Below are positions 1 through 64,000 of a stretch of DNA of 64,000 bases, piece after piece. Source of the stretch: Chryseolinea sp. (GTDB lineage Bacteria; Bacteroidota; Bacteroidia; Cytophagales; Cyclobacteriaceae); assembly GCA_025923195.1 (NCBI GenBank), contig JAICGJ010000007.1:1-64000 (forward strand), written 5' to 3'. The position numbers and the translations under genes were made by a program. The notes under the pieces are model-generated. The model worked only from the letters and a program-made list of their open reading frames with translations. It was not told the origin of the DNA and did no database searches. How positions within the stretch are numbered: the first letter of the stretch is position 1; each line of letters starts with the position of its first letter.

Positions 1-407
1 AAATTTTTTTCTCCGCCGTAGTAAGGGTCTGGTACTTCCTCGCCTTTTCCGATGGCGTCGAACTCGCGCATCAACATTATCTTTTTTGCCTGCGACGGAT
101 GCCTAATTAGTCGGGTTATGTTATGATAATTGCTTCTGTCCATGGCAAGTATGTAGTCAAACTGATCGAGATCGTCGGAAGTAAATTGACGCACGCAGTG
201 ATCCATAGTAATTCCGTTCCGCTTTGCATTTGCTATCGTCCTTGCGTCAGGCTGATCACCGATATGATAATTGGAGGTACCGCACGAATCAACTAAAAAA
301 AATTGGTCCAGGTCTTTCATTCTTAACTTTTCCTTAAATATGGCCTCTGCCAAAGGCGATCTGCAAATATTTCCAAGGCAAACAAAAAGCACTTTTATTT
401 TCTCCAT
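1..407 (-). CDS. Low-molecular-weight protein-tyrosine phosphatase, C-terminus cut by window edge
   Basis: Read on the minus strand from an ATG at 407, the protein begins MEKIKVLFVCLGNICRSPLA. This is the CX5R phosphatase loop of the low-molecular-weight family, with catalytic Cys10 and Arg16. The family's general-acid region is visible near the cut end as VPDPYYGG. About 135 of the usual 150-160 residues lie inside the window. Members hydrolyse phosphotyrosine, or in some bacteria phosphoarginine, in the cytoplasm. Those next to polysaccharide genes act on tyrosine kinases of the Wzc type, but no such kinase is seen here, so the substrate is unknown. It has no close upstream partner: the next gene on this strand ends at 652. 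Confidence 0.93.
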   Translation of the reverse strand, partial: MEKIKVLFVCLGNICRSPLAEAIFKEKLRMKDLDQFFLVDSCGTSNYHIGDQPDARTIANAKRNGITMDHCVRQFTSDDLDQFDYILAMDRSNYHNITRLIRHPSQAKKIMLMREFDAIGKGEEVPDPYYGGEKN

Positions 408-532
408 ACTAAGTTGGTCCACAATATGTTGGAGCACCATTGAGCCGGCAAAAATACGTCGAATGGGTTACGTATGAAAGGTTTTTTGAATTTATGCTTT
501 GAAGCATACTTTTCGGAGTCTGCCTTTTGATT

Positions 533-567
533 GAAAAGCCTACCTCGTGCTCAGGAGGAGGCTTTTC
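533..567. other. Hairpin in spacer between phosphatase and DUF6588-like gene
   Basis: GAAAAGCC at 533-540 pairs with GGCTTTTC at 560-567. On the plus strand it is followed by TCTTTTTT, the layout of an intrinsic terminator, but no plus-strand gene lies upstream in the window. It may end an unseen antisense transcript or be a chance stem. The rest of the 408-651 spacer shows nothing else. Confidence 0.4.
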
Positions 568-611
568 TCTTTTTTCAAGATTCAATCAAAATGGTTGTAA
601 GCCAGAATACA

Positions 612-641
612 AAGGGAAGTAGAAATTAATCTACCTCCCTT
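612..641 (-). terminator. Probable terminator of the DUF6588-like gene
   Basis: AAGGGA and GTAGA on the left pair with TCTAC and TCCCTT on the right, with one mismatch in the stem. It begins 10 bases after the minus-strand stop codon at 652. The following T tract is short (TTTGTATT), so termination may be partial. Confidence 0.5.
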
Positions 642-651
642 AAGCAAAAAA

Positions 652-1695
652 TTATCGGACTGCAACCCCCAGTCCAACGCTCAGCGTATTGTATTCTTGT
701 ATCGAATAGTCACCAGTTAAGTAAATGGGACCAAACTTGAAGCGGACACCCGCAGTGACTCTTAGACTTTTGTTTTTGAAACTTAGTGAAACTGGATCCT
801 TTAAGACTAGATCGTTGTTACCGCTGGGATCATTTACGATAACATAAGACCCAGTAAGGTCAGATGAAGTCTTTATTGTATTGTAGCCAATACCGCCGTA
901 GAAAGTGACAACTGAAATTTTCTTGGATATCAACGCCTGGAAAAGCCACGCATTCATGCTATAGTCCATGAGTTGCTGGCGTGGATCATTTTGAGGTTTA
1001 TCAAATTCACCTTCCACAAGTGTCGAGCCCTTGATGTTTGTAAAGGCGATCAACATCGAAAGATCAAATGGAAGGGTCCTTATACCTGGTATATGTTGTT
1101 TTATATCATGGAGTACACCAAACCCCAGCAGTTTAACCTTCGAGTCGCTTGTCTTTACCTCTGGCATCCATCTTATTTTTAAATCGGTATTTTTATAAAT
1201 CCCGATCCCGAGTTGTGCAGTAGGTGCAACAGCACCACTTATTTTAAAATTTTCCTGAAAATCCACACCCGGCGGTCCATCGAAAATCAGCGTTTGGTCG
1301 GGCACACCATCACCGGTAATATCAATCGAGGATTGATAATTCGTCGATTCATCGGGCCCGACAACAGTTGGCGCTTTGCCGCTAGTAGGATCCACAAGTA
1401 CTGTGTTTTGAAGCCCCAGTGAAGAAGGTGTAAAATGATTCTTTGAAGATGGAATAAAAACACCATTCAAGGCGACACCAAAATCAAATCCCAAAGTGTT
1501 GTGAGCTTTTGCGGTGTGATACCAACCGCCATTGAAGCCATACGAAAACGCCTCAACCATAGGGTTTAGGTAGGCACCCATCAGTTTCGAGGCATCCTGT
1601 TTTCCTGCGTTCAGAAATTCTACAAGTTCGGCCTCACTTTGGGCATGCATAAAACCGGGAACTGACATGAGGAGCACTACCAATATCTTTTTCAT
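652..1695 (-). CDS. Secreted DUF6588-like beta-rich protein
   Basis: About 347 residues, from the ATG at 1695, which places a signal peptide (MKKILVVLLM, ending at MHAQS) at the true N-terminus. An upstream ATG at 1722 would add nine residues before the signal and is less likely. The body has alternating hydrophobic and polar strands, Gly-rich turns and a C-terminus ending in a strand (LSVGLGVAVR), which suggests a small outer-membrane barrel or a surface-attached beta protein. The overall pattern resembles the Bacteroidota family DUF6588, whose function is not known. There is no operon partner: the flanking genes are 240 bases or more away. The function cannot be named; the envelope location is an inference. 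Confidence 0.75.
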   Translation of the reverse strand: MKKILVVLLMSVPGFMHAQSEAELVEFLNAGKQDASKLMGAYLNPMVEAFSYGFNGGWYHTAKAHNTLGFDFGVALNGVFIPSSKNHFTPSSLGLQNTVLVDPTSGKAPTVVGPDESTNYQSSIDITGDGVPDQTLIFDGPPGVDFQENFKISGAVAPTAQLGIGIYKNTDLKIRWMPEVKTSDSKVKLLGFGVLHDIKQHIPGIRTLPFDLSMLIAFTNIKGSTLVEGEFDKPQNDPRQQLMDYSMNAWLFQALISKKISVVTFYGGIGYNTIKTSSDLTGSYVIVNDPSGNNDLVLKDPVSLSFKNKSLRVTAGVRFKFGPIYLTGDYSIQEYNTLSVGLGVAVR

Positions 1696-1838
1696 GGAAA
1701 AAGAACGTATGGACTGTGTCATTTTACTTTCGGCGTTTTATGGTTTAAAATAAGTACTTTTAATAATCATGCTTTACGTAAGTTATGCCAAAATCTTACA
1801 AGAGTTGCCTTGGTCGCGTGTACGCGAAATCCGTAGCT

Positions 1839-2045
1839 GGTAGTCGGTAATTGGTAATCGGTAATGCGTGCGACTTGACGGAACTAAGGCGCTAGCACAT
1901 GGGTATCGATCGGGGGATTGACCCCCGTACCTCAAATCAGATAAACTAATCACTCAATTGAGAGAACGCATTCACGTCCCTATGAAATACCACCGATTAC
2001 CCGATGACCGATTACCTAATTACTGGTTACCAATTACAAATTACC
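1839..2045. repeat. Paired inverted heptamer arrays, unit GGTAATY
   Basis: The left arm at 1839-1866 is four consecutive 7-base units of consensus GGTAATY in perfect register. The right arm at 1994-2045 carries six to seven units of the reverse complement, RATTACC, at a 7-8 base pitch with some decay. The arms are 127 bases apart and face inward. Because the units are tandem, the arms can pair in several registers. The design matches the arrays at 9423, 21958, 41814, 42958 and 53719, but the unit is different from theirs. Confidence 0.85.
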
Positions 2046-2051
2046 TTAAAA

Positions 2052-2081
2052 TTGAAATCCTACTATTGCGTCGTACTTTTG
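2052..2081 (+). promoter_or_regulatory. Candidate waaA promoter (TTG-N19-TACTTTTG)
   Basis: TTG at 2052-2054 is followed after 19 bases by TACTTTTG at 2074-2081, a full match to the Bacteroidota -7 element TAnnTTTG. The waaA start codon is at 2089, so the transcript would have almost no leader. This is either a leaderless promoter or a chance match. Confidence 0.35.
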
Positions 2082-2088
2082 GCCCGGA

Positions 2089-3324
2089 ATGATCCTCTTA
2101 TATAACACCGGACTACTTTTCTTTCGGCTTGGCGTCCGCCTTGCTGGACTTTTTAACACGAAGGCCACCTCTTTTGTAACGGGTAGAAAAAAGATCTTTG
2201 AAAACCTGCAAAGTTCATTTGTGCAGCATAAGGGAAGACTGGTTTGGGTACATTGCGCGTCATTAGGTGAATTTGAACAGGGCAGACCGGTTATCGAATT
2301 GATGAAGAAAAAATATCCGGACGTCAAGATCCTGCTCACATTCTTCTCGCCATCCGGATTTGAAGTCAGGAAGAATTATAGCCACGCGGATTATGTATAT
2401 TACCTTCCATGGGATACTGCGTCAAATGCGGAAAAATTTGTCTCTATCACTAATCCTACCGTTGCGATCTTCGTCAAATATGAATTTTGGTATCATTATT
2501 CGACCACGTTAAAAGCCAAAAATATTCCACTGCTTTCCATCTCTACCATTTTTCGTCCTCAACAACTTTTTTTCAAACGTTTTGGAGGATTTTACAGAAG
2601 CATCCTGAAGAACTATGACTATTTTTTTGTTCAAAATGAAACGTCTATGCAATTGCTGCGTTCGGTTGGAATCGTCAACTGTGCCATCGCGGGCGATACT
2701 CGTTTTGACAGGGTGTTCACTGTAGTGAAAGACGGCGAGGATATTCCTGTGGCTGAAAACTTTAAGGCTGGTCAGAAGACTATCGTAGTGGGGAGTTGCT
2801 GGCGAGAGGACTTTGAGGTTTTACTGCCGATGATCAATGAAGGAAAAGTCAAGTTTATAATCGCTCCGCATGAAATTTCAGAAAAATTTCTGCAGGGAAT
2901 TGAGCGATCGGTTCGTGTAAAAACCATACGATATTCGGCCGCAAAGGGACAGAACCTTGAAGACTATCAAGTGCTGATTATAGATAACGTGGGAATGCTG
3001 TCGCGTCTTTACCGCTATGGAGAATTCGCTTTTATCGGAGGAGCGTTCGGCAAGGGACTTCACAATATTCTGGAAGCCGCCTGCTATGGTGTACCCATTT
3101 TTTTTGGTGATAGAAATTATGAGAAATTTCAGGAGGCATTGGATCTCATCCGTCGTGGTGGCGCTTTCGAAATCTCAGACGCGGCCGATTTCAAAGAAAA
3201 ATTTGAAATGCTGAACACACCGGAAAGTTTCTTACTTGCGTGCAATGTCACCCATTCCTATGTTATAGAAAATCTTGGAGCAACTGAAAAAATCATGACC
3301 TACTGCCGCAAATTTCTGAAATGA
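2089..3324 (+). CDS. waaA: 3-deoxy-D-manno-octulosonate (Kdo) transferase
   Basis: 411 residues, GT30 family length. The enzyme moves Kdo from CMP-Kdo onto the lipid A precursor at the inner face of the cytoplasmic membrane. The N-terminal hydrophobic stretch (LLYNTGLLFFRLGVRLAGL) is the usual membrane anchor. It is followed by the family's HCASLGEFEQGRP segment near residue 55, with the conserved catalytic-region Glu. The second Rossmann half carries VVGSCWREDFE and the FIGGAFGKGLHNILEAACYG nucleotide-binding region. The start at 2089 fits family N-termini. It overlaps rsgA by four bases, so the two are co-transcribed. Its presence shows a Gram-negative LPS-type outer membrane. Confidence 0.95.
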   Translation: MILLYNTGLLFFRLGVRLAGLFNTKATSFVTGRKKIFENLQSSFVQHKGRLVWVHCASLGEFEQGRPVIELMKKKYPDVKILLTFFSPSGFEVRKNYSHADYVYYLPWDTASNAEKFVSITNPTVAIFVKYEFWYHYSTTLKAKNIPLLSISTIFRPQQLFFKRFGGFYRSILKNYDYFFVQNETSMQLLRSVGIVNCAIAGDTRFDRVFTVVKDGEDIPVAENFKAGQKTIVVGSCWREDFEVLLPMINEGKVKFIIAPHEISEKFLQGIERSVRVKTIRYSAAKGQNLEDYQVLIIDNVGMLSRLYRYGEFAFIGGAFGKGLHNILEAACYGVPIFFGDRNYEKFQEALDLIRRGGAFEISDAADFKEKFEMLNTPESFLLACNVTHSYVIENLGATEKIMTYCRKFLK

Positions 3325-4238
3325 TGGAGGGAACAGTTATACGATCCACCGGATCTTTTTATGATGTCATAGGAAAGGACGGCCGGAAATACAACTGCAG
3401 GGTGCGCGGTAAAATTCGCCTTGAGGGAATTAAAGAATCTAACCCAGTGGCTGTTGGTGATCATGTATTAATAGACGTTGACCAGGATATTGGTTCGATC
3501 ACTGACATTCTGCCCCGCCGAAATCATATATTACGAAAGTCTGTGAAGAAGACCGGTCATTCGCACGTACTAGCTGCCAATGTCGACCAACTGCTACTGG
3601 TGGCAACGCTTGCCTTTCCCAAGACCTCGCTTGGATTTATTGACCGAAGCCTCGTGAGCGCTGAAGCCTTCCGTATTCCCCAGGTGCTGGTTATTAACAA
3701 GAAGGACCTTCTTGATGACGAGGGACTAGAATGGTTGGAAAGAACAATGCAGCTTTATGGAGAAATTGGGGTTACCTGCTTTTCGATTTCTGCTTTGTAT
3801 GAGGATCCGTCAGACATACGCGCTATCCTAAAAGACAAATCAACACTTTTCGCAGGACATTCCGGCGTAGGAAAGTCTACGTTGCTAAATAAAATTTCAC
3901 CTTCCATCAATCAGAGCATCGGCGATATTTCTGAATTCTCTGAAAAAGGAAAACACACAACCACGTTTGCCGAGATGTTCTTATTGGACCCTACTACATC
4001 TGTTATAGATACGCCCGGAGTAAAAGAATGGGGCTTGGTCGATATGAACGAACAGGAAATTTCAGATTACTTTCCAGAAATGCGGGATCTGCGTCTGCGG
4101 TGTAAGTTCGGCTCCCGATGCATTCATACCAACGAACCTAAATGCGCCATTATTCAAGCCGTTCAGGACGGTACCATAGCCTTGAGCAGATACGAAAACT
4201 ATGTAAGTATGATCCGGGGAGAGGATAACCGGAAATGA
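3321..4238 (+). CDS. rsgA: Ribosome small-subunit maturation GTPase RsgA
   Basis: 305 residues with an N-terminal OB fold followed by a circularly permuted GTPase domain. G4 (NKKD) comes first, then G1 GHSGVGKSTLLN near residue 180, then G3 DTPGVKEW. The C-terminal zinc knuckle is visible as a Cys-x5-Cys-x-His-x5-Cys cluster (CKFGSRCIHTNEPKC). Members bind the 30S decoding centre late in assembly and act as a checkpoint. The gene starts inside the waaA stop codon (ATGA overlap; a second ATG at 3324 is also possible) and its stop directly abuts the convergent DUF3667 gene, with no spacer and no terminator visible. Confidence 0.97.
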   Translation: MMEGTVIRSTGSFYDVIGKDGRKYNCRVRGKIRLEGIKESNPVAVGDHVLIDVDQDIGSITDILPRRNHILRKSVKKTGHSHVLAANVDQLLLVATLAFPKTSLGFIDRSLVSAEAFRIPQVLVINKKDLLDDEGLEWLERTMQLYGEIGVTCFSISALYEDPSDIRAILKDKSTLFAGHSGVGKSTLLNKISPSINQSIGDISEFSEKGKHTTTFAEMFLLDPTTSVIDTPGVKEWGLVDMNEQEISDYFPEMRDLRLRCKFGSRCIHTNEPKCAIIQAVQDGTIALSRYENYVSMIRGEDNRK

Positions 4239-5045
4239 TTATGTTACTGCATACGTTGTGAGAAAAAGTATGCCTCGATAGGTGAAATGTGTAATTATCA
4301 GTATGATATGGATTATAATAGTATTGATCCAGGCACTGACGTGATATGGTGAATTATAAAATCGCTTGGCACTAAAGAATACATAAATAGCCAGAATACA
4401 ATAAAAGAAACCGTGGACCCAACGCTCGTATACCATAATCGACGACGGTACCGCGAGGTAGTACAGCATGGAAAACAATAGAAGAAAGGCATATAGATAA
4501 AGTGCATAAATGAAATGATCGGTGAAATACATTTTTCTGCGTTTGAACCACAGGAGTAGAAAAAACGCAGTAATTGGCACATTTAGAATGATCAGCGTTT
4601 TTGTCAGGGTTAATGACCAGTCCCAGTACTCAACTTCATACTCCTCAACTGTAATTTTTTCGTTCTTTAATTTTTCGTCAATTAGTTTTCTTGCCAGCGC
4701 ACCGTAGGGTTGATAAACTTGGTCTCGCAAGGGGAGCTTGAAATCGCTTAGCGGGTTATAAATGAAGTAGAAAAAGTTTATTAAAAGAAAAATGGATAAC
4801 GGAGCCATATAGCGGGTACGCCTGCCTTGCACGTACTCCTTTGCCAGAAATCCGGGTTTGACAAGAACTTGCCATAGATTTTTCGCGAAGTTCTTTTCGA
4901 GCAAAAAAGCTGACCCTAAGAACTGAAGAACTATGTATTTCAACGTGCGTTCAGATGGCTCTATTTGCTTCTGACCACAGGCATGGCAGAATTTTCCTTG
5001 CAACGGAGTATCACAGTTAAGGCAACGCTCCTGTTTTTCGATCAT
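4239..5045 (-). CDS. DUF3667 membrane protein
   Basis: 268 residues. The N-terminus has a zinc-ribbon pattern, CLNCDTPLQGKFCHACGQKQ, typical of DUF3667, followed by an amphipathic segment and four or five hydrophobic stretches (around residues 80-95, 150-165, 180-200, 210-225 and 240-260). The biochemical function of the family is not known. It is the last gene of the minus-strand operon that begins at 8221 and overlaps the glycosyltransferase upstream by four bases. Location in the inner membrane follows from the hydrophobic segments. A role in envelope glycan metabolism is only suggested by context. Confidence 0.85.
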   Translation of the reverse strand: MIEKQERCLNCDTPLQGKFCHACGQKQIEPSERTLKYIVLQFLGSAFLLEKNFAKNLWQVLVKPGFLAKEYVQGRRTRYMAPLSIFLLINFFYFIYNPLSDFKLPLRDQVYQPYGALARKLIDEKLKNEKITVEEYEVEYWDWSLTLTKTLIILNVPITAFFLLLWFKRRKMYFTDHFIYALYLYAFLLLFSMLYYLAVPSSIMVYERWVHGFFYCILAIYVFFSAKRFYNSPYHVSAWINTIIIHIILIITHFTYRGILFLTTYAVT

Positions 5046-5911
5046 CGGTATGTAAGAGTGTTGTTCTTATTCCAAAGTAAGAAATATTTATAAGCCAAGG
5101 CAATATCTAAAGTCCTAATGCATTGCCTCATCTCATACTGAAGGCGGTGTCGCAGGGCCCGTTGTTCTTCCTTTGTCGCGTTTAATTCCATTATCTTTTT
5201 GCAAACCTTGAACGTGGAATCATTGTGTTTGTTTAGAATCTTATACTGATCGTGAGACAGTGAATTTTTAAGCTTCCTTTTTTGGACCAATACCTCATGA
5301 TTATAGAAATAATAAAAGAGTCTGGAAGATCGTATCCAAAAATCAAAATCCTCGTACGTTAAATTTTCGTCATAACCACCCAACCTTTCAATTACGTTCC
5401 TGCGAAACATCATAGTTGGTGAGCAAATAAAGTATCGTCTTATCAAGGCTTTGTAAATGTCTCCCTGCGGGATTGTATCGTGCGGGTGTCTGCTGGAGTG
5501 AAAAAAGAGATGATCTCCGTGCTCATTGATCCACTCGGCATCGCTGAATATCACGCCGTATCTGCTATCCAGCGCATTGAAAACTTCTACACCTCTTTCT
5601 AATCGCTTTGGAAGTAGCAAATCGTCTGCTGCGAGGTCGATAACATAATCACCTTGCGAAATTTCGAATGCAGTATTGAAGGCTTTGCAGATTCCAAAGT
5701 TGCGTTCCAGTTTAAGGAATACGAAATCGGGATGATCCCTTCTAAACGCTTCAATTACCTCTGCGCTTTTGTCAGTACTCCCATCATCCACAACAATCAG
5801 TTCGTAATTTCCGTAAGTCTGGTTCAATACAGATTGCATACTCTCCAGCACATACTTCTCATGATTGTAGCATGTACAAATAACCGAAACTTTTGGCGAT
5901 GCTGAGTTCAA
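5042..5911 (-). CDS. Family 2 glycosyltransferase
   Basis: 289 residues. The N-terminal GT-A fold shows VSVICTCYNHEKYV, then LIVVDDGSTDKS, then a nucleotide-sugar/metal motif at AADD near residue 95, all typical of GT2. It has no membrane segment, so it is a cytoplasmic or peripheral inverting transferase that probably extends a surface glycan. The sugar cannot be read from sequence. ATGA-type overlaps of four bases with both the GNAT gene upstream and DUF3667 downstream put it in the middle of the operon. Next to an FdtA-like ketoisomerase, it may transfer a deoxy sugar (inference). Confidence 0.92.
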   Translation of the reverse strand: MNSASPKVSVICTCYNHEKYVLESMQSVLNQTYGNYELIVVDDGSTDKSAEVIEAFRRDHPDFVFLKLERNFGICKAFNTAFEISQGDYVIDLAADDLLLPKRLERGVEVFNALDSRYGVIFSDAEWINEHGDHLFFHSSRHPHDTIPQGDIYKALIRRYFICSPTMMFRRNVIERLGGYDENLTYEDFDFWIRSSRLFYYFYNHEVLVQKRKLKNSLSHDQYKILNKHNDSTFKVCKKIMELNATKEEQRALRHRLQYEMRQCIRTLDIALAYKYFLLWNKNNTLTYR

Positions 5912-6780
5912 ATTTGCCTGACAAATGTAAGTTTATAGGAGTCGACGGCCCCAAATGTTTTCTTAAACCTGTATAGCCCCTTATTAAGGGTTCCTTTGTC
6001 AGTCGACAATCCCAGGTCCAGCACCCTGAATTGATGGACCTTGCAGAAACCATAAATGCCATTCACCAAGAAAGTGACGGGGCTATAGGAACGATAATCA
6101 AGATCGTCGCCAATATAGAAGCAATAAAGAACTTCGGGGTTTACCTGGATGGTAACTGACGCAGCGATTAATCTATCGTTGTCAAACACACCGAATAGCA
6201 TGTATTCATTCGGAAATAGCATAAACATCTGCTGTAACATTCCCAACGTCATGGTTATTGGATAATCCTTGTCGACGCGGCTTTGAACAATCAGTGCATA
6301 ACTTTTTTCAAGCCAGTCCAAACTCAATGATCGAAACTGAAATCCCTTAGCCTCCGCTGTCCGTATTCTCCTTTTTTTATCGACACCAAGTTCCGGGACA
6401 TCGCCGCGCTTCATATCAATGACCTGCGTAATATCGCGGTAAAGGATATTGTATGACTTCGCCAGCAATGTTTCCGCTATTAGGGCGCTGCTTTCCGGAT
6501 GGTATGCATCTGGAAACGAACGTATTATAACCGTTGTTGCCCCATGGGAACGGGACCACGACAATATTTTTTCCAGGCATGGAAGCAGATCATCCTTTTT
6601 TAGATCCGGGACCAAGACGAAACCCCCAAAAGGGGCGCGATCAAGACTGATCAATGATTCGCCTATGCGCGAAAAATAAATTCGGGCGGTCTCATGCTCA
6701 AAAAGCATCACAGATGTATCAGAATTTCTGAAAATGAATTTCGGTTGATGAAACAAAAACAAGGGAGAGGCTTTATCCAC
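5908..6780 (-). CDS. GNAT / FemAB-like acyltransferase
   Basis: 290 residues with a C-terminal GNAT-type fold. The segment from about residue 150 to 270 shows the central strand-and-turn pattern of Acetyltransf_6/FemAB-like proteins (LFGVFDNDRLIAASVTI, then a strand ending CFYIGDD, then VLDLGLSTDKG and LYRFKKTFGA). Such enzymes acylate amino sugars or peptides using acyl-CoA or aminoacyl donors. The gene lies 8 bases after the FdtA-like gene and overlaps the GT2 gene. An acyltransferase commonly accompanies FdtA in making N-acylated 3-amino-3,6-dideoxy hexoses, but the classical FdtC is a left-handed beta helix, so this protein is not FdtC. Confidence 0.75.
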   Translation of the reverse strand: MDKASPLFLFHQPKFIFRNSDTSVMLFEHETARIYFSRIGESLISLDRAPFGGFVLVPDLKKDDLLPCLEKILSWSRSHGATTVIIRSFPDAYHPESSALIAETLLAKSYNILYRDITQVIDMKRGDVPELGVDKKRRIRTAEAKGFQFRSLSLDWLEKSYALIVQSRVDKDYPITMTLGMLQQMFMLFPNEYMLFGVFDNDRLIAASVTIQVNPEVLYCFYIGDDLDYRSYSPVTFLVNGIYGFCKVHQFRVLDLGLSTDKGTLNKGLYRFKKTFGAVDSYKLTFVRQI

Positions 6781-6788
6781 GGAGAACT

Positions 6789-7190
6789 TTATACCGTTAG
6801 CTTCTTAAACTCCTTAAAATCTTTGACAGTAATATCATTTTTAAACACGTCGGAAGCTGCGACCGCCGCGAGTGCCCCCTTATGAAATCTCAATTTTATC
6901 CAGTGCAGTCGAGGATAATAAAGCACCACGGATGGGTTTCTTAATTGAAATTCATACAAATCCCCCTGGACACTTTCTATCTCGACATCAATCGTCCCGT
7001 AAACGCAGATGATAACTCGATCTGAATTTAGGTGTGCGTGATTTCCGCGATCGGCAACATCCTTTATGTCGTAGATCCAATACAGTTGTTTTACATCAAA
7101 AGGCAGTGTACCGTCGACTTCCATAAAAGACAGTGTCCCAGACTTACTATTTACCTGCGGTACTGTGATGAGATGAGGTTTTGTGATCAT
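6789..7190 (-). CDS. FdtA/WxcM-like sugar 3,4-ketoisomerase
   Basis: 133 residues from the ATG at 7190 (MITKPHLITVPQ). A longer open frame to 7253 overlaps the upstream gene and lacks family similarity, so it is rejected. It is a single cupin fold with the FdtA signature RGNHAH near residue 53 followed by a strand of the form RVIICVYG. The two His residues are the catalytic pair in FdtA, which converts dTDP-4-keto-6-deoxyglucose to a 3-keto isomer. The gene lies 7 bases after the DUF962 gene and 8 bases before the GNAT gene. No partner aminotransferase (FdtB/DegT family) is in the window, so the end product is unclear. Confidence 0.85.
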   Translation of the reverse strand: MITKPHLITVPQVNSKSGTLSFMEVDGTLPFDVKQLYWIYDIKDVADRGNHAHLNSDRVIICVYGTIDVEIESVQGDLYEFQLRNPSVVLYYPRLHWIKLRFHKGALAAVAASDVFKNDITVKDFKEFKKLTV

Positions 7191-7197
7191 GAAAAAG

Positions 7198-7677
7198 TCA
7201 ATAGGGAATTCCCAGGCGTTTATAGATGAAATGCATAAGCCACGCAGGGCCAATCAACAAAAATTGAATGTCTTTAAGGAAGGATGGCTTCTTGCCTTCT
7301 ACCTTGTGCCCATAGAATTGACCTACCCAGGCAACGAAAAAAATGATAAGGCTTGTTGCCCATAAAGGTATAGACGTTGACCGCACCAAGAAATTTGCGA
7401 GAAATAAGCACAGCGCTCCGAACAGCATCATTCCGATGCTCAACGGGATGGATAACGAAACATAATAAATCAGAACAAGTACAAGTATAACTGCTGCCCA
7501 ATTCGCATAAGGGTTACCATCTCCCAACACCGATTGGACTGCGCCCGATGGAATTGATGCAACCAGTCCGACGATACTAAAGAAAATTAAGGGAACACAA
7601 ATCCAATGAATAGCTTTGTTAGTTGAGTTTTGATGGCTTTCACCATATTCTGCAAAAAGCTGATCAATTTTTCGCAT
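7198..7677 (-). CDS. DUF962 / Mpo1-like membrane protein
   Basis: 159 residues. It has the family histidine pattern: SHQNSTNKAIHWICVP near residues 14-30, then FYGHKVEGKKP near residue 122, then a late HF. Four hydrophobic segments lie between them. The yeast homologue Mpo1 is an Fe(II)-dependent dioxygenase that shortens 2-hydroxy fatty acids by alpha-oxidation in the ER membrane. The same conserved His residues are present here, so a role in hydroxy-fatty-acid or sphingolipid-like lipid breakdown is plausible; some Bacteroidota make sphingolipids. It lies 34 bases after the DUF4442 gene, in the same operon. Confidence 0.88.
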   Translation of the reverse strand: MRKIDQLFAEYGESHQNSTNKAIHWICVPLIFFSIVGLVASIPSGAVQSVLGDGNPYANWAAVILVLVLIYYVSLSIPLSIGMMLFGALCLFLANFLVRSTSIPLWATSLIIFFVAWVGQFYGHKVEGKKPSFLKDIQFLLIGPAWLMHFIYKRLGIPY

Positions 7678-7711
7678 AAACTTTAGAATGTTTAGGTGTA
7701 CTAATTTACTC

Positions 7712-8221
7712 TTAAGTTTTGGTTTTTACCCGCTTCCATTCCTTTATCTGCCAATGCACTTTCCCCGTGGTAAGATGATTGTTTTGAGTGTCGAAGATCT
7801 TTACCTCGCAAACTACCATGACCGATTCAACTGTCTTTAATGGTTCGTAAATGTATTGATGAAGCCACGCGTCGGAAATGGAGAAGTGTGTCGTAGCGTC
7901 TATCTTTCCTTGATAATGATAATCCATTTCTAGCCGTTTCATAATTATCCGGTAAGTGTCAAATCCTAACTTTGAGATCAGCAACAGTCCCGTGGCATAT
8001 TCTGAAAGAGTCGCGAGCGCGCAGGCGTGAAGACCTCTGATGTGATTGAGATTTTTGCGCTTGTACGGGAGCAAAAGTTTTATATCGTAATCTCCAATTT
8101 GCAAAATCCGGAACCCGTGTGGCTTGTTGAAGGGTATCATTCTCGAAAGACCCGCGTTCAGAAGCCACAGTGAAAACCGGGAATGTTTAGCGCGTTCGAT
8201 GAATTCGGCTGATAGCATCAT
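7712..8221 (-). CDS. DUF4442 hot-dog-fold protein
   Basis: 169 residues. It matches the DUF4442 thioesterase-like hot-dog pattern: a Lys/Asn-rich strand (LLLPYKRKNLNHIRGLHACALATLSE) in which the HIRGLHACALATLSE helix takes the place of the hot-dog sausage helix, then long beta strands ending KVHWQIKEWKRV. Family members are predicted acyl-CoA or acyl-carrier thioesterases or acyl-binding proteins; no substrate is known. It is the first gene of the six-gene minus-strand operon (8221 to 4239). Its pairing with a fatty-acid-type DUF962 protein suggests lipid metabolism. Two adjacent ATGs are possible starts (8221, 8218). Confidence 0.85.
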   Translation of the reverse strand: MMLSAEFIERAKHSRFSLWLLNAGLSRMIPFNKPHGFRILQIGDYDIKLLLPYKRKNLNHIRGLHACALATLSEYATGLLLISKLGFDTYRIIMKRLEMDYHYQGKIDATTHFSISDAWLHQYIYEPLKTVESVMVVCEVKIFDTQNNHLTTGKVHWQIKEWKRVKTKT

Positions 8222-8301
8222 GCACCTTTTGTTTTATGGGAAGTTAAACAGAAAAATAGTTTCCTTTGATAACTTGTGCTTAATCTTGAATAATAGACAG
8301 T

Positions 8302-9420
8302 ATGAAGAAAATAATAGTGCTGGGTGCAGGCCTTGTAGGAAAAGCCATTGCCATCGATCTCTCAAGAGACTATGACGTTACATCGGCTGATATTAGTTTC
8401 GATGCGTTGAGAGAGGTCGGAGCACACGGTATTAGAACGCAGCACGTGAATTTCACGGATACGGTCAAGCTTGCGGAACTACTTGCACCTGCAGACCTCA
8501 TCGTCGGCGCAGTGCCGGGTTTTCTGGGCTTTCAAACAGCCCGGACAGTTATTGAGGCTGGTAAAAATATGGTCGACATATCATTCTTCCCGGAGGATCC
8601 CTTTCTGTTAGATGATGAGGCAAAATCTAAGAACGTAACGGTTGTTACAGACTGCGGTGTTGCTCCTGGAATGGGGAACATCATTTTAGGTTTTCACAAC
8701 CGGCGAATGCATGTTCAAAGTTATGAATGTTTGGTTGGTGGCTTGCCAGTCGTAAGAGAATGGCCTTATGAGTACAAGGCTGTCTTTTCGCCGATTGATG
8801 TGATCGAAGAATACATCCGGCCGGCGCGGTATGTTCAAAACGGAAAGGTCGTTGTTAAAGAGGCCCTCTCAGATCCCGAGCTAGTTCAATTTGACGGTGT
8901 AGGAACGCTTGAATCATGGAATTCCGATGGCCTGCGCACACTCATTAACACCATGCCCAATATTCCTAACATGATTGAAAAAACGCTGCGCTACCCCGGC
9001 TGCATCGAATATCTGAGGGTATTGCGAGAATCGGGATTTTTCTCTTATGACGAAGTAGAAATAAAAGGTATGAAGGTCAGGCCAATTGATGTAACAGCAA
9101 AGCTTCTGTTTCCAAAATGGAAATTAAGACCTGATGAAGAAGAATTCACCGTAATGCGAATCTTGATAAGTGGTGACGAGCACGGAAAGCTCAAGACGTA
9201 CCAGTATAATCTGCTGGACAAAACCAACAAATCAACAAAGACGTTGTCAATGGCTCGTACAACAGGCTACACGTGTACAGCAGCCGTTAACCTTGTTTTG
9301 GATGGGAAGTTTACCCGAAAGGGGATCGTACCACCTGAATTTTTAGGCGAAGATGAGTATTGCTTTCAATTCATCTTAAAATATTTGAAAGACAGGGAGG
9401 TTGTTTATGAGAGGTTGTGA
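8302..9420 (+). CDS. Saccharopine dehydrogenase family oxidoreductase
   Basis: 372 residues. The N-terminal Rossmann fold begins KKIIVLGAGLVGKAIAIDL (NAD(P)-binding GxGxxG). A middle segment VVTDCGVAPGMGN, conserved in saccharopine reductase/LYS9-like proteins, sits near residue 116, and the C-terminal domain matches the alpha/beta saccharopine domain. Members reduce or oxidise the imine between lysine or another amine and an oxo acid, in lysine breakdown or related amino-acid routes. No lysine-pathway partner is nearby, so the substrate is uncertain. It starts from the ATG at 8302. Its stop is followed within three bases by the repeat element at 9423. Confidence 0.88.
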   Translation: MKKIIVLGAGLVGKAIAIDLSRDYDVTSADISFDALREVGAHGIRTQHVNFTDTVKLAELLAPADLIVGAVPGFLGFQTARTVIEAGKNMVDISFFPEDPFLLDDEAKSKNVTVVTDCGVAPGMGNIILGFHNRRMHVQSYECLVGGLPVVREWPYEYKAVFSPIDVIEEYIRPARYVQNGKVVVKEALSDPELVQFDGVGTLESWNSDGLRTLINTMPNIPNMIEKTLRYPGCIEYLRVLRESGFFSYDEVEIKGMKVRPIDVTAKLLFPKWKLRPDEEEFTVMRILISGDEHGKLKTYQYNLLDKTNKSTKTLSMARTTGYTCTAAVNLVLDGKFTRKGIVPPEFLGEDEYCFQFILKYLKDREVVYERL

Positions 9421-9422
9421 TT

Positions 9423-9524
9423 GGGCTATTGGGTACAGGGTATAGGGTATATGCGGTTTCCTTAAGCAACTTAAAACTTCAACTTCTCAGCGACCTTATA
9501 CCCTATACCGTACACCCTACACCT
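9423..9524. repeat. Paired inverted heptamer arrays, unit GGGTATA
   Basis: The left arm at 9423-9451 has one 8-base and three 7-base units of consensus GGGTAYA. The right arm at 9497-9524 has four units of TAYACCC in perfect 7-base register. The element fills the whole spacer between two convergent genes: the left arm starts two bases after the stop at 9420, and the right arm's last base is the first base of the opposing stop codon (9524-9526). The loop also contains a short run of AACTTMA-like units. It uses the same unit as the element at 21958. Confidence 0.85.
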
Positions 9525-11191
9525 TATCTCCGAACAAGCTTGCTTTTCCAGTACCCGTACATAAAGTAAATCACGAGGCCAAACCCCATCCAGCAAAAGA
9601 AAACGATCCAGCTATTGGTTGGAATTTCAATCATAAGGTAGAGACAGCATATCATCCCTAATACTGGGATCAACGACAGTTTTCTTGTGAACGAAACGAT
9701 TGTGATGACAGCGAATATCAGCACAAAAAGAACGAAAAGAATCTGCTCTTTCGTATTGTGAAAAAGATTTCCAAACGCGTCGGTCACACGCTCTCTAAAG
9801 CTGAAAAGAAAAATAAAAAACAAAGGCAGAACGATCCATTGACCATTGATATAGGGTAGATTAAACTTTTTGGTTGGTGATTTTTCCTGGCGCGGTAAGA
9901 GCAAGACTCCTCCACAGACTAACACGAAAGCAAACAAAGTCCCGATGCTCGTCAAATCCGTCATAATCGCACTTTCCACAAACAGGGATGGAATAGCTAC
10001 TATAATCCCGGTAACAATGGTTGAAAAACCTGGTGTTTGAAACCGCGGATGGATTTTTCCAAAACGTTTAGGCATCAGTCCATCTCGGCTCATGCTCATC
10101 CATATGCGGGGCTGACCGATCTGGAATACCAGTAGTACACTCGTTGCGGCGATGACTGCACTCACAGAAATAAAAAATCCCACCTTAGTCAAGTCAATTT
10201 TTTCAAAAACGTAGGCTAGGGGATCTGCCACATTATTGAATTCCGCATAACTTACCATGCCCGTAATAACCAACGTAACGACCACGTATATTACTGTACA
10301 AATAATTAACGAATAGATCATTCCACGCGGTAAATCCCGCTGAGGGTTTGCACACTCTTCTGCCGTAGTCGAAATTGCATCAAAACCAATGTACGCAAAG
10401 AACACGGCCGATACTCCCTTGAGTACTCCTGTAAATCCATTCGGCATAAAAGGACTCCAGTTATCAGCGTCGATATAAAATACTCCTATGATCACAATGA
10501 TCGCCAGAACCAACATCTTGAGCCCGACCATCATGTTGGCACTTGTTCTGCTTTCTTTGATTCCAATGTAAGCGAGAGCCGTAATGAATACAATGATTAC
10601 AAAAGCAGGCACATTGCAAATAAACCGATAACCTGCCACAACGGGGGCTATTGTCCATGTTAGGCCTTCCGTGGGTGCGCCGGCGGATTGAGCGGAAACA
10701 AATGCCTTATGGGCGGTCGTCGGATCCGTCGCGAGCCATTCAGGGAGATGTATGCCAACGCCTTCCAGTAAGTTCACGAAGTAACTACTCCACGAAATAG
10801 CGACCACAACGTTACCTATACTATATTCCAGGATGAGAGCCCATCCTATTACCCATGCTACAATTTCTCCGAATGTTACATAAGAATATGTATATGCGCT
10901 TCCGGCAACGGGAACTCGTGAAGCAAATTCCGCATAACAAAGCGCAGTGAACCCGCAGGTGACGGCAGTAATAATAAAGAGAAAAACAACGCCGGGACCA
11001 CCGTTATACGCAGCTTGGCCGATTGTCGAGAATATGCCAGCCCCAATAACGGCAGCGATCCCCATCGATGTCAAATCTCGCACCCCCAGAATTCTTTTGA
11101 GGCTTGTTCCTCCATGACCATCATTTAATCCCCGTTCGGCGTCTTCCAGAATATTTGAAAGAGGTTTCTTTCTCAATAGCGACTTGAACAT
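9524..11191 (-). CDS. APC-family cationic-type amino acid permease
   Basis: 555 residues with about 12-14 membrane segments. The family's first helix motif GAAVIGAGIFSTIG-like (MGIAAVIGAGIFSTIGQAA) is present near residue 45, and the helix 6 region carries VFFAYIGFDAISTTAEE, typical of cationic amino acid transporters. It lies in the inner membrane and exchanges or takes up amino acids with protons or by facilitated diffusion; the substrate is not readable. It is transcribed towards the convergent saccharopine-dehydrogenase-like gene, with only the repeat element between. It may serve amino-acid uptake for that enzyme (inference). Confidence 0.94.
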   Translation of the reverse strand: MFKSLLRKKPLSNILEDAERGLNDGHGGTSLKRILGVRDLTSMGIAAVIGAGIFSTIGQAAYNGGPGVVFLFIITAVTCGFTALCYAEFASRVPVAGSAYTYSYVTFGEIVAWVIGWALILEYSIGNVVVAISWSSYFVNLLEGVGIHLPEWLATDPTTAHKAFVSAQSAGAPTEGLTWTIAPVVAGYRFICNVPAFVIIVFITALAYIGIKESRTSANMMVGLKMLVLAIIVIIGVFYIDADNWSPFMPNGFTGVLKGVSAVFFAYIGFDAISTTAEECANPQRDLPRGMIYSLIICTVIYVVVTLVITGMVSYAEFNNVADPLAYVFEKIDLTKVGFFISVSAVIAATSVLLVFQIGQPRIWMSMSRDGLMPKRFGKIHPRFQTPGFSTIVTGIIVAIPSLFVESAIMTDLTSIGTLFAFVLVCGGVLLLPRQEKSPTKKFNLPYINGQWIVLPLFFIFLFSFRERVTDAFGNLFHNTKEQILFVLFVLIFAVITIVSFTRKLSLIPVLGMICCLYLMIEIPTNSWIVFFCWMGFGLVIYFMYGYWKSKLVRR

Positions 11192-11227
11192 TCAATTAGG
11201 GTTAAGAGCGCTCAAAATAGTTATTTT

Positions 11228-11258
11228 TTTGGGTTAAATTAAGGCTCGAATAATTTCG
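11228..11258 (+). promoter_or_regulatory. Candidate promoter of the DEDDy exonuclease
   Basis: TTTG at 11228-11231 is followed by 19 bases and then TAATTTCG at 11251-11258, which matches TAnnTTTG with one mismatch. The gene starts at 11293, giving a leader of about 30 bases. Confidence 0.45.
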
Positions 11259-11292
11259 CTATTTTTTAACCGGGGGTATACCGCATTTTTTA

Positions 11293-11916
11293 ATGAATTT
11301 ATCTGACAAACTAAATCACAACCATCATCGTCAAACCGATGGATCAAGGATATCAATCACCACAGATGAACTTAACCTACTTCCACTTAAGACATTCGCC
11401 GGCAAAGTGAGTGTCATCACCGACCCTGACAAGCTTGCAAAGGTCAAGACAGAAATTGAAAAGCACGAAGTAGTGGGATTCGATACGGAAACGCGTCCCA
11501 GTTTTAAACGCGGCCAGATCTATAAGGTCGCTCTCCTCCAATTAGCAATTCCTGAGAAAGTCTTTCTCATTCGACTTCATCATACTGGGCTACCTCATGA
11601 GATCATTTCTATTTTCGAAAACCCTGGAATATTTAAAGCTGGCGTAGCAATTCATGATGATATAAAGTCGCTGCAGAAGCTCCATAAATTTACACCTGCC
11701 TCGTTTGTGGAACTGGCAACACTTGCCCGAACCTCCGGACTACAAGTAGAAAGCGTCAAGAAACTCGCGGGCTTGTTATTAGGGATTCGCATTTCTAAGA
11801 GCGCTCAAACTTCGAATTGGGAGGCGCCTACTTTAACAGAAAAACAAATCGACTATGCCGCCACCGATGCATGGGTCTGCCTTGAGATTTATTTGAGACT
11901 GCTGGGGATTAAGTAG
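11293..11916 (+). CDS. RNase D-like 3'-5' exonuclease (DEDDy)
   Basis: 207 residues. The exonuclease domain begins near residue 60 with VVGFDTETRPSF (first Asp-x-Glu), has the middle Asp in AIHDDIKSLQKL, and ends with YAATDAWVCLEIY, the Tyr and final Asp of the DEDDy class. It removes nucleotides from the 3' end of RNA or DNA using two metal ions. It has no HRDC domain, so it is a single-domain form. The first 40 residues (His- and Ser-rich) lie outside the domain, so the start could be further in. It stands alone; a half-element of GACAGCT repeats follows its stop codon. Confidence 0.9.
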   Translation: MNLSDKLNHNHHRQTDGSRISITTDELNLLPLKTFAGKVSVITDPDKLAKVKTEIEKHEVVGFDTETRPSFKRGQIYKVALLQLAIPEKVFLIRLHHTGLPHEIISIFENPGIFKAGVAIHDDIKSLQKLHKFTPASFVELATLARTSGLQVESVKKLAGLLLGIRISKSAQTSNWEAPTLTEKQIDYAATDAWVCLEIYLRLLGIK

Positions 11917-11918
11917 CG

Positions 11919-11939
11919 GACAGCTATCGGCCGACAGCT
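11919..11939. repeat. Solo repeat arm, unit GACAGCT
   Basis: Three 7-base units follow the stop codon at 11916: two exact GACAGCT copies flank one diverged unit. The unit is the same as in the left arm of the element at 42958. No clear right arm is found before the next gene at 12012. Confidence 0.6.
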
Positions 11940-12011
11940 TGGGCTTCGCCTTCGGTGCAGGCTGGTATTGCCGCTTGAGATTTTGTAAATTGTTTCTAAA
12001 AGGGTCCTCTT

Positions 12012-14747
12012 ATGAGAACTTCTGTGTTCGCTTTACTCTTCATTCTTGGCGGAGCAGTTGCTGTAGCACAAAAGCTCCAGGTAAAGGAATTGACTTGCGA
12101 ATATCAGGATAATCCGATCGGGATAGATGTTGCCGTCCCCCATTTCAGTTGGAAGTTGGTAACAACACAACGAGCAATAAAACAAAAGTCGTATGAAATC
12201 AGGGTAGGCCTAGATCCCAATGCCCTAGTAAAAGGACAAAACATTTTATGGCAGTCGGGAGTAACTCCGTCCGAGCAGTCTGTTCACGTAGCTTACGCCG
12301 GGCCCGGGTTAACCTCACGCCGCCGCTACTACTGGCAAGTAAAAGTATCTGACAACAACAATGCGTCCAGCGGCTGGAGTGAGGTGAAGTATTGGGAGAT
12401 GGGTTTGCTAGATGCGGAAGATTGGACGGCATCCTGGATTGAACCAGCAATAGAAGGCGATAGTGTTGGACGCCCGTCACCGATGTTGCGCAAAGACTTT
12501 CAGCTGCCGAATCCTGTCCGGTCTGCGCGTCTTTATATTACATCGCACGGACTCTATGAAGCCCATATCAACGGCCAAAGAATAGGCGATCAGTATCTCA
12601 CACCGGGATGGACGAGTTATAACAAACGGCTTCAATATCAGACTTTCGACGTCACCAAAATACTGAAGCAGGGACCCAATGCGACGGGAGTAATGTTGGG
12701 GGATGGTTGGTATCGCGGACACCTGGCATGGGAGAATAATCGTAACATTTATGGCAGAAATCTTGGGTTGCTATTTCAGCTTGAAGTGGAATACACCGAT
12801 GGTACCAGGGAAACAATTGCTTCAGACCAGAACTGGAAATGTTCCACTGGACCCATCGTTAAAGCGGGCATTTACTATGGTGAAGCATACGACGCACGTT
12901 TGGAAATTCCGGGATGGACACCGGCCGGGTTCGACGATCATGATTGGAAAGATGTGAGAGTCTTGAATGAAGGAAAGACAAATCTGGTGGCTTCATATGC
13001 TCCACCAGTTCGTAAACATGAAGTTTTCAAGCCAATCAGGATTTCAAAAAATAAGAAGGGAGAAACGATAATTGATTTCGGACAGAACCTCGTTGGTTGG
13101 ATCAAGCTGACGATTAGAGGGAACCCAGGACATAAGGTGACAGTGCACCACGCTGAGGTGTTAGACAAGCATGGAGATTTTTACACTGAAAATCTCCGGG
13201 CTGCAGACCAGGAAATTCAATATATCCTGAAAGGTGGAGGCGACGAGATCTATGAGCCCAGGTTTAGTTTTTTTGGATTCCGGTATGTCCGTGTGAAGGA
13301 TTATCCCGGTAATCTTACTGTCGATCAAATAGTAGCCATCGCGTTGTATTCGGACATGAAGCCTACTGGTAAGTTTTCCACCTCAAACCCATTAATCAAC
13401 CAACTGCAACGTAATATTCAGTGGGGGCAAAAGGGAAATTTTGTGGATGTACCTACGGATTGCCCCCAAAGAGATGAAAGGCTAGGCTGGACTGGCGATG
13501 CCCAGGCCTTTTGCAGGACGGCCACCTTTAATATGGATGTCGCGAGTTTTTTTATTAAGTGGTTGAAGGACCTTAGTGCCGATCAGACTGAGGATGGTCG
13601 AGTACCTTTCGTGGTTCCCAATGTGCTTGGAGAAAATGCCTCTGCCTCCGCTGGCTGGGCGGATGCAGCGACTATCATTCCCTGGAATTTGTATATGGCC
13701 TATGGCGATAAGAGAATTCTGGAGCAGCAATATAAGAGTATGAAGGCCTGGCTGGGTTTTGTTGAAAAAACCTCGCTGAATGATCTTTGGAATAGCGGAT
13801 TTCATTTCGGCGACTGGCTGTTCTACCGGCCCCTCGATGATAACGATGGCCGGGCAGCTGTAACAGACAAATATCTTATAGCGCAATGCTTTTGGGCGCA
13901 TTCAACGCAACTTATGATACAAACCGCCACCGTCCTGGAAAAAAAGGATGACGTAGTACATTATACCGATCAACTCAAGAAGATCAAGGATGCCTTTATG
14001 CGCGAATATTCAACAGAGAGCGGACGCCTTGTTTCAAGTACTCAAACAGCGTATGTGCTGGCTCTACAGTTCGACATGCTACCGGAAAGTCTGCGCGAGC
14101 AAGCGGCGCAGCGTCTGGCACAAAATATTGAATCCTATGGCAACCACCTGACTACCGGATTTCTTGGTACCCCTTACATATGCGAAGTACTTACCCGATT
14201 TGGTCATGAAGAACTGGCTTACACGCTATTAATGCAAGAGAGCTACCCTTCATGGCTCTACCCGGTTAAAATGGGGGCTACCACGATCTGGGAACGGTGG
14301 GATGGAATCAAAACAGACAGCACATTTCAGACGCCCGGGATGAATTCATTCAACCATTATGCTTATGGCGCGATCGGTGATTGGATGTATCGGAATATAA
14401 CAGGCCTTTCAGCGTTAGCGCCCGGGTATAAGGAAATCAAAATCAGACCCATCCCCGGTGGCAAACTGACGCAGGCAACGGCAGAACTGGTAACTCCTTA
14501 CGGATTGGCAAAGTCATCGTGGATGATACAGGACGGTAGATTCAGGTTTGATGTTATTGTCCCTGCCAACACTTCCGCAAATGTTATTTTACCCAACGCA
14601 GCGACAAAAAAAATAACGGAGAGATCCATTGACATTGGCAAGGTGAAAGTGATTAGGGAAATTACAGCCGTCGGCGCCGACGTCAGTGTAACACTGGGAT
14701 CAGGCTCTTATCATTTTGAATATCCCTTGACGCCACCTCAGCCATAA
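12012..14747 (+). CDS. Alpha-L-rhamnosidase, GH78, secreted
   Basis: 911 residues, the usual size. A signal peptide is present (MRTSVFALLFILGGAVAVAQ). Then follow the family's N-terminal beta domains, the (alpha/alpha)6 barrel with CPQRDERLGWTGDAQAF near residue 485 (the DER acid motif of GH78), and a C-terminal beta sandwich ending with ANVILP. It cleaves terminal alpha-L-rhamnose from plant pectin (rhamnogalacturonan) or flavonoid glycosides, in the periplasm or on the surface. It ends overlapping the convergent S1/P1 nuclease by 10 bases. No SusC/SusD pair is adjacent, so it is not in a full polysaccharide utilisation locus. Confidence 0.95.
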   Translation: MRTSVFALLFILGGAVAVAQKLQVKELTCEYQDNPIGIDVAVPHFSWKLVTTQRAIKQKSYEIRVGLDPNALVKGQNILWQSGVTPSEQSVHVAYAGPGLTSRRRYYWQVKVSDNNNASSGWSEVKYWEMGLLDAEDWTASWIEPAIEGDSVGRPSPMLRKDFQLPNPVRSARLYITSHGLYEAHINGQRIGDQYLTPGWTSYNKRLQYQTFDVTKILKQGPNATGVMLGDGWYRGHLAWENNRNIYGRNLGLLFQLEVEYTDGTRETIASDQNWKCSTGPIVKAGIYYGEAYDARLEIPGWTPAGFDDHDWKDVRVLNEGKTNLVASYAPPVRKHEVFKPIRISKNKKGETIIDFGQNLVGWIKLTIRGNPGHKVTVHHAEVLDKHGDFYTENLRAADQEIQYILKGGGDEIYEPRFSFFGFRYVRVKDYPGNLTVDQIVAIALYSDMKPTGKFSTSNPLINQLQRNIQWGQKGNFVDVPTDCPQRDERLGWTGDAQAFCRTATFNMDVASFFIKWLKDLSADQTEDGRVPFVVPNVLGENASASAGWADAATIIPWNLYMAYGDKRILEQQYKSMKAWLGFVEKTSLNDLWNSGFHFGDWLFYRPLDDNDGRAAVTDKYLIAQCFWAHSTQLMIQTATVLEKKDDVVHYTDQLKKIKDAFMREYSTESGRLVSSTQTAYVLALQFDMLPESLREQAAQRLAQNIESYGNHLTTGFLGTPYICEVLTRFGHEELAYTLLMQESYPSWLYPVKMGATTIWERWDGIKTDSTFQTPGMNSFNHYAYGAIGDWMYRNITGLSALAPGYKEIKIRPIPGGKLTQATAELVTPYGLAKSSWMIQDGRFRFDVIVPANTSANVILPNAATKKITERSIDIGKVKVIREITAVGADVSVTLGSGSYHFEYPLTPPQP

Positions 14748-15499
14748 ATATCATTCAGAACACCGGCCAGCCGGATGCCTGCTTGCAGCAAGCGGTATCG
14801 AACGATATGAAAATTCTCGTAAGCATACTTATAACCAAGTCGTCCATTTCCGTAACGATAGACCTGATCGCGGTAGCCTATGCTTTCCGTTGCCCAGTCT
14901 ATAACAGATGATTTTTGCCACAATGAAACCTCCGTTGCGTCGGGCTTTTCCAGGGACTCTGCGAGTTCCGTGAAGCTAAGCTTGGTATCATCGATCATCT
15001 CGCTATCCCATACTCGGTGAAGATTGCTTTCCGACCGGAACCACATCACTTTTATATCGTTACCTCCGCGATCGCTCCCAAGACCTACGTGCAATGGCTG
15101 ATGGATGTCGCCGACCAAATGAATCAGCATTTTCAAGTATTCGGTCTCGTCCCTTGGTTTCAGATTTCTTGTTTTCAGCGATGAGATCAGCCGTTCGATG
15201 GTTTCTACTATGTCACCGTTCTTATTCTTCTCGGTTTGCTGATATGTCATGCCTCCAGGTATCGTCACCCAATGCCAGTCGCTTGTATAATCATATAAGG
15301 AGTCTGAGCGTATATCGTCCATCCACGTGCTGGCCATCGCCAACGACTGACTACCCAGTATTCGTTGCAATTCTTTTTTTACTTTTTTCGAAATGTTCTT
15401 TTCAGCAACCCAACCAGTTACACGATGCCCCGTGGGACCCCATGCAAAACTGGTAAACATAATGAAAGTCAGCAGTAATGTCGTGACGCATTTTTTCAT
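14738..15499 (-). CDS. Secreted S1/P1-type zinc nuclease
   Basis: About 253 residues from the ATG at 15499, giving a signal peptide (MKKCVTTLLLTFIMF) that is cleaved just before WGPTGHRV. The mature N-terminal Trp binds zinc in this family. The zinc ligands are visible: Trp1, His in GHRV, Asp in WMDDIRSD, His in SDWHWV, then HLVGDIHQPLH and GGNDI, and RVWDSEMID. These enzymes cut single-stranded DNA or RNA and 3' phosphates, usually outside the cell for phosphate and nucleotide scavenging. An upstream start at 15550 would bury the signal peptide and is rejected. It overlaps the GH78 gene tail to tail. Confidence 0.94.
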   Translation of the reverse strand: MKKCVTTLLLTFIMFTSFAWGPTGHRVTGWVAEKNISKKVKKELQRILGSQSLAMASTWMDDIRSDSLYDYTSDWHWVTIPGGMTYQQTEKNKNGDIVETIERLISSLKTRNLKPRDETEYLKMLIHLVGDIHQPLHVGLGSDRGGNDIKVMWFRSESNLHRVWDSEMIDDTKLSFTELAESLEKPDATEVSLWQKSSVIDWATESIGYRDQVYRYGNGRLGYKYAYENFHIVRYRLLQAGIRLAGVLNDIYG

Positions 15500-15702
15500 G
15501 GGTCTAGTCGTTAATGATTGCGGTTGGTAAATGGATACCCTGTGGTGCACCGGGATTCTACATCAAAATTGAGTAAAATCTGAAGGCGGAAAAATCAAAC
15601 TTAAACAGTGGCGGAATAATTAACAACAAAGCCCAAAGTACTTCATTTTCGTTTATTCATTTGAGATAAGCCCATGAATTAAAATCTATATCTTAGTTAA
15701 GT

Positions 15703-16494
15703 ATGACACAAACCATTAAACTATCGGCGTTCCTCGTTGCCAATCAGCTTGACATTAAGGGGATCAAGTCGTTTCTTGACATCAAGCCCCTGGCAGATTC
15801 ATCCTCTGAATTATTTTATGCCTTCGGAAATGAAAAATATCAGTACTTCTTTAACTATGGTGTAATCGCTTTTGCGGGATATTCTGAGGATGAGATGAAG
15901 TGGGCCGTTAAGGCGGTTCAGGCATACCAAAGAAACCCATTCACCGCCTGGCTTAGAGACGATCATGAAATTTGCGTGAAAGAAGGGAGCGAGATAATCT
16001 TCAATTTTGATGAACTGATACTCGACAAAATTGATAGCAAAGTTTTCAGAATCTCAATGTTCAATCTTGCGCAGTCGGTCGCCCTTGACCATTATCATGC
16101 CGTCACCGAAAACCTACTTACGGAATTAAAAAGTTTTGCAACTCAGCTGGAGCTTACTGGCAAATTGAGAATCAGTCGCAAGAACATGATGCGTTTCCTA
16201 GGACGGGCCTTGAATACGCAAAACGAAATAGCCGAAAACATCTACATTTTCGATGCTCCTGATCAGGTTTGGGATGATGAATACCTTGACAAAGTGTATC
16301 AGGGCTTCATGAAGCACTTCGATCTGCGCGTCCGGTTTAGCGAAATTGAATACACTTTAAAGATCATAAACGACAATCTCTCCATCTTTCGTGAGATTAT
16401 TAACCAACGGGAAAGCAGTATGTTGGAGTTAATTATTATCGTTTTAATTTTGGTGGAAATTGTTGACCTGTTCATTACCAAATTATTAACATAA
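15703..16494 (+). CDS. RMD1/DUF155 family protein
   Basis: 263 residues. It matches the DUF155 (RMD1/Sif2) pattern: an N-terminal strand with KLSAFLVANQLDIKGIKSFL, a middle segment FYAFGNEKYQYFFNYGVIAF, and a C-terminal hydrophobic tail (ELIIIVLILVEIVDLFITKLL) that anchors the protein in a membrane. The eukaryotic relatives sit in the mitochondrial membrane and affect meiotic division and translation; bacterial members are uncharacterised. It is 33 bases upstream of the C39-like protease and on the same strand, so it probably belongs to the amidoligase cassette. Its role there is unknown. Confidence 0.85.
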   Translation: MTQTIKLSAFLVANQLDIKGIKSFLDIKPLADSSSELFYAFGNEKYQYFFNYGVIAFAGYSEDEMKWAVKAVQAYQRNPFTAWLRDDHEICVKEGSEIIFNFDELILDKIDSKVFRISMFNLAQSVALDHYHAVTENLLTELKSFATQLELTGKLRISRKNMMRFLGRALNTQNEIAENIYIFDAPDQVWDDEYLDKVYQGFMKHFDLRVRFSEIEYTLKIINDNLSIFREIINQRESSMLELIIIVLILVEIVDLFITKLLT

Positions 16495-16506
16495 GATGAC
16501 CATTGG

Positions 16507-16514
16507 AAAGGAGG
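16507..16514 (+). promoter_or_regulatory. Unusually strong Shine-Dalgarno site
   Basis: AAAGGAGG lies 13 bases before the ATG at 16528. Such strong ribosome-binding sites are uncommon in this window, where most starts have none. It favours the ATG at 16528 over the TTG at 16519, which would sit too close to it. Confidence 0.6.
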
Positions 16515-16527
16515 GGGGTTGCCGGGC

Positions 16528-17271
16528 ATGAAGAAAGAGCTCGTCCTGGACTTTGACATTCAGGCGCAACCCGATGATGTTACTTGCGGACCCACATGTC
16601 TGCAGGCGTTGTACAATTATTATGGTGATGTTGTGGGGCTCAAGGAAGTAATTCAAGAAGTTAAGCAATTGAAGTTTGGTGGAACGCTGGCCGTCATGCT
16701 AGGTAACCATGCGCTCAAGCGTGGGTACAAAGCGCGGATATATACATATAATTTGAATGTATTCGACCCGACGTGGTTTAAGCACTCTTCTAAAAAGATG
16801 ATTCAATTTCTGCGGGAGCAAATGGAATTTAAGCGAAAGCGGAGGAAATTGAAGATTGCCTCCCAGGCTTATATTAAGTTTCTCCAATCGGGTGGTGAAG
16901 TTCGAAACCTGGAGCTGGATGAAACACTTATTAAGAATTACTTGAAAAAATCAATTCCCATTCTTACTGGGCTAAGCGCTACTTATCTTTACGGCTCTGC
17001 CCGCGAGATACCTGAATTTGATATTTACGATAGCATAAAAGGAGAACCCGCCGGGCACTTTGTTGTCATTACTGGATTTGACGAAGAGAAGAACTGTGTT
17101 CACATCACCGATCCGAATGAGCCAAATCCCTTAGGTCAAGGGAAAGTTTACAGCGTAAGTTTTGCCCGTCTCATTAACAGCATCATGCTGGGGATCGTTA
17201 CCTACGACGCCAATTTGTTGATTATCGAACCAAAAGAAAAAAAGGCAAATGCCAAAACTCATAATAGTTGA
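16528..17271 (+). CDS. C39-like (papain-type) peptidase domain protein
   Basis: 247 residues from ATG 16528. The cysteine protease triad is visible: DDVTCGPTCLQA (Cys20), GHFVVITGF (His177) and HITDPNEPN (Asp195). No transporter domains are attached, unlike bacteriocin-exporting C39 proteins. A basic insertion (KRKRRKLKIA, around residue 95-105) separates the Cys and His regions. There is no signal peptide, so it acts in the cytoplasm. It overlaps the RimK-like gene by 23 bases, so the two are translationally coupled. In similar clusters such proteins may trim, or transfer acyl groups onto, the ligase product; that role is an inference. Confidence 0.88.
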   Translation: MKKELVLDFDIQAQPDDVTCGPTCLQALYNYYGDVVGLKEVIQEVKQLKFGGTLAVMLGNHALKRGYKARIYTYNLNVFDPTWFKHSSKKMIQFLREQMEFKRKRRKLKIASQAYIKFLQSGGEVRNLELDETLIKNYLKKSIPILTGLSATYLYGSAREIPEFDIYDSIKGEPAGHFVVITGFDEEKNCVHITDPNEPNPLGQGKVYSVSFARLINSIMLGIVTYDANLLIIEPKEKKANAKTHNS

Positions 17272-18694
17272 AAATCCTGACCATTGGCAATTCAACCTCG
17301 CAGATGTAGAAGTGATCACACCCTCCCGGTACATTTCTGGTGAAGCTTATCCAGAAACCAAGGGCGTCAAGGTTATTAATCTGTGTAAGTCGTTTCAATA
17401 TCAAAGTATCGGATACTACGTATCTTTACTGGCCGAAGCTCGGAAGCATAAAGTGCTCCCTGGAATCTCAACGATCCAGGACCTTCGCTTTCCGTCGATA
17501 TTGCGAGAAGATTTTCAGGACTTCGATGACCTCATACAAAATTCATTCAAGAATGTAACGCAGGATAAGGTCGAGTTCGATATTTATTTTGGGACTACGC
17601 AAGAGGAAAATCTGAATAAGCTTGCGAAGCAGCTATTTCAGTACATCCCTGCGCCCTCGCTAAGCGTTACCTTTAGCAAGAGGAATAAATGGGTGCTACA
17701 AAGCATCAAACCCCTTAGCTTCGGCGAGGTTCCGGAAGGGGAAATGCATTTGCTGCATGCAGCCGCAGAAAAGTACCTTCAGCGCAAACGTGAGGTGCGC
17801 CCGGACAAAAAGAAATACGATCTCGCCATTCTCGTTGACCCAAACGATCCTAACCCGCCTTCAGATGAAAAGGCTCTGCAGAAATTCATCAAAGCAGGGG
17901 ATCAACTCGGGTTCTATGTCGAGGTAATAACCAAGGATGACTTCGATGAGCTGATCCAGTTTGATGCACTGTTTATTCGCGAAACTACTTTTGTCAACCA
18001 CCATACCTTCAGATTTGCAAAGAAGGCGCAGTCACTCGGACTCGTTGTAATAGATGATCCGGATTCAATCCTAAAGTGCACGAATAAAATTTATTTGAAT
18101 GAACTCCTTACCGCGAATAAAATCCTAACGCCCGTCTCCTACGTAATTAGTAAAGATAACTTTAAGAGTTTACCAAAGAAGCTTGCATATCCCTTCATTT
18201 TGAAACAACCGGACGGTGCATTTAGCAAAGGCGTTTTTAAAATTAAGAACGACGAGGAATTTAGACAGGCGTGCACTACCATGTTTCAGAAATCGGAGTT
18301 GCTGATAGCCCAGGAGTTCCTGCCTACTGCGTTCGACTGGCGCGTTGGGATTCTGGATGGGCAACCTTTATTTGTATGCAAGTATTTTATGGCGTCCGAA
18401 CATTGGCAAATCGTGAACTGGAGTACAGACAAACAACAACAGGAGGGAGCTGTTGAATGCGTAGCGTTTTATCAGGCACCAGCAGAACTTATTTCTACTG
18501 CGCTTGAAGCAACCGCATTGATCGGCCAGGGACTGTATGGCGTAGATATGAAAGAAGTAGATGGTAAATTTTATGTGATAGAAATCAACGACAATCCGAA
18601 TATTGATGCGGGTATAGAAGACAAGATCATGAAGGATAAGCTATATTCGGTTATTATGGAAGTATTCTTAAATAAGATCAAAGCTGATAAGTGA
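17249..18694 (+). CDS. RimK-type ATP-grasp ligase with RLAN domain
   Basis: 481 residues. The N-terminal ~150 residues match the RimK-like ATP-grasp N-terminal (RLAN) type. A pre-ATP-grasp domain (KKYDLAILVDPNDPNPPSD, near residue 190) comes next, then the ATP-grasp fold: YPFILKQPDGAFSKGVFKI (nucleotide lid), LIAQEFLPTAFDWRVGIL, and FYVIEINDNPNIDAGIED with the metal-binding Glu/Asn. These enzymes form amide bonds between a carboxylate (via acyl phosphate) and an amine, as RimK does when it adds glutamates to ribosomal S6. Substrates are not identifiable. It overlaps both neighbours, so it is tightly coupled to the C39-like and GCS2 genes. Confidence 0.92.
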   Translation: MPKLIIVENPDHWQFNLADVEVITPSRYISGEAYPETKGVKVINLCKSFQYQSIGYYVSLLAEARKHKVLPGISTIQDLRFPSILREDFQDFDDLIQNSFKNVTQDKVEFDIYFGTTQEENLNKLAKQLFQYIPAPSLSVTFSKRNKWVLQSIKPLSFGEVPEGEMHLLHAAAEKYLQRKREVRPDKKKYDLAILVDPNDPNPPSDEKALQKFIKAGDQLGFYVEVITKDDFDELIQFDALFIRETTFVNHHTFRFAKKAQSLGLVVIDDPDSILKCTNKIYLNELLTANKILTPVSYVISKDNFKSLPKKLAYPFILKQPDGAFSKGVFKIKNDEEFRQACTTMFQKSELLIAQEFLPTAFDWRVGILDGQPLFVCKYFMASEHWQIVNWSTDKQQQEGAVECVAFYQAPAELISTALEATALIGQGLYGVDMKEVDGKFYVIEINDNPNIDAGIEDKIMKDKLYSVIMEVFLNKIKADK

Positions 18695-19938
18695 TGACAC
18701 AGCCTCCCCGAATTCATCTTTTCCAAGGATATGGTGTAGAGCTTGAATACATGCTTGTCGATCGCGATTCATTAAATATCACCCCTATCACCGATGAATT
18801 ATTGAAACACGAATTAGGAGTCTACGGCAGTGATTATGAAAACGGTATGGTGACCTGGTCGAATGAGCTTGTCCTACATGTCGTTGAACTTAAATCTACC
18901 AAACCCGAGCTGGATTTTCAGTCACTGGAGGGTAAGTTCTCTGAAAATGTAAAAACGATTAATGCGATTTTATCGAAATGGAATGCCATGCTGATGCCGA
19001 CGGCGGCGCATCCGTTTATGAACCCTCTCACCGAAACCAAGATCTGGCCCCACGAAAACAATGAAGTGTATGCGATCTATAATAAGATCTTTGATTGTCG
19101 CGGCCATGGATGGTCTAATCTTCAGAGTACTCATCTCAACCTTCCGTTTTATGACGATGAAGAGTTTGCCAAACTTCATGCTGCTGTTCGGCTGGTTTTG
19201 CCTCTTCTCCCCGCCCTGTGTGCAAGTTCACCCATGCTGGATGGTAAGCTAACGGGGTCGCTGGATACAAGATTAAAATTTTACAAGACAAACCAGTCGA
19301 AGATCCCTTCCATCACGGGTAAAATAATTCCGGAAGCCGTCTTTTCAAAGCGGAACTATCTCAATACCATTTACGAAAAGATCAAAAGCGATATTGCGCC
19401 ATACGATCCAAACGAAGAGTTAAATGCGATATGGGTAAATTCCCGGGGGGCTATTCCGCGCTTTGACCGGGGCTCGATCGAGATCAGACTGATGGATATC
19501 CAGGAATGTCCAGCAGCAGATCTGGCAGCACTTACCCTGGTGATTGAAACCATTAAAGCGCTGACCGCAAACATGTTTACAAGTCTTGAGGCCCAGATGA
19601 AATGGAAGACCGAGGCATTGGCCCAACTGCTCGATCAAACGATACGGTCGGCCCAACTTGCAGTGCTGGATAACGTGGAATATCTGGCTTTATTTGACTA
19701 TCCTGGGAGCAAAGCCACAGCCAGTGAGTTGTGGCAACACATCCTTCAGGAATTATTGAAGAAAGGCAACAAGGTGCTTGAAGCATACCGGAAGGAATTG
19801 AATATTATTATAAAGGAGGGAACGCTTGCTTTTCGAATCGTTAAGGCTATCGGCAAGGATCAATCTAACGACAATATTGTTAGCGTTTATCGTAAACTTT
19901 GCGACTGCTTAGCGCATAACAGAATGTTTTTGAACTGA
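18694..19938 (+). CDS. GCS2-type glutamate-cysteine ligase-like amidoligase (first copy)
   Basis: About 414 residues from ATG 18694, which shares one base with the RimK-like stop; GTG 18691 is the alternative. It carries the GCS2 glutamine-synthetase-like fold: GVELEYMLVDRDSL (metal-binding Glu), then STHLNLPF, then SRGAIPRFDRGSIEIRLMD with metal and substrate residues, near residue 245-262. GCS2 enzymes join the gamma- or alpha-carboxylate of glutamate to an amine. Pairing with an ATP-grasp ligase suggests two successive amide bonds. It is unlike the second GCS2 protein at 37520, so the two probably make different products. Confidence 0.92.
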   Translation: MTQPPRIHLFQGYGVELEYMLVDRDSLNITPITDELLKHELGVYGSDYENGMVTWSNELVLHVVELKSTKPELDFQSLEGKFSENVKTINAILSKWNAMLMPTAAHPFMNPLTETKIWPHENNEVYAIYNKIFDCRGHGWSNLQSTHLNLPFYDDEEFAKLHAAVRLVLPLLPALCASSPMLDGKLTGSLDTRLKFYKTNQSKIPSITGKIIPEAVFSKRNYLNTIYEKIKSDIAPYDPNEELNAIWVNSRGAIPRFDRGSIEIRLMDIQECPAADLAALTLVIETIKALTANMFTSLEAQMKWKTEALAQLLDQTIRSAQLAVLDNVEYLALFDYPGSKATASELWQHILQELLKKGNKVLEAYRKELNIIIKEGTLAFRIVKAIGKDQSNDNIVSVYRKLCDCLAHNRMFLN

Positions 19939-20098
19939 GAAGTTTGAACTTCCACAACAAGCAATCCCAGCTGAATATATGGAATCACACCTAATGCCAA
20001 TGCTTTCATCCAAACGGGGATTAGGATATCGTGTGAAAATTGTTGACATATTAGTGCGTTTGATCAAAAGATGTCCGATGTGATTTAAGTTTAAGCAG

Positions 20099-20785
20099 AT
20101 GAACCTTGTCATCACTTGTGAGCATGCCGGGAACCAGGTGCCTGATTGTTATCAACACATTTTTTCCAACTGCAAAGATGTATTGGAGTCACATCGCGGG
20201 TATGATCCGGGTGCGTTGGAGATCGCCAGGTTCCTTGCGATGGAATGCAGCGCTCCTTTATTTATTTGCGAAACGACCAGACTGCTGATTGAACCAAATC
20301 GTTCGATTGATAGCCCAGAATTGTATTCTTCTTATTCACAGAAGCTTTTCGAAACAGATCACGAGGCGATTCTAAGACAATATTACTATCCGCATCGCAA
20401 TGGTGTTGAAGAAGTGATATCTAAGGTTTCAAAACCTGCTTTGCATCTTTCTATTCACACATTCACCCCAATTCTCGATGGCGACGCGAGAACCGTTGAC
20501 ATCGGAATCTTATATGACCCCGGCCGAAAATCTGAAAGGGAATTTTGCAGGTATCTCATGGATGGCCTCGAACAAAATCTTCCGTATCTGCAAATAAAAT
20601 TCAACGAACCTTATCTAGGCACGGACGATGGTCTCACAACGTATCTCCGGACGAAGTTCAGCGATCGCGATTATCTGGGCATCGAAATCGAGATAAATCA
20701 AAAATATATCGGCTCTGAAAAATGGGAATTGATTTCAGTGGGCCTTAAAGAGGTACTTTTTGATCTTTTGTATGCAAGTCGGTAG
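20099..20785 (+). CDS. N-formylglutamate amidohydrolase family
   Basis: 228 residues. The family pattern is visible: LVITCEHAGNQVPD at the start (metal-binding His/Glu region), ESHRGYDPGAL near residue 38, and a later LHLSIHTFTP segment. Members hydrolyse N-formyl- or related N-acyl-glutamate in histidine breakdown, but no hut genes are present. Coming 160 bases after the GCS2 gene on the same strand, it more likely hydrolyses or recycles an N-acylated glutamyl intermediate of the amidoligase pathway (inference). The C-terminal stretch ends with a helix (VLFDLLYASR). Confidence 0.9.
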   Translation: MNLVITCEHAGNQVPDCYQHIFSNCKDVLESHRGYDPGALEIARFLAMECSAPLFICETTRLLIEPNRSIDSPELYSSYSQKLFETDHEAILRQYYYPHRNGVEEVISKVSKPALHLSIHTFTPILDGDARTVDIGILYDPGRKSEREFCRYLMDGLEQNLPYLQIKFNEPYLGTDDGLTTYLRTKFSDRDYLGIEIEINQKYIGSEKWELISVGLKEVLFDLLYASR

Positions 20786-20794
20786 CGTGAAAGA

Positions 20795-21406
20795 CTATGA
20801 GTGAAGCTCGATGAGCATTTTATTGAGCTTATCGAGATGATCACCGTAAAGTTTTCTAAGAACCCAGTTGGCGAACCAGGTGCTCACGAGATAATACAAT
20901 CCGGCCATTAACAACAGGTAAAATATAGTGGCAGGTTTGGAGAGGAATTCAAGGTATTTATCGGTTCCCCGCTCCAATGCACCAAACAATAGTCCAAGCA
21001 AAAAATAGATCGGATACAAAATAGTATAACTAGTCCTATAGAATTTTAGATATCCGTTAAGGTTTTGTATAAGCGCTGAAATGGTATTATGCAGATTTCC
21101 ATTCATTTCATTGAAACGGTTTAACAAGATCAGTTTTTTTATGAAGTAAATGGTTGACGCCATGCACATGACTAATAACGAAATGGACGTCCATTTTAAG
21201 GCCCCGGTCTTTAGTGTAATAGCATACTTCAAAAGTACTATACTAACTACAAGTATAAAGGCCAGCTCAATCCAGACGTTCCGCTTTAACTTCGCGATAA
21301 TCGACCTGCTCCTTCCTTTAAGCATCAGGGCAATTTCTGCCTCACCTTTAATTTGAAAAGCAGGTTCCTTTTGGTTCCAAATGCTTTTTAGTTCTTCCAG
21401 TTCCAT
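20795..21406 (-). CDS. Membrane protein co-transcribed with ECF sigma factor
   Basis: 203 residues with an N-terminal soluble segment (about 40 residues, ending in a basic stretch) and four hydrophobic segments near 45-65, 72-92, 125-145 and 160-180. It starts two bases after the sigma factor stop codon, so it is in the same operon. It lacks the zinc anti-sigma HxxxCxxC motif, so an anti-sigma role is only an inference from position. Proteins of this shape follow sigma genes in many Bacteroidota without known function. It is convergent with the N-formylglutamate amidohydrolase gene, 9 bases apart. Confidence 0.75.
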   Translation of the reverse strand: MELEELKSIWNQKEPAFQIKGEAEIALMLKGRSRSIIAKLKRNVWIELAFILVVSIVLLKYAITLKTGALKWTSISLLVMCMASTIYFIKKLILLNRFNEMNGNLHNTISALIQNLNGYLKFYRTSYTILYPIYFLLGLLFGALERGTDKYLEFLSKPATIFYLLLMAGLYYLVSTWFANWVLRKLYGDHLDKLNKMLIELHS

Positions 21407-21407
21407 G

Positions 21408-21899
21408 TTATGGACACATAAGTTTTTTTAGTTTTTCCCTGATTCTATTCATTCGTACACGCACGTTGTTTTGTGTAATTCCAATTGTTTCAGCAATCTC
21501 CTCATACGGAATTTCTTCCAATGCCATCATGATCATCGCGCGTTCGATTTCAGAAAGCTGGCGAATCGCCCACTGAAGTTTTTGAAAATTTTCTTCATGG
21601 TCAGAGCTTGCCGCATCTGAAATATTCAAGTGCATGTCCCGCAGGTCCACCGTCTTCACCAAGCGGGATTGTTTTCTAAATCCTGAGATCGCCGTGTTCA
21701 AAGCAATGCGATACATCCAGGTCGATATTTTTGACTCCCCCCTGAATGAGGAAAATGATTTCCACAACTGCAGCACGATCTCCTGAAAAAGGTCATTTCG
21801 CACTTCCGGATCGTTCTCATACATGATACAGACCTTGTGGATCAACCCCTGATGCTCATTGATTAGGCTAATGAATTTTTTTTCGTCCAAAACCTTCAA
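21408..21899 (-). CDS. ECF RNA polymerase sigma factor
   Basis: 163 residues. Sigma region 2 is present around residues 10-75 (FQEIVLQLWKSFSSFRGESKISTWMYRIA, RIALNTAI), and sigma region 4 with a helix-turn-helix near residues 110-155 (IPYEEIAETIGITQNNVRVRMNRIREKL). It recruits RNA polymerase to a specialised promoter set. The membrane protein encoded next to it may report an envelope signal. A TATCTTTG box on its upstream side (21937-21944) may drive it; the expected -33 position falls inside the repeat array at 21958, so the repeat may affect its expression. Confidence 0.95.
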   Translation of the reverse strand: MKVLDEKKFISLINEHQGLIHKVCIMYENDPEVRNDLFQEIVLQLWKSFSSFRGESKISTWMYRIALNTAISGFRKQSRLVKTVDLRDMHLNISDAASSDHEENFQKLQWAIRQLSEIERAMIMMALEEIPYEEIAETIGITQNNVRVRMNRIREKLKKLMCP

Positions 21900-21936
21900 G
21901 GGAGAAACATATCTTGATGTATAAGTCGAAGGTAAA

Positions 21937-21944
21937 CAAAGATA
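21937..21944 (-). promoter_or_regulatory. Candidate -7 element for the ECF sigma operon
   Basis: Read on the minus strand this is TATCTTTG, a perfect TAnnTTTG box. No -33 TTTG is found 19-21 bases upstream; that place is occupied by the left arm of the inverted repeat at 21958. Confidence 0.4.
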
Positions 21945-21957
21945 ATTACAGTGATTA

Positions 21958-22043
21958 GGGTATAAGGTATGGGGTGTAGGGTATAAGGTATAAGGTATAA
22001 GAGCTGCTGCGATCGGACCCCTATACCCTACACCCTATACCTT
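21958..22043. repeat. Paired inverted heptamer arrays, unit RGGTATA
   Basis: The left arm at 21958-21999 is six consecutive 7-base units of RGGTATA type in perfect register. The right arm at 22018-22043 has three TATACCC-type units and one extra CCC. The loop is only about 18 bases, so this is the tightest pair and could form a long hairpin. It sits in the divergent spacer between the ECF sigma gene and the GH51 gene. The unit is the same as at 9423, 12 kb away. Confidence 0.88.
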
Positions 22044-22122
22044 GCATCTAATATATAAGTGTACACATTACATTTTCAACCAATAAAGTCTAAATTAGAG
22101 CCCCAAACTTGATCCATATTCT

Positions 22123-23658
22123 ATGAGAACCTTAGCAACCTTGATCTTTTTCGTTGCCGCGTTTAGGCTTTCGGCTCAAAACCAGTTGATATTAAATGCC
22201 GATCTAGGCAAGCATAAAATCAACAAACACATTTATGGACATTTTGCAGAGCATCTTGGCCGGTGTATATATGGAGGGTTTTATGTCGGGGAGGACAATA
22301 CAAAAATTAAACATACCAATGGTGTGCGTAATGACGTTGTCGACGCGCTGAAGAAGTTGAAAATACCTAATCTGAGGTGGCCCGGTGGCTGCTTCGCCGA
22401 CACGTATCACTGGAAAGATGGAATAGGGGCAAAGGATAAACGTCCTACCATTGTAAATCATTGGTGGGGCGGAGTGACCGAAGACAACAGCTTTGGTACG
22501 CACAATTTTCTCGACATGTGCGAGCTAATAGGAACTGAGCCGTATCTGTCGGGCAATGTTGGCAGTGGAACAGTTCAGGAATTCATTGACTGGGTCCAGT
22601 ACACAACTTTTGATGGTACCAGTCCGATGTCTGACCTGCGCAGGCAGAACGGAAGAGAGAAGCCTTGGAAGGTCAAATATTGGGGAATCGGGAACGAAGC
22701 ATGGGGATGTGGTGGCAATATGCGTCCTGAATACTATGCAGACGTGTATCGTCAGTTCACGACATTTCTTTCAGGATGGACGAACGAAGATAAAATTTTT
22801 CGAATTGCTTCTGGTGCAAGTTCATCAGACTATAAATGGACCGAAGTCTTGATGCGGGATATTCCGCACAACATGCTTGAAGGTGTAGCCCTGCACCACT
22901 ACTCCGTCATTGACTGGAATAAAAAAGGTCCGTCTACTACATTTTCGGAGGAGGAATACTTCACGACTATGAAGCGAGCGACACTCATGGAAGAACTGGT
23001 GCAAAAACATTCCAACATCATGGATAAATATGATCCCGAAAAGAAAGTCGCGCTGGTGGTTGACGAATGGGGTGGCTGGTATGACGTTGAGCCAGGCACG
23101 AACCCTGGCTTCTTATATCAGCAAAATACGATGCGCGATGCCATGATCGCAGGGGTGACGTTGAATGTGTTTCACAATCACTGCGACAGGGTAAGAATGG
23201 CAAACCTCGCTCAAACCATAAATGTACTGCAAGCTGTTATATTGACGAACGAAGAAAAGATGTTGCTGACGCCTACCTATCACGTTATGGAGATGTTCAA
23301 TGTCCATCAGGATGCTACAATGATTCCACTTATTGTCAATTCAAGTGATTATGTTCTCAACAACGAGAAGCTTAAGGCGATATCCGGATCGGCTTCCAGG
23401 GATGCGAATGGCGTAATCCATATTTCACTTGTAAATATTGATTCGAAGAAAGAACAGGAAATCACATTGGATCTGCGGGGAGGGAAATTCAGCAGCGTGA
23501 CAGGAGAAATCCTTTCATCGCCAAGGTTGCAGGATCATAACACTTTCGAAAACCCTGACAAAATAAAGCCCGCAACCTTTAAAGGTATAAGCATTAGTGG
23601 GACTACGCTCAAAGGAAAATTGCCTCCTTTCTCAGTAGTTGTATTGGAGCTAAAATGA
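22123..23658 (+). CDS. Alpha-L-arabinofuranosidase, GH51, secreted
   Basis: 511 residues with a signal peptide ([19 protein letters not shown]). The TIM-barrel catalytic residues are visible: the acid/base Glu192 in GNEAWGCGG and the nucleophile Glu315 in [12 protein letters not shown]-terminal beta sandwich ends at [10 protein letters not shown]. It releases terminal arabinofuranose from arabinan, arabinoxylan or arabinogalactan by a retaining mechanism. With the GH78 rhamnosidase 10 kb upstream it points to use of plant pectin side chains. The gene stands alone and has no SusCD neighbours. It follows the sigma operon divergently, with the repeat element between. Confidence 0.96.
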
Positions 23659-23723
23659 CGGATAGCTGAAGGGATGAAGGCTTATACGAAGCTGTTATTG
23701 TCGACTGTATCAGGGTACAAATC

Positions 23724-24989
23724 TTATTTCAACGTTTTTTCGGATTGACTTTCTACGTTGAACAGATTGTTAAGCAGCTCGGATAGGGTCTCGGCTTCTC
23801 CTCGCCTGCATGCCGCTTTGAGTTGAAGTACGGGGTATTTTAGGATTTTCTGCATTAAGGAGCGACTCATCTCATCAAGCTTTTGAACCTCTTCCGGTTT
23901 GGCATTTTTAATGAACCGTGCAATTTCTTCTTTCCTGATCTGCTCAAGCGTGCTCTTCAACCGTTGGATAGTGGGAGAAATTATCATTTCCTTCGACCAA
24001 TCCTCGAATTCCGAAATGGAATCCAGGATAATGTTTTTAACGGCAGGTATTGAAGCTCTTCGTTTCTCCAGCGCTTCATTTGTCTTCGCGCGGATATTAT
24101 CCAGGTTGTAAACAAGTGCTCCGGGAATATCCTCCACCGATGGTTCGATGCTGCGGGGGATTGAAAGGTCGATAAAGTATTTGTGCGTCAGGACATCGAT
24201 ATCCTTCAAAAGCTCCAGCGTGATCAACGGTTGTGTTCCAGAAACAGAGCTGATAACTATGTCAGCGTTTTCAATTTCCGCCTGCAGGTCCTCTATTCCT
24301 CCAAACTTGAAATTATACTTTTGCGCGAGCTTCTCAGCTTTGTCCTGAGTCCGGTTCAAGACTGTAACATTTTCTAACCGGGAATTGGCAAGATTAAGGC
24401 AAAAGTCCTGTCCAATCTCTCCAACTCCCACGACCAACACTCTTGGAGACTGGATATCCCAGGTCAGGTCTTCCGCTAATTCCTTTGCAGCGTAAGAAAT
24501 CGATGCGGCCCCATCTCTAAATGATGTTTCCTGCACTACTCTTTTGTTGGCAAAAAATATAGTATGCATGAGGCGATGCAAGAAAGGCCCAGCCATATTT
24601 TCATCGGCACTCCACTGATAAGCATTTTTCACTTGCCCTGAGATCTGCAAATCGCCAATAACTTGTGCGTCCAGGCCCAGAGAAACTTCAAAAAGATGCA
24701 ATATTGCCTCGTAGCCGGAAATCTGTGTAAAGTGCTGGTCAAATCCGGGCTCGCAATACTTAATCAATGATAAGCCCTTAAAGATTTCAACGGAGAAGTC
24801 CTTTTCAGCCAGATAATAGATTTCAGTACGGTTGCATGTAGAAACGATAAGCACGTCCGTCGCCGTGGTATAATTCCGTATGAACTGATGCAATTTTTTG
24901 GTTGCCGATTCATTTAATGAAACCAGTTCCCGGATGGCTACAGGGGCTGTTTTATAAGTGAGCGCTAAAGCCTTAAAATTTTGTGTCAT
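23724..24989 (-). CDS. hemA: Glutamyl-tRNA reductase
   Basis: 421 residues from ATG 24989. The start is placed there because MTQNFKALALTYKTAP matches family N-termini; a TTG at 25001 is less likely. The catalytic Cys is Cys52 in STCNRTEIY. The NADPH-binding domain shows VVGVGEIGQDFCLNL and the C-terminal dimerisation domain ends with QLKAACRRGEAE. It reduces glutamyl-tRNA to glutamate-1-semialdehyde, the first step of the C5 haem pathway. hemC lies in the same window at 60714, but hemB, hemL and hemD do not. Confidence 0.97.
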   Translation of the reverse strand: MTQNFKALALTYKTAPVAIRELVSLNESATKKLHQFIRNYTTATDVLIVSTCNRTEIYYLAEKDFSVEIFKGLSLIKYCEPGFDQHFTQISGYEAILHLFEVSLGLDAQVIGDLQISGQVKNAYQWSADENMAGPFLHRLMHTIFFANKRVVQETSFRDGAASISYAAKELAEDLTWDIQSPRVLVVGVGEIGQDFCLNLANSRLENVTVLNRTQDKAEKLAQKYNFKFGGIEDLQAEIENADIVISSVSGTQPLITLELLKDIDVLTHKYFIDLSIPRSIEPSVEDIPGALVYNLDNIRAKTNEALEKRRASIPAVKNIILDSISEFEDWSKEMIISPTIQRLKSTLEQIRKEEIARFIKNAKPEEVQKLDEMSRSLMQKILKYPVLQLKAACRRGEAETLSELLNNLFNVESQSEKTLK

Positions 24990-24998
24990 GTGAGTATA

Positions 24999-25006
24999 CA
25001 AAAGTA
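24999..25006 (-). promoter_or_regulatory. Candidate -7 element for hemA
   Basis: On the minus strand this reads TACTTTTG, a full match to TAnnTTTG, 9 bases before the hemA ATG at 24989. A TTTG at the usual -33 distance is not seen, so support is only moderate. Confidence 0.35.
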
Positions 25007-25163
25007 AAGCCTACGACAAATGAATATACTGACAAAAGTCAAATGCCTGTAATTTAGAACGTTTATAAATAAGGTAGAAAACGGGCTGACGACCGCCAAA
25101 AATTCAAAATTGCCAACGAGATAGTTAGCAAAAAAGTTGCATTTTAGAGTACCCGTTGTTGTC

Positions 25164-26084
25164 ATGTTCAAAATCAGGTACTGGATTAAAGATTTTTTCG
25201 GTTTCCCCCGGTCACAAGTTAATGGCTTTATAATTCTATTAGTGCTTGTAGCACTATTCTTGTTTTCAGAGCCCGTGTGGCATTGGTGGAGCAGCGGCCG
25301 CCCCGTGGATTTGACTGCTGACGTTGCTAAACTTGACAGCCTGGCGGCGTTGTGGTCAAACGAAGAAAACAATCCAAGCCAGCCTAAAACGGCAGAGAGT
25401 GCGAAAACTCCTTTCTATTTCAATCCCAACAATTGCACCTTGGACGAGTTTATTGCATTGGGATTTTCGCAGAACAGTGCGGCTCGGGTCATTAGATACA
25501 GGGAAAAGGGCGGGAAATTCAGGATAAAGTCGGATCTGCTAAAAATTTACGGTGTGGACTCTGCGTTCTATCAGCGGATTTACTCCTTCATTACGCTTCC
25601 GGACATTGCGACGCGAGTAAAGCAAAAGGCAAAGAGATATCCGACTAAAGATCCTAGCGCTGCTAAAGAGATCAGGCAAAAGTTTGATCTGAACAGGGCC
25701 GACACGTCAGCATTAAAAAAGATTTATGGTATTGGTGAGAAATTGTCTTTGCGCATCATAAACTACAGGGAAGTGTTAGGAGGATTTGTAACTATGGATC
25801 AGCTTAAAGAAGTCTACGGACTGGATTCTTTAGTCATCTATCGCTTGTTGGAAAACGCTGAGATCACGGATGAGTTTCAGCCAAAGAAAATAGATATTAA
25901 CACCGCTACCGAAAAACAGCTCGCGATGCATCCCTACATGAACAAGATTGCTAAAGCCATTGTCTCTTATCGATTCCAGCATGGAAATTTTAGTACGCTG
26001 GACGAAATTCGCAATGTCGTAAATTTGAACGATGAAACTTTTCGGAAAATTGCTCCTTATTTAAGCGTTAGTGACGATATGTGA
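25164..26084 (+). CDS. ComEA-type helix-hairpin-helix protein, membrane-anchored
   Basis: 306 residues from ATG 25164; the TTG at 25137 is less likely. After a short basic N-terminus and one membrane helix (FIILLVLVALFLF) comes a linker, then three tandem HhH units at roughly 100-150, 185-235 and 245-295 (for example FDLNRADTSALKKIYGIGEKL and DINTATEKQLAMHP). This is the ComEA pattern, which binds double-stranded DNA. ComEA proteins take up DNA across the envelope. It overlaps or nearly overlaps the SF1 helicase gene, so the two are co-transcribed; a DNA-uptake or envelope DNA role is possible. Confidence 0.88.
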   Translation: MFKIRYWIKDFFGFPRSQVNGFIILLVLVALFLFSEPVWHWWSSGRPVDLTADVAKLDSLAALWSNEENNPSQPKTAESAKTPFYFNPNNCTLDEFIALGFSQNSAARVIRYREKGGKFRIKSDLLKIYGVDSAFYQRIYSFITLPDIATRVKQKAKRYPTKDPSAAKEIRQKFDLNRADTSALKKIYGIGEKLSLRIINYREVLGGFVTMDQLKEVYGLDSLVIYRLLENAEITDEFQPKKIDINTATEKQLAMHPYMNKIAKAIVSYRFQHGNFSTLDEIRNVVNLNDETFRKIAPYLSVSDDM

Positions 26085-26089
26085 ACGAT

Positions 26090-29000
26090 ATGACACATAA
26101 TTGGTCACGGAAAGAAATTCAAGTACCTTATACTTTAATGCCAGCAGCAGCAAAAAATATTTTGCAGACTTATCTACGGAGGCTTACAAATCTCTCCGGG
26201 AACAACAGATCACTGCTTTTGCTTCGTCTTCATGCGGAACAATTAATGGATCTGCATAAACTCAGTTTTCTAAATGGTGAAAAATCCTTTGAGATTATAA
26301 ACGCACTGATAGCTGGAAAAAGCAAAAAGCTTTGCCCGATCCTTGACAGCAGGATGGAATCAAGCAATGAGGAAAGCAATAGACTGAAAAAACTACATCG
26401 GATCGACCACTTCATTTTTGAGGAGCGGGGCTCCAACGACTTGCATGTGGGATGGCCTTTCGTCAAGGGAAAATTTTCTGATGGCACTGCCGTGCGATGT
26501 CCCTTGATTTTCTTTCCGGTGACCATTGTACAGGAAGGTCAATATTGGGTCTTACAGCCCAGGGAGGATGCCGGCATAACACTTAATAAATCTTTCTTGC
26601 TGGCTTTCGCATTTTATAACAAGGTAAAGCTGGAGGAAGATCTCCTGGACACAAACTTTGAGGACTTTGAAAAGGACAGCACTGCCTTCCGTACACAACT
26701 TTATCAATTGCTTGATGGCAAAATCGAGATCAATTTCAATTCTGAAAATTTCAAGGATGAACTCAACCCTTTTCAGGAATTCAAGAAGGAATCCTTTGAA
26801 ACCAAACATCGGAATGGTGAACTGAAACTGTTTCCGGAGGCAGTGCTTGGCATATTTCCGCAAGCTGGATCTCAGCTAGTGCCTGACTATCTACACCTAA
26901 TTGGAAGCAATTCAGTTCACGATTTGGAAATATTCTTTGCGGAAAAGAATGGTGTGCGCGATCCGGCGTTGACCAATAGCCCGCACACCCTGAACACGAA
27001 CCACGTTAGGGAGGAGAAAGTGTTTGCTCCATTTGATCTTGACGCATATCAGGAGAACGCGATCAAATGCATCAAGAATGGAAACTCAATTGTCGTACAA
27101 GGACCTCCTGGTACAGGAAAGTCGCAGCTCATTTGCAACATTCTGTCCGATGCCATGGCAAATGGAAAGAAGGCACTTCTAGTGTGTCAGAAAAGAGCGG
27201 CGCTGGATGTTGTATACGAGAGATTAAAGGAAATAGGTCTGAGCGATTTTTTAGGGCTTGTACATGATTTTCGTAATGACCGTAAAGAAATATATTCAAA
27301 AGTTTCCACGCAGGTAGATCACGTCGAAGAGTATCGTACGCTTAACCGTAGCGTTGATGTAATTCACACGGAGAGGAAATTTTATCAGGTTTGCAGGCGA
27401 ATTGATCAGATTTCGGAAGAACTTCAGGAATTCAAGGAAATGTTATTTGATGACCAGGAATGCGGCCTGTCAGTGAAGGAATTGTATCTCACGTCAGACC
27501 TTCAGGAACCTTCTATAAATATACGGCAGGAATATCAATACTTTACTTTTTCCACGCTCGAGGATTATTTGAGGAAGCAAAGAATGTACGTACAGTATGC
27601 ATCGAAGTATGAGGGGTCTACTTACGTTTGGCGAGATCGAAAATCATTTGCTTCTTTTCAGCCGTCCGATGAGAAGGAAATCGAGAAAATTCTTTCATAC
27701 ATTCCAAAGTATCAACAAAAGATCGGTAGTGCCATTGAAAAGGAAATAGGCACAAGGCTTAATCTGCAAGACTGTGAAGCACTGTCGCTGAAGGAAGCGG
27801 ATATTCTGGGAATGATTGGTGTTTTGAAAGATGAGGAAACCTTTCGGTATTTCCAGGCGATGTGGGACGAGAATGACGACGAAACAAGTTTGCTGTGGCT
27901 CTCCAATGTGGAGCGGATGGCAATGAATTGCTTTGAGGGAGAAAATCCTGAGGTAACAATTCCCAATAACCAACTTGGTGTCGTCCAGGAAGCGTTGCAG
28001 CATCGTATGGATGCACGCACTAACCTGGTTCGATGGATCATGTGGGAGATGTTTTCTAAGGAGAAAGGTTTAGTTAAACGTGTGCTGGTAGCGAACAGGC
28101 TAGCCTATAATAGAGTCGGATTGAATATTTTAGAACAGCGCATAGACAGTAGGTTGAACCTGGAGCATCACCTGACATCGCTGAAAAAGAAAATGTGGCT
28201 TGCCAACATACCGATGGACTATCAAAAGGCATCCTTGCAAACTTGGTTTGAAAAGCAAAAGCTGGCTACGAGGGCAAAATTGATTTTTAATACGTTGCGC
28301 GAGGTGAAGGATTCCATTCTTCTCCCACGGTATAACCGACAGGAATTTATTTCGCTCATGCGAAGATTGCTTTTCATCGTCAACGACATTCCTGCAAAAA
28401 AATTGGAATGGTTAAAGTACCTTACCCGTTACCAGATCAGTCAGCTGATATTTGATCCCGCCCTCGAGAAAGAATTCATTAGAACCTTGAAATCTGATTT
28501 TGACAATCTGGCCGAATATGACAAACTGAAGGAGCAGGTTTCGTTTCACGAGAAGGAAGTTATTACTAAGCTCTTTGATCATTTGCAGGAATGGGACGCC
28601 GATAAAATGGAAAAGCTCTTGCAGAATACGCTTCGCCTGACCTGGATCGATCACATTGAAACGAAATATCCCATTCTTCGTGCCGTTTCCTCCATGAAGA
28701 TGGACACACTGCAAAAGGAGCTGCAGCAACTCGTAGCGGAAAAGCAATCGCTTTGCAGGGAAATTTTACTGGTGCGGGCGAGGGAATATGTATACGAACG
28801 GTTGGAGTATAACCGTCTAAACAATCTGGTTACCTACCGTGATCTGCACCATCAGGTTACCAAGAAGAAAAAGCTTTGGCCACTTCGAAAACTTATTGCT
28901 GAATTTAGTCATGAATTATTTCAGCTGGTGCCTTGCTGGATGGCTTCGCCGGAGTCAGTGTCTGCCATATTCCCCATGGCCGAGTTGTTTGATATCGTAA

Positions 29001-30175
29001 TCTTCGATGAGGCCTCCCAGTGTTTTTCAGAAAAAGGTATTCCCGCCATGTACAGGGGCAAGCAGGTATTGGTTGCAGGTGACGACAAACAACTTCGGCC
29101 TAGTGAATTGTACCAGGCCCGATGGGATGAGGAGAATGAGAATCCGGATGTAGAGGTGGAATCTTTATTAGAATTATCGAAACGGTACCTTTCCTCAGTT
29201 CACCTTCAAGGTCACTACAGGAGTCAGACAATTGAATTGATCGATTTTTCCAATACCTATTTTTATGACGGCCGGCTTCAGTTGTTACCCCATCGCGATG
29301 TACTCAATCTGGCCGAACCTGCAATTCAATACTGCAAGGTCGACGGGACATGGGAAAACCATACAAACATAGTAGAAGCACGCGCTATTGTTCAGAAGAT
29401 TTTTGAGATCCTTGAAAAGCACCCGCGAAAGGAAATTGGGGTGGTCACCTTCAACGCGCCACAGCAGATGCTGGTGTTGGATTTACTAGAGGCGGAGTCA
29501 GCGAAAAATGGCAAGTCGATTCCTGCAAGTTTGTTTGTAAAGAACATTGAGAATGTTCAGGGCGATGAGAAGGATATTATAATCTTTTCTATTGGTTATG
29601 CTGCCGGGAAGAGAGGAAGGATGAGCATGCAATTTGGGAGTCTTAACGCAGCTGGAGGCGAGAATCGTTTAAACGTAGCGATTACACGTGCGCGCGAAAA
29701 AATAATCGTAGTAACCAGTATCTGGCCCGAGCAGTTAAAAGTTGCCAGCGTAAAGAATGAAGGTCCCAAACTCCTCCGCAAGTACCTGCAGTACGCCCAG
29801 TCGGTGGACGAAGGTAAATACCGCCCCCATTTAGGCCAAACGCTAACGAGGAATAAAGACTGGTATTTAAGCAGCCGGATCAAACAGTGGGGAGAAGATC
29901 GTTTGAATAAATTCATATTTCAAACAGATGCGTTGCCATTCTCGGATGTTGGCGTTTTGCATGGTAACCAACATTTGGGGATAATTCTTACAGATGACAC
30001 ACGCTATTTTTCAAGCTTGTCGGTGAAGCATTCCCACGCCTACATTCCTGCTATACTATCACAAAAGAATTGGAAATATCAGATGGTCTATAGCCGCAAC
30101 TTTTGGAAAGACCGTGAAAAAATCGAGAGCGGATTAATGGTTTTTATTGGGACCCAGGCGGATCAAAAAGGATAA
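26090..30175 (+). CDS. Very large SF1 (UPF1-like) helicase with unusual C-terminal domain
   Basis: About 1361 residues from ATG 26090 (GTG 26081, overlapping the upstream stop, is an alternative). An N-terminal ~330-residue region of unknown fold precedes the helicase. Motif I GPPGTGKS is near residue 340. Motif II DIVIFDEASQ is near residue 970, separated by about 620 residues that include long coiled-coil-like stretches. Motif III AGDDKQLRPS, motif V VQGDEKDIIIF and motif VI NVAITRAREK follow. The last ~110 residues (LGIILTDD, then KNWKYQMVYSRNFWKD) resemble a Vsr/MTES_1575-type nuclease with its acidic site changed. It tracks on DNA or RNA with ATP. The partner is the HhH gene directly upstream. 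Confidence 0.9.
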   Translation: MTHNWSRKEIQVPYTLMPAAAKNILQTYLRRLTNLSGNNRSLLLLRLHAEQLMDLHKLSFLNGEKSFEIINALIAGKSKKLCPILDSRMESSNEESNRLKKLHRIDHFIFEERGSNDLHVGWPFVKGKFSDGTAVRCPLIFFPVTIVQEGQYWVLQPREDAGITLNKSFLLAFAFYNKVKLEEDLLDTNFEDFEKDSTAFRTQLYQLLDGKIEINFNSENFKDELNPFQEFKKESFETKHRNGELKLFPEAVLGIFPQAGSQLVPDYLHLIGSNSVHDLEIFFAEKNGVRDPALTNSPHTLNTNHVREEKVFAPFDLDAYQENAIKCIKNGNSIVVQGPPGTGKSQLICNILSDAMANGKKALLVCQKRAALDVVYERLKEIGLSDFLGLVHDFRNDRKEIYSKVSTQVDHVEEYRTLNRSVDVIHTERKFYQVCRRIDQISEELQEFKEMLFDDQECGLSVKELYLTSDLQEPSINIRQEYQYFTFSTLEDYLRKQRMYVQYASKYEGSTYVWRDRKSFASFQPSDEKEIEKILSYIPKYQQKIGSAIEKEIGTRLNLQDCEALSLKEADILGMIGVLKDEETFRYFQAMWDENDDETSLLWLSNVERMAMNCFEGENPEVTIPNNQLGVVQEALQHRMDARTNLVRWIMWEMFSKEKGLVKRVLVANRLAYNRVGLNILEQRIDSRLNLEHHLTSLKKKMWLANIPMDYQKASLQTWFEKQKLATRAKLIFNTLREVKDSILLPRYNRQEFISLMRRLLFIVNDIPAKKLEWLKYLTRYQISQLIFDPALEKEFIRTLKSDFDNLAEYDKLKEQVSFHEKEVITKLFDHLQEWDADKMEKLLQNTLRLTWIDHIETKYPILRAVSSMKMDTLQKELQQLVAEKQSLCREILLVRAREYVYERLEYNRLNNLVTYRDLHHQVTKKKKLWPLRKLIAEFSHELFQLVPCWMASPESVSAIFPMAELFDIVIFDEASQCFSEKGIPAMYRGKQVLVAGDDKQLRPSELYQARWDEENENPDVEVESLLELSKRYLSSVHLQGHYRSQTIELIDFSNTYFYDGRLQLLPHRDVLNLAEPAIQYCKVDGTWENHTNIVEARAIVQKIFEILEKHPRKEIGVVTFNAPQQMLVLDLLEAESAKNGKSIPASLFVKNIENVQGDEKDIIIFSIGYAAGKRGRMSMQFGSLNAAGGENRLNVAITRAREKIIVVTSIWPEQLKVASVKNEGPKLLRKYLQYAQSVDEGKYRPHLGQTLTRNKDWYLSSRIKQWGEDRLNKFIFQTDALPFSDVGVLHGNQHLGIILTDDTRYFSSLSVKHSHAYIPAILSQKNWKYQMVYSRNFWKDREKIESGLMVFIGTQADQKG

Positions 30176-30816
30176 ACTACTTTTGGCGAACGAGTGGTAA
30201 TTAACTGTGCCTCACCATTAATTCTTCCATGTAGAGGATAATAACAAGATAGGATGGAATTCATCTTTTCCCGTCCGGAAGCGATGCGAATAGCCTTTTC
30301 GCGTATCTCCATATCCAGGATGTGTAATAACGGTTGGTCTACCAGCATCAAGTGCGGAAATGCATCCAGCAAACCTTCATCCCACACATGGTAGTACCGG
30401 ATCAGATCATCCGGATAGATAGTGGTGCGGTCAGTACCTTCCTCTGGGACCACTTCGAAAGGTTCATCCAAATTTAGGTATCCATAATCATCTGTCAGCT
30501 GCTCTCCAGGGCTGATATCACGGACTGCGATTTCGAACTCATAAGCTGTCGTCACACAATTGGATTTCGAACTATGATTTATAAATCTGGCGTTGTCCCA
30601 GCACAGAATATAATTGCCCTGAGGGTTGCGATAAGTATAAGTATCCAACACCTTCTGATAGAGCGGATCCATATTCCTAATTTGCTCGGGAGTAAATGAT
30701 CTGTCAAGTTTGTCAAGCGCCCACGTAATAGTCCCTTTCGGTATAAACTTCGTTGCAACAACGCCATATCCAATTTTCTCACTGATAAATTGGAGTTCAG
30801 TATGGGGATGAATCAT
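30163..30816 (-). CDS. SET-domain lysine methyltransferase-like protein
   Basis: 217 residues. The SET core is visible: an N-terminal strand YGVVATKFIPKGTITWALD, the pseudoknot RFINHSSKSNC with the NHS motif near residue 81, and the SAM/lysine-channel segment GEQLTDDYGYLN. No pre- or post-SET zinc clusters are seen. SET proteins methylate lysine on proteins using S-adenosylmethionine; bacterial members have mostly unknown targets. It overlaps the helicase gene by 13 bases tail to tail. The glnII terminator at 30878 separates it from the gene behind it, so it has its own promoter. Confidence 0.87.
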   Translation of the reverse strand: MIHPHTELQFISEKIGYGVVATKFIPKGTITWALDKLDRSFTPEQIRNMDPLYQKVLDTYTYRNPQGNYILCWDNARFINHSSKSNCVTTAYEFEIAVRDISPGEQLTDDYGYLNLDEPFEVVPEEGTDRTTIYPDDLIRYYHVWDEGLLDAFPHLMLVDQPLLHILDMEIREKAIRIASGREKMNSILSCYYPLHGRINGEAQLITTRSPKVVYPF

Positions 30817-30877
30817 AGCATATTCTAAAGTTCATCAAAATAAAGACAACTTTTAAATAGATTCAAGATAGCATATA

Positions 30878-30911
30878 TAAAAAAAGAAGCCGGGCATTTC
30901 TGCCCGACTTC
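30878..30911 (-). terminator. Intrinsic terminator of the glutamine synthetase operon
   Basis: On the minus strand a stem with GAAG and CGGGCA arms closes on a GAAA loop and is followed by seven T. It begins 32 bases after the stop codon at 30943. One mismatch in the stem. Confidence 0.9.
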
Positions 30912-30942
30912 AAACTACAACCAGACGCCCTGAAAGAAAATT

Positions 30943-31977
30943 TCATCGACCGTTCACTGTGGCGTATTCTGAAACAGTCTTTACAGTTTTGATTATCCTT
31001 GCCGCTACTTTGTAAGGGTCTGCTGAGGAATTAGGGCGACGATCCTCAAGCCATCCCTTCCAATTATTCTCAACGGTAGCGATAGGTATGCGAATCGATG
31101 CTCCTCGATCGGAAACACCATATGAAAATCGATCGATCGACTGAGTCTCGTGTTTGCCGGTAAGCCGCAAGTGGTTATCGGCGCCATAGACCTCGATGTG
31201 ATCTTTTACGTAGGGAGCAAATGCCTGGCAGATCGTGTCATAAGTTTCTTTAGAGCCGCAAGTGCGAAGCAAGTCGTTGGAGAAATTGGCGTGCATTCCT
31301 GACCCGTTCCAATCTGTCGCACCCAGCGGTTTGCAATGCCAGTTGATCGCAACGCCAAATTTTTCTGCTACTCTTTCCAAGAGATATCTTGCCACCCAGA
31401 CCTGATCGCCGGCTGCTTTGGCACCCTTGGCAAAAATCTGAAACTCCCACTGACCGGTTGCCACTTCAGAATTAATTCCTTCTACGTTAATTCCTGCCTC
31501 AAGGCACAGGTCAAGATGTTCTTCGACGATTTGGCGACCAAAAGCATTCTTGGCTCCGACTGAACAATAATATGGTCCTTGAGGTGCAGGATATCCGCTT
31601 GCAGGAAATCCTAGGGGTTTATCTGTCTGGGGGTTCCAAAGGAAATATTCCTGCTCAAACCCAAACCAAAAGTCATTATCATCGTCCTCAATGGTTGCCC
31701 TTCCGTTCGAAACATGGGGAGTTCCATCTGGGTTTAGTACTTCACTCATCACGAGGTAAGCATTCTTTCGCCCCGGGTCCGGGAAGACAGCTACGGGCTG
31801 AAGTAAGCAGTCAGAGGAATGTCCAGTAGCTTGTTCGGTAGAGCTACCATCAAAGGACCAGATCGGACAACCCTCCAATGTACCATCAAAGTTTTTTACA
31901 ATTTTTGTTTTGCTGCGAAGGCTCTGAGTAGGCTTATATCCATCGAGCCAGATGTATTCAAGCTTTGTCTTTGACAT
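30943..31977 (-). CDS. glnII: Type II (eukaryote-like) glutamine synthetase
   Basis: 344 residues, the size of GSII rather than the ~470 of GSI. Visible are LEYIWLDGYKPTQSLRSKTK at the start, IWSFDGSSTEQATGHSSD near residue 39, FGFEQEYFLW with metal Glu residues, the catalytic region GINSEVATGQWEFQI, and NGSGMHANFS. It makes glutamine from glutamate and ammonia. It is 27 bases after the porin gene with no terminator between, and the ammonium channel lies further upstream on the same strand, so the group is a nitrogen-assimilation unit. Confidence 0.96.
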   Translation of the reverse strand: MSKTKLEYIWLDGYKPTQSLRSKTKIVKNFDGTLEGCPIWSFDGSSTEQATGHSSDCLLQPVAVFPDPGRKNAYLVMSEVLNPDGTPHVSNGRATIEDDDNDFWFGFEQEYFLWNPQTDKPLGFPASGYPAPQGPYYCSVGAKNAFGRQIVEEHLDLCLEAGINVEGINSEVATGQWEFQIFAKGAKAAGDQVWVARYLLERVAEKFGVAINWHCKPLGATDWNGSGMHANFSNDLLRTCGSKETYDTICQAFAPYVKDHIEVYGADNHLRLTGKHETQSIDRFSYGVSDRGASIRIPIATVENNWKGWLEDRRPNSSADPYKVAARIIKTVKTVSEYATVNGR

Positions 31978-32004
31978 AATATTATATAATTAGTTTTCTG
32001 ATTG

Positions 32005-33174
32005 TTAAAATTTGTAAATCGCCGCTAGGTTGAGGGTTGCCATCATGTCCTTGGTGGGACCGAAATCACCATCCTCATAGAAAGAATCTTCTGATGTTTT
32101 ATCAATTCTTATCTCAGGTATGAAGGTAAAACCACCCACTTTGTAATTACCTGACAGCGTGAACTCAATGACGTTACCGTCACCGTTGTTGTCTAACCCG
32201 AAGATACCTAAGTGGCCTTCCTTGATAGAAAAGTATTCGGCTCGTAGACCGAGTGCGAACGCCTCAGAGAGTGTTAACTTGGGATATAGGGCAATACCAA
32301 AAAATGATGATGCATCGTTTCCGGCGTCTTGGATGTTGCCACTGGTAGCAACTTCTTCTCCTTCACCCACCGTTTGAAAAGAGGTGTTAAAACCGAGATA
32401 AAAGGTCTCGGAAAGATTATATCCTGCCGTCAAGTCAGCCTGGAATAAGGATCCCGCTGAGAAACTTCCGATATCATCGACATCGGAATCCAACGTGCCA
32501 TCTTGATCGCCATATAGGAAGTTCAACCACACGCCTCCAGCATCGCTCGTCTTTCCAATTTGTGCTCCAAAAGTGTAAGTATTTACGGGATTGAATTCAA
32601 CGATATCTGTAGGATTCATTATTGCAAGCTTGGCGACCATTCCTTCGCCAAACGAAAAGTCGGCCCGAAGACCCGTGTGATTGAAGGGCCCCCACGAAAA
32701 CAAGTATGAAGTCGAATAGTGAAAATTAATAGCCGGCGAAATTACTTCGTAGCCCAAGAATGTATTGAACTGACCCATATTCAAGGTGAAGCCATCCGAA
32801 AATTTATAATATGCAAACAGCTGGTTTACGATTGCCTGGCCTGACGCTGTTCCAAATACAGCAGCTTGTCCGCGCGGCCCAAAGACTACATCCCCGACGA
32901 ACCCGACTTTTTCACCCTGGTATGATGCAATAAGATTCACCATGCCGAGTGAGAATCCCTTCAGATCGGCAAATGAGGAGTTAGGCGCATATGTACCGGC
33001 GGGCTCTCCCGACTCAGAATCATAAGGGAAAAAGTTCCGTGTTCCAAATGAACTATGAAAATAACTGTCGATGGACCCTGAGACTGTAAATGTTCGCGTG
33101 GAATCCTGGCCAAAAGCCAACGGGCTAATTAGCAAGGCAACAAGAAGGCTAAAACATATTTTAGTGGTTTTCAT
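32005..33174 (-). CDS. Outer-membrane porin (OmpL-like beta-barrel porin-2)
   Basis: 389 residues with a signal peptide (MKTTKICFSLLVALLISPLAFGQ). The mature part has alternating strands and many aromatic girdle residues, and ends with a strand finishing in Phe (LNLAAIYKF), typical of barrels inserted by BAM. The segment QFNTFLGYEVISPAINFHYSTSYLF matches the bbp2/OmpL-like type. It probably lets small solutes through the outer membrane. Its position between amt and glnII suggests it admits ammonium or amino acids under nitrogen limitation (inference). Its 5' leader contains a GC-rich hairpin (33218-33246). Confidence 0.85.
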   Translation of the reverse strand: MKTTKICFSLLVALLISPLAFGQDSTRTFTVSGSIDSYFHSSFGTRNFFPYDSESGEPAGTYAPNSSFADLKGFSLGMVNLIASYQGEKVGFVGDVVFGPRGQAAVFGTASGQAIVNQLFAYYKFSDGFTLNMGQFNTFLGYEVISPAINFHYSTSYLFSWGPFNHTGLRADFSFGEGMVAKLAIMNPTDIVEFNPVNTYTFGAQIGKTSDAGGVWLNFLYGDQDGTLDSDVDDIGSFSAGSLFQADLTAGYNLSETFYLGFNTSFQTVGEGEEVATSGNIQDAGNDASSFFGIALYPKLTLSEAFALGLRAEYFSIKEGHLGIFGLDNNGDGNVIEFTLSGNYKVGGFTFIPEIRIDKTSEDSFYEDGDFGPTKDMMATLNLAAIYKF

Positions 33175-33217
33175 ATTTTTTATTTAAGGATTTTGGTAAA
33201 CAAATAGGCTAGAGTTA

Positions 33218-33246
33218 CCCCGGGCTATTGCTAGGAGTGCCCGGGG
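33218..33246 (-). promoter_or_regulatory. GC-rich leader hairpin upstream of the porin
   Basis: CCCCGGGC at 33218-33225 pairs perfectly with GCCCGGGG at 33239-33246 around a 13-base loop. There is no T tract, so it is not a simple terminator. It lies 44 bases before the porin start codon on the minus strand and may stabilise or control the mRNA. Confidence 0.5.
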
Positions 33247-33424
33247 ATTCTTTGGATGAGATCGATCTGAGCTATGTTGTACTCTTTCACTTTTATATTG
33301 CAAGTTTATGAGCGACAACTTTTGACAATACTCATCATTTCATGACTGCTATTGGGTAGACTTTTCTTCATCAACAAACTAGTTTAGGTTAATTGGTGTG
33401 CGAGATATACTTACGTAATTTGAA

Positions 33425-33451
33425 AATGGCCCCGGATTTCTCGGGGCCATT
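33425..33451 (-). terminator. Intrinsic terminator of amt
   Basis: AATGGCCCCG at 33425-33434 pairs with CGGGGCCATT at 33442-33451; on the minus strand it is followed by TTTTC. It starts six bases after the amt stop codon at 33457. Confidence 0.88.
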
Positions 33452-33456
33452 TCTTA

Positions 33457-34809
33457 TTAAGCTACTTCTTCCTTAAGGGTGCTGAAGTCAGCAGGAAACA
33501 AATTCTCGCCGTGTTGACTGTAGTCAGAACCGACTTTCTTTTCTTCAGGGCTTACACTTAGGCTGCTAATCAGATCAACAACTTTTAAGATGATCATCGA
33601 ACCCCCAAACGTATAGGCTACAACAATCACAAGAGCCTTCATGTGCACCAGGAACAGCGCGGTTTCGCCAAAGAACAAACCATTTCCTGTTGTATTGGCG
33701 CTGTTGACGGCTACGTTAGCAAGACACGCTGTCATGACCATACCTACCGCTCCGCCTACACCATGGCAAGGGAACACGTCCAATGTATCTTCCAATGAAG
33801 TTTTAGATTTCCAATGTACTACCACATTGCTGATGATAGCGGCAAATGTACCGATGAACAAACTGGAAGGAATTGTTACAAATCCAGCAGCTGGCGTGAT
33901 CGCCACCAAGCCTACGACCGAACCAATACAGAAACCTACTGCAGAAGGTTTTTTACCTCTCGCGGCATCGTATAGCACCCATGCAAGCCCAGCAGCAGCC
34001 GCAGCTGTGTTGGTAGTGGCAAAAGCTGAAGCAGCTAACGCACCCGCTCCGACAGCGCTACCGGCATTAAAACCGAACCATCCAAACCAGAGTAAACCTG
34101 TCCCCAGAAGAACAAATGGGATGTTTGCAGGAGAGATTGTCGACTTCTTTTCCGATTTGTTCCTCAGGTATATAGAGGCTGCCAATGCAGCAAATCCCGC
34201 GGACATGTGGACGACCGTACCACCAGCAAAATCTAATACACCCCATTGAAATAAGAAGCCATCCGGATGCCACGTCCAGTGTGCAAGGGGTGCGTATATC
34301 AATAAAGAAAATAATACAAGGAAGAAAATGTAAGACCGGAACCTGATCCGTTCAGCAAAAGTACCTGTGATCAAGGCGGGTGTAATGATCGCGAACTTTA
34401 ATTGGAAGAAAGCGAACAACACCAGCGGAATAGTAGGTGCTAAAGACCATGGTTGTCCATCAAGAACATTCTGAAACATAAAGAATGATGCTGGATTTCC
34501 GATGATTCCGCCAATGTCTTCCCCGAATGCGAGGCTAAAGCCAACAACAATCCACAAGACACTGATCACACCCATGGCAATAAAGCTTTGAAGCATGGTC
34601 GAAATGATGTTTTTGGTATCGATCATACCTCCGTAGAAATAGGCCAGTCCTGGGGTCATGAGTAATACAAGGGCAGTGGCTGCCAGCATCCATGCAACAT
34701 CACCAGAGTCGATGCCTTCGGTCACGATTTGGCCTGGCACTGCAGGCATGAATACTGCCAGTAGGCTTATTGCTACAAGCAGTACCAAAAAAACAATTGA
34801 TTTTTTCAT
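33457..34809 (-). CDS. amt: Ammonium transporter
   Basis: 450 residues with about 11 membrane helices after an N-terminal hydrophobic signal-like helix. The family's AALVLLMTPGLAYFYGGM-type start of the channel, the first pore His in GGTVVHMSAGFAALA and the second in VFPCHGVGGAVG are present. Both His residues line the channel that passes ammonia or ammonium. No separate P-II (GlnB/GlnK) gene lies beside it, and no fused C-terminal domain of that type is seen. Upstream lie repeated GGGTAAAATTT boxes (34835-34898), so it is probably controlled by nitrogen status. Confidence 0.97.
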   Translation of the reverse strand: MKKSIVFLVLLVAISLLAVFMPAVPGQIVTEGIDSGDVAWMLAATALVLLMTPGLAYFYGGMIDTKNIISTMLQSFIAMGVISVLWIVVGFSLAFGEDIGGIIGNPASFFMFQNVLDGQPWSLAPTIPLVLFAFFQLKFAIITPALITGTFAERIRFRSYIFFLVLFSLLIYAPLAHWTWHPDGFLFQWGVLDFAGGTVVHMSAGFAALAASIYLRNKSEKKSTISPANIPFVLLGTGLLWFGWFGFNAGSAVGAGALAASAFATTNTAAAAAGLAWVLYDAARGKKPSAVGFCIGSVVGLVAITPAAGFVTIPSSLFIGTFAAIISNVVVHWKSKTSLEDTLDVFPCHGVGGAVGMVMTACLANVAVNSANTTGNGLFFGETALFLVHMKALVIVVAYTFGGSMIILKVVDLISSLSVSPEEKKVGSDYSQHGENLFPADFSTLKEEVA

Positions 34810-34834
34810 GTGGTTATAGTTTTTTTTGGTTGAA

Positions 34835-34898
34835 GGGTAAAATTTTATTCGATATTCTTAATAACTGGGTAAATATTTTAACAATAGGGTAAAATTTG
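34835..34898. promoter_or_regulatory. Three direct repeats GGGTAAAWTTT upstream of amt
   Basis: Close copies lie at 34835-34847, 34867-34880 (one base longer) and 34887-34898, with starts 32 and 20 bases apart. They lie within 26-90 bases of the amt start, as operator or activator sites would. Confidence 0.5.
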
Positions 34899-34921
34899 AA
34901 CCTCTTTTGAAAAAAAATTCA

Positions 34922-34965
34922 CGAAAACGTGTACGGTAGGGTTTATTTTTAACCGAAAACGTGTA
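34922..34965. promoter_or_regulatory. Direct repeat CGAAAACGTGTA, two copies
   Basis: Exact 12-base copies lie at 34922-34933 and 34954-34965, 32 bases apart start to start (about three helical turns). They flank a stem of GGTT and AACC. A regulator-binding pair upstream of amt is likely, but no protein can be named. Confidence 0.5.
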
Positions 34966-35192
34966 ATTATTACAATATTTCTAAAAAAGGAGACTGCACC
35001 GAAGCTTATTTGGTTTAAAGGAATAGATGTTTCTGTTTATTTGGAAAATTGTTGCGAATTCTCAGAGTGTTTTGGATTTCTCCGCGACCTGTGCACCATA
35101 ACATCACAAACCACATTATACAACTATTAACAAGGAGTTAGCGAATTAGTCGATATCCGGACATCACCAGGTTACGCGATTACAACCAGGCC

Positions 35193-35279
35193 ATGGGAGT
35201 TAACAGAGAATCTTACAGGATTTTCGACCTTCCCTTGCATCCGGTCGTAGATCATAACCCAAAAGCGACCAACCCATGA
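35193..35279 (+). other. Short open frame, possible gene remnant
   Basis: From ATG 35193 the frame encodes 28 residues ending VVDHNPKATNP. Reading back in the same frame to the stop at 35139-35141 gives 45 protein-like residues without a start codon. I do not recognise it. It may be the tail of a decayed gene, a small peptide or chance. Confidence 0.2.
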
Positions 35280-35533
35280 ATATTATAACGGTTTGGCTAT
35301 TGTTAAAAACCTAGGCGGTATACGCCTGCTGCAATACCCTTGTGATAGAATATTGTAATAAAACGCGCAATCGCACCGCTGAAAACATGGCTGCCGCGAT
35401 TACGTCACGTGCAAGGAATAACGCTTTGTATTATCCGGCGGTCAATATGAGCTGGTTGTGACGACGATGGCCCACGTGAAACGCATGGTTTGCTCTGTTG
35501 CGAAACAACATTTTCATGTTATAGAGTAATGAA

Positions 35534-37441
35534 CTAGCTGACCATATATTTTCTCCACCACCATTGGAAGACAATTAACCCCCAGATGCGGGCGTGTATA
35601 TCTTTAGGGTTAGCAGAGAAGAGTTGACGTTTGAGTTTATCGATCTCCCGGTAATCGAATACAGATTGTTCCTGTATAAATTGTTCTGACAAGAGATCGT
35701 CGACAATCATGGATTTCATTTCATTCTTAAACCATTTTAACAACGGTACTTCAAATCCCTTCTTGGGCCGGCGGTATAACTTTCTCGGTAGGAAATCCCT
35801 GAATGCATCCCTGACGATTCGTTTGCGAACGCCGTTCTTGATTTTGTACTCCACAGGGAGCGAAAAAACAAAATTCACCAATTCGTAGTCCAAAAATGGA
35901 ACGCGCACTTCTAAGCCATTGGCCATACTCATAAGATCTACCTTGGTCAGCATGTCATTTGGGAGAACTAGGTTCATATCCGTGAAAAGTATGTCGTTTA
36001 TATTCTCCTTGTCGGGAAGGTATTGCAGGATTGCCTTTCGCCTCGGAAAGAAATCCTTTAACCACATATTGATCCGGAGATCAGGGTGAAGCATTAGCAG
36101 GGTTTCATCCTTGTTGGCGAACCCAGCCCATTGCCAGTACCGGTCCTTGGATGATAATTTCATTCCTTCGCTAAAACGCGACAGTTGCCTGGCCTTATTG
36201 GAGATAGACCCGCTCCGGGATTGGGGAAACAACTTCCAGAGCGGACTTAACGCGGTAACTAAGCTCTCTTTAAATCCGCCGTTAATTATCCTATTAAATG
36301 CCGCATGCTTGTTATATCCCGCAAACATTTCATCCGCTCCATCGCCAGATAGGGCAACCGTTGCATGCTTTCTTGTTTCCTTGCTGAGAATATAGACAGC
36401 GATAGCTGATGAGTCTGCGAACGGTTCATCAATGTAGTCGAGTATTGAATTCAGGTGTGCGTACAGATCATTATTCGTAAGTGAAAAGGCAGTATGCTTC
36501 GTTTTAAAGTGCTTTGCTACGAGTTTTGCATAGTGTGTTTCATCAAAAAATTTCTCATCCTTGAATCCGATAGAGAAGGTATGAAGGTCAGGCTTGTGCT
36601 TGCTGGCAAGACCGGTAATAATTGAAGAATCGATGCCCCCGCTCAAAAAGGCGCCCAGGGGCACATCTGAAACAAGCCTGCGTTGAACGGAAGATTCCAA
36701 TAACTGTTTGACTTTATCCTTGGCCGCTGTGTAGGAAATGTTGCACTTGTCAGCCGCCTCACTATTGTAAGGTATTGCGTAGTAAGCCTGAATGTCCATC
36801 TTCTGGCGGCTAACGGTCATATAATGGCCCGGCATGAGTTTTTTTACATTACTGAGAATAGTGTCTGGTGCAGGAATATAGTTTAGCTGAAGGTACGTGT
36901 AAAGTGAGCTGTAGTCCAGATTTTTTTCAATTCCATACTGCAAGATTGATTTCATCTCTGAAGCAAATAGAAACTTGTCTTCATCAAAAAGATACAGCAG
37001 TGGTTTAATTCCGAACCGATCGCGCGCCAGAAAAAATGTTTGTTCAACTCTGTCATAAACACAAAACGAAAAGAAACCGTTAAGCAGTGACAAGCACCGA
37101 TCCTTATGTCGTATATAAAGCTTCAAGAGTACCTCAGTGTCACCGCGAGAAAAAAATGGGACGCCCTGTGACTCAAGGTCCTTTCTTAAGTCTGCAAAAT
37201 TGAATATCTCACCGTTAAATACGATGCAATAGCGTTTTGATTCATCCCACATGGGCTGGTTTGCAACTGCGGATGTGTCCAGTATCGACAGTCTGCGATG
37301 GCCAAGTCCGACCCATTCGTCGGTGTAAATGTCCTGGAAATCGGGACCCCGTTTTTGCAACGCCATAGTGGCATTGGTTATCTGGATCTTATTGAACTTG
37401 CCAACAAGGTTGAATGCGAACATTCCAGTAATACCACACAT
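35534..37441 (-). CDS. asnB: Glutamine-hydrolysing asparagine synthetase
   Basis: 635 residues. The N-terminal glutaminase domain begins MCGITGMFAF with the nucleophile Cys2 and carries GLGHRRLSILD and NGEIFN. The synthetase domain follows with the ATP pyrophosphatase loop LSGGIDSSII near residue 265 and LSGDGADEMFAGY. It transfers ammonia from glutamine to an aspartyl-AMP. AsnB paralogues of this length often occur in exopolysaccharide or peptide pathways and amidate other acids, so the true substrate is open. It is divergent from a GCS2-type ligase only 78 bases away, which supports a specialised role. Confidence 0.92.
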   Translation of the reverse strand: MCGITGMFAFNLVGKFNKIQITNATMALQKRGPDFQDIYTDEWVGLGHRRLSILDTSAVANQPMWDESKRYCIVFNGEIFNFADLRKDLESQGVPFFSRGDTEVLLKLYIRHKDRCLSLLNGFFSFCVYDRVEQTFFLARDRFGIKPLLYLFDEDKFLFASEMKSILQYGIEKNLDYSSLYTYLQLNYIPAPDTILSNVKKLMPGHYMTVSRQKMDIQAYYAIPYNSEAADKCNISYTAAKDKVKQLLESSVQRRLVSDVPLGAFLSGGIDSSIITGLASKHKPDLHTFSIGFKDEKFFDETHYAKLVAKHFKTKHTAFSLTNNDLYAHLNSILDYIDEPFADSSAIAVYILSKETRKHATVALSGDGADEMFAGYNKHAAFNRIINGGFKESLVTALSPLWKLFPQSRSGSISNKARQLSRFSEGMKLSSKDRYWQWAGFANKDETLLMLHPDLRINMWLKDFFPRRKAILQYLPDKENINDILFTDMNLVLPNDMLTKVDLMSMANGLEVRVPFLDYELVNFVFSLPVEYKIKNGVRKRIVRDAFRDFLPRKLYRRPKKGFEVPLLKWFKNEMKSMIVDDLLSEQFIQEQSVFDYREIDKLKRQLFSANPKDIHARIWGLIVFQWWWRKYMVS

Positions 37442-37519
37442 GGTTTTTCACTTTTAAAGGGAAAGTTAGAAAGTTTGGTTTAGGATTGTATATTGAAATT
37501 CTTCTTACTGTATTTCTGG

Positions 37520-38671
37520 ATGAAGAAAGAACAAATTGGCGGGTTAGAATTTAATAGTAACTCCAATGAACTTACACTGGGCGTTGAAATGGAGTTGCAG
37601 GTCCTGGATGCCGACAGCCTCTTGTTAACGCCTCGGGCATCCGAAATAATTGAACTAACTGACGATAATAAGATCGTACCCGAGTTTTTTCAGAGCACGA
37701 TCGAGATTGTCTCGGGTGTTGGTAAAACCGCTCACGAGGTTTATGGGGATCTGAGGTCATCCATTTACAAATCATATGTCAAGGCGAATCAGTTGAATAT
37801 GAGACTTGGCTCCTCAGGTACCCATCCGTTGGCTGATTATCGCGAACGACTTGTGACGCCTTCCAAACGATATCATGATTTGATAGACCGCAATCAATGG
37901 GTTATCAGGAGGATGGCTGTCTACGGTATGCACATACACCTCGGCATGCCAAGCGGCGATGCATGCATCCGTTATAACTACTTTTTCATGCATTTCTTGC
38001 CCCACATACTTGCATTGTCAGGGAGCTCACCCTTCTGGCAAGGTATGTATACGGGATTATCCTCTTGCCGTCCTACAACCTACGAAGCTTTACCGACAGC
38101 CGGCATGCCTTATCTCGTGAAGAATTGGCATGAATTTCAGAGGCTCTACTCTTTTTTGTTGAAATCAAAAGCCATCGAGAGTATAAAAGACCTTTGGTGG
38201 GACCTGAGACCGAGTCCGCAGTACGGCACACTGGAACTTCGTTTTTGCGATGAACCTGCGACACTGAAGGAAGCCCTGGGAATCATCTGCTTTGTTCACG
38301 CACTGGCACATTGGTTTCGGGACCATGAGGTTGAATGGAATCATTCACACACTCCAATGAAACATTGGATACTCCGTGAAAATAAATGGAGAGCCATCCG
38401 TTACGGGCTACACGCACAGATCGTGGCAGCTCGCAATGGCAATACCAGGTCACTTTATAAAGACATCCAGGATTGGTTAGTGAAGTTGGCTCCTTATATA
38501 AAAGAGCTGAAGTACGATGAGCATGTAAATGTTGTAAGGGAAATTCTTGAAAAAGGTAATAGCTCCGAACGTCAATACAAAATCTTCGAGTCCACCCATG
38601 ACCTCAAAGAAGTAATTCGGCACAACTTGAGGGAGTTTGAATCGAGTCAGCCGCATTGGCTCCCCCCTTAA
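37520..38671 (+). CDS. GCS2/YbdK-type carboxylate-amine ligase (second copy)
   Basis: 383 residues from ATG 37520; a TTG at 37493 is the other option. The GCS2 fold shows TLGVEMELQVLDADS (metal-binding Glu residues), then GMHIHLGMP near residue 140 with two His, and a later YGTLELRFCDEP. This is the YbdK subgroup, which has weak glutamate-cysteine ligase activity in E. coli; its natural substrates are unknown. It faces asnB divergently and overlaps the following convergent gene by four bases. It differs from the GCS2 at 18694 by lacking that protein's RFDRGSIEIR segment. Confidence 0.92.
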   Translation: MKKEQIGGLEFNSNSNELTLGVEMELQVLDADSLLLTPRASEIIELTDDNKIVPEFFQSTIEIVSGVGKTAHEVYGDLRSSIYKSYVKANQLNMRLGSSGTHPLADYRERLVTPSKRYHDLIDRNQWVIRRMAVYGMHIHLGMPSGDACIRYNYFFMHFLPHILALSGSSPFWQGMYTGLSSCRPTTYEALPTAGMPYLVKNWHEFQRLYSFLLKSKAIESIKDLWWDLRPSPQYGTLELRFCDEPATLKEALGIICFVHALAHWFRDHEVEWNHSHTPMKHWILRENKWRAIRYGLHAQIVAARNGNTRSLYKDIQDWLVKLAPYIKELKYDEHVNVVREILEKGNSSERQYKIFESTHDLKEVIRHNLREFESSQPHWLPP

Positions 38672-39249
38672 TCTGTTTTTCGTTGTTGGAATCGTATTAA
38701 CCCTGTCAACTTCATCCCTAACAATGCGGATATCCACCCCAGAAGAGCTACGTGTTCTGCGAACGAACCTCCGGCCCGTGGGAGTTTACCCTGGACTCTG
38801 GGAAGATACGTTAGGAAAAAGATTAGCCATACATAGTAAATGAAAATTATCTCCAGTGTGGAGAATGCTTTTGAGCTAACACGCCCCCGATCTCTGAAGT
38901 GTTGCAGGACAGGCATTGAAAAGATATAGACATATGCCAGGAATCCCCCCGCTACCCTATACGGTATTAGGGGGGTTTCAGATAAATAAACAAATGAAAG
39001 CAATTCCGTTAAATGAATACCGTGAACAACAGCAAATAGCAGATAGAATTTTTCTGAAAGCCACACCGAGATCGTGGAGGGTTTATTGTAGAGTAGAAAA
39101 ATTGCGCTAAAGAGAAACAACGAAAGTCTGCCCGAAAATCTTGTTATGGTTTGTAAAGCTGCCAACGAGTATCCTTGAAAAAGTAGCACGACCACCACTA
39201 TTAAGACTTCAAGACCGACAAAAAGGGTGATTATTTTTTTTGAACTCAT
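38668..39249 (-). CDS. Membrane protein of unknown function
   Basis: 193 residues with about six hydrophobic segments (near 8-25, 42-55, 70-85, 95-115, 133-150 and 165-180). No catalytic motif is recognised. The start MSSKKIITLFVGLEV is usual for an inner-membrane protein. It is convergent with the second GCS2 gene, sharing four bases, and lies 32 bases downstream of another small membrane protein on the same strand. No function can be assigned. Confidence 0.7.
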   Translation of the reverse strand: MSSKKIITLFVGLEVLIVVVVLLFQGYSLAALQTITRFSGRLSLFLFSAIFLLYNKPSTISVWLSEKFYLLFAVVHGIHLTELLSFVYLSETPLIPYRVAGGFLAYVYIFSMPVLQHFRDRGRVSSKAFSTLEIIFIYYVWLIFFLTYLPRVQGKLPRAGGSFAEHVALLGWISALLGMKLTGLIRFQQRKTD

Positions 39250-39281
39250 GGGCTTCGCGATACATTTCGAATGCTTTTTGT

Positions 39282-39623
39282 CTAACGTTTCTCAAGCTTC
39301 TCCTTCATATTATCGAAGTACCATACTTTTCCGAAGGCGCCAATTCCAACAATACTTTCTTCCCCGTCGATCTTGACCTTTACAAGCGAAAAAATCTTGT
39401 AGTCATCAATCTTTACTGCTTTCTCCTTTATTTTTCTCAGAGACAGATCTTTCGCAGTATCCTTCAAATTTTTAAGGTGAAAAGACTCTTCCGGATTTGT
39501 AAAATAAGCGACAGCCAGGAAAATTAATATAATAATGATACCCCATTTTATAAAGGCTTTCAATAGCCTGAAGAGAAGGAACACAATGAGAATGCCTACT
39601 ACTGCAATAATGACGATCTCCAT
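39282..39623 (-). CDS. Small membrane protein of unknown function
   Basis: 113 residues from ATG 39623 (MEIVIIAVVGILIVFLLFRL); an upstream frame to 39686 would add 21 residues. Two hydrophobic helices lie at about 3-20 and 27-42, followed by a charged soluble domain (residues 50-113) ending GAFGKVWYFDNMKEKLEKR. I do not recognise the family. Together with the gene at 38668 it probably forms a short minus-strand unit. The terminator at 39708 separates it from the gene behind it. Confidence 0.6.
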   Translation of the reverse strand: MEIVIIAVVGILIVFLLFRLLKAFIKWGIIIILIFLAVAYFTNPEESFHLKNLKDTAKDLSLRKIKEKAVKIDDYKIFSLVKVKIDGEESIVGIGAFGKVWYFDNMKEKLEKR

Positions 39624-39707
39624 GCGATTTGAAAATTCAGTTCGAAGGTAGGCCAAAACGGCGAAAAATGTTGAAAGGGCACTCAAACTTCATTGGAGGA
39701 TTTCTAC

Positions 39708-39742
39708 AAAAAAAAACCTCTACACTGTGAAGTGTAAAGGTT
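39708..39742 (-). terminator. Intrinsic terminator of the SKGV-repeat protein gene
   Basis: On the minus strand AACCT and TACACT arms pair around a short loop and are followed by nine T. It begins 29 bases after the stop at 39771. Confidence 0.88.
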
Positions 39743-39770
39743 ATTTATTCCGTCTACTCGTTCCTAAACC

Positions 39771-40145
39771 CTATCTCTTACTGATTTCGCGACCCTCCTT
39801 TATGATTCCTTCAGAAGGGGACTCATTGGATTCCGCGTCTTTTTGATTCTGCTCCAGATTTTGACGTGCTACACCTTTTGAAATACTCCAGGCTGGATAT
39901 CCTTTTGATTGAATGTTCCCAGCCACTACTTCGTCCTGCTGCACAACGCCCTTTGAGACAATAATGGCCGGAAAACTCAAAGACCTGGCCTCAAGGCTGT
40001 TCTTTTGATTTTTTTCATCTTCAAAAGCCTTCTTGTTTGCTACATGTTGCACACCTTTGGAGACTGTTAGTGATGTATTTCCAGTTTGAGCATTAACTAA
40101 TATTGAAGACAATAAAATAATGCTCATTATGCTCAAGATTCTCAT
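39771..40145 (-). CDS. Small secreted protein with repeated SKGV motifs
   Basis: 124 residues with a signal peptide (MRILSIMSIILLSSILVNAQ). The mature part repeats a [TVI][VIS]SKGV motif three times: TVSKGVQ near residue 27, IVSKGVV near 61 and SISKGVAR near 86, the last preceded by SKGYPAW. It is rich in Lys, Glu, Gln and Asn. There is no known domain; it may be a periplasmic or surface peptide-like protein. It has its own terminator and stands alone, next to a long gene-poor spacer. No function can be assigned. Confidence 0.7.
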   Translation of the reverse strand: MRILSIMSIILLSSILVNAQTGNTSLTVSKGVQHVANKKAFEDEKNQKNSLEARSLSFPAIIVSKGVVQQDEVVAGNIQSKGYPAWSISKGVARQNLEQNQKDAESNESPSEGIIKEGREISKR

Positions 40146-40837
40146 AGCGTTTTCATTTTGTTTCTATCAAATTTAACGGGTATGGGGGACAGCGTTGGTC
40201 CGTCAATTAACGCACAGGACCTCCGTATTTATACGGAATTAGACATTTTAGCCCTCCAAGGTACAGGTGAACAGGCGTCTGGATGCCCCCAATACATAGT
40301 GCCATAAGGCCGGTACTCTTTCCTTTGTCGTAGCCTAAATTAACCTCGTGTGTATTGCGCAAATTCTGGCTGCAATAGGAATGCCACCCGATTACCATGG
40401 CGCGAACCCGCTTAATGCAAGCGTGGTATCAATGTACGATCAAGGCCTCCTTTGCCGTATATCTACCTCAGATGAAAATGAACGATTTACAGAAAGAATG
40501 AGCAGATCATTAAGTACTTAAAATGATGCTCATGTCGATTGATGCAACCCAACAGCAAATACACATGCGAGATTTCCAAGATGAACGACGATATTGACCT
40601 TGGACAACTACGAACGCAATGCCGACGGAATATAGAGAGAGGAATTTCATCAAAGGATGGCTTCAAAGGTGCGACTTGCCGCAACGGTACAAGAAGCTCC
40701 CTGTTATTCTAATGCGAATAGCCATTCAGTTGTTTCAAACGGCTTTTTGTATTCGTTTATTTGGATTTGCTGCAGTGATTAGACTGGTTTGTGCTATGAG
40801 CTTGACCTTGCCCTCTGAATTTTATTGCAACATTCAT

Positions 40838-41074
40838 TTAAAACAGGACTATTTCGTGAATGATACCTGCGACCGTGGCGTCGAAGTTGCTTTTTTGTGA
40901 GTACCTTTTCAGTGTTCCCTCATTCAAGCCCACAATTTTGATCCGCTTAAAGCGTTCTAAAGCATAGATTTTCACACAACCATTGAGCGGGTGAATAAAT
41001 GCATAGCAATGACACTGGAATAATACGGGAAACCTTTGATGCTGGCGATTCCGGACAGCGTCATTCGCATTCAA
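40838..41074 (-). pseudogene. Fragment resembling the tail of a WYL-domain regulator
   Basis: The minus-strand frame ends at a TAA (40838-40840) after about 78 residues. Its middle reads FIHPLNGCVKIYALERFKRI followed by KIV, similar to the late strands of WYL domains where residues of the form RTFALDRI..I occur, and it ends in a segment NFDATVAGIIHE that fits the C-terminus of such proteins. The HTH and main WYL parts are missing upstream. It is probably a decayed transcription-regulator gene; the match is by eye only. Confidence 0.35.
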
Positions 41075-41122
41075 TTTGGGTTCGTATCGCTTGGTCGCTT
41101 GGTCACTTCTTCATAGGGGATG

Positions 41123-41155
41123 TTTGCCAAAACAGCCATCAATCACTTATATTTG
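41123..41155 (+). promoter_or_regulatory. Promoter of the NlpC/P60 lipoprotein gene
   Basis: TTTG at 41123-41126, 21 bases, then TATATTTG at 41148-41155 give a full match to the Bacteroidota promoter. The expected start of RNA near 41162 gives a 20-base leader to the ATG at 41182 and rules out the longer frame from 40999. Confidence 0.65.
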
Positions 41156-41181
41156 AACACGGATTTTTTAAACTCAGAGCA

Positions 41182-41814
41182 ATGCAACTTTTTAGACTTC
41201 AAGCCAGTACTGCGCTCATTCTCCCAGTTATGATTGGTGCCACGCTTTTGGCCTCATGTTCTTCCTCTAAAAAAGCAACCGTGGGTGTACGCGATAATGC
41301 GGCCAAGCCTGAGCATAAGTCAAAAATGCCTGAAAAAAACGTAGTTGTCATTGATAGCGAGACAATGGAGACCGAAGGAGTGGAGGAGAAATCCAGGAAA
41401 AAAAGAAAGGCAGATCCCTCCGAAGAAAAGGCCGAAAAAGTGGTTTCTACTGCGCGTACGTTCATCGGGACCCCGTATAAATATGGGGGAACAACCCGCT
41501 CTGGTATGGATTGTTCTGCGCTACTAATCAATTCATTCAGCGCCGTTAAACTTAACCTGCCACGAAGTTCAGAAGCTCAAAGCAAGGTGGGCACCGAAAT
41601 TAAAATGCACGAACTCAAGCCGGGCGATCTGGTATTCTTTGCTACCGGCAATAAGAAGAAGCAAATAACGCATGTTGGGTTGGTCACCGACGTTAAGGCA
41701 AAAGACAATGTGAAATTTATCCATGCATCTAGTTCGTTGGGTGTGGTTGAAACCAATTTATTTGCCGAATATTATCAGAAGCGATTTCGCGGTGCCAGAA
41801 GGGTGATTGAGTAG
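41182..41814 (+). CDS. NlpC/P60 cell-wall hydrolase lipoprotein
   Basis: 210 residues from ATG 41182. The signal peptide ends in the lipobox LLASC, so it is anchored by a lipid, probably facing the periplasm. A Lys/Glu-rich linker (residues 30-85) precedes the NlpC/P60 domain: TARTFIGTPYKYGGTTRSGMDCSALL with catalytic Cys, and ITHVGLV with catalytic His. Such enzymes cut gamma-D-glutamyl-diaminopimelate or related bonds in peptidoglycan. The following spacer is filled by an inverted repeat array, and then the asparaginase gene begins. Confidence 0.95.
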   Translation: MQLFRLQASTALILPVMIGATLLASCSSSKKATVGVRDNAAKPEHKSKMPEKNVVVIDSETMETEGVEEKSRKKRKADPSEEKAEKVVSTARTFIGTPYKYGGTTRSGMDCSALLINSFSAVKLNLPRSSEAQSKVGTEIKMHELKPGDLVFFATGNKKKQITHVGLVTDVKAKDNVKFIHASSSLGVVETNLFAEYYQKRFRGARRVIE

Positions 41815-42000
41815 TGTTGAACTGTTGATGTTCGAAGTGTTGAAGTTTCTGTCTTCAAAGTGTTGAGCTTAGTTCTACGTGGAGAAAGCTTTTTCTCATT
41901 TAATTTAGCTCCCTGGTAAATCCAATAATATTTCTAAAATTAGCTACAAGTAAAGCGTATCGCACTTCAGCACTTCGAACTCCAACACTTCAACACTTCT
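41814..42000. repeat. Paired inverted octamer arrays, unit GTGTTGAA
   Basis: The left arm at 41814-41867 contains GTGTTGAA-like units (8 bases, some decayed). The right arm at 41963-42000 contains units of the reverse complement (TTCAACAC, seen as CACTTCAA). The arms are about 95 bases apart. The left arm begins on the last base of the NlpC/P60 stop codon, and the right arm ends three bases before the ATG of the next gene, so the element spans the whole spacer. Confidence 0.8.
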
Positions 42001-42003
42001 CCC

Positions 42004-42957
42004 ATGAAAACACGCAGGGAATTTTTAAAGCTTGCAACCCTCGGTGCAATTGTACCAACAGAAATTGTTGCAGCTGCCAGGGTAGTAACTAAGCCAGTCG
42101 TTTTGTCGACCTGGAATTTTGGTTTGCAGGCAAATGCGGAGGCGTGGAAGATTTTGTCAAAGGAAGGGAGGGCTCTGGACGCAGTTGAAGCAGGTGCAAA
42201 GGTCCCGGAGCGGGATGCATCGGAAACCTCCGTTGGCCTTGGCGGACTTCCTGACCGAGATGGTCACGTTACCCTCGATGCGTGCATCATGGATGAAAAT
42301 GGTCGCTGTGGATCAGTCGCGTGCCTTGAACATATTGTGCATGCTATTTCCGTTGCGCGCCTGGTCATGGAGAAGACGCCTCATGTTATGTTAGTGGGTG
42401 AGGGAGCATTACAATTTGCCCTGGCAAATGGATTCAAGAAACAAAATCTATTGACAAAGGCATCGGAAAAAGCGTGGAAAGAATGGGCCAAAAACTCAGA
42501 ATACAAACCGATTATCAACGTAGAAAATCATGATACTATCGGTATAATTGCATTGGACACCCAAGGTAATTTATCGGGTGCTTGCACCACCAGCGGACTT
42601 GCTTATAAAATGCGCGGCCGCGTCGGCGACTCACCGATTATCGGAGCGGGATTATATGTAGACAATGAAATCGGGGCGGCGACAGCAACCGGCGTCGGTG
42701 AGGAGGTCATCAGGATCGTGGGCTGTCATCTCGTAGTTGAGCTAATGCGGCAAGGAAATTCGCCGGAGCAAGCTTGCAAGCTGGCGGTCGAAAGGATAGT
42801 GAAAAAAAATCCGGAAAAGGCTAGGGAAGTACAGGTCGGTTTTTTGGCCCTCAACAAGAATGGTGAATCCGGGGCCTATTGTTTGCAAAAAGGGTTTAAC
42901 TATGCAAAGCACGACAGCACGGGGAACGTGCTAATTGATTCAAAATACATGATATGA
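42004..42957 (+). CDS. Asparaginase/aspartylglucosaminidase, Ntn-hydrolase
   Basis: 317 residues. The twin-arginine-like start MKTRREFLKLATLGAIVP suggests export by Tat. The Ntn autocleavage site is NHDTIG: cleavage before the Thr near residue 180 frees the nucleophile. The family cleaves GlcNAc-Asn bonds of glycoproteins or L-asparagine/isoaspartyl dipeptides; the GHVTLDACIM and MRGRVGDSPIIGAGLYVDNE segments fit aspartylglucosaminidase. It is followed by cutC after a repeat element, probably co-transcribed. Whether it acts on glycans or on peptides is unclear. Confidence 0.94.
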   Translation: MKTRREFLKLATLGAIVPTEIVAAARVVTKPVVLSTWNFGLQANAEAWKILSKEGRALDAVEAGAKVPERDASETSVGLGGLPDRDGHVTLDACIMDENGRCGSVACLEHIVHAISVARLVMEKTPHVMLVGEGALQFALANGFKKQNLLTKASEKAWKEWAKNSEYKPIINVENHDTIGIIALDTQGNLSGACTTSGLAYKMRGRVGDSPIIGAGLYVDNEIGAATATGVGEEVIRIVGCHLVVELMRQGNSPEQACKLAVERIVKKNPEKAREVQVGFLALNKNGESGAYCLQKGFNYAKHDSTGNVLIDSKYMI

Positions 42958-43083
42958 ACTGACAGCTAACAGCCGACAGCTGTGCCACTGGTTGTGCAAT
43001 AATCTAAGGTCTGTAATTTGGTACTTTCAAAATATCATCGCATGTTCGGCCAGTTAGCTGTCTGCTGTTAGCTGTACACTGTA
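42958..43083. repeat. Paired inverted heptamer arrays, unit GACAGCT
   Basis: The left arm at 42958-42981 has three 7-base units, RACAGCY, right after the stop codon. The right arm at 43050-43083 has four AGCTGTY-like units in register (with a shorter partner at 43050-43055). It ends 8 bases before the cutC ATG at 43092. The spacer between the arms is 68 bases. The unit is the same as the solo arm at 11919. Confidence 0.85.
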
Positions 43084-43091
43084 AACTCTGT

Positions 43092-43844
43092 ATGAAATTA
43101 GAAATCGTAGTATACAATATTGAATCCGCGTTACGGGCACAGGAAGGTGGAGCTGACAGGATCGAGCTGTGCGATAATCCGGGAGAGGGAGGAACGACTC
43201 CATCGTACGGGATGATTGAGATCGTTCGTCAGAATATCAGCATAGATGTTTACGTTATGATTCGTCCTCGAGGTGGCGACTTTTGTTATTCCAGCTATGA
43301 GTATCATTCAATGAAGCGGGACATCTCGCAGTGCCAGCGACTAAGTGTCGACGGCGTCGTATTTGGGATATTAAATCCAGATGGCACACTTGATAAAAAA
43401 AGGTGCAAGGAATTAATTGCGCAGGCCAGACCCTTAAAGGTCACCTGCCATCGGGCTTTTGATATGACCCGGGATCCATTCGAAGCGCTTGAGGATTGCA
43501 TTGAGACCGGCTTTGATCGCATACTGACGGCTGGTCAACGCGCAATGGCCACCGAAGGTGCGGAGCTAATCGGCCAGCTTATGCAGAAGGCTAATGGACG
43601 GATTGCGATCATGGCTGGATCCGGCATCAATGAGAATAATGTGCAGGCAATATTAGGTACCTCTAAAGCCAAAGAGATCCATTTCTCTGCCGGCACGATG
43701 AAGGATAGTCGCATGGTTTTTAGGAACCCGAACATTTCAGGGATGGGTTCGGAGCGGGGAAATGAATTTAAGTTGAGAATAGTTGACCCTGAACGGGTCA
43801 AAAAAATGCGAGCTTTGGCAGAAGCTGGTAACATTTCAGCATAA
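43092..43844 (+). CDS. cutC: Copper homeostasis protein CutC
   Basis: 250 residues, a TIM-barrel. The family start LEIVVYNIESALRAQEGGADRIELC, then GGTTPSYGMIE, VMIRPRGGDF and VTCHRAFD are all clearly seen. It is linked to copper tolerance but lacks a clear metal site; other roles, including nuclease activity in human CutC, have been reported. It follows the asparaginase gene on the same strand, a pairing seen in many Bacteroidota. Its stop is 71 bases before the convergent TonB receptor gene. Confidence 0.96.
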   Translation: MKLEIVVYNIESALRAQEGGADRIELCDNPGEGGTTPSYGMIEIVRQNISIDVYVMIRPRGGDFCYSSYEYHSMKRDISQCQRLSVDGVVFGILNPDGTLDKKRCKELIAQARPLKVTCHRAFDMTRDPFEALEDCIETGFDRILTAGQRAMATEGAELIGQLMQKANGRIAIMAGSGINENNVQAILGTSKAKEIHFSAGTMKDSRMVFRNPNISGMGSERGNEFKLRIVDPERVKKMRALAEAGNISA

Positions 43845-43854
43845 TATCAGAAAC

Positions 43855-43885
43855 ATAAAAAAACAGGGGGAATTGCTTCCCCCTG
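43855..43885 (-). terminator. Intrinsic terminator of the TonB receptor gene
   Basis: CAGGGGGAA pairs with TTCCCCCTG around a 4-base loop; the minus strand then has seven T. It begins about 31 bases after the stop codon at 43916. Confidence 0.88.
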
Positions 43886-43915
43886 CCTAACCAAATTAAA
43901 CCCGATCCCTTATTC

Positions 43916-46804
43916 CTACCTATCGCGTTTAGCCTTGATCGGAAACGTGCCAAACTGCCCCACAGTCATACTGCCATTAAGGTTATCTTCCGCGATGATC
44001 GCTTTTACTTGAACAGGCATTGTATTTCCGCCCTGTCCGGTAACTTCATAGGCGAATGATAACTCATTGCCTTTCAGCGCTACTGAACTAAGCGGCGTAT
44101 TCGAATTGAATTTTTTGTTTGTAATAGATCCAGAATAAGCGTCGCCGTTCTTAGTGATCGACAATGTTCCTTCACCTCCCTGCGGGGACTCAATTGTATA
44201 TTGCCATGTACCCTCCGGGTTGACAACTGCGGTCGAGTCGGTTGCCGGCAATTTGATGGCAGCTGCTGCGGCTTGCCCGCGTGCACCTCCACCGTTACCG
44301 CCTTGCCCGAAGCCTCCACCTGCGCGCTGCTGTTGTGGTTGTCCGCCACCTGCATCCATGCCTCCGCTGTCACCACCACCATCCTTCAAATCGTCGTTGT
44401 TGATAGATCTGGTTCTTCTTGGACGCGGTCCTTCTACGCTCATCTTACCCAGACGGTAACTGAGGTTTATCCGGAAGCCCATATTATGTAAAACATTTAA
44501 ACTCTTCTGTTGGAAATTTTCAGAACTTGATTCAGTTCTGATCTTGAAAGCGGGGGTAAAGAAATTCTCCGCGCCAAATCCTATGCTTCCTCTCTTTTCA
44601 TTGAACTCCTTCCTCACACCCAGGCTATATATTCCAAAACCTCCTCTGGTACCCTGTAACTGGACATCCCGTCCTCTGTAGAAGCTAAAGAATTGTAATC
44701 CCCATCCCTTAGCGATGCTGTAATTACCAAAAATACGTCCGCTAACCACCCAACCTTCATTATGTGAGGCAATATTGTCGTCAAGCACGGCATAGTATAA
44801 ATCAGAGCCTCCGTTAAGCGAAAACTTGCCTATGTTCACATTCGCAAAGACGCTCAAACCGTAAGCATTCTCTGTGCCTATATTTTGATATGTAGTTAAA
44901 ATCTTTCCGTCCTCTTGTGGAATACGTACACGCTGTATCGACCCCGTTGTATTTCTAACGAACGAAGTAAAATTTAGCGATGTGCCTTTTATGTACGCGC
45001 TATACGATAATTCATAGTTATTTGTGAACTCAGGATCAAGAGTGGGATTACCTTCCGAAATATCGATCTCATTTGAATTCTGCCGGTTTGGATTTAAGAA
45101 TTGGATCGAAGGCCGTTGAATACGTCGGTTATAGGCGACTTTAATCATATTCCCAGCCTTCAGTTTTTTGGAAAGGTTAACACTTGGCACGAAAACTCCA
45201 TACGAAGGGATTTCAATGTTGCTTTCAACCTTGCTAAAAGCGTCAATATTAGTGTATTCATACCTGGCTCCTGCTTTCAGACTGTAGTCGTTCTTAAGAG
45301 ACAACGTGTAAGCGACGTAACCTGCAAGCACATTCTGATCATAGTTAAGGTTGTTATCATACTGCGGGGTTGTGACAGGTTCATACTGACCATCACCGTT
45401 ATCTTCAAAGCGCGAGTAATTGCTGTATGCACTTCGCATAATATCCTTACCACCCAGCTCAAGCATCTGGTTTGAACCAATCGGTGTTTGGAAATCCGCC
45501 TGAACTGCAATTTCCTGATTATAGCTGTCGTTGAGATTTACAAAGGAATTGGTTGAAGGAGAATTTATTTCTTCCAGCAATTGGTTTTGAAAATCATTGT
45601 TCCGGTTATTCTTACTGTAAAGCGCCAAAAGGCTGAATTCTTTTTGCGGTTTTTCATAGAGACGCGTGTACGTTAAATTGATGTCCACAGTATTAGACAA
45701 ATCCTCGGTTACGACATCCTGCAGGGTGCTCCTGGTAAAGATATCATCTTGCGAATATAGAGTAAGCAACCCATCTTGATAACTCTTATGATTACGTGCC
45801 CCGAAACGAACTGAGGCAGCCAGTGAGTTCTTCTTGTCAATATCATAGTCCCAGCCCAGTGTATAGTTGCCAAACAATCCCTTGCTCCGCGTATCGGCCT
45901 TTTGCAAATTGAGATTTTGAATGCCATCGGTTGTTGTGATCTGGCTATTTTCAAAACTTCCGTCAATATTATAGTTGGCCCGACCCCAACCGCCCAACGA
46001 AAAGCCCATATTCTTTGTGCGGTAATTTCCATTCAAACCCAGGTTTGAACCACGATTTCCAACACCGGTATTGATGTTAAGGGTCGCGCCTTCCAGTGTG
46101 TTTTTCTTAGTGATGATGTTGATAATGCCACCGGTACCTTCAGCATCATACTTGGCCGAAGGGGAGGTAATGACTTCAACGGACTTAATTTCATCAGCCG
46201 GAATTTGCTTAAGCGCATCCGATATGCTGCTTGCCATGATAGTTGAAGGCTTATTGTTTACCAGTACCCTAATGTTCTGACTGCCACGAAGGGAAACATT
46301 TCCGTCAAGATCGACAGAAAGCATCGGAACTCTTTTCAATACATCAGTTGCATCCCCACCTTTAGAGGTAATATCATTTTCGGCATTGTAGATCGTCCTG
46401 TCTACGCGTTCTTCGATCAGCTGTTTCTGACCTTCAACAACAACTTCGTTCAATACTTTCGTACTCGTTCCTAGTTTGACAATCCCTAAGTTCACATCAT
46501 CCCGCTTGTCGGCTACTTTAATATTTTCAATGGTCTGTGTCTCGTATCCAATAAATGAAATGGCAACGCTATAGGTACCTGCTGGAACTTTAGGTATCAC
46601 AAATTTTCCTTTGTCATCGCAGACCGCGCCATCGACAGGCTTTTGCGTAGTGGGGTCCAACAAAGCAACGTTTGCATACTCAACAGGCTGGTTAGTCTCC
46701 GCATCTACAACGGACCCAAGAATTTTTCCGTTGCCCTTCTCCTCCTGGGCCACCAGAGATGAACTCACACATAACACAAGTAGCAGCGATAAAATCCTTT
46801 TCAT
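43916..46804 (-). CDS. TonB-dependent receptor with fused C-terminal beta domain
   Basis: 962 residues with a signal peptide (MKRILSLLLVLCVSSSLVAQ). A carboxypeptidase-regulatory-like domain at about 25-115 (GKILGSVVDAETNQPVEYAN) is followed by a plug at about 120-225 (DVLKRVPMLSVDLDGNVSLRG) and an outer-membrane barrel to about 800. It takes up a ligand with TonB energy. No SusD partner is adjacent. Unusual for the family, residues ~806-862 form a Gly/Gln/Ala-rich linker, and the last ~100 residues (from GTWQYTIESPQGGEG) form a beta-rich domain. Its ligand is unknown. Confidence 0.92.
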   Translation of the reverse strand: MKRILSLLLVLCVSSSLVAQEEKGNGKILGSVVDAETNQPVEYANVALLDPTTQKPVDGAVCDDKGKFVIPKVPAGTYSVAISFIGYETQTIENIKVADKRDDVNLGIVKLGTSTKVLNEVVVEGQKQLIEERVDRTIYNAENDITSKGGDATDVLKRVPMLSVDLDGNVSLRGSQNIRVLVNNKPSTIMASSISDALKQIPADEIKSVEVITSPSAKYDAEGTGGIINIITKKNTLEGATLNINTGVGNRGSNLGLNGNYRTKNMGFSLGGWGRANYNIDGSFENSQITTTDGIQNLNLQKADTRSKGLFGNYTLGWDYDIDKKNSLAASVRFGARNHKSYQDGLLTLYSQDDIFTRSTLQDVVTEDLSNTVDINLTYTRLYEKPQKEFSLLALYSKNNRNNDFQNQLLEEINSPSTNSFVNLNDSYNQEIAVQADFQTPIGSNQMLELGGKDIMRSAYSNYSRFEDNGDGQYEPVTTPQYDNNLNYDQNVLAGYVAYTLSLKNDYSLKAGARYEYTNIDAFSKVESNIEIPSYGVFVPSVNLSKKLKAGNMIKVAYNRRIQRPSIQFLNPNRQNSNEIDISEGNPTLDPEFTNNYELSYSAYIKGTSLNFTSFVRNTTGSIQRVRIPQEDGKILTTYQNIGTENAYGLSVFANVNIGKFSLNGGSDLYYAVLDDNIASHNEGWVVSGRIFGNYSIAKGWGLQFFSFYRGRDVQLQGTRGGFGIYSLGVRKEFNEKRGSIGFGAENFFTPAFKIRTESSSENFQQKSLNVLHNMGFRINLSYRLGKMSVEGPRPRRTRSINNDDLKDGGGDSGGMDAGGGQPQQQRAGGGFGQGGNGGGARGQAAAAAIKLPATDSTAVVNPEGTWQYTIESPQGGEGTLSITKNGDAYSGSITNKKFNSNTPLSSVALKGNELSFAYEVTGQGGNTMPVQVKAIIAEDNLNGSMTVGQFGTFPIKAKRDR

Positions 46805-47082
46805 TTATGTAGGTTAATAAGATTAAAAAATCCGGCCTATAACATCGATGTATAGTGTCCAGTAATATAACTGCAAAGAAAATATATAGTTGCGATTCAA
46901 AATCCGATATTAGACGATCGAGCTTTTCCATTCGACATATCCTCAAACTGCTCGACTATCGCGAAAGGTAATCCAGAATTGTCCAATCCGTCGATCCAAT
47001 TTTGCAGACGGTAGAAAAATCGTAGGAAGTCGTTTTCGTTTCTTTTGGAAGGGTTACCTTTAGTCACAAATAATATCCATTC

Positions 47083-48174
47083 ATGGCTGTCTTCTTTCAC
47101 CGGAATCGTGTGCTTTTACTGCATCTTTCGTTTTGGTGCGTGTATTTGTCATTTAATTTATATCAGATAACAGTGTTTCAGCGTGCCCGCGGCATTGAAT
47201 GGGGACAGCTATTTACGTCAGCGACTGTGCAGCTCATTTTCACGGTGGTCATTGCCTATCTAAATTACTTTTACACGTGGCCGCGTTTCCTTAACTCTAA
47301 GAAAATATGGCGATACGTCGTCGAGTTTTCCATACCCTTTGCTCTGCTAATTACCGCGCGGGTTCACCTTCACCGTTTCCTGATAGATGGGTACACGAGG
47401 CAGAATGAATATTTCTACTCAAGTTTCTTTATTGTGCAGATAACCGCTGTTACCCTATTTATAGTGCTCTTTGTGGGGATGCTGCGATTTGCTGTGGATT
47501 GGTTTGAATTCGAATCACGGAAAAAAGAGGTTGAGAACGAACGATTGACAGCGGAACTTAACTTCCTTAAAGCTCAAATCAATCCGCATTTTCTGTTTAA
47601 CACACTGAATAACTTGTATTATCTCGCATATACAAAATCGGAAAACACCACAGAGGTTATTGCAAAGTTATCACAGATGATGAGGTATATGATCTATGAT
47701 TCCAATCATCCGCGCGTTTTACTTACCAAGGAAATTGAATACATGCAAAATTACATCAGCTTGGAACGACTGCGTCTCAATGATCAGATCCCAATCCAGT
47801 TTAAAATTCATGGCAGTACCGAAAACATATGGATTGCCCCGCTTATTTTCATAACGTTCCTTGAAAATGCATTCAAACACGGTGTCAGTAATAATAACTC
47901 GAATGCCTGGGTAAAAATCAACATCCAGTTGCAGGATAAAGAGTGTATATATACCGTTGAGAACAGCAAAGCGTCAACAACAAACAATACCGGAAAATCA
48001 GGAATCGGACTACGAAATGTGGAGCGCCGTTTGGAGTTAAGTTATCCGGGTCAGTATAAGATTAAGGTTGAGGACAAACCCGATGTTTATTTTGTTCAGC
48101 TTAACATTTCCCTTAGCGACAGCTACGCGCCAAAGCCCGTTCCAGCAATGACTGTCGCACTTGCTCATGGCTAA
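47083..48174 (+). CDS. LytS-type sensor histidine kinase
   Basis: 363 residues. Four membrane helices (residues ~10-30, 45-65, 75-95, 115-135) form the sensor. The histidine-kinase segment of the LytS/YehU type follows: LNFLKAQINPHFLFNTLNNL with phosphorylation site His169, and the ATP-binding part with FLENAFKHGV and SGIGLRNVERRL. It phosphorylates itself and passes the phosphate to the LytTR regulator encoded 37 bases downstream. A cis signal cannot be read. It probably controls envelope or cell-surface genes. Confidence 0.95.
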   Translation: MAVFFHRNRVLLLHLSFWCVYLSFNLYQITVFQRARGIEWGQLFTSATVQLIFTVVIAYLNYFYTWPRFLNSKKIWRYVVEFSIPFALLITARVHLHRFLIDGYTRQNEYFYSSFFIVQITAVTLFIVLFVGMLRFAVDWFEFESRKKEVENERLTAELNFLKAQINPHFLFNTLNNLYYLAYTKSENTTEVIAKLSQMMRYMIYDSNHPRVLLTKEIEYMQNYISLERLRLNDQIPIQFKIHGSTENIWIAPLIFITFLENAFKHGVSNNNSNAWVKINIQLQDKECIYTVENSKASTTNNTGKSGIGLRNVERRLELSYPGQYKIKVEDKPDVYFVQLNISLSDSYAPKPVPAMTVALAHG

Positions 48175-48176
48175 AG

Positions 48177-48211
48177 GGCAATTGGCAATTAAATGGTAAA
48201 TTACGATTCAG
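48177..48211. repeat. Miniature inverted heptamer element
   Basis: Two exact GGCAATT units at 48177-48190 are followed by a short gap and by AAATTAC and GATTCAG-like units. It looks like a small copy of the 1839 element and fills the complete spacer between the histidine kinase and regulator genes. Confidence 0.5.
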
Positions 48212-48937
48212 ATGAAATTGAATTGTGTTATCGTTGAAGATGAACCTTTGGCCAGAAATCTGTTGGTGGACTATGTCCGGAAAGTCCCTTCGCTAAATCT
48301 AGTAGATGCTTGTTCGAGTCCCATTGCCGCCTTGGATGTACTGCGCAACAACACCATTGACCTCCTCTTTCTCGACGTTCAAATGCCAGAGCTCACAGGA
48401 ATTTCCCTGCTGAAGGTCTTGCAAAAAAGACCACTGGTTATTTTGACCACAGCATATTCCGACTACGCTCTGGAAGGCTATGAACTGGATATCGTAGACT
48501 ATTTATTGAAACCCATCACCTTCGAACGGTTCTTGCGGGCCGTTGACAAGGCAGCACAGCGACTTGAACCCAGAACACCGGCACCCACCTTCGCGAAGGT
48601 GCAGCAAGTAGCAGAGCAACCATTTGTCTTTGTGAAGGACGGCACGAAACTGGTGAAAATTATCTTCGACGATATATTATATGTAGAGGGACTCAAGGAC
48701 TATGTCACAATCCATTTGAAAAATCAGAAGATTACCAGCCTGCAACGCCTGAAAACGTTAGAAGATGAATTACCCCCTGATAAGTTCATCAGAATCCATA
48801 ACTCATTCATCGTAGCATTGCATGCCATTGATTCCGTCCATAAAAACAATGTTCAGGTCCGTAATGCTATGCTTCCGATAGGTGAAACTTATAAAAAATC
48901 ATTCAGGGAGTTCATCGAAAAAAATCGAATGCAATAG
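48212..48937 (+). CDS. LytTR-family response regulator
   Basis: 241 residues. The receiver domain has the phosphorylated Asp55 in LLFLDVQMPELTG, then TTAYSDYALEGYELD and LLKPITFERFLRAV, all conserved. A LytTR DNA-binding domain starts near residue 140 (VFVKDGTKLVKIIFDDILYV) and ends with HNSFIVALHAID and GETYKKSF. It binds a pair of direct repeats in promoters and activates or represses transcription. It is the partner of the histidine kinase just upstream and is translated after a very short spacer. Targets are not visible in this window. Confidence 0.96.
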   Translation: MKLNCVIVEDEPLARNLLVDYVRKVPSLNLVDACSSPIAALDVLRNNTIDLLFLDVQMPELTGISLLKVLQKRPLVILTTAYSDYALEGYELDIVDYLLKPITFERFLRAVDKAAQRLEPRTPAPTFAKVQQVAEQPFVFVKDGTKLVKIIFDDILYVEGLKDYVTIHLKNQKITSLQRLKTLEDELPPDKFIRIHNSFIVALHAIDSVHKNNVQVRNAMLPIGETYKKSFREFIEKNRMQ

Positions 48938-49126
48938 TGTTGCCGTTGCCCGCTCACAGCCCTGACAGGATTACTCGAAACTCTGGTAAACGTGAGAGCC
49001 GACGATAGCAAAACGTACTGAATTCTGCAACTATAAGATTTATTTCAACTCGATATGGTAAGCAGAGTTCTGAAGCATGCTCTGCGAAGCAGTAGGGTAT
49101 CGGCAACCACTGCCATCCTGATGCTC

Positions 49127-49155
49127 AAAAAAAAGCCTGCGACTAAATCGCAGGC
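49127..49155 (-). terminator. Intrinsic terminator of the C-methyltransferase gene
   Basis: GCCTGCGA at 49135-49142 pairs with TCGCAGGC at 49148-49155; on the minus strand it is followed by eight T. It lies 33 bases after the stop codon at 49189. Confidence 0.92.
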
Positions 49156-49188
49156 ACGGGATAGTAGCAATTGAACTTGCGTAGACTT

Positions 49189-50445
49189 TCAGGCAGCTTC
49201 TCCAAACCTTGTGGCCTTGATCACCCTCGTGTCAGGTATGAAGACTACAAATTCGCAGTCCCACTCCGCCACATAAGAAAGCTGCTCGATGATCTCATCT
49301 TTAAGATTCCAGGGGAAAATGATTATATAGTCCGGCCGGGTCGCTCTAATTCTTGCTTCCGGACATACTGGGATATGGCTACCAGGAAGATATTTGCCTT
49401 GTTTCGAAGGCGCGGCATCAACTACATATTGAATCAAGTCATCACCCTTCACGCCGGCGTAATTTAACAATGTATTACCCTTAGCGGCCGCACCATATCC
49501 TACTACTGTCTTGCCAGCTTGCTTTTTCTCTAAGAGGAACTCCAGCAGCCTGTACTTGACGGAATTTACACGCTCTTGGAAGTTTTGGTAGTAGTGCAGT
49601 GTGGTAATACCGGCTGCTTCTTCTTTCGCCAGCATTTGCTTCACGCGAGGCGATATTTCTTTGCTCGGGTCGTTTGCGTGTTTAGCGAAGATCCTGAGTG
49701 ATCCACCATGCGTGGGTTGCTCCTCAACATCAAACATTTCAAGGTCGTGTGACTCGAAGATTTTCTTTACAGTAGTAAATGACAAATAAGAATAATGTTC
49801 GTGATAGATTGTATCGAACTGGCAATCCTCCACGAGTCGCAGCAAATGTGGAAACTCCATCGTGATCACGCCCTCCGGCAGAAGTGCTACTTTGAGACCT
49901 TCAACAAAGTCATAAATGTCTGGAACGTGGGCCAGCACATTATTGCCAACGAGCAAGTTTCCTTTTTGGCGCCTTTGACTCAATTTTTGGGCGAATTCAG
50001 TGCTAAAATATTCTGTGATCGTCGGAATGCCTTTAAGAATCGCCACGTTCGCGGTATTTTTACTTGGCTCGACACCTAACACGGGCACACCCTTGTTTTT
50101 GAAATGCTGCAGAAGATACCCATCGTTGGATGCGATTTCTATTACGAGTGAGTCTTCATTGTACCCAAACCTGGCGATCATGCTCTCAACATATTGGCGC
50201 GCATGCTCTACCCAACTTTTGGAATAGGATGAAAAATACACATACTCACTATTAAATATTTCCTTCGCCTTTTTGTACTCATCGACTTGTACCAAGTAGC
50301 ATTTGTCGCATACAAAAATGGTTAGGGGATAATAGTCTTCCGGTTCATTAAGTTGTTCTACCGACAAAAATGAATTGGAGGGGGGGCAATTAACTAAGTC
50401 CACGAATTTAATCGTGAGCGGATTCTTACAAAAACGGCAGTTCAT
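49189..50445 (-). CDS. NDP-sugar C-methyltransferase
   Basis: 418 residues. The N-terminal zinc domain has two Cys pairs, MNCRFCKNPL and CDKCYLVQ, at about residues 3-6 and 48-51. The SAM-binding part begins VIEIASNDGYLLQHF near residue 100, and LAHVPDIYDFVEGL and EFPHL follow. A C-terminal domain (VVGYGAAAKGNTLLNYAG) typical of the sugar 3-C-methyltransferase family ends the protein. These enzymes add a methyl group to carbon 3 of 4-keto-deoxy sugars on their way to branched sugars. It has its own terminator, and the epimerase upstream may supply its substrate. Confidence 0.92.
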   Translation of the reverse strand: MNCRFCKNPLTIKFVDLVNCPPSNSFLSVEQLNEPEDYYPLTIFVCDKCYLVQVDEYKKAKEIFNSEYVYFSSYSKSWVEHARQYVESMIARFGYNEDSLVIEIASNDGYLLQHFKNKGVPVLGVEPSKNTANVAILKGIPTITEYFSTEFAQKLSQRRQKGNLLVGNNVLAHVPDIYDFVEGLKVALLPEGVITMEFPHLLRLVEDCQFDTIYHEHYSYLSFTTVKKIFESHDLEMFDVEEQPTHGGSLRIFAKHANDPSKEISPRVKQMLAKEEAAGITTLHYYQNFQERVNSVKYRLLEFLLEKKQAGKTVVGYGAAAKGNTLLNYAGVKGDDLIQYVVDAAPSKQGKYLPGSHIPVCPEARIRATRPDYIIIFPWNLKDEIIEQLSYVAEWDCEFVVFIPDTRVIKATRFGEAA

Positions 50446-50704
50446 GGGGCATTTTATGAATTAAAAGTTCAACTATAGATATATAATTAAGCCTGACATA
50501 AGTCAAATTTAGATTGTCCCATTGTTCTCATTAATGATAGAAGTCATGAAGCGCCAAGATTTTTATCTAATTCCTGTAACCAGGTATTTTAACACAAATG
50601 TCCTTTCCAGACTGCGCGACCGAACGCATCAATCTTATGCCGCAAATGCAGTCGATTACCGGCCTCTTTCGAGAAAAAAATTTGCTTGGAGATTCAAGTC
50701 GAAG

Positions 50705-51619
50705 TTATGCCATAGTTGCGGTTATGCCACTCTTATAGGGGGTAGCTTTCATGCCAAACGCGTTCGCAACCTTACTGCTGTCAAAGATGTAATCGCTCTC
50801 GAATTGATACATCATCTCCACAAACTCCCGGAGGACGGGGATAAATACGCCCAGGATTCTTACAAGGAATTTGGGCATACTGTTTACCCCCTTGTATTGG
50901 CGGCCAGTTGCCTCGCAAGCGATGCGAACATAGTCTTCTCCACTGATGATCTCCGTACTGGTAAGCGCATGCCAAGTCTGATTATAGGCGCCAGGCGTAT
51001 TACCCAGCAAAGCAACAGTTGTGCCAGCATCAGGCGTGTATGTAAAAGTGTGAATAGTTTTAGGATCGCCAATCCATTGCGGAGATTTCGCGGCTTTGAT
51101 TCGCTTGGTCACAGTTTCATAAGTCACGCTTTGCGTAACGCCAGGGCCGTAAAAGTCAGCCGACCGGACGATCATGCCGGAAATATTTTTTGCTTTCATT
51201 TCATCCAGCAACATCATAGCAATCCGTGCGCGAATTTCCCCTTTCTTGCTAATAGGATTGAAGGGAGTATCTTCCTTCATGGACCCGGACACTTGTCCGT
51301 AGGCGTAAACATTATCAAAGAATACCAATTTGCAGTTATGCTTTTTACAGGCATCAATGGTGTTTCGCATGATCTTAGGCCATTGATCTTTCCAAACTTT
51401 TGTGTCATACTTCAAGCCGGCCATGAGGTAAGCGACATCGCTACCTGCAACCGCCCTTTCGGTTTGTAAATAGTCCAGCAAGTTCGCAGACACTGTTTCA
51501 TCACTGCTATTAACTTTCCGGGGATTTCTGCTCACTTGCCTGATTTTATCAGTGTATTGTGGCAGCCGTTTGGAAACCTCTATTCCGATCGTACCATTGG
51601 CTCCAAGTATGGTCTGCAT
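50705..51619 (-). CDS. NAD-dependent epimerase/dehydratase-like protein
   Basis: 304 residues. The Rossmann start is MQTILGANGTIGIEVSKRL (GxxGxxG), followed by KLVFFDNVYAYG near residue 100 and IVRSADFYGPGV near residue 150. The YxxxK pair is not clear, since YGQVSGS replaces it, so it may be an NmrA/extended-SDR without the classical active site. It could act on sugars or be a binding protein. It is 259 bases upstream of the C-methyltransferase on the same strand. A plus-strand frame over the same DNA is not real. Confidence 0.8.
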   Translation of the reverse strand: MQTILGANGTIGIEVSKRLPQYTDKIRQVSRNPRKVNSSDETVSANLLDYLQTERAVAGSDVAYLMAGLKYDTKVWKDQWPKIMRNTIDACKKHNCKLVFFDNVYAYGQVSGSMKEDTPFNPISKKGEIRARIAMMLLDEMKAKNISGMIVRSADFYGPGVTQSVTYETVTKRIKAAKSPQWIGDPKTIHTFTYTPDAGTTVALLGNTPGAYNQTWHALTSTEIISGEDYVRIACEATGRQYKGVNSMPKFLVRILGVFIPVLREFVEMMYQFESDYIFDSSKVANAFGMKATPYKSGITATMA

Positions 51620-51771
51620 GTGTCAGGGGTTATGATCTTGCGACGACAGACAAATAGAATTGAATTTCCTTTAAGTTAGGGTATGCAAGGGTTATTTCCC
51701 AAGGTCATCGCAGTGGCATATCGAAAACTTTTCGGATGTTATTAGTCTGCGGCGGAATGTCGAGAATACAG

Positions 51772-53310
51772 CTACCCTGCCCAACCATCCCTGTCCAGGC
51801 TTCTGTACTGAATGGCCTCTGCCAGATGTTCTGTTTTTATGTCGGCAGATCCGGCCAAATCGGCGATCGTGCGTGAGACTTTAAGGATCCTGTCGTAGGC
51901 GCGGGCGGAAAGTCCCAGCCTTTCCATTGCTGTTTTCAATAGACTTTTTCCTGCCTCATTGACGCCACAGATTTCCTTCACTTGATTTGATGCCATCATA
52001 GCATTGCAATAAACGGATTCCTGGTGCTTGAATCGGTCAGCTTGAATTTGGCGGGCATGCACTACGCGTTCACGAATTTCCTGACTGTTTTCCGATCTTC
52101 TGTTCGCCGTCATCTCGTCAAAGCTTACGGGGACGACTTCAACGTGCAAGTCGATGCGGTCAAGCAACGGTCCGCTTATGCGGCTGAGGTAACGCTGAAC
52201 AACTCCGGGGCCACAGACACACTCTTTTTCGGGATGGTTATAATAACCACAAGGGCATGGATTCATACTGGCTATGAGCATAAAATTAGCGGGATATTCC
52301 AGCGATACCTTGGCCCTTGAAATGGTTACGCGCCGTTCCTCCATTGGCTGACGCATCACCTCAAGCACAGTGCGTTTAAATTCCGGTAGCTCATCGAGGA
52401 AGAGGACTCCGTTGTTTGCCAATGAAATCTCTCCAGGCTGTGGGTTTCCACCTCCACCCACCAGGGCTACATCTGAAATTGTATGATGCGGAGCGCGAAA
52501 TGGCCTCGTTGTCATTAATGAAGCGTTGCGCTGTATCCTTCCTGCTACCGAATGAATCTTGGTGGTCTCCAGAGCTTCATTTAACGTCAACGGCGGCAGT
52601 ATGGTGGGAAGTCTCTTCGCCAACATTGTTTTTCCCGCACCAGGTGGACCTATCATGATCACGTTATGTCCTCCAGCAGCTGCAATTTCGAGGGCGCGTT
52701 TAATGTTTTCCTGGCCCTGAACATCCTTGAAATCCGTGTCATAATGATTCAATTTCGTTGCAAAAACTTCATGTGCATCTACGTGGATTGAGTCAATGGT
52801 TGTATTGCCCTCCAAGAAACTCACAGCTTGTCGAAGGGAACTTACAGGATACACTTGTAAGCCGTCGACAATGGCGGCTTCCTTCGCGTTGTCGGCCGGC
52901 AGAATAAAACCTTTGAAGTTTTCGCGCTTCGCCTGGATGGCTATGGGTAATACACCTTTAATAGGACGCAACGTTCCATCTAGAGTTAATTCACCCATGA
53001 TGATAAAGTCCTCCAGCTTATCGGTAGCGATTTGTGAGGATGCTTTTAGTATACAAAGGGCAATTCCTAAGTCATACGCAGAGCCTTCCTTTCGTATATC
53101 GGCCGGTGCAAGATTAACGACAGTCTTATTGCGAGGCATGAAAAAATCGCCGCTCTTGATAGCGGATTCAACCCGGTGCTGACTTTCCTTGACGGCGCTG
53201 TCGGGCAATCCGCTCATATAGAACCTGATTCCCTGCCCGACATTCACTTCCACCATGATGGTACGCGCGTCAACACCATGGACTGCTCCTCCATAGGTTT
53301 TAGCTACCAT
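51772..53310 (-). CDS. ComM/YifB-like Mg-chelatase AAA+ ATPase
   Basis: 512 residues. The N-terminal ribosomal-S5/Lon-protease-like domain (VGQGIRFYMSGLPDSAVKE) runs to about 185, followed by the AAA+ module: Walker A GPPGAGKTMLAKRLP, Walker B GVLFLDELPEF, then a zinc-type cluster (NPCPCGYYNHPEKECVCGP), and sensor segments GLSARAYDRILKVSRTIADLA. ComM is a helicase that supports branch migration of incoming DNA during transformation. It may thus work with the ComEA-type protein elsewhere in the window. The next gene, at 53327, is 16 bases upstream. Confidence 0.96.
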   Translation of the reverse strand: MVAKTYGGAVHGVDARTIMVEVNVGQGIRFYMSGLPDSAVKESQHRVESAIKSGDFFMPRNKTVVNLAPADIRKEGSAYDLGIALCILKASSQIATDKLEDFIIMGELTLDGTLRPIKGVLPIAIQAKRENFKGFILPADNAKEAAIVDGLQVYPVSSLRQAVSFLEGNTTIDSIHVDAHEVFATKLNHYDTDFKDVQGQENIKRALEIAAAGGHNVIMIGPPGAGKTMLAKRLPTILPPLTLNEALETTKIHSVAGRIQRNASLMTTRPFRAPHHTISDVALVGGGGNPQPGEISLANNGVLFLDELPEFKRTVLEVMRQPMEERRVTISRAKVSLEYPANFMLIASMNPCPCGYYNHPEKECVCGPGVVQRYLSRISGPLLDRIDLHVEVVPVSFDEMTANRRSENSQEIRERVVHARQIQADRFKHQESVYCNAMMASNQVKEICGVNEAGKSLLKTAMERLGLSARAYDRILKVSRTIADLAGSADIKTEHLAEAIQYRSLDRDGWAG

Positions 53311-53326
53311 GGCAAAAAAAATTTAG

Positions 53327-53659
53327 CTAGGGATTCTTCGAAGAAGGCGTCTGTTGCGTCGGCAGTTGGGATTCTGACTTTGCTTGTTCTTGAAGATCGA
53401 AAAGTTTTGCCTTTAACGTGTTGAGCTCGTGCGTGAGTGCACCTTTTTCTTGTTGTGATTCGCGAGAGATAAACCATGACCAGATAACGTCTATTATTAC
53501 TAAAATTAAACCTAACAGTGTTCCATATTTGAACCAGGGAACGTATTGAACCATACTAAATAACATTTGCGTATTATTTTCAAGTATCAGGGTGAAGATG
53601 AATGCCCCAAGACTGAATGCAGTCATAATTGCATAGAAAATAAGTCTGTTTTTTGTCAT
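53327..53659 (-). CDS. Small membrane protein with coiled coil
   Basis: 110 residues. Two hydrophobic segments lie at about 7-25 and 43-63 (LILVIIDVIWSWFI), followed by a coiled-coil-like region (residues 68-95, HELNTLKAKLFDLQEQ) and a Ser/Thr/Gln-rich tail. I do not recognise the family. It lies 16 bases before the comM-like gene on the same strand and is probably co-transcribed with it. No function can be assigned. Confidence 0.65.
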   Translation of the reverse strand: MTKNRLIFYAIMTAFSLGAFIFTLILENNTQMLFSMVQYVPWFKYGTLLGLILVIIDVIWSWFISRESQQEKGALTHELNTLKAKLFDLQEQAKSESQLPTQQTPSSKNP

Positions 53660-53989
53660 GCGTAGCGGGTTCGTAATCGATTAGTTTAAAGGTAGCGGAT
53701 TTTTAATTAATTGTTGATCGTTATCGGTTATTAGTTATCCGTTATCCGTTATCCGTTATTCGTTAACCGTTAATAGTTATTAGTTAATAGTTATTAGTTA
53801 TTCCGTAATCCGTAGGGTGTGCTGATGATGAAAGTTAACTGCAAATCTCAAACCGATAATAAAAAAACAACCGACATTTGGATTACGTATATGTCAAAAA
53901 TCGAGCGCACACGCCAAGCCCACACCCACGAATAACGAATAACGAATAACGAATAACTAATAACGTTTAACGAATAACTGACACACAAC
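53660..53989. other. Spacer filled by a repeat element
   Basis: This 330-base gap separates the MsbA-like gene from the small membrane protein gene, both on the minus strand. It is taken up mainly by the paired heptamer arrays at 53719-53977. The unique part between the arms, about 53817-53928, has no open frame or hairpin that I can name. Confidence 0.6.
53719..53977. repeat. Paired inverted heptamer arrays, unit NGTTATY (largest)
   Basis: The left arm at 53719-53816 has 14 units in perfect 7-base register: twelve of the form NGTTAWN and two of the form CCGTANN. The right arm at 53929-53977 has seven units, mostly CGAATAA, in perfect register. The intervening segment is 112 bases. This is the longest and most regular of the elements, which makes chance unlikely. 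The right arm ends 12 bases before the stop of the MsbA-like gene at 53990. Confidence 0.9.
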
Positions 53990-55813
53990 CTAGAACTTCT
54001 GTATCTCAATCAGCTTCTTATATAATCCCTCGTCCTCCAGCAGTATATCGTGCCTACCGCGCTGGATGATTTGTCCCTGCTGAATGACGACAATTTCATC
54101 AGCATGCTGAATGGTGCTTAGCCGATGGGCAATTATAATTGACGTTCTGTTTTTCATCAGACTATTGAGTGCATCTTGCACTAGTCTTTCAGATTCTGAG
54201 TCCAATGCAGATGTTGCTTCATCTAAAATTAAAATAGGAGGATTTTTCAGTACCGCACGTGCAATGCTCAGGCGTTGTCGCTGACCTCCGGAAAGCTTTG
54301 ATCCACGTTCGCCAATGGTAGTAAGATATCCGTTCTCCATTTGGATGATGAATTCGTGCGCATGGGCCACCTTGGCTGCATCAATTACCGCATCCTCGCT
54401 CACGTTCTCCATTCCAAATGCGATGTTATTGAAAATCGAATCGTTAAATAAAATTGACTCTTGAGTTACTACACCCATTTGTTTTCGCAACGATTCAATG
54501 GTGCAATCTCTTAATGAGACACCGTCGATTAAAACCTCGCCCTCGGTTGGATCATAGAAACGTGGTATTAAATCCGCTAACGTTGATTTGCCACCGCCAG
54601 ACGGTCCCACCAAGGCAATGCTTTTCCCCTTTGTTATCGTTAGGTTGATATTGTTTAAAACAAATTCCTTGTCGTAGGCGAAGGACACGTTCCTGAACAC
54701 AATGTCCCTTGAAAATTCATCAATGGGCTTGGCGTTCGGTTTGTCCTTTATCAGAGGTTCCTGATCGATCACATCAAAAATTCGCTGTGCGGAAATAGTT
54801 CCCTTTTGTAAAGAAGTAATTCCATTGGAGAAACTCTTGGCCGGTTGGATCATATTAGCATAAATAGCGAGGTAAGTAATAAACACTGCCGGCTTAAGCT
54901 CTTGGTCACCTGCCAGTACCAATTGCCCACCATAATACAGTATCACAGCAACAACAATTACCCCAAGGAATTCGGAGAGGGGAGATGCCAATTCATTTTT
55001 TCTGGAAATAGAAAGATTGACTCGTCGGTGGAACGTGGTTTCATCATCAATTTTTCGCAGAATAAAATTTCGCGCGTTGAAGGCATTAATAACCCTCATA
55101 CCGCTAAACGCTTCGTCCAGGATATTCACTATACGTCCCATAGCCTCCTGGCTTAGCTTGGCCTTGCGCTTCAGTCGCCGAATGATTTCGGAAATGATGC
55201 CCCCGGTGAGCGGTAGCACTATCAGGGTAAACAACGTAAGCTTGACGGATATCATGAACAACATGATGATGAAAACGATCAGTGTAATGGGTTCTTTGAA
55301 CACCGACTTCAATCCGTTTACAACGGCCGTTTCTACTTCTGAAACATCATTGGTAAATCTTGATATCAGATCGCCTTTTCGTTGATCGTTAAAAAATCCA
55401 ATGTGCATCCGCGAAACTTTGTCGAAAATCTGAACGCGCATATTTTTAACAATGTCGACTTTCATACGCGATGCAGTCATTCGTTCCATGTAGCGGAAAA
55501 TGTTGGAAAGAAATACAAACACAACGATTGTGATGCACACGAAGAAAAGCGCGTCCACTTTACCTCGCTCTGTGATGATGCTGTTGAAATGATACTGAAA
55601 CAGCTCTATGAAGTAGTTTGTCGAGAGCGAGAACGCCGGAGCGGATCGCGCGGGTTCTGACGTGGGTTGCTCAAAAAGAACCTCAAGCATAGGCATCGTC
55701 AAACCCAGATAGATGGCATTGAAAATGACGGCTAACACCGAATACAAGAAGAATTTAGTTAACTGCGAAACAACTTTAGGAGCATAGCGCAGAATACGGA
55801 AGTAAATTTTCAT
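53990..55813 (-). CDS. MsbA-like ABC exporter
   Basis: 607 residues, one half-transporter. Six membrane helices are in the first ~340 residues. The ATPase part follows with Walker A GPSGGGKST, the signature LSGGQRQRLS, Walker B ILILDEATSALD and the H-loop IIAHRL. It forms a homodimer that exports lipid, lipid A core or peptide; MsbA is the likely type, from the N-terminal fold and waaA in the genome, but the substrate is not proven. It is three bases after the Wzi-like barrel gene on the same strand, so it may export an envelope glycan or lipid needed there. Confidence 0.93.
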   Translation of the reverse strand: MKIYFRILRYAPKVVSQLTKFFLYSVLAVIFNAIYLGLTMPMLEVLFEQPTSEPARSAPAFSLSTNYFIELFQYHFNSIITERGKVDALFFVCITIVVFVFLSNIFRYMERMTASRMKVDIVKNMRVQIFDKVSRMHIGFFNDQRKGDLISRFTNDVSEVETAVVNGLKSVFKEPITLIVFIIMLFMISVKLTLFTLIVLPLTGGIISEIIRRLKRKAKLSQEAMGRIVNILDEAFSGMRVINAFNARNFILRKIDDETTFHRRVNLSISRKNELASPLSEFLGVIVVAVILYYGGQLVLAGDQELKPAVFITYLAIYANMIQPAKSFSNGITSLQKGTISAQRIFDVIDQEPLIKDKPNAKPIDEFSRDIVFRNVSFAYDKEFVLNNINLTITKGKSIALVGPSGGGKSTLADLIPRFYDPTEGEVLIDGVSLRDCTIESLRKQMGVVTQESILFNDSIFNNIAFGMENVSEDAVIDAAKVAHAHEFIIQMENGYLTTIGERGSKLSGGQRQRLSIARAVLKNPPILILDEATSALDSESERLVQDALNSLMKNRTSIIIAHRLSTIQHADEIVVIQQGQIIQRGRHDILLEDEGLYKKLIEIQKF

Positions 55814-55816
55814 TCC

Positions 55817-57508
55817 TTAAAATTCATAAAGCCGTTTCGGAATATTCCAACGCAAAGCTAGTGAAGTTATAGTGGTGTTATTATTGTAAAAGGTCACAGG
55901 GCTTTCACTTTTCCGAACAATAATATTGGCATCAATGAATAGGTTATGCTTTAGCATCCATGATAGGGACAAGCTTCCGAAAATAATATCATTTGAGATG
56001 CCCTGACCGATCTCATTGTCATATTCCTGTTGACGCGTCTGACTGTTCTTCAAGATATCGCTGCCCCAATTAACGCCGGTAGTGTCCCTTCCTATTTGGG
56101 TTAGCACGAGTTTGCCGACAATGTTAAGTCTGGGGAGGGGCTGGTACCGAAGTATTCCCACGATTTCTGTTAGGTTAGCGCCCAATGGATGCGCCAAAGG
56201 CTGCTTATAACTTGAGTAGTTTCCATAATTTGTCGTATGGGCGTATGTATAGGGTCTGACGATATTTATTTCTCCCTGAAGGTCGAGATTTGCCAATCCA
56301 AATGCATCAACATATTTTGCGCCTCCCTGCACAGCAAACTTGTTTGCCCACCACCCGTTGCCATCCCTGACGTTGTCTAAGACGAATTCATCCAGTACAA
56401 ACTGCCCATAGAATGAGATCTTTCTGGCAGCATTCCACTTAAAATCGAAGCCTAGCAAAACATTGTCGGTACTACCATTTTGTTGCTCAATAGCTCGATA
56501 AAAAATGATTGGGTTTAAATAATCAAGTCTGAAATGGTCCGTACCAGTGGAATCATCTGCTGAGAATATGACGGCTTCAAATATGCCCAGGTTAAGTTTC
56601 TTGCCGATATTAATGCTGAGGTGGTGCAACGCGTTGAACTTATTCGGATAACCTCCCGGCGTGTCGCGAAGACCACCCAGGCTGCCTGCGACATCGGCTG
56701 TCATCTGGTTTAGCAGGAAGAGATAATTGATCTTCCATACCTTCACATTTCCCTTTACAAACCACGCAGGCGGCGAAAAATCAGAAAATATCAAGGACCG
56801 GTATCCATTTCCAATAAAAAACCGGTCGTGGCCCAACTGCAGGTTAATGTGCCTGGTTGCCTCAAATGAGACGTATCCCCGCGCCTGAAGAAAATCCACA
56901 CCCTGTCCATCCTTATATTCTTTCCAGAAGCCTTCGTGGGGTATAACAGGATATTGGCTCATTTGATCCCATACATAGGACGGAAGGACGGCCTGATTGT
57001 CCGTCAAGTAGGTGTAAAAACCCACTTTTTTGTCAACCATTCCCCGAACTTCGACTCCCCGGGTGTTTACCAGAAGTCCGTCATCTCTTCTGGAGTCATT
57101 CCCATACCCCAAATACAATACTGGGTTGATGTGCAGGTCAAATGCCTCCTCATCCACATGATACAGGTCTGATTTCTTTCTATAAAATGCCTTGAGAATT
57201 GGTTTCTTACTATCATTGGTCTCAGGCCGCGCCCACTCCCAGCTGTCATTATGAAGATATTCCAGATTGAACTGATCGGTCTTTGATGAGAACAGCTCCT
57301 GCTTCGAGAGCGTGTCAACCAAAGCAGTAATTTCCGAGCGTTTATAAGGTTTTACTGCCGTAAATAGCTGTGGGAAGACCCTACCAGCCTTGACTTCATA
57401 CCTGTCTATCCAATGGTAATAATCTTCATTCAGGGGGGCATAGTTGCTTTGAGCCAGCGCACTTAATGGCAAACTGCAAAAAATGAAGGCAAACAGTTTT
57501 CTATTCAT
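55817..57508 (-). CDS. Wzi-like outer-membrane barrel, capsule assembly type
   Basis: 563 residues with a signal peptide (MNRKLFAFIFCSLPLSALAQ). Then a barrel-like protein with many aromatic-rich strands and turn segments (NLQLGHDRFFIGNGYRSLIFSD-type, near residue 220-245), and a C-terminal strand ending in Phe (RLYEF). This is the pattern of the Wzi-like family in Bacteroidota. In enterobacteria Wzi is an outer-membrane lectin that holds capsule. No capsule export genes such as Wza are adjacent, so the role is an inference. It shares an operon with the MsbA-like exporter, 3 bases apart. Confidence 0.8.
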   Translation of the reverse strand: MNRKLFAFIFCSLPLSALAQSNYAPLNEDYYHWIDRYEVKAGRVFPQLFTAVKPYKRSEITALVDTLSKQELFSSKTDQFNLEYLHNDSWEWARPETNDSKKPILKAFYRKKSDLYHVDEEAFDLHINPVLYLGYGNDSRRDDGLLVNTRGVEVRGMVDKKVGFYTYLTDNQAVLPSYVWDQMSQYPVIPHEGFWKEYKDGQGVDFLQARGYVSFEATRHINLQLGHDRFFIGNGYRSLIFSDFSPPAWFVKGNVKVWKINYLFLLNQMTADVAGSLGGLRDTPGGYPNKFNALHHLSINIGKKLNLGIFEAVIFSADDSTGTDHFRLDYLNPIIFYRAIEQQNGSTDNVLLGFDFKWNAARKISFYGQFVLDEFVLDNVRDGNGWWANKFAVQGGAKYVDAFGLANLDLQGEINIVRPYTYAHTTNYGNYSSYKQPLAHPLGANLTEIVGILRYQPLPRLNIVGKLVLTQIGRDTTGVNWGSDILKNSQTRQQEYDNEIGQGISNDIIFGSLSLSWMLKHNLFIDANIIVRKSESPVTFYNNNTTITSLALRWNIPKRLYEF

Positions 57509-57916
57509 GGCGCCTAAATTAGTGATCGCGAAATTAGAAATTTGATTTAATTGACATCAATTATTACAGCTTACCTTGAAGGAGGAGCCGATACGACGGA
57601 CAGGGATTGGGGGCTGACAAAAAAGTATTACACTAACAATTACTGCCAAATTATTCGTATTCTACGTGATGATTCCTTCGTGTCCTGCCTCCGTGGCAAA
57701 ATAAATAAGGTGTTCAGGGCCACAGCAAAGACTCGTAGAAAACACTAAAGTGCTCCAAATAAAATTTTTGTCGAAGTAAATTACAACTCCATTTTTTAGT
57801 CACCATACACAGATTTCCTCCAGGATGTTGGCAAAAATTTAGAGAATCCGATCTTTGGATATCCCCCATTGCTCCTTATCTTTGCAGTCCTTTTAGGAAA
57901 AAACGCAGAAATCGAT
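57509..57916. other. Spacer upstream of rpmE2
   Basis: 408 bases between divergent genes. The only features seen are the rpmE2 promoter near 57854-57884 and an unrecognised 65-codon plus-strand frame at 57551-57748, which I do not support. No repeats or RNA genes were seen. Confidence 0.5.
57854..57884 (+). promoter_or_regulatory. Promoter of rpmE2
   Basis: TTTG at 57854-57857, 19 bases, then TATCTTTG at 57877-57884: a full match to the Bacteroidota promoter with correct spacing. The RNA would start near 57890 and give a leader of about 27 bases. Confidence 0.65.
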
Positions 57917-58165
57917 ATGAAAAAAGGCATTCATCCTGAGTACAGAGACGTGATTTTTTGGGATACTTCAAGCGACACAAAATTCTTAAGCCGCTCTACG
58001 TCGCATACTAAAGAGACGGCAAAATGGGAGGACGGGAAAGAGTATCCGGTCATAAAAGTGGAGGTAAGTTCAGCTTCTCATCCGTTTTTTACGGGCAAAA
58101 AGATGTTTGTGGATACTGCTGGCCGGGTCGAAAAATTCAAGAACAAATACCAGAAGAAAGCATAA
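57917..58165 (+). CDS. rpmE2: Ribosomal protein bL31, zinc-free type B
   Basis: 82 residues from ATG 57917 ([18 protein letters not shown]). It is the type B form: the CxxC zinc pair of type A is absent. [20 protein letters not shown] matches the conserved C-terminal part. It binds the 50S subunit central protuberance. In other bacteria the B form is made under zinc limitation, but in Bacteroidota it is often the only L31; no Zur site is seen here. It has its own promoter and terminator. Confidence 0.97.
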
Positions 58166-58194
58166 TTCTTCTTCTTTTCGTGGAGAAAAGTCAG

Positions 58195-58220
58195 AGCCCC
58201 GCTTCAGCGGGGCTTTTTTA
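58195..58220 (+). terminator. Intrinsic terminator of rpmE2
   Basis: AGCCCCGC pairs with GCGGGGCT around a TTCA loop and is followed by six T. It lies 30 bases after the stop codon. Confidence 0.95.
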
Positions 58221-58287
58221 TTGTGCGCACACGCACAAATATCAATCTGAAGTCTTCTTCCTTACTATCCGCTGGCTATTTTTGGGG

Positions 58288-59475
58288 ATGAATATAGTCT
58301 TGTTTGATGACCCGACAATTCGAGTTGCCCTTTTACCCTTTACTTTCACCCGCCCCGTCTCCGCCATCCGTGTGGGCATATTAACGATAGCTGAAAAATG
58401 GGAAAAAAGATTCGGAAACGAGGTTTCCTTTAAAACTGAAGCATACCTACAGAAGAAATTTCCGCTGATTTCCGCACTTGATAATTTATTGATAAACGGG
58501 GCAGTATGTCCGGATGATTTGCTTATCGATACGTTGCGCGCGTTGCCTGAGGGCTACTATCTTGTAAAAGATGCGCTGCTGATTGCTGCACGGAATCCTG
58601 AGGACGCTATGACAGCGCAGAATACCATCGAATATCAAAACAAATTTACGCTCATCGACCGGCCTTGGAAGATTTTTCGCGAAAACGCCGACCAGCTCAA
58701 ACGGGATTTTAAACTTATTACCGCGGGAAGGAGATCGGCACCGGTCAGCGATAAATACACCGCCGTATATGGCGAGGAAAATATTTTCTTGGAAGAGGGT
58801 GTTACCGTGTTATCTGCCGTATTAAACGCAGAGAGTGGTCCCATCTATCTTGCGAAAAACAGCATCATCCAGGAGGGCGTTGTTATCCGTGGGTCTTTTG
58901 CGCTTGGCGAGCATGCCCAAATTAACATGGGAGCGAAAATCCGCGGCGACACAACGGTTGGACCATATTCAAAAGTAGGAGGGGAAGTCAGCAATTCTGT
59001 GATTTTCGGAAACAGCAATAAGGCGCATGATGGTTATTTGGGAAATTCGGTCTTGGGTGAATGGTGCAATCTTGGTGCGGGAACTAATTCCTCCAACTTG
59101 AAGAACAATTATGAACCCGTGAAGCTTTGGAGCCACGCGACGGGTGCCTATAGGAGTACGGGTCTACAGTTTTGCGGACTTATGATGGGCGACCATAGCA
59201 AGAGCGGCATCGGCACGCTTTTCAATACCGGTACCGTTGTAGATGTGTGTGCCAATATCTTTGGAGGTGGGCTGCCTCCGACTTATATACCTTCCTTCGC
59301 TTGGGGAGGTTCTGCCGGATTTTCCGTTTACAGGCTGGACAAGGCGCTGGAAACCATTAACAAAGTAATGGCGCGCAGAAACGCGGACTTTAGTGAGGAT
59401 GATAAGGAAATTCTCTTGAACGTTTTTAAGATGACCGCTGGGCTACGGGATAAACCAGATAGCCATAAGGCATAG
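58288..59475 (+). CDS. GlmU-like sugar nucleotidyltransferase/acetyltransferase
   Basis: 395 residues from ATG 58288. The N-terminal half (NIVLFDDPTIRVALLPFTFTRPVSAIRVG) is the PF13562-type nucleotidyltransferase-like domain, with a shortened nucleotide loop. The second half, from about residue 190, is a left-handed beta helix of hexapeptide repeats (EGVVIRG, NMGAKIRGDTTVG, NSVIFGNSNKAHDGYLGNSVLGEW). The pair resembles the Bacteroidota GlmU homologue that makes UDP-GlcNAc. It could supply cell-wall and LPS amino sugars. The upstream frame from 58024 runs through the rpmE2 terminator and is not used. Confidence 0.88.
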   Translation: MNIVLFDDPTIRVALLPFTFTRPVSAIRVGILTIAEKWEKRFGNEVSFKTEAYLQKKFPLISALDNLLINGAVCPDDLLIDTLRALPEGYYLVKDALLIAARNPEDAMTAQNTIEYQNKFTLIDRPWKIFRENADQLKRDFKLITAGRRSAPVSDKYTAVYGEENIFLEEGVTVLSAVLNAESGPIYLAKNSIIQEGVVIRGSFALGEHAQINMGAKIRGDTTVGPYSKVGGEVSNSVIFGNSNKAHDGYLGNSVLGEWCNLGAGTNSSNLKNNYEPVKLWSHATGAYRSTGLQFCGLMMGDHSKSGIGTLFNTGTVVDVCANIFGGGLPPTYIPSFAWGGSAGFSVYRLDKALETINKVMARRNADFSEDDKEILLNVFKMTAGLRDKPDSHKA

Positions 59476-59595
59476 GATTCAAGAAAGATTTTTTCACGCT
59501 CTAATCGGGGGTATAGGAAAAGATGCCTTACTTGTAAAGTAGGACCGCTCAAAAGGAATTAGAAAAGGAATTCAAAATTATTGGAGAGGAAAGCT

Positions 59596-60717
59596 ATGAA
59601 ATTTTCGTCCATACCTGGGCTACGGGATACAAAGAGTCTTCTGACGGAAGCTGTTAGAAACAGTCATACTGCCCATGCACAACTATTTGTCGGTGCCGAC
59701 GGCGCGCTTAATTTGCCGTTAGCACTTGCGTACGCAACGTTCCTGCACTGTCAGAATCGTGGTGAGCAAGATGCGTGCGGTGTCTGTCCTGCCTGCTCAA
59801 AGAATCTAAAATTCATCCATCCCGATACTCACTTTGTCTTTCCCCTTAGCAACATCAGAGGTGATAAAGATGAAGAAAGGTTCAAGGCGGAAATCACAAA
59901 ATCCTGGAGGTCTTTTCTGCTGGAACAACCTTATGGAAATCTGGATGATTGGACGACGTTCTATGGGGGGGAAGACAAACAAGCGCTGATCTCACGTGAA
60001 GAAAGTAGGGAAATTATAAAAACCCTTTCATTTAAACCGTTTGAAAGTCCTTATAAAGTGATGATCATTTGGCAGCCCGAATTGATGCATCCGTCGGCAG
60101 CAAATGGTATTCTGAAAATCTTGGAGGAGCCCGCCGCTCATACCTATTTTCTCCTGGTCTCAAACGCCGCTGACAGACTCCTTCCGACGATCCTTTCAAG
60201 AACCCAGATCATTTCGATTCCACTGCTGGATGATGCAGAAGTAGAGTTGCATCTGGCTGAGCAGGGAATCTCGCAGGCGAAGGCCAGGAAGATTGCTCAT
60301 TTTGCTGAAGGAAATCTCAATCTCGCATTGAAATCGGTTGATAGTCTGGAGGACGATAATGCTGCGCGATTTATTGAATGGATGCGAGCATGCTTTAGGA
60401 AGAGCTACGGAGCATTAGTAACGCAGGCTGAAAATTATCATGCGTTAGACAAACTTAGTCAGAAGAATATGTTGGCTTACGGAATGAATATCTTAAGGGA
60501 GACCTTGTTGGCTCTTTCGGGCGCGAATGCTATAAGCAGGTTACAGGGTGAGGAACTTAAGTTTGTTCAGGATTTCAGCAAGATAATGAATGTTGAAAAG
60601 ATCGATAAGTCATTTGTACTGATGAATGATGCCAGTTATCACATGGAGCGGAATGGAAGTTCCAAAATGATTTTTCTGGATCTCTCGCTGAAACTTACAA
60701 AAATCATTAATCCATGA
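59596..60717 (+). CDS. holB: DNA polymerase III delta' subunit
   Basis: 373 residues from ATG 59596, with GGAGAGGA ten bases before it. The clamp-loader fold begins IPGLRDTKSLLTEAV with a degenerate Walker A (GADGALNLPLALAYA, lacking GKT), as usual for delta'. Four Cys that bind zinc are visible in CQNRGEQDACGVCPACSK. The sensor-1 SRTQ motif is in ILSRTQIISIP. It is part of the clamp loader that places the beta clamp on DNA. It overlaps hemC by four bases and is co-transcribed. Confidence 0.95.
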   Translation: MKFSSIPGLRDTKSLLTEAVRNSHTAHAQLFVGADGALNLPLALAYATFLHCQNRGEQDACGVCPACSKNLKFIHPDTHFVFPLSNIRGDKDEERFKAEITKSWRSFLLEQPYGNLDDWTTFYGGEDKQALISREESREIIKTLSFKPFESPYKVMIIWQPELMHPSAANGILKILEEPAAHTYFLLVSNAADRLLPTILSRTQIISIPLLDDAEVELHLAEQGISQAKARKIAHFAEGNLNLALKSVDSLEDDNAARFIEWMRACFRKSYGALVTQAENYHALDKLSQKNMLAYGMNILRETLLALSGANAISRLQGEELKFVQDFSKIMNVEKIDKSFVLMNDASYHMERNGSSKMIFLDLSLKLTKIINP

Positions 60718-61646
60718 AGAAAGTTTTCCGCATTGGAACCCGAGGCAGCAAACTTGCGCTATGGCAGGCCGAACATGTAGCAAGCCTGATCAGGCCTTCT
60801 GGATATGACACTGTCATAGTTCCAATAGATACGCGTGGCGATAAAATTCTAAATGTCAGCATCGCAAAAATTGGGAGCAAGGGGGTATTTACGGAAGAGA
60901 TCGAGCAACAACTCCTTGATGGATCGATTGACATTGCCGTACATAGCGCAAAGGACCTTTCTTCAGAACTTCATGACGAGCTTGAACTGGCGGCGTTTAC
61001 AGAAAGGGAACATGCCAATGATGTACTCATTAGTACAAATAAGGATACCAATTTGAGACAGCCGCAATTACGCGTAGGAACTTCATCCACACGAAGAGTT
61101 GCATTCCTCAAGCATTTCTATCCTGCCATTGCACCAGTCAACGTGCGGGGAAACCTGCAAACGCGACTGAGTAAGATGCAAGCTGGGGAGTGTGATGCGC
61201 TCCTGCTAGCTTACGCCGGCGTACACCGCATGGGTTACGACAATCTGATTGTGGAAAAAATTGAGACTAGCTACTTTGTTCCATCCGTAGGGCAGGGAAG
61301 CATTGCAATCGAATGTCACAAAAAATTAAGCTTTAGCAAGAAAGAAATTATTGAGCGGTGGGTTAACCATCAGGAAACCGAAGCATGTATTCGGGCCGAA
61401 CGGTCCTTCTTAAAAACAATGAAAGGTGGCTGCAGTATCCCCGTTTTCGGATATGCGCATTTGGAAGGGTCACTTGTCACACTGAAGGGAGGTATAATTT
61501 CATTAGACGGCCAAAAAGTAATTAAAGCAAAACGAAGCGCTGCGGTAGAAAACGTCAAAGAGTTAGGCGAAGCTGTTGCGTATGAAGTACTTAATAACGG
61601 AGGTGCCGAGATTCTGAAAAACATCAGGACTCACGTTGCAGTCTAA
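60714..61646 (+). CDS. hemC: Porphobilinogen deaminase (hydroxymethylbilane synthase)
   Basis: 310 residues. The start is IGTRGSKLALWQAEHV; the catalytic Asp is in the segment DIAVHSAKDL, the substrate Arg residues are in GTSSTRRVAFL and VRGNLQTRL, and the dipyrromethane cofactor Cys240 is in KGGCSIPV. It links four porphobilinogens into hydroxymethylbilane for haem. hemA is at 23724 on the other strand, so the haem genes are not clustered. It starts inside the holB stop codon region. Confidence 0.97.
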   Translation: MKKVFRIGTRGSKLALWQAEHVASLIRPSGYDTVIVPIDTRGDKILNVSIAKIGSKGVFTEEIEQQLLDGSIDIAVHSAKDLSSELHDELELAAFTEREHANDVLISTNKDTNLRQPQLRVGTSSTRRVAFLKHFYPAIAPVNVRGNLQTRLSKMQAGECDALLLAYAGVHRMGYDNLIVEKIETSYFVPSVGQGSIAIECHKKLSFSKKEIIERWVNHQETEACIRAERSFLKTMKGGCSIPVFGYAHLEGSLVTLKGGIISLDGQKVIKAKRSAAVENVKELGEAVAYEVLNNGGAEILKNIRTHVAV

Positions 61647-61711
61647 ATTTCTATTCGGTTTGTTCATGAGGAGATGGTAGATTATTATCTTCGCACCGTT
61701 AATCATACATC

Positions 61712-62569
61712 ATGATAAAAATTTTAGTATTACTAGGTGTCTGCCTAATTATCTTCGCGGGGTGTGCGCAAAACTCAGATCATGTCATTACCATCAAAAC
61801 TAGCTACGGCGACATGGTTGCGATTTTGTATGATGAGACTCCGAAACACAAGGAAAATTTCATAAAGTTGGCAGAGGAGCATTTCTTCGATAGCACTTTG
61901 TTCCACCGGGTTATTGAAGGATTTATGATTCAAGGCGGGGATCCCGATTCGAAAAAGGCCAAGCCCGGCGATCCGCTCGGCAGAGGCGGACCGGGATATA
62001 CAGTGGATGCAGAGTTCAATCCGAAATTCTTTCATGAGAAAGGCGCGCTGTCTGCGGCACGTCTTGGTGATGCGCAAAATCCAACAAAAGCGTCAAGCGG
62101 GAGCCAGTTTTATATTGTGCAAGGCACGAAGATGACAGAGGAGGAATTAAAAACTGATTTAATGAAACTGAACCAGGGAATGCAGCAATTCTTTCAGAAT
62201 CCCGACAACCGCCCTGCTTACGATTCAATGTCAGCGTTATACAATTCGGGTAATATTAAAGGATACCAGGAATACATGATGGCATTAAAGCCGCGGGTGG
62301 AAAAAGCAACGGGAATCAGTGCTGCAAAAACTGTGGCACCTGAAATACTGCAGGCCTACACAACTGTGGGTGGAGCTCCCAGCCTAGATGGTGCGTACAC
62401 TGTTTTTGGAAAGGTAATTAGCGGATTGGATGTCGTTGATAAAATTGCGCGAGTACCTAAAGGACCAGGTGACCGCCCGTTGGAAGACATCCGAATGACA
62501 ATAACCGTTGAAAAAATGCCGAAGAACAAAATCAAAGAGCTCTACGGTTTTACGTACCCAGGACAATAA
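61712..62569 (+). CDS. Cyclophilin-type prolyl isomerase lipoprotein
   Basis: 285 residues. The signal peptide ends in the lipobox FAGC, so it is a periplasmic lipoprotein. The cyclophilin core shows FHRVIEGFMIQGGD, RGGPGYTVDAEF and GSQFYIVQG. An insertion of about 65-70 residues (from KMTEEELKT to QAYTTVG) separates the last core strands before DGAYTVFGKVISG. It catalyses cis-trans isomerisation of Xaa-Pro bonds, helping envelope proteins fold. A weak promoter-like TATCTTCG lies at 61686. It is followed by the RmlD-like gene 24 bases later. Confidence 0.94.
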   Translation: MIKILVLLGVCLIIFAGCAQNSDHVITIKTSYGDMVAILYDETPKHKENFIKLAEEHFFDSTLFHRVIEGFMIQGGDPDSKKAKPGDPLGRGGPGYTVDAEFNPKFFHEKGALSAARLGDAQNPTKASSGSQFYIVQGTKMTEEELKTDLMKLNQGMQQFFQNPDNRPAYDSMSALYNSGNIKGYQEYMMALKPRVEKATGISAAKTVAPEILQAYTTVGGAPSLDGAYTVFGKVISGLDVVDKIARVPKGPGDRPLEDIRMTITVEKMPKNKIKELYGFTYPGQ

Positions 62570-62592
62570 CACTAACCATTTAAAGCAATTTG

Positions 62593-63486
62593 ATGAAGAT
62601 TCTTGTTACCGGCTCAAATGGTCTTCTTGGCCAAAAGCTGACGGAGCTGATAGAAAGAAATGGTTCGGCCCAATTAATTGCTACGGCCGCCAGACCCTCG
62701 GCCCTGCCGTTGCAGACGGGTAAATTCTATTCACTTGATATTACTGACAAGTCCTCTGTTGATCGGGTCATTGATCAATGCCAACCCGACGTGATTATTA
62801 ATACAGCCGCGATGACGCAAGTTGATCATTGCGAGACACAACGGGAGGAATGCTGGAGGACAAACGTTTTGGCAGTTGAAAACCTTGTTTCAGCCTCCCG
62901 GAAAAAAAATGCGCACCTAATTCACGTTTCAACGGACTTTATCTTCAATGGAACGCAAGGGATGCTGGATGAAAACGCGATTCCCGAACCGGTAAACTAT
63001 TACGGAGAAAGTAAGCTGGCGGCTGAGAAAGCAGTCATAGCTAGTGGTGTTTCTTGGTGCATTATCCGCACCGTACTCGTCTATGGCGTGACTGGTGATA
63101 TGAGCCGGTCTAATATTGTATTGTGGGTCAAGAAAAACCTGGAACAAGGTAAGTCCATTCAAGTGGTCAGTGATCAATGGCGTACACCCACACTTGCAGA
63201 AGACTTGGCGATGGGTTGCTATCTTGCGGCAATAAAAAGGGCGAATGGTATTTTCAATGTCTCGGGCCCCGATTACATGTCAATATATGATATTGCCATC
63301 CGCACCGCAGATTTTTTTGGGTTGGACAAGTCGCTGATCAAGGAGACCGATTCAACCAAATTCACGCAGCCAGCAAAACGTCCACCGAGGACGGGGTTTA
63401 TTATTGATAAAGCGAGAAAAGACTTGGGATATGAGCCGCATTCCTTCGAGGAGGGGTTGAAAACAATAGCCACTCAGTTAAAATGA
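62593..63486 (+). CDS. RmlD-like dTDP-4-dehydrorhamnose reductase family
   Basis: 297 residues from ATG 62593. The Rossmann start KILVTGSNGLLGQKL and the SDR segment NTAAMTQVDHCETQ, then HVSTDFIFNGTQG and the YxxxK pair in YYGESKLAAEKAV near residue 137, are characteristic. RmlD reduces dTDP-4-keto-rhamnose to dTDP-L-rhamnose with NADPH. No rmlABC genes are adjacent, so it may act on a related keto sugar. The stop is followed by a spacer of about 54 bases to the convergent permease. Confidence 0.9.
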   Translation: MKILVTGSNGLLGQKLTELIERNGSAQLIATAARPSALPLQTGKFYSLDITDKSSVDRVIDQCQPDVIINTAAMTQVDHCETQREECWRTNVLAVENLVSASRKKNAHLIHVSTDFIFNGTQGMLDENAIPEPVNYYGESKLAAEKAVIASGVSWCIIRTVLVYGVTGDMSRSNIVLWVKKNLEQGKSIQVVSDQWRTPTLAEDLAMGCYLAAIKRANGIFNVSGPDYMSIYDIAIRTADFFGLDKSLIKETDSTKFTQPAKRPPRTGFIIDKARKDLGYEPHSFEEGLKTIATQLK

Positions 63487-63540
63487 GGACGCATTTTAGG
63501 ATCATTAGTGCATGATCTTCCGATAGTTGTAGCAGAAAGT

Positions 63541-64000
63541 CTATCTCGATTTATTTTGCTGAATGGCAAAATAGTATAATGGTATACCCAGCAGGGTAAT
63601 GATCAGACCCGGCCATGTAAAGTCAGGTTTATAAATTATAAGGAGGGTACAAAACGCGATTCCCATTATAATATATATAAAAGGAAGTAAGGGATAACCG
63701 AATGCTTTATAAGGCCTTTCAGCTGTAGGCCTCTTCTTTCTCAAGATAAAGATTCCCGCAATGGTAAGGGTATAAAAGATCACGACGACTAAGGAAATCA
63801 TATCCAATAAATTTCCATATCCCCCGCTCAAACACAATATTGAAGCCACAATGCACTGAGCCCATAACGCCCATTGCGGAACTGCATTCTTATTTAGTTC
63901 TCCGGCCTTCCTAAAGAATAGGCGGTCTTTGGCCATAGTATAGTAGACCCGTGCACCGGCGAGGATAAGGCCATTGTTGCACCCAAAGGTGGAGATCATG
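63541..64000 (-). CDS. APC-family permease, N-terminus cut by window edge
   Basis: At least 153 residues of the C-terminal half lie in the window. It shows membrane helices and a helix pattern near GCNNGLILAGARVYYTMAKD, which matches the helix 8-9 region of APC amino-acid/polyamine transporters. It ends with PERPYKAFGYPL-type loop (ERPYKAFGYPLLPF), a common LAT/APC feature, and two more helices. The real start lies beyond 64000. It is convergent with the RmlD-like gene. Confidence 0.9.
   Translation of the reverse strand, partial: MISTFGCNNGLILAGARVYYTMAKDRLFFRKAGELNKNAVPQWALWAQCIVASILCLSGGYGNLLDMISLVVVIFYTLTIAGIFILRKKRPTAERPYKAFGYPLLPFIYIIMGIAFCTLLIIYKPDFTWPGLIITLLGIPLYYFAIQQNKSR

Follow-up and report, generated by a model that had tools for sequence, protein, structure and literature searches.

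Genes in the cassette region

The window analysed here is a stretch of 64,000 nucleotides from a Chryseolinea sp., part of a draft assembly of 379 contigs. Checking of the open reading frames between positions 15703 and 20785 indicated that five of them are real and lie in one direction, and a Pfam search of the window proteins placed all five domains above the Pfam cut-offs:

15703..16494, + strand: RMND1/Sif2-like protein of the DUF155 family, hydrophobic at its C-terminal end (PF02582, 102 bits); a lineage-specific neighbour outside the core
16519..17271, + strand: C39-like papain-fold cysteine peptidase, cytosolic (PF13529, Peptidase_C39_2, 48.9 bits against a cut-off of 24)
17249..18694, + strand: RLAN domain with a RimK-like ATP-grasp ligase (PF14401, 149 bits; PF08443, 31 bits)
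18691..19938, + strand: GCS2-family (gamma-glutamyl) ligase (PF04107, 80 bits against a cut-off of 21)
20099..20785, + strand: FGase-family (N-formylglutamate amidohydrolase-like) hydrolase (PF05013, 72 bits)

The sequence-only reading had described five genes in one direction with overlaps of 23 bases and 1 base, and both the reading frames and the Pfam matches bear this out. The longer overlap lies between the C39 and RLAN-RimK frames. The C39 frame opens with TTG (16519), an ATG at 16528 being the likelier start, and neither a signal peptide nor a hydrophobic leader was seen in its protein sequence. The GCS2 frame opens with GTG (18691); counted from the ATG at 18694, it overlaps the RLAN-RimK stop codon by a single base. 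The FGase gene follows after a gap of 160 bases. The hydrophobic C-terminal segment of the DUF155 protein looks like a candidate membrane anchor.

Searches for other functions gave little. The five proteins had no anti-phage match in PADLOC, a single weak PHROG match concerned the ATP-grasp only, no structured RNA was found, and the 5 matches to the Bacteroidota promoter consensus, against 2.6 expected, are uninformative. Elsewhere in the window, a large DUF4011/AAA helicase (26081-30175) gives a strong match to PDC-S37, a candidate defence model. The window also has another GCS2 gene, of the YbdK-like kind (37493-38671, 160 bits); it is divergent from an asparagine-synthetase-like gene (35534-37441) and shows almost no sequence relationship to the GCS2 of the cassette.

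Extent and conservation of the cassette

Among 247 sampled genomes of the same phylum, RLAN was found in 31, and the RLAN regions of the 30 other genomes were compared with the window. C39, RLAN-RimK, GCS2 and FGase recurred there in one order and in differing surroundings. A further sample comprised 80 named loci, the best 80 of at least 589 relatives; their 16 phylum-level labels were taken from record titles, and many are metagenome-assembled genomes. In this sample, whose rates describe this subfamily, C39 directly precedes RLAN-RimK in 66 of the 80 loci and GCS2 directly follows it in 70, with FGase further downstream in 46. We take GCS2 to be listed among the neighbours in the Pfam entry for RLAN. 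Intergenic gaps in the cassette are about zero or negative, and fusions between cassette domains were not seen in the named loci. FGase was not seen in the remaining 34 loci, at most 11 of which are too short downstream to tell, and its absence from several whole genomes indicates that it is dispensable for the chemistry of the cassette. The most constant pair is RLAN-RimK and GCS2, C39 and FGase being sometimes missing.

No further conserved neighbour appeared among these best 80 of at least 589 relatives, be it a transporter, a thiol-handling enzyme or a target gene, and no conserved small frame for a carrier or precursor peptide was found within about 700 bases. The cassette proper therefore consists of C39, RLAN-RimK, GCS2 and FGase, whose order is kept by very distantly related bacteria. 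Since this order recurs in unrelated genomes, the association is far beyond chance. Evolutionary distances of the cassette proteins correlate modestly (Spearman 0.24-0.45), a correlation confounded by taxonomy. At one locus of genome G179 (L033:5794-8513), the RLAN-RimK and GCS2 genes are each broken into overlapping partial frames, which suggests frameshifts or sequencing errors.

DUF155 behaves differently. The window's own clade is the one lineage in which it was found linked to the cassette, apart from a looser linkage in Reichenbachiella. Of the sampled genomes from other families, 10 have a DUF155 gene, and just one of these also has RLAN, on a different contig. This distribution rules out DUF155 as a core member, and it is a lineage-specific local addition. 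Thus the earlier proposal of a conserved cassette of amidoligases and hydrolases, to be checked by its gene order in other Bacteroidota, stands for the four genes from C39 to FGase but not in its five-gene framing. Scattering of the genes in relatives, which had been named as grounds for giving it up, was not observed for C39, RLAN-RimK and GCS2 and, less strictly, for FGase. Conservation of an S1/P1 nuclease gene (14738-15550, divergent from DUF155) next to the cassette is confined to the window's clade (9 loci).

GCS2 is a replaceable part of the cassette, exchanged for GNAT in some RLAN neighbourhoods. In 30 plus 74 informative loci (divided 21 to 9 and 70 to 4 between the two partners), none of the 104 having either enzyme beside RLAN-RimK has both. 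FGase accompanies GCS2-type loci in 59 cases and occurs once without GCS2. GNAT takes several forms: in about 10 loci an RLAN-RimK protein fused to GNAT occurs on its own, one locus has a GNAT-C39 fusion beside RLAN (L062), and separate GNAT-containing proteins adjoin RLAN in L083 and L129 and on a plasmid of Azospirillum. On the tree, the main GNAT clade sits among GCS2-type members and just two GCS2/GNAT changes are needed; the exclusivity is thus only weakly independent and its Fisher values are not to be taken at face value. According to PMC10318531, Iyer et al. 2009 predicted neighbourhoods of RLAN/RimK-like ATP-grasps with GNAT and a papain-like peptidase. As far as this citing paper describes them, they share with the present cassette an RLAN-RimK ligase, a papain-fold enzyme and an adjoining second amide-forming enzyme, but here GCS2 and FGase are present, C39 is free-standing and GNAT is lacking.

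Predicted enzymes and their characterised relatives

The predicted structure of the RLAN-RimK ligase (pLDDT 88) was searched against known structures; the matches concern the ATP-grasp part, which fills the match list. The nearest PDB entry is ArgX with LysW and glutamate (Z 28.9), followed by LysX (28.5) and RimK (about 27), whereas D-Ala ligases reach at most 24.6 and glutathione synthetase 22.4. Residues K280, K319, R365, D433, E445 and N447 are invariant in 89 of 89 sequences. The ligase is accordingly predicted from its model to have an ATP-grasp fold of the RimK/ArgX/LysX kind, with ATP, metal and substrate residues conserved. The contacts of Pseudomonas RimK with poly-glutamate include R64, S14, R189 and N262 (PMC10092738). 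A sequence-profile alignment that includes E. coli RimK places these at the invariant R244, S205, R365 and N447, and as read here it shows no conserved residue matching two other contacts, S7 and R8.

A canonical S6 ligase is disfavoured: the cassette ligase scores 62-64 bits against TIGR00768 (RimK), far below the cut-off of 143.4, and the genome encodes a separate canonical RimK (249 bits, contig C103). Action on ribosomal S6, which the sequence-only reading had accepted as a refutation, is weakened by that separate RimK and by the 63.5 bits of the window's own ligase. Compared with the RimK/RimB system of Pseudomonas, the cassette likewise has a peptidase partner for its ATP-grasp, which is of the glutamate-adding clade and shares substrate-site residues, but its ligase carries an extra RLAN domain, GCS2 and FGase are additional partners, and the peptidase is a cysteine rather than an aspartic enzyme. 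ArgX and LysX, which act with the carrier LysW, are the nearest solved structures; the cassette differs in its RLAN domain and in having no conserved LysW-like small frame nearby.

The C39 protein belongs to the Cys-His-Asp triad peptidases by its PF13529 score and by its residues, C23, H180, D198 and Q17 being invariant in 78 of 78 sequences. Its model (pLDDT 91) matched phytochelatin synthase with a glutathione acyl-enzyme at Z 16.5, C39 peptidases at 15.9 and PeiR at 15.1, which is a near tie, and a Pfam search up to E 1 gave no match of the protein to phytochelatin synthase (C83, PF05023). We rejected a bacteriocin-exporter C39 peptidase, since the protein is free-standing (about 230-290 aa) in nearly all loci and has no conserved transporter neighbour.

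Assignment of the second ligase to GCS2 follows from its PF04107 score and motif residues: E17, E19, E66, K68, R260 and E264 are present in 87 of 87 sequences, H148 in 86 and R266 in 85. Equivalence to YbdK or glutamate-cysteine ligase was rejected, as the protein reaches 49 bits on the NCBIfam equivalogs against 371 at best. Glutathione and phytochelatin synthesis (GCL, GshB, phytochelatin synthase) resembles the cassette in combining a GCS2-type ligase, an ATP-grasp and a papain-fold enzyme, but the ATP-grasp of the cassette is nearer RimK/ArgX than GshB and its C39 has no sequence match to phytochelatin synthase.

In FGase, the family residues (H, D, R, NR, H, N, E), which alignment shows to be common to HutG, are invariant in 57 of 57 sequences, except D177 (54 of 57). 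The predicted catalytic residues of all four cassette enzymes are thus essentially invariant. A HutG N-formylglutamate deformylase was rejected: the protein, the only FGase found in the genome, scores 72 bits, adjoins GCS2 and has no histidine-degradation context. FGase members of 230 bits in relatives adjoin genes that, judged from their starts, resemble either histidine ammonia-lyase or a formimidoylglutamate deiminase.

A different cassette in Bacteroidota joins MATCAP (PF08014, the tubulin tyrosine carboxypeptidase family), FGase and a GSH-S ATP-grasp (L160:6478-11375; L162:5504-9168), and GSH-S and FGase matches lie close together in about 12 sampled genomes. There too, FGase has ATP-grasp ligases and a member of a peptidase family as neighbours, but the ATP-grasp and peptidase families are others and GCS2 is missing. 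A D-Ala-ligase-like ATP-grasp fused to a SET domain adjoins one such cassette (L161:10317-11792); the window has a lone SET protein (30163-30816).

Possible roles of the cassette

No experimental description of the cassette was found among the open-access papers searched; studies of RimK/RimB, R2K ATP-grasps and papain-like families exist (including PMC10092738, PMC12239564 and PMC10318531). As no gene for a carrier, a precursor, a transporter or a target is attached, the simplest reading is a small glutamyl, peptide-like metabolite that the cassette would produce and turn over in the cytosol by a glutathione-type logic. We hold this tentatively, at a probability of about 0.45, and infer the substrates, the directions of the steps and the product as follows. 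Characterised GCS2 enzymes use free glutamate and small amines, and the cassette GCS2 would activate free glutamate with ATP and join its gamma-carboxyl to an amine. RLAN-RimK would activate a carboxylate with ATP and add an amino acid; by analogy with RimK, ArgX and LysX, this is probably glutamate or an amine resembling it. The C39 thiol enzyme may form an acyl-enzyme with the product, followed by hydrolysis or transfer, as phytochelatin synthase does with glutathione. Where present, FGase would cleave an R-CO-NH-Glu amide; as this chemistry reverses the RimK-type addition of glutamate to a carboxylate, it would recycle or trim the product.

For a glutamyl metabolite we counted the conserved order, the invariant residues, the kinship with ArgX, LysX and RimK, the failure to detect GshB or GshF in the draft genome of 379 contigs, the phytochelatin synthase match of the C39 model, tied with C39 peptidases, and the second pairing of FGase with an ATP-grasp. 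Counted against it were the S7/R8 mismatch, the losses of FGase, the missing PF05023 match and the want of a travelling transporter or thiol enzyme. A bolder version, which we consider improbable, makes the product a widespread and so far undescribed gamma-glutamyl peptide cofactor with a glutathione-like role in bacteria without GshB and GshF, C39 being its transpeptidase or hydrolase.

The main rival is reversible protein glutamylation, which we judge unlikely but serious because RimK, ArgX and LysX, the nearest relatives of the ATP-grasp, all act on C-terminal glutamates of proteins. The ligase/protease pairing is like that of RimK/RimB (PMC10092738, PMC12239564). The additional RLAN domain could bind a protein, and the failure to find a small precursor gene nearby fits as well. 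Against this speak the lack of a target gene among the conserved neighbours, the canonical RimK encoded elsewhere in the genome, and the free glutamate and small amines on which characterised GCS2 enzymes act. Amine protection appears improbable: GCS2 would mask an amine as a gamma-glutamyl amide, RLAN-RimK would elaborate it, and C39 and FGase would deprotect it. In this reading, GNAT versions would put an acyl group on that amine instead, and the scheme as a whole would be analogous to the glutamyl mask of butirosin. The mutual exclusion of GNAT and GCS2 and the near confinement of FGase to GCS2-type loci agree with masking, as does the papain-fold BtrH acting in butirosin assembly (PMC10318531); but the exclusivity amounts to two switches on the tree, and FGase would have to attack a gamma-amide, unlike the known N-acyl-Glu chemistry. 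That two of the four enzymes are hydrolases could also reflect degradative salvage of glutamyl or N-acyl-glutamyl compounds, the ligases serving other pathways. This is very improbable, since ligases cost ATP and make poor degraders, and the two ligases are the most constant pair while the hydrolases are the enzymes lost.

What had been a vague neighbourhood is now assayable, with its boundary (four genes, not five), its GCS2/GNAT swap and its probable chemistry delimited. An order kept across very distant bacteria, together with preserved catalytic residues, suggests that the product or modification is widely useful.
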